Of a DNA stretch of 64,000 nucleotides, positions 1 through 64,000 are shown in pieces. The DNA is from Sanghuangporus weigelae (Eukaryota; Basidiomycota; Agaricomycetes; Hymenochaetales; Hymenochaetaceae): NCBI GenBank assembly GCA_033182465.1, contig CP137330.1, positions 496,001 through 560,000 on the forward strand, in the 5' to 3' direction. Both the position numbers and the translations under genes were made by a program. The notes under the pieces were generated by a model, which searched no databases, was not told the origin of the DNA, and was given only the letters and a program-made list of their open reading frames with translations. Every line of letters starts with the position of its first letter. The first letter of the stretch is position 1.

Positions 1-2993
1 CATCACTTGTCCACAGTTCCCTCCTCACCCTCACCAGTCCCTCATCACCCACAGGCATGAGGGAACCCCCAGTTGTTGGCGATGGACCATCACAAGAGAC
101 GAGGCACCACGGCAAAGAGATAGGAGGCAGCGACGCATTTGAGGACTCACGTGTCGAGTCGCCACTTGATCTCGAGCCATCACCATCTTCACAGCCACCA
201 TCTCTACAGCTTATGTTGAGCATTCGTTCATGCAACCCCAGCGATGTGGCAGAAGGCTGTCCAACGATTTATGGGAATGAATCATCACTATGAACAAGAA
301 ACTCAGCGCCTCTCAGATCACAGCCTTGATTGACATACCCAAGACAACAGTTTTCCGGATAATACGAGAGTTCAAGCGCAATGGGACTGTTGCTGTGCAT
401 GAACTTGGTTTTTGTGGAAGGCCTTGAGTGCTTGATTATATCCACACCGAGGTATGCACATGTTGAAACCTGTCCTGGTAGCTGTTGGTTCACACCACGT
501 AGTTCCTTTGCGGGTCACTAAGCAATCTCAATGACCGTTACATCGACGAGTTGAGGCTACTGCTCCAGGAAAGATGGGAGAATGAGGTCTCGGATGCGAC
601 TATATGCAGGTCCTTGCTGCACGCTGGTTTCACACTTAAGAAGGTGGCTGTCTCTGTCGCTTTGCTTCCCCATGCAGTCCACGCTGTCAGGCTATGAAAT
701 TGCCTGGACATAAACAAGCAGGAATAGCATAGCATCAGTCATTACTATCAAGCAATAGCTCTATGGGATGCGACATATAAATCCTTGAAACTCAGATTCA
801 GCTCATTCAAGCCCATACCAGATAAGCGTAGGGTGATAGCAATGCGAAATCACCAAGAAAAGCGGCTCTACCCTAGTTGTAATAGTCGTCTCAATCATGA
901 TTCTAATACCACATCAGGATAAATCAACTTGGATATCAATGCTGACACTTACTGTAGCTGTTCAATGGTGATCTGACGAGGCCTACGAATTAACCTCAAC
1001 ACCTTCTTCATGCGGCACCACATGTGTGAAAAGCGTGCAAAAGGGTTGCGAGAAGGCATTTTGAGAAGATACGGATTAAGGAGACTACGCCGTCACTCAT
1101 ATACAATTTATACTGAATTGGTCTAAGTCATACAGGGTCCGACGAGCTTCTTTAAGGTCCCCGTTCAGAGGTATTCAAATCGCTTATTGACCTGAAGCAG
1201 ACCGATAATGCACACCAGAATTGAGGGTATGAGCCTAGATTTGTGCAAGACAATTCAGACTCCCTATCAACGACTACGTTACAATGAGTCAATGCTTAGG
1301 CATGTGTCATGACCTAATCAGGAGGCAGTCCAAGCTTTGTTAGGATACCATAAAGGGATATGAGCTTTGGACTCGCAGGACAAGAAGCCGAGATGGAAAT
1401 CAGATTCTATATTAGGAAGGTTGAACCTAATTTTTCTTATATAAGCAAGTGCATTTGAGTCCTATTTTTAGTTTATTTTCTTGGCCTTGCTTTGTAATGC
1501 TTAATAATGCTTAGTAAGCTCAGCCTATATAAGGCGGGCGAGCGAGCACGCCAAGAGAGAGAGCAACTTGACCTTTAACCACCACCATCTCTCTCCAGTT
1601 TGTTACTTAGTGTCTTAAGTCTAAGTGTAGTGTTAGTTTTTGTTACTGCTGTACAAATTAGGCAGTCGGTAATAAAGCTAAGGTGTTAACTACTATTACC
1701 TCATTACTATTCAGAACCCTAGACTTGTAAGCACACAGAAGTGTTTGTCATTGTTTAGCGTGGTGCACTCAAGTCAGATGCTTGTTTGTACCCACCCTTG
1801 CTGAATATTAGTGTTGTGGTTTATTTGACATCAGCATATCACTCAGATACGTCATTGCACAGGTAGCTGACACTACTTTAGTGTTTGCTGTTAGTACCTG
1901 TTAAGAATAAGTGCGGTTGCTAGTACTGCGAAGAGCGTTGCTACTAGGACCGATAACGATAAGCGAGGTTGCTAGAACCGCTACTGTGCTGCTTCTAGAA
2001 CCTAGTACATATTAAGTTTGAGTTCAGGACTCTTATCAGCAAATCACACCTATCATACGTTGTCACCCCAAAATCATCCATATCAACTTCCATTACTTAC
2101 CCAACGGTCAACAATATCATACGCAGTCTAAGAATTAGTTGCCCCTAGCTAAACGAACAACAGGGAAGATTACCCGTCTAGATAAATAGACCGGTTGACT
2201 CTGTGAGAGCACTGTAGAATTTATTCACAAGTCCACTCTCAGCACGACAACGCGAACTGAAATCGTCGTTGTCTAGTTATCGAAAAGGGCTCTCGAGCGG
2301 AATGAGACTCTGCGTGCACAGTACATTGCACGTATCGCCTCTCAGTACACAGCGGAACAGCTGGTGTTTGTCGATGAGAGTGCTTGCGATCGGCGGGCTT
2401 TTCTTCGCAACACTGCTTGGGCCCTTGAGGGTCACCGTGCGTGTTGCAAGCAGTTTTTCAATAGGGGGAAACGGTGATTCTGCCTCTTGTGGCGCGTCGC
2501 AAGCTTCTGATTCACTCCGTTAGCTTCTCCGTCTTGCCAGCTATCAGCCTTGATGGGACAATTGACTGCACTATTGTACAGGGCGCATTCAATACCAAAT
2601 TGTTCGCGGAATTCATCGCCGGCCTGTTGGACAAAATGCATCCCTTCCCCGGCACCCAATCAGTCATCGTGATGGACAACTGCCCAATACACAAGGCTCC
2701 CGAGATCCAGGAGCTCATCGAATCTCGGTCTGTCTCACTAGCAATGCAAGTCGCAGCTTGTACTGACCCCTTTGCTTAGGGGTGTCAGGCTTGAATTTCT
2801 TCCTCCTTACTCACCAGACTACAATCCTATTGAACTTGCATTCTCCGTAATCAAGTCCAGGTTAAAACGGCAGGGTCCCGGTCCTCAGGATGACGCATCA
2901 GTTGTTGAGCAACTCTGCAGGCAGGTGTATTCCATTAATTCTTTGGATAGTTATTCCTTCTTTCGCCACTGTCGCTATGATGTGCTTGTATAG
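1..2993 (+). mobile_element. Tc1/IS630-like transposon copy A, 5' end outside the window, split by an LTR insertion
   Basis: A DDE_3-type transposase gene runs rightward. Around 200-425 a helix-turn-helix segment is read (LSASQITALIDIPKTTVFRI). About 530-680 encodes the linker (RYIDELRLLLQERWENEVSD). The catalytic part resumes after the insertion: first Asp in FVDESACDRR (about 2370-2400), second Asp in VIVMDNCPIHK (about 2668-2700), the Glu in PYSPDYNPIE (about 2803-2832), and a C-terminus ending at 2991. Two introns (about 2474-2523 and 2729-2779) are present at the same places in copy B and restore the frame, so they look real. The HTH reading frame stops at a TGA directly after GFCGRP, where the family usually continues with a basic residue; copy B has the same TGA. 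With the LTR at 685-2249 this copy cannot make transposase. Base 1 still matches copy B, so the 5' end lies to the left of the window. Confidence 0.85.
685..2249 (+). mobile_element. Solo-LTR-like element (family 1) inserted in Tc1 copy A
   Basis: Comparison with uninterrupted copy B at 14380-14400 places this insert exactly. It begins TGTCAGGCTATG, ends CAGCACGACA, and is flanked by ACGC on both sides (681-684 and 2250-2253), a 4-bp target-site duplication. TG...CA ends, no coding capacity, a TATA box in CCTATATAAGG (about 1524-1534) and AATAAA at 1671-1676 fit an LTR with promoter and poly(A) signal, left by recombination between two LTRs. A second copy lies at 7848-11270 in the opposite orientation. 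Alternative: a non-autonomous element with short TGTC/GACA inverted ends. I see no gag-pol in the window, so the LTR class (Gypsy or Copia) is not known. Confidence 0.75.
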
Positions 2994-3138
2994 GCCGTTG
3001 AATCTGAAGATAGTGTATGTTTGCGGACTTTGGATCATCGATCTCCAGAGGGCTAGTAAGCGAGCTGGGAATATGTTTATAAGCAGCTACCTTCTTCGTT
3101 GCCACATCACTTTTTTTTTTTTTTCATCTCTTACCATC

Positions 3139-6045
3139 ATGAGTCCCACTCCTAGAAAACTCGCAGTTCACAAGACTGCGGTTTGCAAGACTGCAGTTCG
3201 CAAGACTGTGGCTAGTAAGACTGCTGGGACGAAGCAGGCATCTGCCATTACAAGAAACTCCTCTCCCAAAAAAGCAGCAACGGTCCTGGAGCCCCAGCGA
3301 GCAAATGGCCCTCATTCGAACTCTCAAAATGCAGATGTCATTGCTGAAGGACTACGGAAATGAGGCCGGCCAAGGAAGGCAGAGCGGCCTGCTGTCAACA
3401 AGAATGGTGTTAAAGAGATGGTAGTACTGATAGTCTTGTCTTCTGGTATTGCACTCATACTTCGTAACAGAATAACATGGAAGCGGAGCCCACCACGACA
3501 AAAGCAAGGGGCCGGAGAGCTGCTGACGAGGACCTGACGTATCAATATGAAGAGCCCTATGATGAAGAACCATCACAACTTGATATTACCCGAATGGCTA
3601 ATGACGATCTGGGTCAAGAGTCAGATACCAACAGAGTTGGTACTAGCGATCCTTGGGACTTTGATAATCCGTTGCTTGCAGCCGGTGCATAGACCATTAT
3701 AGGAGTTTGTCAGTCTCTAATGATTTAATAGACTATGCTGACAATTTGGACCAAGAGTATAGATGCGACTCTTCGGTTGTATCTTACGTGCATTTCATGG
3801 AAAATCTCGAACGTGAAAAAGAGGAGCAGCAAGCTCCTAAAGAAACGCGATCAACACTTGTCATTCTGGTTGACGATGGGCGGGCTTTGCGCAAAATGAA
3901 CGTCGAACCTCAACACAGCATAATCGATGTGCGTCAGAACGTGGCAAGTATTCTTCAGTGCTATCCCACCTCGGTTACACTAGGCTACACCGGTCCGTGG
4001 TTTAAGAAGATTGGAACGAAGATTCAACCACGGTATCTCGAATCCGATGTAGATCTTGATGAGCTTGTGCAAGGGTTCAAGAAGTATCTTGAGGAGCTGA
4101 AGAAAAAGCGCAAGGTCGATAGTGCAGGCGAAATTGTGCTTATGAACATGAACGATGAACGGGTAAATGTGATCGTTTGCCTTTCTCTCTTTCACGTGTT
4201 GATGCGCGAATTCTGTTCCATTTAGAAGGGTTCTAAACGCTCAGGAAGCGTACTTCAGAATGCGACCAAACCAACCAGTGCGGCGGAAGCAACGAAAGAT
4301 GACCTGAATGCAATGCTCGCGCCTCATATCAAGGAGATCAAGCAGAACCTACGGTGTAGCGCGCATCCGGAGGAAGTTTGTTATGTTCGTGCCGATGGCA
4401 CTCATATATATTATACAATGAAGAATTATTTTGATCATGCAAGGCTCCTAGTACGTGTCTTACTATCATCTATGTGATTCTGGAGGCTTCTGAGCTTTTG
4501 TAGCTAAGAGCCTGTTCGGGTGCAGTAACTCACGCAATCTCTATCTTGCTCTATCTCTATCTGGCACTTTGCAAGATAGAGATAGAGGTAAAGGATCATG
4601 TGTACCGAACAGTCTGCCTATTTCTGATGTGATGCACTGATGTGACATGATTGTTCCTGCCGAGACTTGTGTATTATATAATATACTTTATTACAAATCT
4701 ATTCACTGCAAAATGCCCCCTCCCTCGATGTCGACACTGAAGAAGAACAATCCAATGCCTCGATGACCAGCTCAAAAGCAGTGTTCTTCAATCCGGACTC
4801 CGACTGCAGACCGGCTTCCCTTGCCTTCTTGAGCATGTTAAGGAGGATGGTCTCTTGGTGGCTGTTCCATGAACAGGGAGTGGACATCACGTAGTCACCG
4901 ATCGTCAAGCGAGTCACCTCGGAGTCGTCGTTGGTCGTAGATCAGTCAATTGACAACAGCCGTTGATGGAGGGAGAGGGAGAGAGATAGTATGGAGAGGG
5001 GAAAGGCATTGCAGAGGCCATGCCAAGAGATTGAGATTGCATGAACGAGATACAGGTCAGACCTGTATCTCGGCCGTGACAAGTTTTGGCAGGGAGATAG
5101 AGGTTACAGATAGAGATAGCGAGTCGAGATAGAGGCAGCCGAACAACTCATGAGATAGAGATTATCAATCTCTATCTCACGAGATCGTGATCTCTTTTTT
5201 TGGCGCGCGCTATCTCGCGAGTTACTGCACCCAAACAGGCTCTAAGTAAAGCTCCGGGCGTGACAGCTTTGGAGGTTCCCAGGCAGCTGAACTTGCTCGA
5301 CTACCACAAATCAAAGCGAACTGTGCAGACCACCTTAGGTTCAACCGCCATAGACATGCAGCAGGGGCTTACAAACCAAGCTGGCGCTGGTCAAGCACAA
5401 GCGGATGGGGATCCGCAGATCAAACCAGGTGTAGAAAATTCCAGTGCTGGAAGGACTCACCATGCATCACCATCACCCGCCTCCCGGCCTGCACGAGACA
5501 GGCCGAGGGACGATAGAAGGTACCGTGGATCATCGCGTGGCAGGAAGTGTCATCATGGCAGGAGCCGATCCATCAGAAAGAGAGGTCATACATGTCGCTT
5601 TCGATCCTCATCATCATCGGGGCGGGCGGACTCCGAAAGCTCCGCAGAAAAGGATTATCACGATCGCAGTTCGTTATCTGAGGATGACTACAGGCGTCAC
5701 AGATATCGGAACAGGCACTCTGCATCACGTCGTAACGGATATCATCGCAAAGGTCACCACAATAGAACTCGAGGCTCCCCATCCGCGAAGAATAAAATTC
5801 GTGATTATCCTTTGGTAGAGGTTTGGTTAAAGATGTGCGATGATCACATGGAACGAGGGCACGACAACATGAACTACTCAGTGCTGGCTGATGTTCTGAA
5901 ATGTAATGGATATCCGCGCATTAACCCGATTCTACTCAGGTTGACAACCGACGAATTGATTTCAATGGCATCACAGTCGGGTGTTCACATCACGCGTGGG
6001 CTTGCATCCGCCGTGCTTTTCTATGCCCAGGAGGACATTGGCTGA
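3139..6045 (+). CDS. Hypothetical basic protein with AT-hook-like motif, probably degenerating
   Basis: I do not recognise a named function. The N-terminus at 3139 is Lys/Thr rich with repeats of the type KTAVxK. Near 3350-3372 an AT-hook-like GRPRK follows an in-frame TGA (3361-3363), which a CGA codon would turn into a basic run. Downstream exons encode an acidic stretch (3477-3690), a segment with coiled-coil character (about 3710-4158), an intron 4159-4225, a Cys/His-containing block ending YYTMKNYFDHARLL (about 4452), then an intron that contains a Harbinger-like element, and an Arg/Ser-rich linker (about 5450-5790). The last 80 residues form a conserved-looking alpha-helical module with ISMASQSGVHITRGLASAVL, possibly SAM-like. 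The frame change near 3665-3705 is not resolved by a convincing intron. A paralogous fragment lies inverted at 13268-13725. The 300 bases after it hold only a possible AATAAA near 6063. Confidence 0.5.
4508..5242. mobile_element. PIF/Harbinger-like non-autonomous element in an intron
   Basis: The ends are inverted copies: GAGCCTGTTCGGGTGCAGTA on the left matches the reverse complement of the right end with one mismatch. The element is flanked by TAA on both sides (4505-4507, 5243-5245). A 3-bp TWA duplication with such ends is typical of PIF/Harbinger elements. Subterminal DNA is full of AGAGATAG-type repeats and a short hairpin near 5152-5190. A remnant coding stretch for a Myb/SANT-like domain lies inside (4699-4917), the accessory protein known from Harbinger elements. 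No DDE nuclease gene is present, so it could only be mobilised in trans. Confidence 0.8.
4699..4917 (-). pseudogene. Myb/SANT-like DNA-binding domain remnant of the Harbinger element
   Basis: About 72 residues are open. The core has Trp (SWNSHQETILLNML), a hydrophobic helix, then ESGLKNTAFELVIEAL, the pattern of Myb/SANT-like domains in which W...LL..L...G...G.K..A...V...L is conserved. In Harbinger elements such a protein helps the transposase enter the nucleus and bind DNA. Here it is a fragment without its own clear start or partner gene; its position inside the terminal inverted repeats is the main support. It could also be a chance match in a short open frame. Confidence 0.5.
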
Positions 6046-6345
6046 ACAGACAATAATGTTCAATAATAAACATGATGTGTTACATTACATATATTCATGC
6101 GCACAATAAATAAGGGTACAAAAGGAAGTGGGAACAAATTTCTGGAGACGATCCGAAATCAATAATGTTCCCAGAAACTCCTATCGAAAAACTGGTATGC
6201 ATATCAAACGAACCGCCATAACGAAATGAGAATAAGGCAATTTCGAAAAATTCCACTAACTTAAGGCCCAAACGCAAGGAGCAAACTCAGATCATGTTAG
6301 TTACAACCATAAAAAATGGTGCGGAGACCCAAATACCTTATGAAT

Positions 6346-7639
6346 TTATGCAGGGCTCACCACCGGCGGACAACCGTTCGACACTGAGGATTCACTTTCG
6401 TCGCCCGTATCCATGTTGTCTGTCCCGGACAAATCACCATCCGAATCACCATATGTGTCCGCTTGAGTGAAAACAGGAAAACCACGATTCAGGTCATCGG
6501 ATTCGGCCTGCCTGACCCGCTCCAGCAGAAGTGCGAGCACTGATAAATGACCATGATATCAAATACGCTTCTTCTTCTCTTCAAGCGGTTCGCTGCCTTG
6601 CTCATAGTCGCACCTCGCCTTGGAACTGTACGCAACACTTCGGTAGCGATGGGAATCATATCGATCTTTCATCTCTGCTTTATAATTATTCTCAGTACCG
6701 GAGGCTTTCGGCGCGAAAACCACAAAGGATAGGATCTTAATCGAGACATTGTCCTTCAGGAAGCATTCAGATGCCCGCTTTAGGCAACGAAATCGATCCT
6801 CTGCCTTATCTATATCCATCTCCTTGGTACTTTTGCACTGATCTTCTGTAAATTTAGTCCACTCAACCAGCTTTTGGCAGAAACGCTCCGCTAAAAATGC
6901 CAATTCTGTTCCCACAATGGAATTGCGCTGGAGTTCGAGGAATTCCCAGAGCTTCTGCGTGAAAATCTCGGCATTAATACGTCCGTCGGAAGTCTTTGCG
7001 TCCTCCAGTCTCCAGGTGGCGCCCCCAGGAATCTGCTGGTCCGCGGATTGTAGACTATCCACGTAAGCGGCTACTGCGTCGTACACAATGGTCAATGCTC
7101 TCTGGAGAACTTCTGGATTTGTCTCATTTGCTTGGGTCCGGGTTGCCTATTAAAACATGACAAATCAAACTTCCCATTATGCCGAAAAAAAGAAAGGAGA
7201 AAGATTCCTACGATATTGAAAGTGATCTCGTTTTTATTCAAACACTCTCTCCGTTCGTACAATTCCCTATGTATAATGGCAAATTTTTCTTGGGTGCTCT
7301 TAATTCCGAGTCCAATTTGCTCGCGCATAGCCGTAAAGTGTTGGTTCATGTTGTCTACAAACGCATCCTCCTTCTCCTTCGCAGTCTTTGCAGCATTCAC
7401 TGCTTCTGTATCTGGAGATACGGACTTCGCAGAAGTTACTGTCTTGGATACTGATCAAAAGAGTTCGAAAGTGTGCATGCTACAGCATTCAACCGAGGAA
7501 ACGTACCTGGGCTGACTTTCTCCAGAATGGGAACATTTCTGGAACTCAGGGCTAGGTTGTGGCAGTCAGTTATTTTCAGTGCTTTGAACAATAGCGGCTG
7601 ATACTCACAGCCCCTAAGGGTAGCTTGCGAGGAGTACAT
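6346..7639 (-). CDS. Hypothetical protein, helical, unknown function
   Basis: Reading leftward, a start at 7639 (MYSSQATLRG) is followed by short exons joined by GT-AG introns at about 7552-7608, 7454-7508 and 7146-7211. The second exon is strongly helical (AAKTAKEKEDAFVDNMNQHF, about 7390-7330) and could form a coiled coil. The large exon (about 7145-6562) is a helical domain ending in a lysine-rich run. The frame then meets TGA at 6559-6561; the downstream acidic segment 6540-6346 (DTYGDSDGDLSGTDNMDTGD) joins only if a 27-nt intron is assumed, which is shorter than others here, so the C-terminus is uncertain. It converges with the 3139-6045 gene. I do not recognise the family. Confidence 0.55.
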
Positions 7640-8499
7640 GACACTACTCAAACAGAGTTTGAGTGGGGAAGATCGGTGTAGGGGAGGGAGATAACAATGA
7701 TGGTGGGAGGAGACAAAGTGGGTACTGGGGATCATTCATCTCTGGCTTTCTTATATATGGACGACAAGCCAAATCTTACCCAGGCTCGGCTGACTAACAT
7801 CTAGGGTCGTCTGACCGGATCTCTAATCTAGTGTGGCCAAGTGGCGCTGTCGTGCTGAGAGTGGACTTGTGAATAAATTCTACAGTGCTCTCACAGAGTC
7901 AACCGGTCTATTTATCTAGACGGGTAGTCTTCCCTGTTGTTCGTTTAGCTAGGGGCAACTAATTCTTAGACTGCGTATGATATTGTTGGCCATTGGGTAA
8001 GTAATGGAAGTTGATATGGATGATTTTGGGGTGACAACGTATGATAGGTGTGATTTGCTGATAAGAGTCCTGAACTCAAACTTAATATGTACTAGGTTCT
8101 AGAAGCAGCACAGTAGCGGTTCTAGCAACCTCGCTTATCGTTATCGGTCCTAGTAGCAACGCTCTTCGCAGTACTAGCAACCGCACTTATTCTTAACAGG
8201 TACTAACAGCAAACACTAAAGTAGTGTCAGCTACCTGTGCAATGACGTTGTCGGTCGGCGGTGTCGTATCTGAAGGTGCTACAGATGTCCGTCCTACTAA
8301 GGGTGCTGAATGTATGAAGGAACCTCCAAAAATGGGATGCCAACGCTATCAGACTCTCAAAGACCTACTACCCGGCAGGTGCCAGGAACCGTCGGAGACG
8401 TAATGGATGGGTCTAAGGATGCCGCTGGATAAAGGGAATAGAATAACAGGGCCGCCGCTCAAAAGGGGGGATCACAAGAGGCTGCCGACGTGGTATAAA

Positions 8500-8830
8500 C
8501 TCGGCCACAGGAAGGTATGAAGTGTATAAGATGAATATAAAGGATAAAATGGAGTGAGTGGCTGGAGAAGGCGCCGCTGGGTCGTCTGATAGGATGCCTG
8601 GGTCGTCAGATGGCCGCCGACGTCGAATAGAGGGGTGCCGGACTGAGGGGGAGGCCGCAGGAATCCGCCGCAGTAGCGTAAACGCGATAGATGAAAGGAA
8701 AAGACCGTATAAGATCAATATATGGGATAAACTGGAGTGAAAGGCTGGAAAGGACGCCGAAGGGGAGTCTGATGAGAAGCCTGGGTCGCCAAAGGGTCGC
8801 CGACGTCGAATAGAGGGGCGCCGGATCACT
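8500..8830. repeat. Diverged tandem duplication of about 140-150 bp inside the family 2 element
   Basis: Two adjacent segments share the order: GTATAAGAT..AATATA, GATAAA.TGGAGTGA, GGCTGGA, then GCCTGGGTCG and CCGACGTCGAATAGAGGGG. The first copy ends near 8642 and the second near 8826. Confidence 0.6.
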
Positions 8831-9001
8831 GAACGTCAGAGCGGCAGAGGCGTCCCGGAGGCGGCGAAGGCAAGTAGAATGTGGAGTCAAACAAGAGGAG
8901 ATGTCAAGGATAGTATATAGTCAAGGGGGAGGCTCAGTACATGAGGGGAGACTCAGAGTGAGGGATATCTCGAACTCTGGTGCTCGGTCTGGTACATGCT
9001 C

Positions 9002-9066
9002 TTGGAATCCTTGCTAGGCTTGGAATTCTCGCTAGGCTTGGAATCCTTGCTAGGCTTGGAATCATT
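9002..9066 (+). repeat. 18-bp direct tandem repeat, about 3.5 copies
   Basis: The unit GCTAGGCTTGGAATCCTT is repeated with one or two changes directly upstream of the TATA-like stretch of the family 2 element. This is where LTR enhancer repeats usually lie. Confidence 0.8.
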
Positions 9067-11384
9067 TCGTCTACAAGCTAGTATAAGCTCTATATATACT
9101 CTACTGCTGTCGCTGACACATCCTACTGTCTGACAACATCTCCTGAGTCATCTGGGTTGCCAAGGGCCGCTGCCGGAGCGCCCAGGTGAAATCTGAGAGT
9201 GGCAACGTGAGGGGGGCATCCAATCACATGAAATATTGAGTATCTGCAATAACACGGGCGCCGGCGGAGTTGGGCTTGGCGGCGCGAGTCGGTGGCTTGG
9301 CACGCCGATGTACCACATGCCTACCTTCCATACATGGTCTAATGGGGGCCGCCGCGTTGGGGGGAAGTCGGGAAACCTCGGAACCGATGATCAGAGGCTG
9401 ATATCACGTATATGAGACAAAGGGCGCATCAGCCGATGTCCCTGAGGTGTCCGATGCATCGGCGGCACTCAATACAGAGTGTGGGCGATCCCTAGTGACT
9501 AATATGAGTGGCCGGAGCGGCAGTGCTGTGGGGGACTGCCGGACTGGTGGCAGATATGTCGTAATGAGGCATGTAAGCACATATGACAATATATAGCTCC
9601 CTAGACAATGGGGGACTGCTTGATAAGCTGTAGGAGGCGTCGGCGAGGGTACCTGAGGATGTCTGAGTGTCCGGCGCATCGATTGGCGCCATGGGGGGCC
9701 GACTCGGAGGCGTCCAGAGTCGCCGCAAGGCTGTACGTATGATAAATCATAAGATCGGCGGCATGTAGTCACTGAGGGATGTGTCCTATAGTGCCTGGTG
9801 CTGGGTAGGAGCTGTCGGCGGACCTGTCTGAGTGTCAGGGAGCCATCGGCGGATCGATCTGGGTCATAGGAGGGCGCCGCAGTACAGTACGTGTACTGGA
9901 ATCAGTGGAAACGTGCTCAAATGGTGTCTCGAGTGCAGTAGGAGTATGCCCTCACACTCTGAGGTGTCAGCGGTGCTGGGATATGGTATCTGCAGTATAG
10001 GGGGAGCCATAGTATGAGTGTACTGGCACAGGAGGGGCCAGTGCGCTACAACGTATCTGAGTGATATGCTGATGTCAAACAAACCACAACACTAATATTC
10101 AGCAAGGGTGGGTACAAACAAGCACCTGACTTGAGTGCACCGTGCTAAACAATGACAAACACTTCTGTGTGCTTGCAAATCTAGGGTACTGAACAGTAAT
10201 GAAGTAACAGTAATTAACACCTTAGCTTTATTACCGACTGCCTAATTTATACAGTAGTAACAAAAACTAACACTACACTTAGACTTATGACACAAAGTAA
10301 CAAACTGGAGAGAGATGGTGGTGGTTAAAGGTCAAGTTGCTCTCTCTCTTGGCGTGCTCGCTCGCCCGCCTTATATAGGCTGAGCTTACTAAGCATTATT
10401 AAGCATTACAAAGCAAGGCCAAGAAAATAAACTAAAAATAGGACTCAAATGCACTTGCTTATATAAGAAAAATTAGGTTCAACCTTCCTAATATAGAATC
10501 TGATTTCCATCTCGGCTTCTTGTCCTGCGAGTCCAAAGCTCATATCCCTTTATGGTATCCTAACAAAGCTTGGACTGCCTCCTGATTAGGTCATGACACA
10601 TGCCTAAGCATTGACTCATTGTAACGTAGTCGTTGATAGGGAGTCTGAATTGTCTTGCACAAATCTAGGCTCATACCCTCAATTCTGGTGCGCATTATCG
10701 GTCTGCTTCAGGTCAATAAGTGATTTGAATATCTCTGAATGGGGACCTTAAAGAAGCTCGTCGGACCCTGTATGACTTAGACCAATTCAGTATAAATTGT
10801 ATATGAGTGACGGCGTAGTCTCCTTAATCCGTATCTTCTCAAAATGCCTTCTCGCAACCCTTTTGCACGCCTTTCACACATGTAGTGCCGCATGAAGAAG
10901 GTGTTGAGGTTAATTCGTAGGCCTCGTCAGATCACCATTGAACAGCTACAGTAAGTGTCAGCATTGATATCCAAGTTGATTTATCCTGATGTGGTATTAG
11001 AATCATGATTGAGACGACTATTACGACTAGGGTAGAGCCGCTTTTCTTGGTGATTTCGCATTGCTATCACCCTACGCTTATCTGGTATGGGCTTCTGTCA
11101 TTATGCTCATGATTTTCTTTTCTGATCGCATTGGTAGAGCACTTACGAATGAGCTGAATCTGAGTTTCAAGGATTTATATGTCGCATCCCATAGAGCTAT
11201 TGCTTGATAGTAATGACTGATGCTATGCTATTCCTGCTTGTTTATGTCCAGGCAATTTCATAGCCTGACAGCGCGTGCTTTCTTTCTTTGAATCTTTCGA
11301 GGAGCAAAGGACACAGAGCTTGGACTAAAGTACACAGTGGGAGCAATCATCTCCTCTTCTTCTCTTTCCTCCCTTCATTTACAC

Positions 11385-13030
11385 TCAACACCTCTTACTC
11401 GGTCTCGCCTTCTCTTTCCCTTTCCCTTTCCCTTTCCCTTTTCCTTTTCCCTCTACTACAACTTCGCCACTCCCTCCTGTACTCGATTTGATTGGCGTTG
11501 AATCATACTCCTCCGATCGAGGTTCTCGGAGAACTGTCCTCTTTGGCACAAACATTTCCTTGGCCCACGGCTTGACTCTGGGTGTGCGTTTTTGGGTATC
11601 ACCGAGTAAAACAGCAATAATATTGCCCTTCTCCTTCCCTTTCTTCCCCTTCCCTTTCCCTTTCTTCTCCTTCTTCGGCTCCTCCTCTTCTTCCCGCCTG
11701 ACATACCCGAGCTCTATATCTTGGTAGGAATTGTGAATAGTTTCCATTTTGAAGGCGATTTAACGTAGGGCTGTTTTATTCTTCTTGCTTATCCGAACCT
11801 GCTCGACCAAAAAATTGATCGAGGCGAATGACATCCTGATGTCTATCGGGTGAGCAGCATCGTTGCCGAGTTGCTGAATAGGATTGCGCTTATTGACAAA
11901 GAAGTCGACTGCTGCTTGAGCATAATCTTCTTCCGGAGGGAAAGACCGCACGCAGAACTTAAGAGTTTCAACCTGATTTCTCCGCTGTGATGGTAGGCTA
12001 CTTGACACGGTTTCGATTGTGTCCTTTAAGAGTGGGATTTGCCATTGAACTGCTGCCAGAAATGCCATCATTACATCGACCGCATTTGGATCCTCCTCCT
12101 CCTTCAACACTAGTTCCTTGAAGCCGATCATCAAACTGCACACATTGGAGAGAAAGACATTCGGGATGGGTTTTTTATACTTGTCGATGCAGGTCATAAA
12201 GGCTTGTAACCTCGATTCGTTTCCGACCTGAAGGACACCATCCTGGCTACCGATTTCCGCCATAATACATCCCGCTTCAGTGAGGAGCTTCAGATCGATA
12301 TCCAAACCACTCCTTCCTCCGATAGCGTGAGTCGACGATTGTTCCTAAGAGATTATAAGCAATTATAAATCCTTGAAAGAAAGTGCTAAAACTCACTTCT
12401 GCCATCCTCCGTTGCAGATCGTCATTTGTGGCTTGGTTATGCAGGGTAATCAGCATATCGGTGTGGACGGCCAGCTCCACATGCGCCGAAAACAACTCAC
12501 AGATGCAGGGTGCCACCTGCCGAATGGCAGCCAATTACCTCTGGTAGAAATCAGAGCTGCCGATGGCCTGCTCATTCAGAGCTCTGGTCACAGACATATT
12601 CCATGTAGACATGGGCACCCGCAATTCCAAGAGGGTGCCTTATACCCGATTATAAGTACAACGAGAATGAACTCTACATAAGAGAAAATACATACCTCCA
12701 TCCTGAGGAACTTGGATATCTAAGACAATCTCAGAACAAGTCAAGGAGAATGGAGGATGAGGACCCACATAAACTCTGGTTTTCGGTAGTGCCCTCAAAT
12801 GACATGTTGGTCATGGTTAGAGGGGAACAGATATCGATCTCGATATCGATCAATTGACACGATCTCATGGGCATGGGAAAGCAAAGTCATGCCGTGAGAC
12901 CAGATAGATACTTATGGACGCTTCATCAAAAGGAAGCATACTCTTCAAAAAAACTCACCAAAAGCGACTGCTGCTTCATAAGCGAGAATCAGAGCTTCTT
13001 TGATTATTTCTGGCTCTGCTGGCAATGATC
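11385..13030 (-). pseudogene. Hypothetical gene with two in-frame TAA codons
   Basis: Exon-like blocks are joined leftward: 13020-12958 (PEIIKEALILAYEAAVAFG, followed by a GTGAGT donor), about 12790-12697 (VYVGPHPPFSLTCSEI), about 12645-12398, then 12344-11763 after an intron near 12345-12397. The large exon is helical with TEAGCIMAEIGSQDG and EVVEQV-like segments. Frame continuity is broken by TAA at 12535-12537 (between FYQR and LAAIRQVAP) and TAA at 11760-11762, after which the same frame goes on to 11385 with a lysine/glycine tract encoded by CCCTTT repeats. Both TAA codons would be CAA before a C-to-T change. I do not recognise the product. If the TAA at 11760 is the true end, the last 120 codons are a separate open frame. 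Confidence 0.45.
11408..11452. repeat. CCCTTT hexanucleotide microsatellite
   Basis: A run of imperfect TTTCCC units, with a related run at 11625-11675. Read on the minus strand it encodes an alternating Gly-Lys tract. Confidence 0.85.
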
Positions 13031-13267
13031 TCTATTTATAGTTACAGTTACACATATGAAATGCGAGCATTGCATTGAAGCTGCTTGGGCCACACTGGTG
13101 AAAGTGTTTCCTGAGCGTATGGAACACTTCTAATCGAAACAAATAAGCACACAATGCAAGGAAAGGGGCAAGATAAACAATCGCACCTACCATTCATTGA
13201 TCGTGTTCCTCAGCGCTATATCCTTTAACGAGTTTGCCAATGCCTTCATTGGAGTCGAGGTACCATG

Positions 13268-13725
13268 CTAGAACACTTGTGGTAATCTTCTTAAACTGCG
13301 GTGAGGTGGTGTTCTGATGCACATCATTATGTCGTGTCGTGATTTGATGTTCATTTTGTGCAAAGCGCCCCCCTTGTAATCTAGAACAACAAGTATCGAT
13401 CGTCTTTCATTGAGAGCGTACTGGACCTTAATTTTATGTTCAAGATTTCTCATGAGGCACATGTAAGATAGAACTGATGGGTCGCGTCCATTATCTGGTT
13501 GTACATCAAATGCGATGGCTATCAAATCATCAGATTGTCATACTACTATGATGGTCAACGCACCAGCGTTTAAGGTCAAAAGTGATTCCAAACGCACTCG
13601 GTGTCGACTTCGTCAAAATCAGCTTTTGGCCAGCATCTTCATTAGTCATTCGGGCAAAGCGGTATGTTCTCATGACAAAGACGACGACGAATACTGAGTA
13701 CTTCATAGAACTAGGCACGGTTCCC
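13268..13725 (-). pseudogene. Decayed paralogue fragment of the 3139-6045 gene
   Basis: Reading leftward, RMTNEDAGQKLILTKSTPSA matches the place of RMANDDLGQESDTNR in the other gene, and PSVLSYMCLMRNLEHK matches SSVVSYVHFMENLERE, followed by RSILVVLDYKGGALHKMNIK against RSTLVILVDDGRALRKMNVE. Reading breaks by stop codons after 13535 and frame changes near 13300. Only the middle part is present, and its 5' side abuts the truncated 3' end of Tc1 copy B (13770). The function is unknown. Confidence 0.6.
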
Positions 13726-13769
13726 TGCCTGCAAGAAGAAATAAAATAAACTCGTCAGATTCTCCAAAG

Positions 13770-15061
13770 CCTGGACTTGATTACAGAGAATGCAAGTTCA
13801 ATAGGATTGTAGTCTGGTAAGTAAGGAGGAAGAAATTCAAGCCTGACACCCCTAAGCAAAGGGGTCAGTACAAGCTGCGACTTGCATTGCTAGTGAGACA
13901 GACCAAGATTCGATGAGCTCCCGGATCTCGGGAGCCTTGTGTATTGGGCAGTTGTCCATCACGATGACTGATTGGGTGCCGGGGAAGGGATGCATTTTGT
14001 CCAACAGGCCGACGATGAATTCCGCGAACAATTTGGTATTGAATGCGCCCTGTACAATAGTGCAGTTGATTGTCCCGTCGAGGCTGATAGCTGGCAAGAC
14101 GGAGAAGCTAACAGAGTGAATCAGAAGCTTGCGACGTGCCACAAGAGGCAGAATCACCATTTCCCCCTATTGAAAAACTGCTTGCAACACGCACGGCGAC
14201 CCTCAAGGGCCCAAGCAGTGTTGCGAAGAAAAGCCCGCCGATCGCAAGCACTCTCATCGACAAACACCAGCTGTTCCACTATGTACTGAGAGGCGATACG
14301 TGCAATGTACTGTGCATGCAGAGTCTCATTCCGCTCGAGAGCCATTTTCGATAACTAGACAACGATGATTTCAGTTCGCGTGGACTGCATGGGGAAGTAA
14401 AGCGACAGAGACAGCCACCTTCTTAAGTGTGAAACCAGCGTGCAGCAAGGACCTGCATATAGTCGCATCCGAGACCTCATTCTCCCATCTTTCCTGGAGC
14501 AGTAGCCTCAACTCGTCGATGTAACGGTCATTGAGATTGCTTAGTGACCCACAAAGGAACTACGTGGTGTGAACCAACAGCTACCAGGACAGGTTTCAAC
14601 ATGTGCATACCTCGGTGTGGATATAATCAAGCACTCAAGGCCTTCCACAAAAACCAAGTTCATGCACAGCAACAGTCCCATTGCGCTTGAACTCTCGTAT
14701 TATCCGGAAAACTGTTGTCTTGGGTATGTCGATCAAGGCTGTGATCTGAGAGGCGCTGAGTTTCTTGTTCATAGTGATGATGCATTCCCATAAATCGTTG
14801 GACAGCCTTCTGCCGCATCGCTGGGGTTGCATGAATGAATGCTCAACATAAGCTGTAGAGATGGTGGCTGTGAAGATGGTGATGGCTCGAGATCAAGTGG
14901 CAACTCGACACGTGAGTCCTCAAATGCATCGCTGCCTCCTATCTCTTTGCCGTGGTGCCTCGTCTCTTGTGATAGTCCATCGCCAACAACTGGGGGTTCC
15001 CTCATACCTGTGGGTGATGAGGGACTGGTGAGGGTGAGGAGGGAACTGTGGACAAGTGATG
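13770..15061 (-). mobile_element. Tc1/IS630-like transposon copy B, 3' truncated, without the LTR insertion
   Basis: Nearly the same as copy A in reverse orientation and uninterrupted where copy A carries the LTR, which makes it the reference for that insertion site. HTH segment about 14832-14638; FVDESACDRR about 14260; VIVMDNCPIHK about 13955; PDYNPIELAF about 13800. Homology to copy A stops at 13770, just after the segment for SVIKSR, so the transposase C-terminus is gone. The TGA after GFCGRP is shared with copy A, so both were dead before or soon after duplication. The upstream side matches copy A to base 1 of the window (15061 here). Confidence 0.8.
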
Positions 15062-15667
15062 AGAGCTGCTGTGCAGGGAGATGCTGCGTATGAAAGACTA
15101 CCGTCGTGTGCGTACACTCGTGTTTCTCTGAGAGATGTTTCTGCGGCCCTGGCGGGCACACTCGATTTGGTTGCAGCAGGAGTGCATGATGGCCAAGCCA
15201 ACCTTGTTTGCCCTCACCCAGATATGATTTTGGGTGACATTTCAGCAGAGGATGGTCACCAGGGTGGTTTCAAGTCTGATTGGTAGATAGTACAAGTAAT
15301 GTAGCCACACCCAAGCCTAAGTCAGCTCAGCTACTGTCTTGGCTGAAAGCGCCTATGCTGCTGTCTTTTTAGCAGAAACAATCAGATTTTTTGATGTCCA
15401 AATGTGTGAGTTATGACAGATGCAATGAAGTAGGGGAGAGTTCTGTGAGCAGGAGTGACAAAAAACCACCCAGTTTCACTACTACAATCATGTCAGGGAG
15501 CCTTGAGGAGTTGCGTACAGGTGCCCACTGGGCTGGCCTGATTTATCAAACTTGAATCAGATTTTTCCGGATGATGTTGGGCAAGCTACGATTTTTACAC
15601 TGAATGGAGGGCATGACAAGGATTTAGCATTATGATGCTATCTTTTTAGTAGCGAAGTACATACTTA
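15062..15667. other. No gene seen
   Basis: A/T-rich spacer between Tc1 copy B and the foldback element. Short open frames only; I see no motif. Confidence 0.5.
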
Positions 15668-16751
15668 CAGCTAGTTGCAAAATTGTTGGCAATCACGTGA
15701 TTTCACCACTTTTCTCGCCATGAGAGCCTCAAAACACAGATAAAATCATATCTCACCCAAATCTCAACGGTTTCACATCATCTAAGTTGATAAATTCATC
15801 TTTTCGAAAGGGATTTCGTTTAGGAAAAACTATCAAGAAGATAGAGCAAAACATGACCCCAAAATGGCAAAAATCTCATTTTTTGCCTCTTCCTTACATG
15901 TGCATTTTTTTCTGTGATCCCTGCAGGTCCAGCACCTCTCCAAAGCTATCCAGAATGAAAATATGATTATAAAATGAATTTACAAACTGAGTTTGAGTTG
16001 AATTGTATACCAGAATGTGCTGCTTTGAGCCATGCCTGAATCACTCAAAACTCATCATTTCCCCCTAGCCTCCAAGGCTCCAGGAAAAATTCTTACAGGC
16101 CAAATTCATGCATGTAAATTCATTTTAGGTGTAATAGACTAGGTTTGTGCACTAGCTAGGGCCTCAGCATCCACTGGTGAGTTGGGAAGATGTTGTCTAA
16201 AATGATGCATACAACCAGAATCTCATGTTCAGGCCAGCTCACTAGTGGATGCTGAGGCCCTAGCTAGTGCACAAACCTAGTCTACTACACCTAAAATGAA
16301 TTTACATGCATTAATCTGGCCTGTAAGAATTTTTTCTGGAGCCTGGGAGGCTGGGGGGAAATGATGAGTTTTGAGTGATTCAGGCATGCCTCAAAGCAGC
16401 ACATTCTGGTACACAATTCAACTCAAACTCAGTTTGTAAATTCATTTTATAATTATATTATCATTCTGGATAGCTTTGGGGAGATGCTGGACCAGCAGGG
16501 ATCATAGAAAAAAATGCACATGTAAGGAAGAGGCAAAAAACGAGATTTTCGCCATTTTGGGGTCATGTTTTGCTCTATTTTCTCGGTAGTTTTTCCTAAA
16601 TGAAAGCCCTTTCGAAAAGATGAATTTAGCAACTTAGATGATGTGAAACCGTTGAGATTTGGGTGAGATATGATTTTATCTGTGTTTTGAGGCTCTCATA
16701 GTGAGAAAAGTGGTGAAATCACGTGATTGCCAACAATTTTGCAACTAGCTG
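15668..16751. mobile_element. Foldback (near-perfect palindromic) element, 514-bp arms
   Basis: The left arm 15668-16181 and right arm 16238-16751 are inverted copies with scattered mismatches, around a 56-base loop. The ends read CAGCTAGTTGCAAAATTG and are flanked by TA on both sides, as expected for a Tc1/mariner/pogo-type MITE with a TA duplication. There is no coding capacity. As RNA the arms would form a long double-stranded hairpin. An equal arm length on both sides argues for an intact unit. Confidence 0.85.
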
Positions 16752-16905
16752 TAAATCTCAGCAGCTGTCATCTCTGCAAGAATTCTTGCATTTAAGACAC
16801 TGTGACCATGGTAACGTTTATTTACCCATTGTGCCTGAGGACCAGTTAGACCACGTCAATATGCATCCATAAAGCGTGCAGATCGATCTGCAAATCTATG
16901 CATAG

Positions 16906-19900
16906 TTAGGTATATAGATCTACCTTGACAAAAGATGAAAAGACGTACTTTCTGAAGAGTTCAGTGGGAATAGAATCAAGGCTTTGTTTGATGTTTTCCT
17001 CCATTTCCTTTTCATTTGAAGTTCGAGGCAACATTCAATAGTAATATTTTGCTTTACCCCAGCACTGCTCAATAAAATTGAGTTCACAATGGAATTTTGG
17101 ATAGAAAATAACCTTATGCCCCCAGGATGCAATATACTCTTCAAGAGCTGTCTTCTGGTTGCGAAAATCAGGTTGGTTGAATAGAATGCGTCTGCAGCAG
17201 CAGTGTGCATTTTCGCTAGTGTCCTGGCATTTGAAGCCTTTGCATTGAGCCTTTTTGCCTGTAATGTTGATTCCACATTCCATAAGAATTTGAGCCATGC
17301 CTTTAAATTCACCGGGGTAGGTAGGATGGTCATTGGAGTAATAGAGGGGCTGGGAAGTGCCATCGGAAAGCTGTCCTGGTCGCATTAGATTTTTTGGTGC
17401 TCACTCGCCTTTCCAGCCTTGACTCTTTGGCATATAATATGCAGAAAGAGCATCTTCTGCATGTTTTGTATGCATGGTTGCATTATCAAAAGCAAAAAGT
17501 CCTTCACAGCCTGGGAAAGATTCTTCAAAAATGTCGACTGCATTTTTGACCTGCTTCATAATGTCTTCATGTCCAAAATACCCCTCTCAGTTCTTGCCAG
17601 CTTTGAACACAACTTGTGCATTGCATGTACTAGACAGAAAGATGAGTGCTTATATTATTATACAGATCTGAGGAATAACTTACTCATCCGGAGATTTCAG
17701 CCATCCAGCTTCAGGAGTGTAGAAGTCGGAGATCATAATAGATGTGCCCTCACCCTTAGGTTTTGGAGTTGCCATCTCTGTAGAATGGGCCCATCGTAAC
17801 TCTCGCTGATCATTTGCATAGAAAGTCGACTCATCATAAGTGACAAGAATGATGCGGCGGGTCTGGTCAGTTGCATTCTCACCGGATGGAAAGCGCATTG
17901 CATTGGGTTCCAAAGCCATCCGTTTCTCCAGTTCAGCCCAGAGAGGCAGGAATATGTGCTGCCAGTATGTCACAACATCCTCTCTCTCATGCCCATCAAC
18001 ATACATTCCTCTTTTTGTTTTCCCATAGCGATATCCCATAGCATTGAGCCATGTCTGTGCGGTACGCAGAGAGACAGACTTGGTGCGTCCGAGACGAGCA
18101 AGTACATCTGACTGGTTTAGATAGGCTTGGACATCCCGGGGTGACAAGTACTTTTTGTTAAGGCTTTGCAGGTGAGCGTGAATTTCAGACTGGAAGTCTT
18201 CATCACGAATAATTGATTTCTTCCAGACTCCATACAGATTGACCAGTAAGTATTGATGGTCTTGAATGTGCCGCCGAGTCCAGAGCTTGATGTTTCGAGT
18301 CAGATGTGTACCTCGACCTGCCACCGTAGCTGCTGCAAACAGAGCCGCCTCATCCCACCCAAACTCACTGTACATCACGTAGGTTCGAAGAAAGACGAGC
18401 ATGGCCGTTACACGGCCACGAAGCAATAAATCAAGTGTTTGATCACCGGAAATGCAGCCCAGCCGCCAGATAGCCTCCAGAAGTTCAGGTTCATCTCGCT
18501 TCGGAGCACGGAATTTGGTGAGTCTTTCATCCAAATATCTTGTATTTTGTAAGACATGAGTACGAGGTGGAAGAGCACTGACGCTGGTCCCACCAGGCTG
18601 TCGGTGCTGCGTGTCACGTTGCACGGGTGCTTCTGTACCCATGGCCTGGTGTCCATCGATCTCGTCCTGCTCTTCCTCCTCTTTCTCCTCCTCCTCCTCC
18701 TCTTCTCAAAACATGGTGCATCCCTGGCCCGAACACTGTACCTGACCTGACTGCTGTTCGAAAAGATAGTTCGCAGCCATCTTGTCCTCGAGTTGATCGA
18801 AATTGTTCCTGTGGGAGTTTGGGTCGAAGACGCAAGATGTCTTTTTGAGGTTAGCAATAGCATTGTTGCGAGGAAGCCCCTCGCATTGTATATGCTCTGG
18901 AATCGGTGCGCCCTGCTGATGCGAGACCGAGGTGAGTTTTTCAGCCCACATCGTGTTTATAGGTCTCTCTGCTGACTTGTCTTCCAATTCGGGAGCTTCT
19001 GGGGTAGCGAATGCGTGTCGCTAGATGGTTGTGCCAGTCGACTGGACAGCCGCGTTGACTCTGTAAATGAGGATATCAGGACCGTGTAGTGACTTTTCGA
19101 GGTTAGCAATAGTGTTGTTGCAAGGGAGCATCGTGCGCTGAATATGCTCTGAAATTGGTGCACATGCGTGTTGCTCGCTAGGGATACCAAGGATCACCCC
19201 GGCGCTGTTGGCGGCGCAAGTGGATATGGAGACATAAGGTGGCTTTTCAAGGTTAGCAATAGCATTGTTGCGAGGAAGCCCCTTGCATTGTATATGCTCT
19301 GGAATCGGTGTGCCTTTCGGTTGCTCAACCATGGTGAGTTTTTCAGCCCGCATCGCGTCTATAGGCCTCTCTGCTGACCTGTCCTCCAATTCGGGAGCTT
19401 CTGGGGTAGCAGATGCGTGTCGCTAGATGGTCATGCTGGTCGACTGAACGGCCGTGTCAACTCTGTTAACGGGGATGTCATGCAGAGACTTTTCGAGGTT
19501 AGCAATAGCATTGTTGCGAGGGAGCATCGCACGCTGAATATGCTCTGGAATCGGTGCGCCTTGCTCAATGAATTTGAAGGCTTGAATCTGAGCATGCAGG
19601 GCAGCCACTTGCTCTTCAGTAGGCGAAGAATCATCCCCACTACTCTTCCCTGTCGATCCATCCCGTTTTCCGTCAGATGCATCCTTGTTCACCATAGATG
19701 CCTTGAAAGGCATCATTCCATTCATTGACACTGTTTGTGACATTGATGGCATGAAACTTGTTGTCCTCTGTGGTGTAGATGATGTTGCTGGCTATGTATC
19801 AGGTTCAGCATGTTTGCGATTGAGGTCCTGGGCTTCATCAAGGTTCATCTGTAAGTGGACTTCTGTGCTCCATTTCAGTCTCTCCTTGTTGCCAATTGCA

Positions 19901-20442
19901 CTGGTACATGGTCGGTGATGGAATGCGGCATCCTCTGCCTGCACATCCTGCACAAGAAGCTCAATCAAGTTGTCTGCGCATAGCACCTGTTGCTCTGCCT
20001 GGTTCGAAGGTATGTGTTCTTTGAAGTGATCATCCTCACAGCAAACTATCATCTCCCCATCCAATGCAGGCCTTTTTGAAGTTTGGAGCTGGACCAGATG
20101 CTTGATGAACTGACGAATATCTGCATAACCTTTCCGCCGTAAGTCTGCTTCATTCTTCTTGGCTGCTTCCCGGTGATGTCAACGGGTACATGCACTGAGT
20201 CCAGTATAGATAGCAGGGCGATGACGTTCTTTCAGCTGCTTATACCATGCCTGAATTCCTTCCACCAGTTTACGAAGAAGATGTTTGGCAGCACCAGCAT
20301 TGATGAGACCAGCTTCTGGTACATCAAGGTCTGCCTCAGCATCACTGTCTATTTCATTCTGGCTGTTAATTGAAGCGGCTTCAATGGAGTGAATAGTCGT
20401 GTTTGAGGCAACTGAATCCGAGTCCGAAATCAGATCAAACAC
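16906..20442 (-). pseudogene. DDE transposase gene with SNF2-type QLQ segments in its N-terminal half, many stops
   Basis: A single reading frame can be followed from 20442 (MFDLISDSDSVASN) to TAA at 16906. It is broken by TGA at 20179, 18706, 17587, 17401 and 17035 and by TAG at 19792, 19423 and 19021, plus one probable 54-nt intron (donor GAG/GTAAGT near 17682). The C-terminal half is a DDE transposase of the type common in Agaricomycetes: VTYDESTFYA (about 17838-17809), LFAFDNATMH (about 17504), a Cys-rich insert (CKGFKC...CCCRR, about 17240-17185) and PKFHCELNFIEQCWG (about 17102-17058) supply Asp, Asp and Glu. The middle carries TEEQVAALHAQIQAFKFIEQ with PIPEHIQRAM, the QLQ signature of SNF2/STH1 remodelers, and later partial copies. 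An acidic run joins the two parts. The element's own termini were not found. Confidence 0.75.
18846..19650. repeat. Tandem duplication of about 400 bp carrying QLQ half-domains
   Basis: The order [GAGGTTAGCAATAGCATTGTTGCGAGG ... CCAATTCGGGAGCTTCTGGGGTAGC ... GTCGACTG] occurs twice (about 18846-19245 and 19246-19650). Each unit holds two segments for PIPEHIQ-like and LPRNNAIANLEK-like peptides, four in all. Both units contain the TAG in ATCTAGCGACACGC, so the duplication probably postdates that stop. Confidence 0.75.
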
Positions 20443-21098
20443 CTTTCATACAGAAATAATGGTTAGATTCCTACTGCTAGAGGTGAAACATAGACTCACA
20501 GTCTTCTTCTCTTTTACAGACCTGAAGTTATTGCGCCTTGCCTTGCTTATGTTGGAGAGTCGGCCAATAGTTTGGTATCTGTGATGGCAGACCATGATTA
20601 ACAGTTCTTAGTAATACAAAATGTATTAGTAATGCTTTGTAATATCTATTTATGGAAAGTATTAGTAATAAGGACCCTGGCCAAAATTGGAGGGTAACTT
20701 TTGAAAAATCTGCCAGAGAGCACGAAAATGAATTCTAGGCCATTTTACACAAAAAAGGTTTTTTCTGAAATTCTGACAGCAAATTTTCATATTTTCAGAA
20801 AATAAAACCAACAAATTGTAGCTATCTATATTCCCTACAATTCAATGGTGACCAAATATGATTTTGAGGTTGTGTGTTGTCGGAATTTATGCATCAATGT
20901 GTGAGCTGGGAAAGGAAGGTAGGGTTAGGCACGTGTCGCGTCACACCCTGTCGAGTTTAACTTTCGCCTACCTTATCTATTGTTATATCTCACGCATGCC
21001 CAGCCTTACTTGCCCGCTGTGACTAACTACGTTACGCGACATGCACGTGATACGCGTGGCTCACTCTTTGACTTCCTATTATCTTCTTCCCTCCAATC
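20443..21098. other. AT-rich spacer, no gene seen
   Basis: Contains repeated ATTAGTAAT units (20610-20670). Its right end is the upstream region of the first Crinkler-like gene. No recognisable coding stretch. Confidence 0.5.
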
Positions 21099-24000
21099 AT
21101 GGCCACGGACGCGATGTCTTCAGATCCTTGCTATTCCGTCTGCTTTCTATCCCACCTTTTAGGAAATCCCGAAGCTAATTGCTTTCCTATCTCGCTGACA
21201 AGGAACGCGAAAGTCCGAGACCTGGCATTGAAAATTCGTGACGAACCGGATATCCGATCAGAATTAGAGACGAAGAAACTTTATCTCTTCAAGGTATAGC
21301 TCCTGGTTTATTAAGTGGTCGATAATATTGTCTCATTTATCCTTTTCTGCAGTGCGGAGAGGTGTCTACCGTTTCTGATGACAAAATTTATAATTCTGCT
21401 GTAGAATGGCTTTCCGGACATGCCACCGATGAGCTCTCAAGGATGCAATCAGTATCCCGTTTGGAAAAGTATTTCCCCGATGGACCTGCACCCGAGGAGG
21501 AGTACTTGATAGACGTGATTGCCGTTTCCGATCCAAGTACGTCCTTGTTCATCCGTTCATATTTTGTATTCGCCTAAAGGATCTTTCAGCTTTGCAAGCC
21601 CTTTTTCGGTCTAGTAATCCGGATAACCGGACGTTTACCGTTACCGAACCCACCCCACGAAAACCCAAAGAAGAAACTGAGGGATTAGTGGAGGAATTTT
21701 TGAGTAGATACGACACGAAGCTTAGGCGGTATCTCGCTGGACCACCTTGGAAGGACTTCTGGGAGGCCCCACCGGATGCCAGCAACAACATAGCACAATT
21801 CGTCAAAAGTCTCAAAATTCCTGATATCAGGGGTAATCCCGTACTACTCCTGCATAATCTAGGGAACGGTGTTGTTGATTCTAGCATCGTCGATAAGGTG
21901 TTCACCAGGACATCGAGGTCCGTCATGTTCAATTGATCTTCCTATTCATTTACTTATATCATCGTCTGATATAGTTTTCTGGTGAACACTTCGGGGTCTG
22001 GAAAGACCCGGCTGTTGTTTGAAGGCCTGACAAGACATTGGGGCTTCTATTTCACGACTCTTGCTGATTCCATTAACCACCACCTGGGATCTGAGGACAT
22101 TTCGCAGGCCATCGAAACACATATTCCCGGATCTAGAGGCTTTATTCCGAATCCGTGGACACTGGCTAAGGAGAACCAGCATCGTGCTTTTAACAACAAT
22201 CATTTGATCGCAGAACGTCGCGTCATCGAGATCCTTACAGCCCGGATTTGCTTCTTTAACTATTTCTTGCGGATGGCTCGAGAAGCGGCCCCTGACGGGC
22301 GTCGACAACTATAAGAAGCACTGGCTCTTTCTGCAGTTGTGTTCCGCTCACATTCTTGGAGGAGATGTATTTAAGAAATTGACGGAGACACTGATGGATG
22401 CCAGTGACGAATTTTTGCTGATCGAGAGGCTTGCGGCCCATGCACGCTTGACCGAACTGCAGACAGAATTCTCTCTGGGCAAGGACTTCTTTCTTGTTCT
22501 CGACGAGGCACAGGTAGCGATTGACCGATTGGAAAACAGTTTTTGTTCGCAGCAGAAACAAGCGATCAAGCGTCCCGTCTTAAGACCGATTATCAGGGCG
22601 TGGAAGATGGCCACAACCTTTCCAATAGTGATTTCGGGGACCAGTCTATCGATCAATGTCGTCAACGAAGTTGCATCTGCAGCGGTCATGAAGATCATGC
22701 CGTTCACCTTCGCAACAAGGACTGGTGCTTTTGATGATGAGGATGATCAACGCGAGTACATTTTGCGCTACATGCCCCGTCATTTTGCTAGGACCATCTC
22801 TGGAAAGGCATTTCTAAAACGAGCATGGAATTATGCTCGCGGAAGGTGCGTTGTCGTCTGTCCGTAGACTGATCAACCATTCAAAAGACTCCTTTAGGCA
22901 TCGTTTCACTGCTACGCTGGTGACTCAATTATTGAAATTGTCGTTTCAGTCACCGCATAGGATTCTAAACGCATTTATGGAGGCGTCGTGCGGGTTCGTC
23001 CCTTCCGACGCGCAGCACTTTGTCCATAAGGAGCAGGAAATTGTGAATCTCAAGGGAAACCTTGATCTTTTTGCACCGCTCGATTTCTCTAAGCTTTTTG
23101 ATGGTATGTTCACGCCGTGCATTCTCTTTGATTTGAGCTTATTCGTACTCGACAGGCCCTGTCCGGCTTCTGGATTTCAGCAACGTCCTGTATGCGTGGC
23201 TTCTACTGCGAAAGCCAATTGCATTAACCTCCAAAAGCAAAGACCTCGTAGAACTAGGCTTTGCTCGTTTCATTGACGTCCCAGGGGACAACGTTTACGT
23301 CGACGAGCCTATCGTCCTCTTCGCAGCAGCAAGTCAGTTTGGGAGCCGAGACTTTTCATTGGGCGATTATGTCAAGAGGCCACTGCTGGAAGGACCCGGT
23401 AGAGGCGAGCACTTCGAAGCATCCGTCGCGTATTATCTTGCTTGTGCGTTTGACGAGACGAGCAAGCTTTGCGACATCTTTGACTTCGGCGATGAAGTCC
23501 CAGAATGGGCTACACTACCCGCTGAACTAGTCTCTGTCACCTTGAAGGGCGAAGGAATAGAGGCCAATTGCTTCCACCTCCAAGATCTGATAGGTTCCAT
23601 GACGGCTATCGGAGTCCACCTTGATTCAGTGGAGGAGATGATGAAATGGCTCAAGAACCCATCGTCGTTGCTTTGCTTTCCAAATAAGACAATGGGTTTA
23701 GACATCTTCTTCTTCGTCCGCCTAGATGGGCGTCTTATCCTGCCTATACTCGTGCAATGCAAGTGGTCTACCGCAAATGTTTTAGACAAGATGACCCTGC
23801 AACGCGCAGTGTATAGCCTCGATCTCTCGCGGCTATTCAAACTATGGGTGCGATACCCCATCTCCGTTGATGTGACATTGCTGACTAGAACTTCCTTGGA
23901 TTGCAGATTCCTCCGATTGCTAAAGCCGATGCCGCAAGAAAATGCGCTTTGGATCTGTTCAAGCGTCTAAACGGACCGGATATTCTTAAAAAGCCAGATA

Positions 24001-24245
24001 AATGGCTCCAGGACGGACTTGCATTGATGGTTATTGCGTCATATCCTGCAGTTACTCCAGAGGCTTCTGTAGCACCCTTTTACGCTACATTGGACATGGA
24101 CAGATGTATTCAAGTGGTGGACGAGAAAGACTTCTTGGCGGCGATACCAGACTCGCTTGGGATTGTCAGAAATACGGAGGGAGACGGTGTCGGCACGTTA
24201 CGTAAGAGACGGCGGACATTGTCCGGCGTGTGCACATACTACTAA
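21099..24245 (+). pseudogene. Crinkler-like NTPase-nuclease gene, copy 1, frameshifted
   Basis: The exon order equals that of the intact copy at 26706-29901. Exon 1 (21099-21292) encodes a ubiquitin-like header ending LYLFK; exon 2 (about 21354-21537) ends with an IDVIAVSDP-like element; exon 3 (about 21591-21918) is the linker. The P-loop NTPase follows (NTSGSGKTR, about 21985-22011; Walker B-like FFLVLDEAQ near 22487-22513). A late domain has DIFFFVRLDG and LVQCKWST (about 23701-23770), a restriction-endonuclease-fold pattern with Asp and Gln-x-Lys. At about 22298-22300 two bases are missing relative to the other copy, shifting the frame after MAREAAPDG, so a normal protein stops soon after. 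The C-terminus ends in RKRRR, an NLS-like run, and lacks the Ser/Lys tail of copy 2. Crinkler-type proteins act as secreted or intracellular effectors or in conflict between cells; the role here is inferred. It could still be expressed as a truncated header-NTPase piece. Confidence 0.75.
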
Positions 24246-25066
24246 CCATCCCATCCCCAAAGACAAAGAATCCGAAAAAAAAAGGTATCAACATTGTAGC
24301 ATAGTCAAAACAACCACTTTTAGTTACTAATAACGTAGATGAAGTTATTCCAAGCCCCTTCAGTATACAATATAGTAATATACAATTTACTCCCCTGTTC
24401 ATTCCATTTCCATATCCGTTCTATATCCCCAATCCAATGTACAAGCTGTGTTACATATACTATTATGACAAAAATGAGACGTTGATTTCTTTGTTTTTTT
24501 AGGCGATAGGTCCATCTAGACTAGATCTAAGTATCTTCCCCATGTCCACAGAATCCGAGTCTCTTCCCAACTTGAATTGTGACGTGTATAAAACCAGACA
24601 GATTCATTGGGAGGAAGATCTCGTTCAGAGGAATGCAGTAAATAGGGAATCCCTCGCTCGTATAGAAAGGAATATCATTCATACACTTGCGTATATATAC
24701 ACCTTAGAATTATTGACCATTCTTGAAAGTTGGACTAAACCTTATAGTATAGTTGTAATACTACTTTTACACAGTTACCTTCGGACTTTCTAACTTTTCT
24801 TCCAGCTGCCTAGCAGTACTAGTGAAGATACTGTCGCTGCCTTGATATAATCCTAGCATCATCCTACGATCTCGTCAAGTCGACTCCCAGCCGGGGAATA
24901 CAAACATTTGCTTTCGTTTTTATCTGGTCATTTAGTAGAGGAAACTGCTTTTCACAACTAGTGTAGTATATGAGTAATACTACTGTAGACAGTAAAGACA
25001 AGATTTACGTTTCAAGACCAAGAACAGGCAGATGGAAAGATACACAATGGACAGGTGGGACGACAG
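24246..25066. other. Spacer between the two Crinkler-like genes, no gene seen
   Basis: 3' flank of copy 1. Several short open frames (for example 24542-24793) lack support from motifs or introns. Confidence 0.5.
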
Positions 25067-25074
25067 AGGTGGAC

Positions 25075-25691
25075 TAGGGCTCCGCAGCGTATCGTATATA
25101 GCGTATACGATACGGCGTATACGCTATACGCGCGTATGCGTATCAGCTCAAGCAACTGGATTATACGCCCGTATGCGTATAATGTTTTGGAATTTTGGGC
25201 ATATACAGTGTATACGTGCGTATATATTTTTGGCCTGAAAACAGTAAGAAATCTCGGACTCGAATGAGAAATCTGCCCCTTTGTTTCGAAACGAGACATT
25301 ACTCACCAAAATCTTACCGTTGGGTGTGTGGTCACGGTCTAAGTACGACGTTCAGCGTAATACTTATTAGAGTTGGCTCGCTTATAATGCAAAAATTACG
25401 TAACTTCATACTCCCTTATGTGACAATTCTGACAGAATCTCGTCATTTGTGTACAAATTAGTATTTGTATTAGGTGTCTCAACTTAAGGAACACAGTGAA
25501 AGTATTTTGTAGGCACGAACATGACGTGCAACGCTCAGAATATTACGTTGTTGGAGTGGACCCGTATATGTCGTATACGCCGTATAATATACGCGCGTAT
25601 TCGTATCTCACTCCGAAATCAAATATACGCTCGTATTTTATACGAGCGTATGCGTATATGCCTAAAATTATACGATACGCGCGGAGCCCTA
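25075..25691. mobile_element. hAT-type MITE with perfect 8-bp target duplication
   Basis: The ends are TAGGGCTCCGC and its inverse, flanked by AGGTGGAC on both sides (25067-25074 and 25692-25699). Eight-base duplications and TAG-type ends define hAT elements. The terminal 120-150 bases on each side are packed with CGTATA/TATACG units (about 25089-25225 and 25563-25680), a usual form of hAT transposase binding sites. There is no transposase. It is 617 bp long and sits between the two Crinkler-like genes. Confidence 0.9.
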
Positions 25692-25699
25692 AGGTGGAC

Positions 25700-26705
25700 A
25701 GAGATCCAGTCAGAGAGATAGGAGACAGAGACACAATCAGACCCGCAGAAAAAGCGAAGGACAGAAGAACGGAGGGAAAAGAGAAAGAAGCGGACAGGCG
25801 AGCAGTCCGTACAACATGGGATCGGTGCTCAATCGTGTCTGAGCGGGAACAACTTGAAGTACTCTTGCGCTCGTTTATGTTTTCAACTCAGTGTGCCTCT
25901 TTAATGCGTCGAAAATAGCCCCACTGTATGTGATGCTGATTTCGATTCTATTTCTTCATCTTTGGTCTGCCGGTTCATGTCTATAGGGATGCTGTCTTTG
26001 AAGTCTTTAGAACTTCCGATCATATACCCACCTTTGACATAGCTTCGTACAGCTGCCAGTGTTTAGTGTTATTACCATCTGTTTCCTGATTTAAGTAACG
26101 AGCTTGGACAGCATAGTCGTAAAGTTCTCGCAGAACATTTACGCTGGTGCCTCTATTCCAATGTCCTTAGCCGCATAGTCTCGGGCTTCTGGTGTCCTGC
26201 CTGTATCAAATTTCTTCAATGGAGCTGCTTCTGACACTTATAACGTTCACAGTCATCCCTAGCTAGCCTTCGAATTCATAAGAATGCTTTTGATGACCCA
26301 ATGTCGGCTTTGCGCTCAGTTACACTATAGGACCGTCTTAGGAGCACTAACATGTGTGGATGCTACAGTGCTGCCTTGTGAGATAAGAAGCGAGCTTTTC
26401 CTGCACTTACAACGTGAATCGCATTGCGCTGATTGTAGGAAGGTCAGGTAGCTAGCTGCTACAAGATTCTCTTCATCAGAGTCTTCGAAGACACCTACAA
26501 TATGCAGTCCCACGAGAGGCTATGTATATCTCGCGGCCACACAGGAACGCCATCCAGGCGACTCGACCATTAGCGAGATTGATAACGCAGTACACGAGTG
26601 ACTTCATTACAAGTGATATTTGTTGTATTAATGTATACATCTGACTGAAGACGAATAAGGAAGAGAGAAAAAAGGTAATAAAAGAATAGAAAAATACAAA
26701 TAACG
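25700..26705. other. No gene seen; purine-rich stretch at 25690-25800
   Basis: The left part has repeated AGACAGAGA-like purine DNA. The rest has only short open frames; one at 26325-26513 (-) has an acidic motif (EDSDEEN) but no further support. Confidence 0.45.
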
Positions 26706-29700
26706 CTATCGTCGTTTCTTGCCAGAAGATTGACTCTGCTTCTTGTCAGATGACGTAGATTGCTTTGCTGTAGACCGCTTCTTGCCGTAGCGTCCGGACC
26801 CTCCGGACCCTCCAGACGATGTCCGCAGTCTCTTACGTGACGCGCCCACACCATCACCCCCCATATTTCTGTCAATCCCGAGCGAGTTTGCTATCGCTTC
26901 CAAAATGCCTTCGTTGTCCACCACTTCAGCACATCTGTCCATGTCCAGTGTAGCGTAAAAGGGTGCTACAGAAGCCTCTGGAGTGACTGCAGGATATGAC
27001 GCAATAACCGACAATGCGAGTCCATCCTGGAGCCATTTATCTAGCTTTTTAAGAATATTTGGTCCGTTTAGACGCTTGAACAGATCCAAAGCACATGTTC
27101 TTGCAGCATCGGCTTTAGCATCCGACAATTTCTGCGATCCAAAGAAATCTAGTCAGCAATAACACATCAACGGAGATCTGGTATCGTACTCTTCGTTTGT
27201 AAAGCTGCGAGAGACGTAGGCTTGACACTGCACTTCGCAATTTCATACCGCCCAAAGAGCTTGCAGTGAGCCATTTGCATTGTACGAGTACAGGAAGGAT
27301 AAGACGCCCATCTAGGCGTACGAAAAGGAGGACGTCTGGACCCATTAATTTATCTGGAAAGCAAAGCAAAGACGACGGGTTTTTGAGCCATTTCATCATC
27401 TCCTCCACTGAATCGGCGTGGACTCCTATAGCCGTCGTGGAACCTATCAGATCTTGAAAGTGGAAGCGATTGGCCTCTATTCCTTTGCCCTTCAAGGTGA
27501 CAGAGACTAGTTCAGCGGGTAGTGTAGTCCATTCTGGGACTTCACCTCCGAAATTAAAGATGTCGCAAAGCTTGCTCGTCTCGTCAAACGCACAAGCAAG
27601 GTAATATGCGACAAATGCTTCGAAGTGTTCGCCTCTACCGGGTCCTTCCAGTAGTGGCCTCTTGACATAATCGCCCAATGAAAAGCCTTGGCTTCCAAAC
27701 TGACTTGCTGCTGCGAAGAGGACGATAGGCTCGTCGACGTAAGCGTCTTTCCCCCGGACGTCGATGAAACGAGCAAAACCTAGTTCTACGAGGTCTTTGC
27801 TTTTGGAGGTTAATGCAACTGGCTTTCGCAGTAGAAGCCACGCATACAGTACGTTGCTGAAATCCAGAAGCCGGACAGGGTCTGTAAAGCACGAATAAGC
27901 TTAATTTAAAAAGAAGGCGCGGTGCGAACATACCAGCAAAAAGCTTAGAGAAATCGAGCCGTGCAAAAGGACTAAGCTTTCTCTCGATATTCACGATTTC
28001 CTGCTCCTCATGGACAAAGTGCTGCGCGTCGGAAGGGACGAACCCGCACGACGCCTCCATAAATGCGTTTAGGATCCTGTGAGGTGACTGAAACGAAAAT
28101 TTCAATAATTGAGTCACCAGCGTAGCAGTGAAACGATGCCTAAAGGGGTCTTTTGAATGGTTGATCAGTCTAGGGACAGACGACAACGAACCTTCCACGA
28201 GCATAATTCCATGCTCGTTTAAGAAATGCCTTTCCAGAGATGGTCCTAGCAAAATGACGGGGCATGTAGCGCAAAATGTACTCGCGTTGATCATCCTCAT
28301 CATCAAAAGCACCGGTCCTTGTTGCGAAGGTGAACGGTTCGACCTTCATGACCGCTGAAGTCACAACTTCGTTGACGACATCGATCGACAGACCAGTCCC
28401 TGAAACGACTATTGGAAACTCCGTAGCGAGCTGCCATGACTTGATGATCGGTCTTAGAACTGGACGCTTGACCGCTTCCTTCTGTTCCGAGCAAAAACTC
28501 TCTTCCAACCTATCGAGTGCTACCTGAGCCTCATCAAGAACAAGAAAGAAGTCCTTGCCCAGGGAAAATTCTGCCTGCAGTTCAGTCAAGCGTGCATGGG
28601 CCGCAAGCTCCTCTTTCAGTAAAAATTCGTCACTGGCATCCATCAGTGTCTCCGTCAATTTCTTAAATACATCTTCTCCAAGAATGTGACCGGAACGCAG
28701 CTGCAGAAAGAGCCAGTGCTTCTTATAGTTGTCGACCAATCCGTCAGGGGCCGCTTCTCGAGCCATCCGCAAGAAATAATTAAAGAAGCTAATCCGGGCT
28801 GTAAGGATCTGGATGACGCGACGTTCCGCGATCAAATGATTGTTGTCAAAAGCAATATGCTGGTTTTCGTCAGCCAGTGTCCACGGATTCGGAATAAAGC
28901 CCCGAGATTTGGGAATATGTGTTTTGATGGCCTGCGAAATGTCCTCAGATCCCAGGTGGTGGTTAATGGAATCAGCAAGAGTCGTGAAATAGAAGCCCCA
29001 ATGTCTTGTCAGGCCTTCAAACAACAGCCGGGTCTTTCCGGACCCTGACGTGTTCACCAGATAACTATATCAGACGATGATATAAGTAAATGAATAGGAA
29101 AATCAATTGAACATGACAGACCTCGATGTCCTGGTGAACACCTCATCGACGATGCTAGAATCAACAACACCGTCTCCTAGATTATGCAGGAGTAATACGG
29201 GATTACCCCTGATATCAGGAATTTTGAGACTTTTGACGAATTGTGCTATGTCGTTGCTGGCATCCGGTGGGGCCTCCCAGAAGTCCTTCCATGGTGGTCC
29301 AGCGAGATACTGCCTAAGTTTCGTGTCGTATCTACTCAAAAATTTCTTCACTAATTCTTCAGTTTTTTCTTTAGGTTTTCGTGGAGTGGGTTCGATAACG
29401 GTAAACGTCTGGTTATCAGAAGTGCTAGGCCGGAGGTCCTTCAAAACTAAAGGTTCTTTAGGTAAACCAAGAATACGAATGGTTCATTAATAACGTACTA
29501 GAATCGGTCACCACAACCACATCTATCACATCCTTCTCTCCGGATGGAGGTCCGTTGGGAAAATAGTGCATCAAACTGTGCGCGCCTTGCATCCTTGCCG
29601 TCTTTGTCTTTCGGGGAATCCACTCTACAACAGAGCTGTAAAGATCTTCCGGAGCCGAGAATAGCTCACCGCACTGCAGGAAAAGGAAGGTGAGACAACA

Positions 29701-29901
29701 CTATCGGCTTTCACGCCAAAGAAGAACCTTGACCTTGAGGAGATAAACTGTCCGAGCATCCTTGACCTCCTTGAACCGAGAGTGGGCAGAAATAGCTGCC
29801 TCCAGGTCTTGGACTTCCGCCTCCGTCGACAGACGGAAAGAATAAACAGTAGCCTCCGGATCATTTGGGAAGTATACAATTAAGCGGAAATGCTCAGCCA
29901 T
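26706..29901 (-). CDS. Crinkler-like NTPase-nuclease protein, copy 2, apparently intact
   Basis: Start at 29901 (MAEHFRLIVYFP). Exon 1 (29901-29734) is a ubiquitin-like header ending TVYLLK; exon 2 runs from 29673 to about 29499 (SLMHYFPNGP, then VIDVVVVTDS); exon 3 is about 29446-29131. The NTPase exon (about 29066-28183) has NTSGSGKT (P-loop), FFLVLDEAQ (Walker B) and a conserved FPIVVSGTGLSIDVV strand. After an intron comes a helical exon, then from about 27880 a segment with GRGEHFEAFVAYYLA and DVLLFVRLDG...LVQCKW (about 27345-27270), consistent with a restriction-endonuclease-like fold. The last exon (27120-26706) ends in a Ser/Lys tail with GKKRS and GKKRR, candidate nuclear localisation signals. 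NTPase plus REase-type nuclease behind a ubiquitin-like header is a described Crinkler architecture. No signal peptide is evident. All junctions I could check are GT-AG and no stop interrupts the frame. Confidence 0.8.
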
Positions 29902-30039
29902 TGTACTGGAAGTCTTGCTTGAGTGGAACGCGATGAGCGGGAGATAGAGTTGCTGGTGTTCACTAGTTCGTTTGTTTCGCGACCGACGCGAGCCACGGGA
30001 TCACGTGACCTTCATGTGACATAACTTCAATACATGTAA

Positions 30040-30169
30040 CACACCGGGCAAAAACTCATTCCGTGCCCTTAGAAATTTTGATCGGAACGGGTGAGCTCTC
30101 ATCCGATTGGCTCTCTTTCCATTCTGGGTAACATTTTCACGGTTCGGAAATAAGTTTTTGCCCGGCGTG
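30040..30169. mobile_element. Short MITE, 130 bp, TAA duplication
   Basis: Inverted ends CACACCGGGCAAAAAC and GTTTTTGCCCGGCGTG, flanked by TAA at 30037-30039 and 30170-30172. It lies directly upstream of the Crinkler-like copy 2 start. Its inner sequence resembles the element at 33167-33295 (TTTTGATC, CGATTGGCTC, GGTTCGGAAATA). Confidence 0.7.
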
Positions 30170-30333
30170 TAAGTTATAGTATAGCAGCATCTACTTTGCT
30201 CAAGTCAATCGCAACGGACTCGAGTTTAACCGTGTCTACCAGATAGTGTACATGATGGAATCAGAAGAATGGGGTCGATTTATCTGATGTAGGCATACAA
30301 TTTGAAGTTACCGAAAAAAGGTCCGAGAAATAT

Positions 30334-32310
30334 CTACACTTTGACCCGGCGAACTTCCCATTTCGCCTTGTCTCCGTCCTTGAACAGGACAATGACCTTG
30401 CCAGCCTGCTCTTCCCAATGATCGACTCTGCGAAGATTGGGGCATTTCCAAGCGAGCACTGATGCAACCTCATTGTTTTTCTTTATACGCGAACGGACCG
30501 AAATTGTTGTGGGAGACGTAGGTATACTTGATACTTCATAGAAAAAGGGTATTCCGTGGAATGTGGTAAGATCAGGTAGTTGAGTGAGCAGATTCGCCCA
30601 GTCGACCTGTGAAGTTTAGTTAATTGTGAAAGGAGTATTGGGGATTCAAGAAGCTAGAACTTACGACGCTCGATATAGTTACGGGTCCTTTATGTGCAGA
30701 GGCACTGGTCTTCTTTCCAATATCCAACCAAGTAAGTTTGGGTGCGTAATCGACCAGTCTACGAATATCCTCAAACTCTCCATAACCAATCAAATCTATG
30801 CGCCTGATGTCGGACCTGCGCAGTGCCTCGAGAAACGCAGCATCACGTTGAGGCCCTGTCAGACGTACTCCCTTTATTGTCTCGAGTGGACGGTCCTCGG
30901 ATGGGCATGACATAATCACGCACGCAAATTCCTTGCTGGACTTCAGCTCGCGAAGGCGCGGGAGAGTGCCGGGTGCAAGCATGAGCCCTCTTAGATTCGT
31001 ACGAGGGCCAATATCCAGATGGAGGACTTCAATATTAGGATGCGCGATCAAGAAGGCTGATGCAGCATCAAACCCGTCGAGTGAACATGAAAGATGCGTA
31101 AGATTCAGCGTGCGGAGACTTGGCCATCGGCCACACAAGAAGAAGTTATCGGCACGCGGACTTCCAAATCCTGCCTGTGGCTTATAATCAATATTCAACT
31201 CCTACATACTATCATTTAGCCAACATATCCCATCATTCAGCGGACTGCACACCTGTAAATTTGGACAGTGATGTAGCATCTCCGTAACACGCTCAAGGTC
31301 CGGATTCTTGTTCTGCCCATATCCCTTCTTAAATGACCGTACTGCGACCGACGATAAAGACGGAAGCTTCAAAAATTTTGTGAATATCAATAAAGGTTTG
31401 AAGAGAAACTGCACACTGACCACCAATGCCTGTTTTATGCCGCTAGAGATTGATTCCTCAGAGATGGGACTGAACACCAAATTATCATTCACTTCAATCA
31501 TCTTCAACGACTGGCACTTTAGTAGGGTCGACCAAATTTTGTCAAGAGATATCAATGAGTGGTTGCAGGACCAAACGAACGTCGTCAGTCGCGTCATTTT
31601 GGATAGAGCAGAGGAGAATAGTCGTCCTTGCTTATGATGCAAACCAAGTTCATCATCACTTGATTCCAGCTCCGTATCTGAAGCAAGGATATCTGATGGT
31701 ATTCGAGGAATCTCCGTCGAGCGCTCATCGAGAATCTCGAGGCGTCGCACGTTGGAGGCCAACGCACGGCTATTCACGAAGTGGCTCCATACGACAATGT
31801 TGCTTATCTTGCACCAAATGACGCGATACTCAAAGTGACGCGGAAAGATAACTCCATACATTCGCTTACAAGATAACGCTAGCGAGAGCAGGTCGCGCTT
31901 GCTATCGACATACGACGCGATTTCGTCCAGATTTTCGGTGGGCTGTCGCGTCAGGCCGCGAGGAGACGGCGATGACCCAATGAACTAGCGTGATTATTAT
32001 CAACTGCTGGTCTAATGAACAGAGCGAAGGAGTAACGCACGGGCTCGATAATCGTCAACAAATGCATCGACAATCTATGCTCATTCGCAGTCATCTTTGA
32101 CTGATTAGCTCCAGACCTCGTAGGAAGCGTTGTCAGAAGCTTTCTGAGCGTGTCAACCGCTGCAAAAGGATCCTTCCTGTCATACGACGCGATGTTCGTC
32201 TCGACAAGCCGGAAGGGCTTCTTAGCGCGTCCAGCTATCGATATATGAGACTTCACCGGCGCAGGATGCGCCCTGGAGTCTGCAGCCACCATGGTGGTGG
32301 GAGATGACAA
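30334..32310 (-). CDS. F-box-like / leucine-rich-repeat protein
   Basis: Start at 32310 (MSSPTTMVAADS) or at the inner Met at 32292. The first exon ends at IIEP (32042); after an intron, TENLDEIASYVDSKRDLLSL followed by LALSCKRMY (about 31950-31868) is a degenerate F-box. The rest is a series of LRR-like strands (for example RTLNLTHLSCSL, IEVLHLDIG, IRRIDLIGYGEF, LTWLDIG). A 53-nt intron (about 31254-31202) removes an apparent stop before ELNIDYK. The last exon ends with KWEVRRVKV and TAG at 30334. F-box proteins link substrates to SKP1-CUL1 ubiquitin ligases; agaricomycetes have hundreds with divergent LRR parts. The substrate is unknown. It is divergent from RECQ. Confidence 0.7.
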
Positions 32311-33166
32311 GAGCCTTGTGCTATCTCGCGCCCAGCATGTTGGAATCTATTATTCGGGTGATTGCCGCCGATGTTTACAAAATTGGAAGCGCGTCGCGAC
32401 GCGTCCTAGAATTGAAGCGGAGTTCAAAATGCACAACTATAATATTCAAGTCTTATCATATGCATTAGAATTTGGGATAGTTTCGGCGGCGTCGGCGGTA
32501 CCCACCGGTTCTTACAAGAAAAAAACACGATTGATGATATACTATTACAACTTCTGAATACAAACGATAGAAGTAACAGATGCGCTTGACAGTTTGTCGT
32601 TCATGCATTCACGTTCGTGGGTCAATCAACAGATTCGGTCGATTAATAATAACCCGGTTATCTCAGCAGCGCGATGCAGCTTGTAATCATCAGCTGGCGG
32701 ACTTATCCAGCGCTAATCAGAGTACATCATATAGGGCTTTTAGTATGTTTTACTGATGAAATGGGCTCTCTCGACTAGCTGACGAATGCAAGGCTGCAAG
32801 TGCATACATAATTTGCCTGTATAATGTTCGGAACACCAGTTATTGTCAATAGGAAGACGTTGGAAGAAGAAGGAAAAAATCTTACACGGTGAGGGGAATC
32901 AGGAGAAGACAGAATCACTTGCTCAAATCGCAGAGGCTGCTTGTACATGAAATGTAATAGTATATGTACGTGCATCATGCGTCCACATGAAGACGAAAAA
33001 ACGGACCACGAGGTTGAAATCGAATACGAGGTTCGTAGCACAAGAATAGTAGAACAACGATCATCATCAGGATGGTAGAGCGCCAAATCAATTGCTTCTG
33101 TTGTCGTCAAGGACTATATTGAAGTACTATATAGTGCAGTGATAAGAAGAGAAGGTGATCATGCAC
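32311..33166. other. Intergenic, no gene supported
   Basis: Between the divergent F-box and RecQ genes. A 111-codon open frame (32775-33110, -) has no recognisable motif or introns and I do not call it. Confidence 0.45.
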
Positions 33167-33295
33167 CTGGGGCAAAACCCTATTTCCAAACCTGAAAATT
33201 TTGATCCAGAACTGGAATCCAGCCAATCAGAGGCGAGATTTCCAGTTCTGGATCAAAATTTTCAGGTTCGGAAATAGGGTCTTGCCCTGCCCCAG
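33167..33295. mobile_element. Hairpin MITE related to 30040-30169
   Basis: The arms read CTATTTCCAAACCTGAAAAT...GATCCAGAACTGGAA and its inverse with one mismatch, around a loop of about 22 bases (CCAATCAGAG). The outer ends CTGGGGCA/TGCCCCAG are inverted. A target duplication is not clear. Confidence 0.65.
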
Positions 33296-33309
33296 AATCA
33301 ATTACTTTT

Positions 33310-33336
33310 GTGACAGACGTGATTCACATCTGTCAC
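33310..33336. promoter_or_regulatory. Inverted repeat GTGACAGA...TCTGTCAC upstream of RecQ
   Basis: Two perfect 8-bp arms separated by 11 bp, 88 bp before the RecQ start. Similar TGACA/TGTCAC clusters occur upstream of CFT1 and SEC31. A protein-binding role is an inference. Confidence 0.35.
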
Positions 33337-33423
33337 GCGTGTCCATCACGTGTAAACAGAAACGGAGACGCGTCGCGTCACCTTGGCTATAGACCTCGAC
33401 CACCACCACAGGTCGAACTGCAG

Positions 33424-36953
<3,530 letters not shown>

Positions 36954-37122
36954 AATGCATGGAAACAAATCATACAGAACTATATATTCTTGTAACTTAT
37001 TAGAGACCATATGTAACGCTAGACACATACAAAAGCAGGAAGACTAGCTTCTGCAAATACATATAATGCTTTGGAGTGGACGAAATGCGAAAAGTGTCAG
37101 AAGAAAAGGTGGAGAAAGTCTG

Positions 37123-39160
37123 CTAGGCTTCCTCGCGAATCGAAGTGCCATTTAAAGTGATGCGATTTTCGGGACGTCCAGGCAATGTTTGAGAAGCCGT
37201 AGACGAGGAGCCTCGTTTGAGAGCTGGTCGTAGTGGTGCTTTCGGAATGAGTCGATGGTGCATATCAATTCGGATCCCCTCTTCGTTCTGCCAGCCGGCG
37301 CCAGGTTCAGGATATTCGGCAAGGTCTAACGGATATTCAGTCCCAGAATCTGGTGAGACAAAGATTCCATCGTTAGTCCAAAGCTGGTCCCTAATGATCA
37401 AGAAGAAACGGAATGACGTTAGTATGGTAGTCAGAAAAGAGGAAGACGCGACAACATACCCCCTCTTATTGTACCAGCCCTTCCGCCGCCTCTCAGGCGG
37501 AATGGGAGATGGACAGATCAGGTTTTCCGAGAATCGTACCATTTTGGATGTTTCCAAGCCTGCGACAAAAATCTGTCTAGGGACATCATCTTTACTGATA
37601 CGACCCTGTGAGATCGTCCTGCTGCGAATAGCTGGGACCGGTCCTGTTGCGAAAACCACACCACGAGGCACTTCGTCTTGCGGAGAGTGCCCACGAGATG
37701 AAGTAGAAGCAGATGATTGCGAACCACGGCGAAGAGGTGGTCTGTCCCTGTCGTAAAAGCTCCCTGGAGGAGGAGCAGGAAAACCACTAGCGCCCGCGCC
37801 ACTCATCCTCCTCTCACGAACAAAGCCTGAGCTGGTGGGACTGACTTCCCTCTCCGGAGAGTATCGCTCCCGTTTGCTATCGGGTGATGGTCCACGTACC
37901 ACGGGAGGAGAACGACGTTCAGTGGTCCCGAGTCCTGCTGGAACGACGGCAGTCGATTCCCGCCCATTAATAGGAGAAAGGCGCTCTCCTGGAAGAACTC
38001 CAAAACCGGTCGGAATAACAGCTCCGCTCAATCGTCTCTTGTGAGCCGAGTCGCCTTGTGTGGTCGGATCTGAATTACGGCGTATGGGCACAACCTCACG
38101 AGGTCCCGTAGGAAAGTTGGGCATTGTGTTAGATCGCTCAGGGAATCGGCCACCAGGGCCGGAGTGTGGAGGACTAGAACGTGTAGGCGAGGGTCCCGGC
38201 TGAGCTGTTACAGGTCGTTCATGATCGGACCCACTGTTGCGTCTTGCATTAGGGCCAGAATCGACAGTCGTGGCTCGCGAGCGAGGTCCATCGTCGATAT
38301 TGCGAGGGGGCTGTCGATTCTGAGACGCCACAACGAGGGATGAACTCGAGGATGGTAAGGAGATAGGAAGGGGATGAGGTGAGTCCGGCTCCCTTGAACT
38401 TCGTCGTGTGGCAGAAGACTGAGTTGAGGAATCTGCGGTTGGAAATTGTAGTGTTTCTACCGATGCATTTGAGTAAAGTGTAAGCGCGTCAGAATCAGCC
38501 TCCGATCGTTCATAGATGAACGAGTCGGGAATAGAGGTATCAGGATAAATGTTGAAAGTGCGGCCTGGAGAAGTAGTTTTAGAGTTACTTCGATCGCCTG
38601 TCGTGACGGCTTGCTGAGTAGACGTAGACGTCCTAAACTCAGGCCTGGGAGCAGGATTAGACTGGATATTTGCCGCCGGGGCCGACGTCGAGGAATGACC
38701 TGCATGTCCAAGAGGTGGTCGTTGGGATTCGAGAACATAAGAGCCCGAACTCGAAAACACATAGTATGTCGACCCATTCTGCGAACCGCGCTGCTGGGGT
38801 TGCGTCGTCCTGCCCCTAGACAAGAATGAATTACTCGAGTGCTGTGCAATGAAATGACTATACGTCAGTGTTGTGACAAAGAAACATGGTGATAGTGTAC
38901 CTTTTGCGCCTCATTTTGAGCCTTACGACCAAAAGGAATCGGAGCAGTCTGAAATCCAAGCATCGACAACATCTTTGAGTTGCAACAGACTGGCAAGGGC
39001 TTAAGTGAGTGCAAGGTAAAGATGGACAAGTACGGACCACATTCTTATAGAGCAGAGAAGGGTAAGACGTTGCTAGTTTGAACATGTTGTCTCCCGCGCC
39101 ACACGCATGAGTAACTGAGCAAGCCCCATACACGAGGCGACAGCACTCCCGTAGAAGCAC
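37123..39160 (-). CDS. Large disordered Ser/Pro-rich protein with conserved C-terminal segment
   Basis: Upstream exons 39160-39041 (MLLRECCRLVYGACSVTHAC) and about 38973-38901 (MLSMLGFQTAPIPFGRKAQN) join in phase to the long exon starting HSSNSFLSRGR. Most of the protein is low complexity (Ser, Pro, Arg), with many RRxS and SP sites suggesting phosphorylation. From about 37560 the sequence becomes ordered: MVRFSENLICPSPIPPERRR, GWYNKRG, then after a 69-nt intron DQLWTNDGIF, LDLAEYPEPGAGWQNEEG. The intron (about 37462-37394) is a multiple of three with a CTAAC branch point, so the unspliced frame is open too. I do not know the family name; similar proteins in other basidiomycetes are, as far as I recall, uncharacterised. 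Confidence 0.75.
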
Positions 39161-40056
39161 GCTGGTGACGGCAGAGCGTAGTTACATCACACACGTGCCA
39201 CGACTTCAGCCTAAACAGGAGATGCCTAGCTGATTAACCTTCGCACACTGACGAAAGAGAATGCTTCTCGACGATGTCATGGCGAGGCTAAATGGCGAGG
39301 TAGCAGTCGGGAAATGAAGGGGGCGATCATGGTATACGGACTTCAGGAACTCATGATACGAAGTTTTTCCAAGGAGAGCTTGTCCATACAAAGAAACTGA
39401 AGCACTTTGATTATGGAACAGGACATGTTCCTGCGGCATCAAATATTAATCCTCGAGGCACTTGAAGCGAGACGGGAGTCTAGTCATGCGGGGCAATGGT
39501 GCAAAGCCGGAATAACGGCACGCAAGTGTGTCAAGGTCGAAGCGAGGTGCTCCAATCCAAGGAGATCTTGGGGATGTCCGCGTTAATTCCAATTAAAGAT
39601 CGGCAAGAGGAAGTGTAGAAGACTCCGAGAGAACTGAAGCGCAAGATGCAGGATTGAGCACGACCAGTCTCTAATCGGAAAGATACGTTTTCGGATATCT
39701 ATTTGACTATCCGTATACTAGCTCCCTTAAGGTTTTCGGACCATGAAAATAGCTTTTTGTTGAAGCACGGCATGTTGCTTTTCTAATCACAACTGCAACT
39801 CTAGATTGAAGCAGATCAAGGAGAGAATGAGTTGACGAGTAGGTTGATGATAGTCGCTAGGCAGCTGGGCGAGCCCCAGGTGTCTGTCAGTCACTATCGT
39901 TCTGTCACAGTGATGTGACATTACAATGCGTGACGTTACGACTCGTGACAGAGCTCGTCCCGTGGCCGTGACTGAGCTTCCTACCTTCAAGTTCAACTCC
40001 CATGTCCTAACGATTACCCCAGCTTCAAAAGTATTTGAGAGCACACTACACGAAGC
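39161..40056. promoter_or_regulatory. Divergent promoter region with TGACA/TGTCA cluster
   Basis: No gene seen. Between the start of the disordered-protein gene and CFT1. Repeated TGTCA/TGACA sites lie at 39883-39952 (TCTGTCACAGTGATGTGACA, CGTGACAGA). Confidence 0.4.
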
Positions 40057-43000
40057 ATGCAAGCTCTTCGTGGCGAGCTACTTCCTCCAAGTGGTGTAAA
40101 TTTTGCTACCAGTCTGAAGTTATTACCATCTTTGGTTTCCCGAACTCGTCCAGATCTGGATGGCACAAATCGGAAAGCATTATGCAACATAGTAGTGGCT
40201 TATTCGCATTTGCTCAGAATATTCGAACTCGTGGAAGAACCCGTCCCTCTTCAGGCACTTGCTAACCCAAATACTAGTAAGGCGGGATGGTCTCGTGTAA
40301 AGAGGGATACGGAGGCGGTTGAAGGTGAAGTCGAAATGGATACCCAGGGAGAGGGATTTGTCAATATGGGCTCAGTCAAGGTAGCCTCTCGTCTTTTGCT
40401 ATATTTATTAGCTTTCGATGTTGCGCGACAAATAATAGACATTTTGACACAACCATTTTCTAGTCCGCATCAAGCGCAAAAATTTATTCCATGACTACCT
40501 TCCGATTCTATCTCATACGTGAACATCGTCTGCATGGCATCATTACTGGGCTTGAAGCAGTGAAGACACTATCAACCGCTGAAGACTCGCTCGACCGGCT
40601 GCTCGTTTCTTTCAAGGATGCAAAGGTGAGTTATTCGTGGATCTTGAACTCGCTTGTTACTGAAGTCGTGCAGCTTGCACTCCTAGAATGGTCGCCAGAG
40701 ATACATGACTTGATTACTGTTTCTATTCATACATACGAGCGGGCTCCTCAGATGGTGAGATGTCTCTGATGAGGCTGAACTTCGATTGACGGTCTCTAGG
40801 CGTTTCTAGATCCTAGTAAATTCACAGGGGAACTGAGGGTTGATCCTCTATCACGTTGCGCAGCTTTATCACTACCTTGTGACTCCCTAGCAATACTTCC
40901 ATTCTACCAGAGTCAAGTCGATCTGGACCTTGTCGAAACGGATAACTCGGTAAATAGGTCAGAAGCTCTATTTTTTTGTAGGTTTCTTCATAAGTTGCCT
41001 AACATCATCATAGAGACATTCCATACTCTCCTAGTTTTATTCTCGATCTTGCGAGTCAAGTCGACAATAGGATAAGGAGTGTCGTGGACTTTGTATTTCT
41101 GCCTGGATATAATAATCCTACACTCGCCGTACTGTTCCAGACACCCCAGACATGGACTGGGTACGTTTCCGTCCATTCTTGATGCCCACTTGCACAAATC
41201 AACTTATCTCGCCCCTAGGAGACTCAAAGAGTTCAAGGACACGTGTCACTTGTTCATTTTCACCCTGGATCTCGTTACGCATATGTATCCCATTATCACC
41301 GCAGTTGAAAATCTTCCTTGCGACTGCTTTGCGATTTTACCATGTGACAGCTCACTGGGAGGAGTTGTGATAATTAGCTGTAATGCACTCATCTACGTGG
41401 ATCAAGCTTCACGGAGAACTGCACTAGCCGTGAATGGCTGGGCCCCACGGGTATCGGACATGCCAATGCAAGCACCACATCCGGACGAACGGACGCGTGA
41501 CTTACACCTTGAAGGCGCGCATGCAACGTTCATAGACCCCCGCACCTTTTTCATTTTTACGAGGGATGGCTCGATATACCCGGTAGAAATTGTGATGGAC
41601 GGTCGTACAGCACTTCGACTTGCTCTGGGCCCCGCAATGTCGCAGACGACTATTCCTTCGGTCGTGAAGAACGTGGCCATCGGAAATAATGTCAGGGATG
41701 ATGAGTCACGTGCAAACGTGATTTTTGTAGGGAGTACTGTAGGTCCGTCCGTGTTGTTGCGAACAACAAGGGTGGAGGAAGAAATCCCGAGAGACAAGCG
41801 AGAGGAAGATGTTCCAGCCGCCGTTGCGGACAACCCAATGGCTATGGATCTAGACGACGAAGACGGTGCGTGTATTCTCACCCCACATTAATGTATTTGT
41901 CTGATGTGCCACCTCAAAAGACATTTATGGGGACGTTGTCAAAGAAAAGCCGACTCTAGCTGGCCATCTTGCAAACGGGCATCAATATGACGTAGAGAGG
42001 AAGACTGTCATTCATCTCTCACTATGCGATTCTTTGCTTGCGTATGGGCCGATAAACTCCATGGCTTTCGCCTTGACGAGAAACGGTGTATGTTCCGCGA
42101 ATCTTTCAATCTGATAGCTCTCTAAGGTTTTCGCGTGTAGGAACGACCGGCCGCGGAGCTGGTCACGTCAACCGGGTATGGACGATCCGGGGGTTTCACA
42201 CTCTTCCAAGTAATTCTCATCCTTCCTCTGGATTGCCTTTTAACTCTGACTGTTCTCTGTTAAACCAGCGGGATCTGCCAGCTCGGCCCAAAAGAAAACT
42301 GCACATTATAGGAGGTGCCCGAGGTGTCTGGTCAATACCGGTCCGTCAGTCTTTGAAGACCGGTAATCCGGAACGAGCGAGAGGACTTCCTCCCGGAATT
42401 TCCGAGATTTTTGATTCCGTTGTGATTAGTACGGATGCTAATCCTTCTCCAGGATTGACTCGAGTGAGTGTACTTTGTTGACTTTGCCTATTTCTGACCA
42501 AAGGATCATCGTAATTTAGTTTGCTGCAAGATCGTCTCGCAACGATATCACAATCACAACCCGCCGGACTGAGACGACTATCGGTGCGGCTCCGTTCTTT
42601 CAACGGACTGCGATCCTGCATGTCACGACAGACCTTATCCGTGTTCTAGAACCGGGTTCGTTCTCATCCTGTGAAGATACAGGTTCAAAAATTGAACTAA
42701 CCTTACTAGATTGTAGCGAACGACAATGTATCAAAGATATGGATGGCGCGACAAAGCGGCCGAAAATACGCTATTGTTTTATCTCCGATCCCTTTATTCT
42801 CATTATTCGAGAGGATGAATCTCTCGGTTTATTTGTCGGTGATGCCGAACGTGGACGGATACGCAGAAAAGATATGACCCCAATGGGAGAAAAAGTAATT
42901 CATAATCTCCCGCATTTACTCGAGGTCCGTTAATGTGCCTTCCAGGTATCTCGATATTCTGCAGGCTGCTTTTTCACCGATCGCAGCGGCCTCTTCGAGC

Positions 43001-45707
43001 TCGATGTTAATCCATCCCCACCACCCTCTGCTTCGGGAGATAGCAAACAGAAGAATTCAACAGCATCACTTGAATCCGCAGTAGATGCCCAACGTGGAAC
43101 TCAATGGCTCATTCTGTGTCGACCGCAGGGCGTTGTTGAAGTATGTGCTTCTTTATTTTCTCTTATCAGATGTCAAGCGTTAAGTTTCTGCCAGATTTGG
43201 ACCTTGCCGAAGCTGAGCCTTGTGTTTTCCACATCGATCGTAAAGGATTTGCCTTCCGTACTATCCGATTCCTTTGAGCCTCCCGCTCTTTCTTTGCCTG
43301 AGGATACACCTCGGAAGCCCCAGGATACCGACGTAGACCTTCTGCAGGTTGCTCAGATAGGTGAATCGTCTCCTAGTCCTCACCTCATTGTGAGTATCTT
43401 TGTCACATATTAGATAACGGGCTCTGATTATGAGTCACATAGGTAATGCTTCGATGCGGGCAAATGGCAGTATTCCAGGCGGTGCCTGTAGAGAAGACAG
43501 AATTTCCAGCCTCATCTTCGCGGAATGCTTCCCTTAAACTTAAATTCGTCAAAATGGCTACGAGGCTTTTTGAGCCTCGTCAGAATGAGCCTGCGGAAAA
43601 ATCTTCAATCATAGCGGAACAGAGACGAGCACTTCGGAATCTCATTCCATTTACAACTTCACCAAATCCGGAGGTTTGCCTTTCTGGTGTCTTCGTGACG
43701 GGAGATGAACCATGTTGGATCGTATCTACGGACAAAGAGGGGCTGAGAATCCATTCATGTGGATTCCAAATAGTGAACTCCTTCACCTCATGTTCAATCT
43801 GGGATTCCAAGAGCGATTTCTTGATGCACACTGATGAAGTAGTTCTCGAATACTTTGACAGAATTGATTGGGATCTAACCTTCCACTGAATAGGGACCTT
43901 GCTTGTTAGAATGGCTTCCCAACGTCAACGTGGGTACTGACATGCCTTCAAGGACGATCACGATAGGTCGCACATACAACAAAATATGTTTCGATCCGGC
44001 ATCAGGACTGATGGTCGCATCCTCGTTACTACCCAATCAATTCACAATTTTCGATGAAGATGGTAACAAAATGTGGGAACCTGATGGTGCGCTAGTTTTG
44101 CTTCGCAGTATAGATAAGAACGTCATATGATGATTCATTTCCATACAGCTCCCGATATCAATTACCCTCATAATGTGATGTCGACCTTAGAGCTCTTTGC
44201 TTCGGACTTCTCTTGCGTCATGGATGGGTGAGCTTTATTTACCAATGCATGCCCTTATATCTAGCTAAGATATAATTCTCAGATACGAGTTTCTTCCGAA
44301 TGAATTTGTAACTGCTCTGGAATGCGTGCAATTGGAAACGCAGAGCACAGAAAGTGGTATGAAGGAGTTCATTGTCGTTGGAACAACGATCAACCGGGGA
44401 GAGGATTTGGCTGTCAAGGGCGTGGTTCGTGAACGTTTTCTTTTGCTGAAAATTTGCACCTGAAATTATTTCAATACGCAGACATACGTATTTGAAATTG
44501 TTGAGATTGTCCCAGACCCAGAAAAGGGACTGGCACGACAGTTCAAGTTTCGCCTCTTATGCAAAGACGAGGCAAAAGGGCCCGTTACGGCACTGTGCGG
44601 AATGAATGGATATCTCGTTTCTTCGATGGGACAGAAGGTGAGAGCAACACGAATCAGGTTGAACGTACTGCTTATTAAGTTATCGCTTGATAGATATTCG
44701 TTCGAGCACTAGATCTAGATGAGCGCCTCGTTGGTATCGCCTTTCTGGACGTCGGAGTATACGTCACGTCCTTGCGAACAATCAAGAACCTTCTTCTCAT
44801 TGGAGATGCAGTGAAGAGTGTATGGTTTATTGCCTTTCAGGTAGGGTCCCCTTTGATCGAGCTTCGAGGCAGCAACATGCTGATACGTTGAAACGTGCGC
44901 TTCTGATAGGAGGACCCGTTCAAGCTTGTCATAGTCGCTAAAGAAATCCAACGACTGGGCATAATGACTGCTGACTTCCTTTTCGTGTCGGACGGGGACT
45001 TCTATATTGCAACTAGCGATGAGGAGGGCGTGATTCGTCTTTTAGAATTCGATCCTGAGGGTATGTAAACTAGCTTTCACTAAAGCACCAACTTAACCCC
45101 AGGTTCGTGTTCATTTCACAGATCCGGAGTCTCATGGAGGGCAATATCTGCTCCGGCGCACAGAGTTTCATGCTCAGATCGAGAGTCATACAACTGTCTT
45201 AGTTGCACGTCGGTCCCGAGAAGACGATGGTCTCGTCCCACAAGCACGGCTAATCTACGGTGCGCGCTTCTAGAACACTCTTCCTTCTCTTCACTCTCGA
45301 AAGCCTGTGACTAATTTTACCCTCCTTCGCAGGAATGGTGGACGGTTCGATGTATGCTCTGACGCCTATCAATTCGGACGATTCGGCGAAACGGCTCCAA
45401 TTTCTCCAGGGTCAACTCACGCGGAACATGCAACATGTTGCCGGTCTCAACCCGCGATCATTTAGGTACGATTCTTGCTCTTCAGCTCGGAGCTTTTCCG
45501 AGATCCGAACGATATTCATTGTATTTATACAGGACCGTGCACAATGACAGTGCTGCGAGACCCTTGACAAAAGGCATACTAGATGGAAATCTTCTCGCAG
45601 CTTTTCCGCAATTGCCTATACAGCGGCAGGACGAATTGACGCGTCCTCTTGGAACGGATAGGCTCACCGTGATGCGAGACCGACTAGGATTGAGCGGACC
45701 ATGGTAG
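40057..45707 (+). CDS. CFT1: Cleavage and polyadenylation factor subunit CFT1/CPSF-A (CPSF160)
   Basis: Largest subunit of the cleavage and polyadenylation factor; its beta-propellers bring WDR33-type partners to the AAUAAA signal in the nucleus. Start at 40057 (MQALRGELLPPSGVNFATSL) is typical of CFT1. About twenty short exons follow. Diagnostic parts: VVAYSHLLRIFELVEEP (about 40180), the first propeller to about 42000, LILCRPQGVVEIWTLP (about 43110-43210), and the CPSF_A C-terminal domain with EFIVVGTTINRGEDLAVKG (about 44368-44425), GPVTALCGMNGYLVSSMGQK (about 44580-44640), NLLLIGDAVKSVWFIAFQ and ADFLFVSDGDFYIATSDEEG (about 44975-45035). Ends LGLSGPW with TAG at 45705-45707. The length, estimated near 1,400 residues after splicing, suits the family. 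It converges with GPN2, 228 bp between stops. No break seen. Confidence 0.93.
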
Positions 45708-45935
45708 AGACGCTTATTTCATATGTAGTGCATACTGCTGCTTTCCATAACGATCGTCATTCGCTTTGCTTCGGTTACCCAATGCATTTTTTTTGATATT
45801 ATATCTTGATCAGTAGTCCCAGTCTAGCCCACTAATCATTCAAATTTACTGCTGTTCTAGACCTCATGTTTGCAAAGCACAAAAGGCAGATATGATAAAA
45901 ATTACAAAAATACCGTACAGCAACAGCAACATAAG

Positions 45936-47224
45936 CTACCTAATTCGAATTCTGCTCTTCACAGTCCCACCTCCATCCGTTGTAGAGTTACTCTTTTGAT
46001 CCAAAGAACCCGGCTTTGCCTTCTGCTCAGCCTCTTTCCTCGCAGCTTCCCCACTGGCCTTTGCGTCTCGTACGATCTCACCTTCACGGCGCCATTCTTT
46101 GCGCTCAAAGGCATCCCATTCTTCCCGAGCATCAATCCAGCGTTCCTGTACGTCTCGCACATCACTCCGTGGGCCTTTCAGGGGGCCAGCGGCTGTGGAG
46201 AAGAGTGCTTGTACGTTCGGACGATGGGAGCGAGAGGATTGATCAGGTTCCGGAGTAACTGCGCCTTCAGGTGCATGATTTGTAGGTGGTACGTAAACGT
46301 AGCCCGTTGCGCGGTCAATGACGTTTGTGAGGTGCAACATCGAGTGTTTATCCTATTCGGTGATTTGTTTCAATAAATTGTAAAGAGGGTATTATACCAC
46401 AAACCTCTACTGCGAGTGTCTCAAATCCGACAAGGGAGAAGTCTTCGATCAGCGAGCAAATGGCCATGTTCAACGCAGCGTATCGGGGCGATGCGGAGGT
46501 CAGGAGGTTATCTAAGTGAGAAAGGTCCTGGACTTCGGTATAGAAGTCCAAATTGAAGTCTACATGAACACAGGATTAAAGCTGAGATTCTATAGAGTTC
46601 AAGTTCTAGAAAACATACCGAGTTCACCATACTGGGTTAGCAAGTCCATTTTCGAGAGGACGTTTATATGTGGAAGTTCGAGATGGAGCATCGTCCGAAG
46701 GGACAGGAGGAGTACGGAGACGTATTTCGACGCATCTGTCACGTAATGTGCATCGCACAGGTGTACGCAGGCTAGCTAGATGTGAGTATTCAGAATGGCC
46801 TTGTAGAATCAAAAGGAAGAAATAGACGCACCCGAAACCCAATCTTCGTAAGCCTCTGCACTATGCGCTTCAGACTCTCATGATTTGTGCTCAGCTCTAC
46901 CTGCCCAGGCAGGTCGAACAAGACATATGCGTCCTTCCCAAGGGCCTGGAGACCTTCCCCAAGCCAATCAAAGTTCGCCTCGAGGTATTCCATGCAATAG
47001 AGCATAGCGCCGTTCGGACCTAATCCATGCTCTGTCATCGCATCCTCCAGGGTAAGTAGTGACGAGATATCCAGCGCGCATGGATACGGTATATTGTCGT
47101 TCGCCGGGTCGAGGTTTACGACGGAGATGGGTCGGTTTAATGCAGTGAAGAGCTGATGCTTCCCGTGCGCGTAAGTCGACTTGCCGCTCCCTGGAGGACC
47201 GATAATGATTTCACCGAAAGGCAT
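45936..47224 (-). CDS. GPN2: GPN-loop GTPase 2
   Basis: Small GTPase needed with GPN1/GPN3 for assembly and nuclear import of RNA polymerase II. Start at 47224 ([20 protein letters not shown]), with the P-loop GPPGSGKST at residues 9-17. [27 protein letters not shown] (the defining GPN motif, about residues 70-87) and [10 protein letters not shown] follow. Introns at about 46831-46776, near 46620-46562 and 46400-46345. Later exons give [32 protein letters not shown] (the G4-type NxKxD-like site) and [17 protein letters not shown]. The tail is charged ([16 protein letters not shown]) with an Arg-rich C-terminus. All nucleotide motifs are intact. Confidence 0.92.
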
Positions 47225-47780
47225 TCTCGTTCGTTTCGTACTCGGGAAACAACTATCGATTGTGTTCCAGCGTTTGAAGATTTCCCGGACTGTGTTCTAT
47301 CCTATGTTCATGGAAGACAAGACAGGTCAAGTGTGTTTCTGAATTCAAGCATAGAACCATTTACTTGCAAGTAGTGATGGTAAGGTAAGAAAGAGAGAAT
47401 AATAATTTGAATTAAATTTCATGCGACATATAATCACGTGATCCGAAAAGAAGCTACATACATGCGTATGGACGAGAATAAAACCGAACTGGAATGTAAA
47501 GACATATTTTCCGCTAGTGACCATGATTTTTGATCAATAAATAAAAGATAGCATCGGAGCATCATGTTTTGGATGAGTCAGTAAATAAACCCAGCGCTCT
47601 AGAGTGTACGGAGGAAAAAAAAAGCGATGTGTTTTGAGAAGGACCGGGGACCTTGTAATTCACAACGAACATGGTCAGTTGTAAGATTTGAGGGAGGGTT
47701 GCGCTGGTATGAGTTCGGAGGTCACGTAATTTGCACTGAGGCTGAGCAGAGGGTGAACTGCTGTTCCCCCTGTGTTAGTG
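47225..47780. other. Intergenic, no gene seen
   Basis: AT-rich. Contains possible AATAAA signals near 47536 and 47583. The last exon of the zinc-cluster gene may extend into 47715-47770. Confidence 0.4.
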
Positions 47781-49661
47781 TTATAGCTTGCGTTTTGCTA
47801 TCCGGTATAGTACAGTCATTGGTATCATCACCGCCAACATAGTGAGGAGAAAACATACTTGTGAGAGACCAGACTGAGCAACCGGAACAACTACCGGCAC
47901 TGAAAGGGGCATCGGCATCGGAACGGGGCCAAGCAATTGTGATGAACCATCCATAGCGGTTGGTGCGTCAGATGTGCTGGACCCAACTCCGAAGTCAACG
48001 CCACTCAGGTCGCCCGTAGTAGTGAGCTGTTGATAATGAGAAGGTAGATTCATGAGAATGGAAGAACATTCTTGATGGATGCGCGCTTCCATCTCTGTAC
48101 TTCCCGATTGGAGTCCATCTATACCTCGCGGCTCCTGCTTATACCGATCATCTGTTATATCAACTTCCATCCCAATACTCCCATTCTGCACGACGTCCTT
48201 ACCTGCGCAATCAGGCATTTGGAGGAGTGTTCCCTGTTGCGAGCGATGACTAGAGAGCAGCGAATGAACCTCAAATGGATTCGGGACCACCGCTGAAAAC
48301 TCGGAAGGACGGATCTGTGTGTAGTTCGGATCTGTAATCAAATCGGAACTCATTTGGATGTCGCTGGGATCAGATGGTCCTTGTAGTCGAGAATGAGTGG
48401 CAGTGGCAACGGGACCTTGTTGTGAAGCATCGGGCTCGTCATAGCCCGGGAAGTTGAAGGAAAGAAGCGGAGACGCTTCTTTTCAATATCAGTATGACAA
48501 GTAATGGGAGAAGCCTCAAGACTCACCAGAGTTCTCACTCTTACTCTCTTCATCTGGACCAATGCTGGTGGCCTCGCTGCTGCGTCCGGATAGGTGCATA
48601 CAAATGAAACTGCCTGCACCATGTTCTCGGCTGGGCACGCCACATGAACAAGGTGGGACAGGACACTCCAGCCCACGCCGCACGCAGAAACGGCACGGCC
48701 ACTCTCGATCGCATTGGACTTTGTTTCTCCTTTCGAGATGCACGTCAGGAAGACATTATAAATGGTTCGCTATTTCTCATTCTGGTCTCACCTGCAATTG
48801 ATGCATGCAATCTTTACTCTCGTGGCTGTTGATGCTTTTCGTGGGGCATCCACACATTCTATGTTCACCTCTACACAACTTTTGCAAGGCCTATTATCCT
48901 CACACTTATAATTCAAGGCAAACCAGTATTAAACGTTAATACAATGAGCATGGAGTTCTAAAGAAGAGTTGTGTCTCGCACCTTTTTGTGGTCCTTCCGG
49001 CAATTTACACATCGGTATTTGATGGTCCTTGGGCTACGATCGACGTGGATACATTGCTCCGACCGAAGGATACAACGCGAGCATGGGCGGTTGTCATCGC
49101 ATTTCTTGTTATCTCTATACACATTTGAGTCAGTCGCTACTGTTGAAACAACGCAAAAAGCTAAAGCAACAACATACCTTCTACATGCCCGGCATGCGAG
49201 TTTGACCCTTCCTTCTGGTACTGTTCGTGCTGAGGTTCTTTTGTTTGACGTGTTCGTGGATTCATACGAGTTGACATTCGGCGAGGTAGTTTCATCATAG
49301 CAGTTGATCCCGGATTCTACACATCGAGTGCATGGTATTCCACCGTCACACTGCACACGGAGGCGACGGCAAGACGGACATCCATCGATGCATTTTTCGA
49401 GCGGTATATCTCTTCTCTGACAAGCTGTGCGGCCGCATCAACATTGAGCCAAGAATGTCCATCAGAATACGCTGTACATACCATTGCAAGGCCGCTCGCC
49501 ATCGCATTTGGTCTTGCTTCGTCTTGCAAATATCAAAGGATTATAATAAGTTGAGTAGAAATTGACAGGATGACAAACCTGCAGTTGCAACAGGCCCTGA
49601 TCGCCCGCTTTGGAGACAACCTGTCGGAAATCGGCTTCGGGTTTCCTTGTTCAGTAAGCAT
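47781..49661 (-). CDS. Protein with five tandem Zn2Cys6 clusters
   Basis: Start at 49661 (MLTEQGNPKPISDRLSPKRA). Splicing at GT-AG introns gives five cysteine clusters in a row. Cluster 1: CCNCRRSKTKCDGERPCNAC with the sixth Cys nine residues on. Cluster 2: CPSCRRLRVQCDGGIPCTRC...C. Cluster 3: CRACRRDNKKCDDNRPCSRC...C. Cluster 4: CVNCRKDHKKCEDNRPCKSC...C. Cluster 5: CINCRRNKVQCDREWPCRFC...C. Clusters 2-5 keep the exact C-x2-C-x6-C-x5-C-x2-C-x6-C spacing. Introns fall at nearly the same point after the second Cys in clusters 1, 3 and 5 and slightly later in cluster 4, as expected if the units arose by exon duplication. The rest is acidic, Ser/Gln-rich and disordered, with a Pro/Val-rich run (about 47935-47890) that may act in activation. 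The 3' end is uncertain: the open frame reaches 47781, but a GTATGT donor at about 47857 may splice to near 47778. It is likely a nuclear DNA-binding regulator. Confidence 0.75.
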
Positions 49662-51516
49662 CGTTGATCGCCTTGGTCGGGTATCACCGACAACTAGGAG
49701 TATTACGTAGTAGTTTCTGCTCTGCTGAAGGGACGTGTCGGCTGGAAATCTACTGTGTAGCCTTTGCGAAGGGATATCTTATATACAACTTGTGGCAAGA
49801 TAAAGATGGCAGACTTTTTAGCGGAAGGAAGTGGAGCCGACAACCAGCTCAATCTAGTTCTTTCAGTTGAATCAATGACGTTACACAACTAGCCGAATGG
49901 ATACTCACGTGAAGCTTGGAATGAGTGAAATTTTAAATCGCCCGAAGCTGTATCTAGAGAAGCTGGACAAGACAGTTCCAGGAAATTTCTACTTCTCACT
50001 TCAAGATAAAAATTGCTTCAGCTCGAATACTTCCTCTTTCAATTCGGTGGAACCAATGTTACAACTGAGCTCACACACCGAGCAATCTTGCTTGCATGTG
50101 TCGGTCTCGCAATCAAGATGATATTTCATCGTTCCAGCCGAGAGAGAGCTCTGTTCTTTCATTGCTGTGATGATGTAATGACGGCATCTAACGTTTAAGT
50201 GTCCTTCAACTTCTCCCGAAGCTCATCAAGTCTTTTGTAACAGTGCCAAGGACAGCTTCTAGTCATTTGAAGGTGAGAGATCGGGAGACTCGGAGTAGAG
50301 AAGATCTGATCTTCTGGCTTTCTCAATGGCGAAAAGCCTATCGACATGCCGCTATCTCTTCGGACGAAAGTTACTCCAACCAACTCTTTCGATGACGATC
50401 AGGGGACCAAGTTCCCCGCTCAGTAATGTGGGGAACATAGTGATTATTCAATCCAAACAGAACAAACGACGCAGATGCACCTACCTTCTGTACGCTGATC
50501 ATGCGATGATTTTAATTTTATTCTGGTTATCCCGCCACGATTTTGCACCAGACGCCTTGGTGAACGAGTTCGATTCGTTTGAGAACTAGTGAGGTGATAT
50601 TGTCCGTTCAGTGAGTCCTATTAAAATAAAGGGCGTTGTTCCGCTCCCTTGCAAAGATGGAGACATCCTTGCTCGTTTGATAAGAAAAAAGAAGCATTTC
50701 CTAATTGCAAGAGCAGAAAAAAAGCAAGCGAATCGAATCCAAGCGAAAATGGAATACAGCACTTACAAAGGAAGTTGGTGAGTCGACATACTCGCAATTT
50801 CAACAAGGGTTAGCTGTCCTCAATAACTTCTCCACGCAAAGGACATGGAGATCCTGGTCAAGGATGAAGTGCTCTTCAGTACTTCAGTCGTCGTCTCGGA
50901 ACCACAACGAAAAGATAGGACGAGAATACAAAAAAGTATTGGACTTCTGGCAGCATTCAGAGGACCATCTAGCGATGAATGATTTCTTCGATGTTGAAAA
51001 TCGCAGAGATCCAAGGCAGAAGATGACGCTTCGGGAGATTAGGCCTGAATCGATCGAGCAGTCGCCGTTGTGCTTGCGATCCAAAGCAACGTCTCTGGTC
51101 CCGAATGTGAACAAGACTAGAATGAAACCCGATAGATCCGGCTGATAAATGCCGGTACTCTCCAACAAGAGCATATTGAACGAAGCCTTGAAAGACCGTA
51201 CTGTACATTGATGCACACTAGATAAATCTCGATAAGCTATACGTAACATACAAAAAATGAACTTACTGACTAGTAAGACGTCAGCTTTCCCGGCGTATGA
51301 GCTACGTGTTTGGATTAAATCTTCGCGGCGGATAGCCTGATATATTCATTTTTCATTCCGAACATCTATGCTCGTCGTCTACAAGAGTATCCCCGCCCGC
51401 GAGTGAGCAGTCAGTCAGGAAGCAAAATGACAGTCACGGATGAGATGATGTGACAGTATGTCACTGACACGTCCTACTTCTGGTTTCGCATCTCCACCTT
51501 CAAACAAGCACTACAA
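49662..51516. other. Long region without a supported gene
   Basis: Between the zinc-cluster gene and SEC31. Short open frames at 50195-50383 (-) and 50705-51145 (+) have no recognisable motif. The right end (51428-51471) holds a TGACAGTCAC/TGTCACTGACA cluster just before SEC31. Confidence 0.4.
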
Positions 51517-54500
51517 ATGAAGCTCAAAGAAATACACAGGACGGCCACGTTTGCCTGGTCGCCGCATGCTACGGTTCCTCTGCTGGCTACGGGCACTGTC
51601 GCTGGTGCTCTCGATGAGTCCTTTAGCAATGACAGCCAGCTCGAGATTTGGTCTCCAGATTTCATGAACAAGTCTGAATATGAACTTGGCGACTCTCCCG
51701 AAAATGGCCCAATGGCCTCTGTATCAACAACCTCGAGGTATGAAATGTGTATGCCTTGTGGATGTATCTGATCGTGCTGCAGATTCAATCGCATCGCGTG
51801 GGGGTCGCCTAACACTGGCCGCTCGAGAGGTGTCATTGCAGCCGGTATGGAGAACGGCGAGCTTGGCTTATGGGACCCGGAGAAAATCCTTGAGACATCT
51901 GAGTGTGTCCTTTCTTTCCTTGCAACATCACGTTCCTTACGTGTTTTCCAGCGCGGGAGGATCTCTCATTATGCGTAACACCATACATCAGGGCCCTGTC
52001 CGCGGTCTTGATTTCAATCCCATCCAGACCAATCTTCTTTCTTCCGGTGCTGTAAACGGCGAGGTAAACAAGGTTCATGCGATTTCCATTCGCTTATTTC
52101 TCAAATGATTGTGTAGATTTATATCTGGGACTTAAAAGACCCGAGCAAACCATACTCCCCGGGCACTCGATCTTCCAAACTCGACGAGATCACGTCTTTA
52201 GCCTGGAATAGGCAGGTCCAATACGTCCTTGCGTCATCCAGTAGTACCGGATACACAGTAGTCTGGGATTTGCGAAACAAGCGCGAAGTCGTAGCACTGA
52301 CATACGGCGGTACTACGCAAGGTCTAAACATTATGGGTGCTGGAGGAAGAAAGGGTATGAGTGACGTCGCGTGGCATCCGGATAATGTAAGGAATGCAAC
52401 TTTTGGTATCAGCTCCGGTTTATTAACAATAGCGGTAGGCTACAAGACTTGTCACTTCGTCTGAGGATGATGCTTCTCCTGTTGTCATGGTCTGGGATTT
52501 ACGAAATGCTCGGGCTCCAGAGAAAATTCTGACCGGACACGAGAAAGGTATATTATCTCTTTCTTGGTGCAGACAAGACGCGGACCTTCTCTTGTCTTCC
52601 GGCAAGGATAACCGTGTATTGTGCTGGAATCCTCAATCGGCTGAGATAGTTGGAGAACTACCATACGCTGCTAATTGGGCCTTTCAGGCACAATGGTGTC
52701 CGCGAAACCCTGACCTTTTGGCGACTGCCTATTTCGACGGGACTATCGGTATTCACTCAATTCAGACAACGAACGAGGCGGCTGAAGCTCAGGTTCCTAT
52801 CGCTACGCCTAAGCTTGATGGTTCTGACGTGTTTGACGATCCTGGCTTTGCGCGTACCACTCAGCCGACTCTTTCCTTGAAGCAACCTCCGAAATGGCTC
52901 CGCCGACCAATTTCAGCGTCGTTTGGTTACGGTGGAAAGTTGGTATCCGTGTCGAACTTGCAATCCGCACAAGGCAAGACCCAAAGTAGCGTTGTGCATA
53001 TACGTAAAGTCGTCACCGAGCCTGACATCATCTCGCGTGCGAAGGATCTCAAAGATGCAACCGATGGGCAGAGTCTTAGTGAGTTTGCTCAGAAGAAGTC
53101 TGCTGATGCGGACGCCCGTCAGGTACATGATACCGCGAGCTGGAAGGCACTCGCGAGCTTATTCAAAGCGGACTCCCGCGAAGAGCTTGTCACTTTGCTT
53201 GGATTTTCGAAAGCAGATATCGCGACTCGTGTTGCAGAGGCTGTTGAAAAAATTAAGTCGACTGCCACTCCGACGCAGCTCCCGGCAGAAGAGCTGAGTC
53301 CGGAACGGACAAAGCCCCATGAACCCGTAGTGTCCTTCGCCGAACCCGAGATGGAACCAGAGCACGAGCAAGAGCACACACCATCTGAGCAAAGCACGAG
53401 CGTCGCATCTGATCACGCTACAGATGCTACAGGTGCCGTTGATGGCGAATCGACTACGACCGCTCCGTCGTTATTCGGGGATGACATTGGTACACCGCAG
53501 ATGGACGCCGAGGCTGATTTCTTCAGTACAATGGGCACAATACGCAACGCTGTTCCGGACCATGTCCAGATTCCACACACCAATTACGCCCATGACTCGT
53601 CGGTCGCTGCTACTGTTGGTTCACGCCCGTCTTCCGCTGCTTCAGAAGCACTCAAAAACAACACGTTCCACATTTATCCTTCCGAAGAGTCCGAGTTCGA
53701 TCGTCTGGTCACCAAGTCACTCGTGCTAGGCGACTTTGAGTCTGCAGTGTCGTTGTGTTTGGCTACGGAGCGCTTCGCGGATGCAATCCTTCTGGCTGTC
53801 AAGGGCGGTCCCGAGCTCTTGCAGCGCACGCAGAAGGCCTACTTCGAGAAGCGTACGATTAATTTCCCGTATCTCCGCCTCTTCCAGTCCATCGTAACGG
53901 AGGATTTGGACGATATCGTGCAGAACGCGGATCTTCAGGAGTGGCGAGAAATATTTGTCGTGCTTTGTACTTTTGCGAAGCCTGATGAATTCGCGAACCT
54001 TGCTGAGCAGCTTGGCCAGCGTCTTGAGTTCCATGCGAACATTCTGAAGAACGCAGCAGGACCTGATGCGGACGAGTTCAGAAAGGATGCGACGTTGACT
54101 TACTTGGCTGCTGGTCGGCTGGAGAAGGTAGTCAACATTTGGATAGAGGAGATGGTGGAAGAGGAGAACCAGCTTTCAGATGGTGGAGACGAGAAGAGCA
54201 GTTCGCGCTATTCGGCGCATGCGCATGCTTTGCAGACATTTATGGAGAAAGTCACAATTTTCCGTGGTGCGACAAGCTACACGGATTCGGAGCTGACGAT
54301 GGTATCGGATCCTTCTGCTGCTTACAAACTATCCGCACTTTATGAGCGTTACTACGAATATGCGGATTTGCTCGCGACGCAAGGTCTCTTGGAGGAAGCT
54401 GTGAGCTTCTTGAATCTGATTCCGACAGATTATCAGAGCATTAGCAGCGTAGGACTTGATTTCAAGACGGCACGGGATCGTATTTTCGCCGCTGCCGAGA

Positions 54501-56181
54501 AGACGAAAGGAATACCGCCAACGCAGCCAATAAAGACTACTTCGGCATCTGCAGCTCCGTCGCATGCCGGTGCATATGGGTATCAGTCGTATGCTACACA
54601 ACCGGTGACAACTTCTCCTTCAACCTCCGCTAGAGGTCCACAATACGCGTCGTACAATATCAATGGATCTGCAACGGCGAGTCAAGCGAGCAACCCTTAC
54701 GCTCCTGCTGCTGCTGCAGTTCCTTCGCAGCCAGCCTATCAGCCTCCTGTGCAAATGCAGCAATCATTTTCAGCCGGTCCATACGCCCCACCGCGTAGTG
54801 TCCAAGTTCCTGCTCCGCCGCCACCCATTTCAAGCTCAGCTCCACCTCCTGCTAGTGGTCCTCCGCCGCCTCCGAAGAAACGAGACAATTCGGGATGGAA
54901 CGACGCGCCCGCCTTGGATCGTCGGACACCAGTCTCTAACGTGCCTCCCAAAGTTTCACCCATTATTGCTCCGTTCCCGAATGCTACCCCGCCTCAGTCC
55001 GTACCTGGTTCACCGGCAATGCATGGGCCTCCCCAGGGCTTTGCGCCACCGCCGAGACCAGGAAGCGTGAACAGGGGACCACCCCATGCTATGCAAGGAC
55101 CGCCGCCTCCAGGACAACATCGTCCGCCTCCTGGTCATCAACAAGGTCCTCCTCCACCTCATGGAGGTTACGCTCTTCCGCCTGACGGAGCGTTCTCGCC
55201 TCCCCGGCCCGCTCAACCGTTGCAACAGAGCCAACCCGCACCTCCTCCGCCTCGAGGGCACTCTCAGTTTGCGCCGCCAGGACGTGTGTTGTCACCGCCG
55301 CGGACACAACCGAGCCATGTCCCTCCGCAAGGTTCGTACGGTCCACCACCTCCACGCGGACCTTCTGCTCCGCCGACCGGTGCACCGGGTGCGCCAGGTC
55401 CCTATGTTCGTGCAACGTCGCCACCCTCTGGTTTTGCAGGTCACGTCGGTCAGCAGATCAGTCCAGGAATGCAACAGCAAGTTCCACCCCCTGGCCCGTA
55501 TGGTCCGCCTCCTAGTGCAACGAGAGCGCAGCCACCGCATGGAGCGCCTGTTCATCAACCGCCTCCATCTGCTGCAGCTGCGCATGCTCCGCTCCAGGGT
55601 CCACCGGTTAGAGAACCTCCAGCTCCTCGTCCTTTACACGCAAAGTCGGGGCCACCCCAGCCAAAATATCGTACGTATTCTCTACCTGTTATACCTTGTT
55701 TTCATTCTTAAACGGTCCTCAGCACCTGGTGATCGTTCCCATATCCCGGAAACATCAAGGCGCTCGTACGAGATCCTCGTACAGGCCCTTGATCATATGA
55801 AGCAGACGAGCCCCGTATGTATCCGCCCACTCCTTATGGAAGTTTTTGCTTATTATGTCCGACCTAGCCTCAACAAAAACGTATGGTGGATGATACCGAG
55901 CGGCGACTGAATTCCTTATTCGATGTTCTCAACTGCGAGACTCTTTCTCCTCCAGTTGTTGAGCAGCTAAATGAACTCACAGAAGGTGTGTGTCTCACAA
56001 TTAACATCCATTATCCTTTTTGTAGGCTCAAACTATCCCTTTTGCAGTGATGGCTTCTCAAGATCCGCATCGTAGGGAGCGCGCACTTGGGATGCACGCA
56101 GACTTGTTAGCTCAAGGATCGCGCACGGACGATATCGGATTGTGGATGTCTGCCATCAAGTTGCTCATCATGCGCTTATAA
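51517..56181 (+). CDS. SEC31: COPII outer-coat protein SEC31
   Basis: With SEC13 it forms the outer cage of COPII vesicles leaving the ER. Start at 51517 (MKLKEIHRTATFAWSPHATV) is the classical SEC31 N-terminus. Exons up to 52500 give WD40 repeats: FNRIAWGSPNTGRSRGVIAA, GPVRGLDFNPIQTNLLSSG, IYIWDLKDPSKPYSPGTRSS, DEITSLAWNRQVQYVLASSS, MVWDLRNARAPEKILTGHEK. A large exon (from about 52446 to 55670) holds the last WD repeats, an acidic linker, the helical ACE1-type region (FESAVSLCLATERFADAILL, about 53731-53790; LPEEAV-type helices to about 54430) and a long Pro/Gly/Gln-rich segment (54540-55660) that in the family recruits SEC23 and stimulates SAR1. Final exons give the C-terminal helical domain (GDRSHIPETSRRSYEILVQA, MVDDTERRLNSLFDVLNCET) ending LLIMRL, TAA at 56179. 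Intact. Confidence 0.93.
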
Positions 56182-56416
56182 TTACTCGGATTGTGTTTCT
56201 CTTGTTATTTGTTGCTACAGTATATAGCGAGATTAGAAAATGGGATTTTTTTTTTGTTATCTGCCGATTCGTGTCTTTTTCTTAGTTGCTTGGTTCTGTT
56301 TGGCCCTTACAGTCACATAAGAGTTTCGTTTCGTGATCGACGCGCCCGAAAGGGCATACATGTAAATAAGATCTTCTGCACTCCGTTCATTTCAGCCTTC
56401 ACCACGACGACTGGCA

Positions 56417-57899
56417 ATGACCCAATCAAGCGAAGATGCGGAAGAGGAAGTCAACATCGAAGAAGGACGAACGTCAACTTTCCGCTTGAAGCTAGAAGAG
56501 TTTTCTTTCAAGTCTCCACAAACATCTCCAGTTCATCGGTCTACGAGGTCGAGCAACCTGACTTTGACTACCATGAAGCGTAATCCCGGAACCCCAAACC
56601 TCGTATCAGAGACAACATCTCCTATCGCGAGAAAACGAAGTAATGTATCTACGGAGGATGAACCTCCTACGAAAACGAAAAAGAGGCGCGGGTATGCCCC
56701 TCCGGAGACTTACGCTCACCTAAATTATCTTACGGATTGTCTTGAGGAATACTTAGACGGTAAGCGTTCTACTTTTGTAATTCGACTTACAGGAGAACTG
56801 ATATTACTCCTAGTTCTGTTCTGCGGCATCAAGTCAGTAAATCGCTTCTCCCGTTGGTTGAGATGATGTAAATAACATCGCGAATAACTCTGTTAAGTCC
56901 CGGGGTTCATTCTGCCACGGTCGGACATCACTTCGCTCATCCTGGGAACCGATTCTACAAGATGATGTATGGCTCTGGTGGCTACTGTTCAATGATATTA
57001 ATCTTAGTGGTCTTACTGAAGTCGTGTCCGATCCTTCTAGGATTCACAGACCGCCTCATCCCGCCAGACCAAGATAGTACTCTGCCAACCTTATATAACA
57101 TCGGCATTGTACGTCATGATCCTCCTAACGTACGATGTGCAATATTTGAATACTTCTCAGACAGATATCGTAGACCGTCCTTCAAGCTGTGTAAGTTTTG
57201 CTCCCTTTTGTATGGTCAAGGCTCTGACGCAATTATTCTTCCGTAGGAAGACGAATTGTCTGCACAAGAAATGATAGGCGGTGTCCCAGTTTTGCTGCAA
57301 AAAGTGGCAAAATACAGACCGCGCTTTGTGTATGGCTTCCCTTTTCCTGTTACTGGTATGGTTACTTACAACTATCGGAATAAAATTAGATGCTTCATCG
57401 GGAAAGGCATGGGTCAGAGAGTAGAGAAAGGATTCAGACACAAGATTTTCAAAAGCAGAAGTCCGTTGAAGACCTGCGAATCAAGTTCCAGAAAGCAAAA
57501 GGGAATAGCAAGTCCGACAAAAGGCATGAGAAGACAAACAAACTCGGATGTGGACAATGGGATCGGCCTGCGTCCATACAAAGTCACTCATAATGATCCC
57601 GAATCTCGTGAGCTGTCCGATTTACGTGGAATATTTGACCACTCAATGCTGGATTCTTTTTCTCAGCTGTCCACGAAACTTTGTTCTTTGTATCCCATAG
57701 TTCTTCGGGACTTGCTACGAGCATGAACGTCAGTATCGTCTTTTGGATCCCAGAATCTGGGAGCTGACGACAGGAATAGTTGCAAGGCAAGATTGACCTG
57801 CTTAAGGATCTCCGTGGACTTATCGAAAAGCACAAAGCTGGTACCCTTGATACCTCGTCATTGGAAGAGGTGCCGATTTTAACGGACACAGCAAGATAA
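56417..57899 (+). CDS. Thymine/uracil-DNA glycosylase (TDG/Mug family)
   Basis: Removes T or U from G mismatches in base excision repair. Start at 56417 (MTQSSEDAEEEVNIEEGRTS). The disordered N-terminus contains KTKKRRGYAPP, an NLS-like run. The catalytic site LFCGINPGVHSATVGHHFAH is split by an intron (about 56833-56899); the Asn of GINPG is the catalytic residue. It continues GNRFYK, LPTLYNIGI (about 57080-57108), then after an intron TDIVDRPS, and DELSAQEMIGGVPVLLQKVA (about 57247-57306) with KYRPRFV. Late pieces GLRPYKV (about 57565) and HETLFFVSHSSSGLA (about 57678-57722) form the C-terminal core. A last exon ends DTAR with TAA at 57897-57899. Some middle junctions (56960-57010, 57340-57560) were not fully resolved. 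SEC31 ends 236 bp upstream on the same strand. Confidence 0.85.
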
Positions 57900-59450
57900 C
57901 ACCCGTAACTGTAAGTCTTCGGATGACGTCTTATTTCTAGTGAATGTACCCAAAGCATATGGATTGTATTTATGTGAATGTTCGTCGCTTTTATGGTGAG
58001 TATGGAAGTATCATGACTTATGCTCATAGCGTACCGTTCCCATGACCTAGATTTTATGTATAAAATAGATATCCAACCATTCCTCGTTTTCATTACCTGC
58101 GACAACGACCAGCAATGCTGTATAACTTCTCTTCGTCTCTACAGTGAAAGGACCAAAACATCCGACAAGCTAGTCACAATGGACGTGTTGATATATACCT
58201 CGCAAGGTTTTACGTCTGCCATTGCAGTGCTTGCACAGAAAACTTGTAAAACTTCTATTCTTCAAATTACACACGTTCACGAACCGTCATGCGAGGTTTA
58301 CGATCAAAGTCTAATGCGGCCAGTTCGTTAGATTTGAGAACCAATGGAGCTGGACCATATACATCTACACTGCGTAGCGGGAACGGAGCTCGATCGTCCG
58401 TGAAATGCGAGTGACTTAGTGAGTGAAGCATCTACGTCTCCAGCGCTTCATCCAGATGGTTTTGGCCATCCGCTGGGGATTTGGAACAACGGGAGCCATA
58501 CTGTCAGTGACTGATGTGATAGATATTGCATTGCGACAGAAGATGTTGAATTAGACTGGCCAATGAAGTTTCGGATAAGTCCGGTAGTGTAGATCACTCC
58601 CTGTTTTTTTGTCCCGTGAAGCCTTGAACCATATTACTCACGCAACTAGCCTACCACGAACACAGTGGCCCTCATCCGTTCTCGTCCATGAGAATGGGTT
58701 CCTCCATCAAGTGCACGATCCTTCAGAGGCTCCGCGGTGTCAGCTCGACATCTCTCCCCCCCTCCCCAAAGAAAGAATTTTTTTTATGATGCAGTCTTCT
58801 GTCGTTATGCTTCGATATAAGCAACAAGTGCAATGATAGATCGGAGAAGCAGGTGCCAGTGCATGTTGTTCTTTGAAACAGACCGTATGACATTCTGTTC
58901 CTGATCAACAATTTGTCTGCTTTGTTGAGATCTGTTTTACATAACTCGTATTGGCGACTTCAAGTACTTCCTAGGATCCAAAGTTTTTCAAGAAAGCAAT
59001 GCCAACGGATATATCAATGCTCGCGGTGATCGGAGAGCTGTTATGACGTGGACATCATGTTCATCTGAAAATATGATTTATACTCAGTATGAACGTCCGC
59101 CAACTGCGTGATTGGGGCCAGCACCTCGAAAATGCCTTGTTCATGATGCGTTAAGAATCCTGAACCTAGCACCTCATGTACGTACCCTTGCGTCGTGTGA
59201 ATACTGCATATGTTCAGATGGCTGAATATTCATCATCAAAACAGGCAGTACCTCATTCTCTTGTTGATCAAGGATTCTTCTGCCTTGTTGGGATCTGTCA
59301 TACTTGGTTCACGTCGCCGGATTCGAATGCGACGAACAAGCATCAGGCGTTTCCGAAACTTCCAACATCTGCTGAGATGAGATGCTACACATTCTGTACT
59401 GAGATATAAACACGTCCACCAACTTGCACCCACGTCAGATCATCTCAAAG
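57900..59450. other. No gene seen; right part duplicated near 63 kb
   Basis: Only short open frames. From about 58440 the sequence shows diverged similarity to 61960-63350, including TTTGGAACAACGGGA and the region just before the DUF6533-like start. Confidence 0.45.
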
Positions 59451-59960
59451 ATGTCCAGCCTCAATATCTCTCTGTCTTTGCAAATTCGTTCAGATGCTGA
59501 AGTCATTGACCCAAGTGTCGTTCAGTCGTTCGTTTCAGAGATCACGACCGTCCGGTACTTCAATGTGGCTCTTGTGACGGTCTTGGTCTACCATTCCAGT
59601 ACGTACTTGTACCAATTTATATGTGCTGTACCTAACTTCACCTTTACCTTGTACTGCGCAGTCATCACGCTGGATAAGGAGGTAACATCCCATAGGGTCC
59701 CGTTCTGTACTAAGGTCCTAACAAGCCTGTACTTCGTCCATTCTCAGATAAAGCATTTCTGGGTGAGTCACATCAGACCAGCCTGACAGTTCTGATCTGA
59801 CGAAAAGTGGTAGCCGAACCCACGGAGCTCTGTCAGCATTGTATACTTTCTCGTGAGTTATACTCACATCTAGAGTCAGACAGTTTTTAGTCCTGGCATA
59901 GAATCGTTACATCGGGTTACTCGCAGCTGTTTGTAACATAACTAGTAAACCAATTGCTTG
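59160..59960 (+). repeat. Tandem-duplicated block, unit 1 (upstream region plus first exons)
   Basis: Matches 63070-63860 in order: TCATCAAAACA, TTCTGCCTTGTTG, CGGATTCGAATGC, CCGAAACTTCCAAC, then the coding start and introns. The offset is about 3,900 bp. Identity is high in exons and lower in introns. Confidence 0.75.
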
Positions 59961-61204
59961 CTCCTTTTGACCTTCAGCTGTGAAATTTACGTATTTTTCA
60001 GTATACCTTTTTACAGAGAGTCTTGCAAGGTGTGTGCGTTCCCTCCTCAGTATGAGCGTCATGATGACTGAGTCTGGATATCCACTTGCTTAGTTGTACG
60101 TATTCGGTCCAAGAAGTTGCTTCTCGAATAACCTTATACTCTAGGTCTGTTTTTATTCTGGACCGGAGGTTTGGCCAGTGCGTAGCTTAACCCAAGTGTT
60201 GACGCCGTGCTCATCCAAACGCTAGATCTGGCTATTATCGTGCTGATTGACTGTAAGCAGGTGGAGTGGAGTTGATGCAGCTGTTGACTTGCCATAATAC
60301 ACAGACATCCTTCTTATTCGGGTCTTAGCGCTGTGGCATCAAGGTAAGCACCCTGTTTACGAGAAGTTGCATCATCCGAGTGTTTTGCAGACAAGAAACT
60401 GTCCATCGCACTTAAGGTCCTTCTTGGATTGGAAGCGGGTGTCGGTCTCGGTCTTCTCGTACATTGCACTTTGTTTCAAGACCGTAAGATCCTCGCTCAC
60501 AGTACCTGCTTTCACTGAACTGAATTATTTTAGCTGCAGTCGGCAATCTTACAGAGGGAATGACAATATGCATGCTTAACAGGAATCCTCCACGAGCAAT
60601 GACCATCATCTCATGGTAATCATGCTGCACTATATGAAGACCTACTCTGATGCTTTGCAGGCTGGTCCCGATGACATACGGTTTAACGCTTCTGTGCCTC
60701 GCACTCTACAAGTCAGCGGAATGTTGGAAGCTGTCATCCGGATTTAAGGGTTCTCACTTAGTTCGTGTTCTCATCCAGGACCAGGTGCTATACTATGGAT
60801 TGTAGGTTGATTGGACTATAATTGGTTTTTTTGTACTTGAATGTGCCAAGTATCATTTTCTGTTCAGTTTGTAAGATTGTGGAGACGAGCATCGACGAAA
60901 TCAGCCCTTTCGCTTCCGATGTGCTGAATGTGGCAGGGAGTCCGACTCTTCTCTGCATCCTTGGAGGTCAGCTTTTGATCAATCTGAAAGAGGCCGGGGA
61001 GATAGGCTTGAATGGTGGAACAAACTATACGCCGAGAAGTGTCAGTGAGATCGACTTCGGTGAGGTACGTCTTCACGTTCTTGTTTTGAGATGGCTATGA
61101 CTGACTGTGATATGCATCAGAATGGTGCGAACGAAGAGGAAATCTCGGGTCAGGAAGGCTCAGTTCGATCTACAGAGATCGAGCTTCATTCACTCCAGCC
61201 GTGA
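59451..61204 (+). CDS. DUF6533-like multi-pass membrane protein, copy 1
   Basis: Start at 59451 (MSSLNISLSLQIRSDAEVID). Exon 1 ends VALVTVLVYHS; short exons then give VITLDKE, IKHFWPNPRSSVSIVYFL (with introns at about 59681-59750, 59765-59813 and 59851-59900) and NRYIGLLAAVCN. The W-x-P, YF-x-NRY pattern is the core of DUF6533 proteins of basidiomycetes. Later exons provide further membrane segments (ILLIRVLALWHQ; LKVLLGLEAGVGLGLLVHCT about 60415-60473; MTYGLTLLCLALYKS about 60672-60715). The C-terminus, SPTLLCILGGQLLINLKEAG (about 60940-61000) followed by NYTPRSVSEIDFGE and a charged tail ending ELHSLQP, is cytosolic-looking. The function of this family is not known to me. The start was chosen because it is conserved in the downstream copy. 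Confidence 0.72.
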
Positions 61205-63353
61205 AATACGTCGTAGGAGCGATCAAACATGATAGTGCGGCTACATTCGGGACCGGTTAGCTGTCAACGATTGGGTGTGGCATTCATTCTCATCCAAAGT
61301 TTACATGTTGTATTATTCAGTTACTATATGTATGGTCTTTATAATGTGTTCGTCTAGAATTGAGGACTGTGTTATGGTTCGAAGAGCTTCTGGCAACCGT
61401 ATTCTTTGAAATGATCTCGCCTCGACTCGGCACTTTAAGCTTTTCCAAACAATTCTCATCCAAGATTCGTTCCATTTCTTTCATCTTTTCTAATGCCAGG
61501 GTGTACGTTTGAACGTAAATGTCCACACTAGACCTCCAGAAGATACTGATCCGCTACATACGTCGACCTTCATATACTCGGAGTCGACACCTCGCACTGG
61601 GTACGAGTCTACGAGACCATACCACTACCATTGGAACGAGTTCTTCATGGAAAAGTGAGAGGAGTCGAAGGCGAAGATGGCTGGGACCTCTTCTTTTTCT
61701 CATTATCCTCAGGATCTGGTTAGAGAAAGAGCTTTCCATCCATGCTAACGCCGCTTGACAGAGAACGGCTTTGCCCGATCGAACAGACTAAGGCGCAGAA
61801 AGCAGGAAAATGTATTTGACGCTTTTGACCGTTGTCAGAGCACCAGCAGACGAAATTATTTGAGCAACAATGCAAGCTAGGAGACTACACATGTGTGTTG
61901 AGTGAGTGGATAGATAGATATAAGGAAGGAGAATGTGCACAGAAATGTATCGATCTTACTTACCGACCCCATATTTCCATCTGCTGGAGGCCTGGAACAA
62001 CGGGAACGATAGCCGCAGTAGTTGATGTAATGGTATGGTAATGAATCAGACGGCCCGGGATTGTATGGTCCATCGTGCTGCGATCTGTCGCGTGTGTGAG
62101 AGCCTGCGAAGTAGGGACACCGTAGCGTACACAGCGTTCTGTCCTGATTTTATTTATGTGGCGTGGACCGACAGATTCTTGCTTCTCTCTTCATTCCATG
62201 CAAAAAGGCCGACAACCTCTGCACCTTCTTACTGACACGGAGGCGAAAAGAAATGTAACCGCGAAATCACGGTAGAGCAAGCAGATGGGCTTGCTCCTCC
62301 ATCGCAATTCAAATAGTTTTTCAAAGTACATGTCTGTGAGACGACATGCATGGTTTACGTCTGGGGTCCTCATGAAGATGCAAAACGTGATTTGAAACGA
62401 GCTGGTCCATCAGTGAATACATGACGACTAGATGGCAGACGTGAAATTGGATCGTCCATTAGTGTGAACCAATACACACGAAAAGTATTGGGTTTACAGC
62501 ATTTGGGACTTCACAGCGATAAGTACCTCACAATATGTCTCTGCTGAAATGCCCAATCAGATCTTCTGGTTTGACAATGAAATGCGCCTCGCTCACCTGC
62601 TTAGACTGAGCCCACATGTTTTCCATCTCTTTCCATTAAAGTTCTCGAGACTCTTGTCTGGTACGAAGGGGCATAGTGGTGGAGTCTTCTCAGTTGCTTC
62701 AGACCGATCGAGGCTCCATATCCTGCTCGTCGCCAGACTCAGTTCGAGTTCTCTCTAACCTTGCAGCCTCAGTAAAGACACGACAGTTTACGACATTTGC
62801 GCTTTGCGATCTGAGAATGTCGAGTCGATAGGAGTAACATGAGTTGTGCCGCTATCTGAGATGCTGGCTAGCCTGATGCTGGGCCTCTTGCCGATCTCAC
62901 CTCGCCTGGTGGTAATTAAATATAAGTAAGGACGATTGAGACTTCCGGATAAATCCGGGAAGATCACGTTTCCTGGTCGACTCGTCTAGCCGCATGACAT
63001 TGACAAGAGAATTCTGAATAATCCATCACCTCAAGTCCCAAACCAAACTTTGTCTAACGCAACAATGGACGTCCCTGTCTCTGCAATTCGCAAGTACTTC
63101 TACGTGGAAGAGACAGAAGACCACTCGTCATCAAAACAAGTGATACTGCATTCCGTTATTGATTTAGACTCCTTCTGCCTTGTTGAGACCTGTCCTATGT
63201 ACATGATTCGGATTCGCACTACCGGATTCGAATGCAACGAACAGGCATCAGGCTTTTCCGAAACTTCCAACGTCTATCGAGATGAGATGCTACACTTCTG
63301 TACTTTGGTATAAACGTGTCCACCGACTTGCACTCACAACAAATCATCTCAAG
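61205..63353. other. Spacer between the two membrane-protein genes, no gene seen
   Basis: The left part has a 69-codon open frame (61317-61526, -) with no motif. The right part (from about 61960) is a diverged copy of the region upstream of the first DUF6533-like gene. Confidence 0.4.
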
Positions 63354-64000
63354 AATGTCCATCCTCCATGTCTCTGTACCTTTGCAAACTCGTTCGGACG
63401 CTGAACCCATTGATCCAAGTATCGTTCGGTTATTCGTTTCAGAGACCAGGACCGGCCAATACTTCAATGTGGCTCTTGCGACGGTCTTAGCATACCATTC
63501 CGGTATGCGTGTCCAGACTGTTTCTCTGACTAGCATCCCGTAAATCACTCTTGTCTCGTCTCGTGCAGTCATCACAATGGATAAGGAGGTAATGTCCCAC
63601 AGGAATCCCAGTCTGAGCCAAGACCCTGAAAAATGCTGTTCTTCGTCCACTCTCAGATAAAGTATTTCTGGGTGAGTTACATCAATGATCAGTTGACTTC
63701 AACTATCATGATCTGACAAAAAGGGATAGCCGAACCCACTCAGCTCAGTCAGCATTGTATACTTTGCTGTGAGTTGTATTCGCATCTACAGTCTGACGGA
63801 CTCTCATTCTAGAGTAGAATCGTTACATCGGGTTACTCGCGGCTGTTTGCAATATAAATGGTAAGCCATTGAGATATCCTATACATTGTTCGTGAAAATG
63901 ACATCTTCATTAGACTTCCTTTTTACCGAGAGCCTTGCAAGGTGTGTGTACTCAACCCTCTGTATGAGTGTCATGATGGCTGAATGTAGATGACCATTTG
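63354..64000 (+). CDS. DUF6533-like membrane protein, copy 2, 3' part outside the window
   Basis: Start at 63354 (MSILHVSVPLQTRSDAEPID), then RYFNVALATVL-like segment ending VLAYHS, the exon for VITMDKE at about 63569, IKYFW at about 63657-63671, and PNPLSSVSIVYFA (about 63731-63769) to NRYIGLLAAVCN (about 63817-63850). All junctions line up with copy 1. The exons with the remaining membrane segments lie past the window end, so whether the gene is intact is not known. Confidence 0.65.

Follow-up and report, generated by a model that had tools for sequence, protein, structure and literature searches.

A QLQ region almost certainly captured from the host SNF2 gene into the transposase gene of Sanghuangporus DNA transposons

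The window analysed here, a stretch of 64,000 nucleotides from Sanghuangporus weigelae, contains a decayed transposase gene with a sequence that resembles the QLQ domain of SNF2-type chromatin remodelers. The locus thus raises the question of where such a domain in a transposase came from, and whether it is kept there for a function. A preliminary description had proposed that the QLQ signature lies in the frame of a DDE transposase, that it was captured from a chromatin remodeler, and that it was amplified, with four PIPEHIQ segments arranged as two tandem units of about 400 bp.

The locus was found to be one copy of a family of DNA transposons. Copies elsewhere in the genome are designated as branch A (the window copy and L031, on contig C8), branch B (L010, L011, L012 and L030) and branch C (L013, on C3). 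The parts of the window copy are as follows (window positions, strand in brackets).

16755-20975 (-): decayed copy of a mariner-fold DNA transposon, with a 5' terminal inverted repeat at 20975; DNA similarity to L031 begins at 16752
20950-20975 (-): 5' terminal inverted repeat, beginning TAAGGTAGGCG; identical to the repeat at the opposite end of L031 (L031 2135) in 36 of its first 45 bases
20104-20445 (-): N-terminal transposase region with an in-frame TGA at 20181; 32% identity to the N-terminal exon of L010 (E 1.7e-6)
19528-19620 (-): QLQ domain (PF08880), a Pfam match to residues 58-88 of the ORF 19423-19791 (-)
19371-19627 (-): SNF2-derived unit 1, QLQ and the stretch after it (SNF2 codons ~53-139), from alignment to host SNF2
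19216-19315 (-): SNF2-derived unit 2, partial, from the same alignment
18950-19169 (-): SNF2-derived unit 3, with a HAFATPEAPE tail, from the same alignment
18834-18921 (-): SNF2-derived unit 4, partial, from the same alignment
19230-19557 (-): tandem repeat (~400 bp), first copy, from DNA self-similarity
18828-19161 (-): tandem repeat (~400 bp), second copy, 84% identical to the first, from DNA self-similarity
17680-18705 (-): transposase ORF, comprising the region before the DDE domain and the first catalytic Asp (TYDESTF), from the ORF, DDE similarity and the fold of a relative
17035-17586 (-): remaining DDE domain, split over two ORFs in shifted frames: 17401-17586, containing DNATMH, and 17035-17400, with a weak DDE_3 match (E 0.0014, under the cut-off)
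15665-16754 (no strand assigned): fold-back element adjoining the transposon, with 521-nt arms that are 95% complementary

The frame 20445-17680 (-) consists of 921 codons with just five in-frame stops (TGA at 20181, TAG at 19794, 19425 and 19023, and TGA at 18708) and runs into the transposase ORF 17680-18705, continuing after shifts into 17401-17586 and 17035-17400; QLQ and transposase do share a frame, as had been proposed. The left side of the transposon is interrupted by the fold-back element, which was perhaps inserted into its 3' part. A 3' terminal repeat of the window copy was not found, the alignment of the sequence left of the fold-back element with the terminal 164 bp of L031 (score 32) being no better than shuffles (best of 200, 45). 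A 19-nt inverted repeat (20891-20909, matching a fold-back arm) was rejected as the transposon end, as it is internal to the true end at 20975. Elsewhere in the window an inverted pair of ATPase-like gene copies was observed (22208-22867 (+) and 28170-29057 (-)), 85% identical over 195 residues and without a match in a Pfam search; the copy at 28170-29057 has the motif GSGKTRLLFEGL.

The Pfam match to QLQ was obtained at E 9e-9 with 35.3 bits, above the gathering cut-off of 23.8 bits, and a PDB search with the same piece returned BRG1 (SMARCA4) chains at E ~0.005, including 7vrb, in which SMARCA4 is joined with SSXT in the solved chain. The four PIPEHIQ / LPRNNAIANLEK segments (19554-19489, 19308-19243, 19158-19093 and 18906-18841) lie in one common frame, and the two tandem units, offset by about 400 bp, align over 334 bp, so that the arrangement had been described correctly; a Tandem Repeats Finder run on the window did not list the ~400-bp array. 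What was amplified is the second half of QLQ together with the stretch after it (from PIPEHIQ on), and the count of full QLQ domains is one, not four. The idea of a captured and amplified domain therefore stands for the capture, and for amplification only in respect of this repeated part. Against the host SNF2 gene the four segments gave E values from 2e-45 to 3e-16, with only eight sequences in the database searched, which excludes a chance likeness. No Pfam match to SNF2, HSA or bromodomain was detected in the window pieces. Stretches at window 18751-18807 and at L031 4307-4408 (GAYFACNKDKMAAKYLFEQ in L031) resemble the UBA of RAD23; this identity was rejected (PDB E 0.79), and no host source came up when the genome itself was searched at the protein and DNA levels.

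A search of the genome (13 contigs) with PF08880 returned seven matches, namely the host SNF2 gene (C1:3675754) and six transposon loci. The host SNF2 (L008) has FTDEQVAALRAQIQAFRHIQRGAPIPEHIQAALLPRNNAIANLEKSLQGPDVPARIVDAAVKINGA in common with the SNF2 of S. baumii (P0034). The transposon copies share 71-94% DNA identity with host SNF2 in pieces covering SNF2 codons ~47-139, the tail HASATPEAPE being retained in branch A only, and across the seven copies examined the longest runs without a mismatch measure 26-35 nt. The true SNF2 P0034 possesses SNF2, HSA and bromodomain matches, and P0005, an SNF2 fragment, has an HSA match; among the transposase proteins and ORFs scanned with Pfam no match to the SNF2 ATPase/helicase domain, HSA or bromodomain was detected, so they are not SNF2/STH1 remodelers. 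The direction was from host to transposon, since SNF2 proteins regularly contain QLQ (P0034, P0005, BRG1), whereas none was detected in the other transposases of the group that were scanned. From these comparisons the QLQ region was almost certainly captured from the host SNF2 gene into the transposase gene. In the simplest view, ~280 bp of host SNF2 (QLQ and the stretch after it) would have entered the transposase linker before the sub-branches split, presumably by DNA repair patching, and branches A and C would then have multiplied parts of the SNF2 piece.

Seven loci in the genome, the window included, have a DDE region at least 46% identical to that of the window, and SNF2-derived sequence is present at all seven, six with a QLQ match and one, the C8 copy L031, which is truncated on its 5' side, with a single unit. 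At least six N-terminal transposase exons occur in the genome, and all six that were found lie within 500 bp of a QLQ. The preliminary description had considered that the QLQ block might be a separate insertion or might give no profile hit; the hit is clear, and a nested insertion is ruled out by the same position across copies. Outside this genome, QLQ proteins were identified in S. vaninii (P0001, P0002), S. baumii (P0003), S. sanghuang (P0004) and S. weigelae (P0006, P0040), so that related proteins with QLQ exist in four Sanghuangporus species. P0003 and P0006 have QLQ and part of the transposase core in one protein, P0001 and P0002 have QLQ with the N-terminal transposase part, and the protein P0004 shows QLQ and repeats only; P0040 matches copy L010 with 90% identity across 232 positions. 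QLQ scores were 33.9-42.6 bits in P0001-P0004, P0006, L010 and L030, and 39.7 in P0040.

Relatives without QLQ were obtained from a search with the read-through frame, which gave 32 matches; after removal of P0001, P0005 and P0034 (QLQ transposase or SNF2), 29 were scanned. QLQ was found in none of these at E 0.01 and DDE_3 in 20. One of the 29, the DDE part P0010, lies on a contig equal in length to that of P0001 and probably represents the latter half of a gene with QLQ, leaving 28 fair tests. Nine of the 29 have at least 490 residues before the first catalytic motif, which likely include the linker, and in eight the motif was not found. The named sources include Mycena, Phanerochaete, Ceratobasidium, Rhizoctonia and Glomus. 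With the N-terminal profile of the QLQ family, P0011 (1.7e-6) and P0014 (0.0014) were above threshold and the other relatives below. Distant DDE relatives in the own genome (C3:97k, C9:1.79M, C8:39-53k and C2:943k) gave no QLQ match, and no relatives of P0001 were confirmed in viral contigs. Within this analysis the family appears only in the genus Sanghuangporus, the relatives scored being the candidates of certain lengths that share most words, which leaves room for QLQ-bearing forms elsewhere.

Ends of the 5' type were located at window 20975, L010 3021, L011 3091, L012 6825 and L030 9880, and the opposite end at L031 2135, so that terminal repeats are present in six of the seven copies; none was found in the C3 copy L013. 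The terminal repeat pattern occurs at 126 genome sites, compared with one for the reversed control, and at least 39 facing pairs 596-645 bp apart account for 78 of the first 100 of the 126 sites. Such pairs indicate that the family was mobile and are as expected for small non-autonomous elements, which, because the ends are shared, would have been moved by the QLQ transposase. The family is one of mariner-fold DDE DNA transposons, with a linker patched with host DNA between an N-terminal helical region and an HTH-DDE enzyme. A relative has the mariner-type DDE fold, with the SETMAR transposase domain as the top match, and, L013 excepted, the copies have terminal inverted repeats as in Tc1/mariner. 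TA begins each repeat, a possible trace of a TA target duplication, although TA is itself part of the pattern searched. Tc1/mariner transposases have a short spacing between the second Asp and the third acidic residue (DD34E/DD34D type); in the 10 of 29 relatives with all three motifs it is 135-160 residues, which is not of this type, and one of the 10 has Asn at the first catalytic site. Next to the QLQ transposon of L010, remnants of another transposase (DDE_1) were observed at 2338-3045 (-), with similar DNA in the C7 and C2 copies, and L010 has one more end repeat at 1480. Along C6:27735-48379 there are likewise end repeats, together with transposase pieces, which suggests that the branch-B element L030 spans ~20.6 kb and was enlarged by the insertion of other repeats.

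Branch B (the C6, C7 and C2 copies; P0001-P0003 and P0040; S. vaninii and S. baumii) was found to have RPB1-type repeats after QLQ in the same linker, the segment being the stretch just before the Pol II CTD. These repeats match S. pombe Rpb1 1419-1458 (E 1.6e-6), as well as other RPB1 proteins and the host RPB1 locus; motif copies number seven in P0001, four each in P0002 and P0040 and one or more in P0003. The DNA runs shared without mismatch with host RPB1 measure 34 nt in L010 and L011, 19 in L012 and 30 in L030. Branches A and C are without this piece, since identical runs in the window, L031 and L013 are just 9-10 nt, which is chance level. Both the SNF2 and the RPB1 pieces run in the sense direction and in frame. 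A third host locus, C1:3865411 (L062), shares 80% identity over 115 nt with the linker DNA of L030 and 78-79% with that of L010, L011 and L012; no such match was found in the window, L031 or L013. The gene at this locus runs on the opposite strand, and the matched stretch lies within the ORF upstream of one with a Pfam Cyclin match (27.4 bits, cut-off 21), which means that the peptide SEIGEACISSSGG of the transposase corresponds to cyclin-gene DNA read in reverse. Movement from the transposon into the cyclin gene is also possible from these alignments.

L010 4341-4859; L030 7876-8799 and 2738-3850: RPB1-derived repeats, from RPB1 similarity
L062 1507-1620 (-) / L010 4760-4873, also L030: antisense cyclin-gene match, 78-80% over ~115 nt

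The QLQ domain is constrained at the protein level between branches A and B: for the window and L010, dN was 0.137 and dS 1.14 over 47 codons, with fewer amino-acid than silent changes (p 1.7e-7), as also for the window and L030 (p 2.9e-6), these tests using rounded counts, few codons and the DNA of this one genome. Between L010 and L030 (dN 0.078, dS 0.32) the constraint is not significant alone (p 0.069). Mild conservation alone proves little, because even the antisense cyclin stretch has a dN of 0.214 and a dS of 0.48 between L010 and L030. Judged from these counts, QLQ has probably been kept by selection. The history of the capture bears on this value. The dS to host SNF2 is 0.36-0.69 per branch, about half of the A-B distance (1.14-1.51), as expected if the host sequence lies close to the root. 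This position of the host gene between the branches could also reflect repeated capture, or gene conversion, from host SNF2 in place of one old capture, as could the silent divergence of QLQ, which is lower than that of DDE, significantly for L010-L030 (p 2e-4) and marginally for window-L010 (p 0.048); for DDE itself, the A-B comparison is saturated at silent sites, with a dS of 2.26 or none that could be estimated. However, the piece has the same position in the protein across copies, a slow host branch would yield the same star shape, and window-L030 shows no significant difference (p 0.34). Repeated capture is thus considered rather improbable, and it concerns only the history, being compatible with the other readings; a single capture before the branches split would be the simplest one. 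If the captures were separate, part of the measured QLQ constraint would belong to the host gene. In the youngest branch-A comparison, that of window and L031 DDE, a dN of 0.089 and a dS of 0.13 indicate decay.

As a whole, the explanation we lean towards slightly is that of a linker patched with SNF2, RPB1 and cyclin-gene DNA in which QLQ was kept because it is functional, putatively in docking. QLQ would be kept because it works, gripping the SWI/SNF partner that normally holds the QLQ of SNF2, and the RPB1 neck peptide would perhaps grip a Pol II partner. RPB6 is a candidate, as it presumably holds the RPB1 stretch of the kind captured in branch B. QLQ is described as a protein-interaction part of BRG1 (PMC6862534), and Rpb6 as helping to anchor the polymerase stalk (PMC8160253). 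With such grips the transposase would stay close to chromatin that is open and being transcribed, which could serve its expression or its choice of targets. Docking on SWI/SNF and Pol II is offered tentatively, as a possibility; that putative docking modules from two host machines (SWI/SNF QLQ and RPB1 neck peptide) inside the transposase would serve it to sit on active chromatin is imaginable but unlikely. Among possible functions of the pieces docking would nevertheless be the most likely, its main rival being neutral filler, in which the linker tolerates any in-frame insert and the SNF2, RPB1 and cyclin-gene pieces are repair patches, expanded by slippage and without function. The antisense cyclin match would favour such patching at the DNA level and count against docking, because this piece, at any rate, could not serve as a docking module taken over from its donor. 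The number and boundaries of the pieces differ between copies, the window and L031 copies are decaying, and the linker of the relatives is poorly predicted and presumably disordered; the AlphaFold model of P0001 (mean pLDDT 35.5) is itself too poor to show a folded QLQ. Filler is nevertheless judged rather unlikely, as the amino acids of QLQ were retained despite the silent divergence of A and B and QLQ was kept beside each N-terminal exon found, while the sense, in-frame SNF2 and RPB1 pieces together with the QLQ constraint would leave room for function.

Two further readings account for the likeness to host genes in other ways. Identity to essential host mRNAs could mean that silencing the transposon with small RNAs also harms the host. 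The identical runs to SNF2 in seven copies and to RPB1 in the four branch-B copies would suit such mimicry, as would SNF2 codons 88-98 (PRNNAIANLEK, L008), in which third positions match the host in 84 of 92 codons with identical amino acids, compared with 187 of 267 outside. However, the units are not independent, the best-matching stretch differs by branch (just 6/10 inside in L010), and the run lengths are apparently not extreme for the observed divergence, which makes this reading very unlikely. That the proteins belong to a domesticated host gene, a transposase fused to SNF2 pieces, is barely credible: they are named SNF21_2, SNF21_3 and SNF21_5 in the source records, but the terminal repeats, at six of seven copies and 126 sites, and the scatter of copies, decayed at several loci, contradict it, as does the lack of an SNF2 ATPase match in the transposase pieces scanned.

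The choice of chromatin by transposases is still poorly understood, and where domains were added to these enzymes they are often old and hard to trace to a source. Here the donor genes, the acceptor gene and the sub-branches are available in one genome at readable divergence, and the small elements with the same terminal repeats (at least 39) are a record of past insertions. The SNF2, RPB1 and reversed cyclin patches form a natural test of the uptake of host DNA into a transposase and of selection among patches. For annotators, the naming of such transposase parts as SNF21 is a warning.

A literature search of open-licence papers did not find a transposase with SNF2 QLQ or RPB1 pieces. In a screen for fusions of host and transposon domains in fungi, SNF2_N and UBA were among the host domains joined to transposon domains, and DDE_1 of Tc1-Mariner had many candidates (PMC10799480); the passages drawn on from that screen describe mostly helicase-type transposon domains in host proteins and do not mention QLQ or RPB1 in a transposase. 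Host gene fragments inside a transposon are reported for maize Bs1, with pieces of three host genes, and for KIU elements, with a strongly conserved Ulp1 domain (PMC13317346), but Ulp1 is described there as a separate coding gene of the element, whereas the Sanghuangporus pieces, from SNF2 and RPB1, are in frame inside the DDE transposase. In the human CSB-PGBD3 protein an SNF2-family part is joined to a transposase and is described as tethered to chromatin via protein-protein contacts (PMC3459987); there the fusion arose when a piggyBac element inserted in a gene of the host, which retains it, whereas here the transposase of a mobile element holds the host piece.

Pack-TYPE elements and fungal Helitrons likewise carry host gene fragments. 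Pack-TYPE elements, however, are described as non-autonomous, with a host fragment replacing the transposase gene, and in Sanghuangporus the pieces, QLQ included, lie within the transposase frame itself. In SETMAR/Metnase, a single host gene, the SET domain of a chromatin protein is joined to a mariner transposase; it differs in having SET rather than QLQ and in not being spread by the element. Chromoviruses, which are widespread retrotransposons, have a chromodomain at the C-terminus of the integrase and, as mobile elements whose enzyme has a chromatin-binding domain, provide a model for docking, although the Sanghuangporus case is of a DDE transposase with QLQ. If true, docking would be a DDE-transposon counterpart of the chromovirus chromodomain, recent enough for the source genes to be read.
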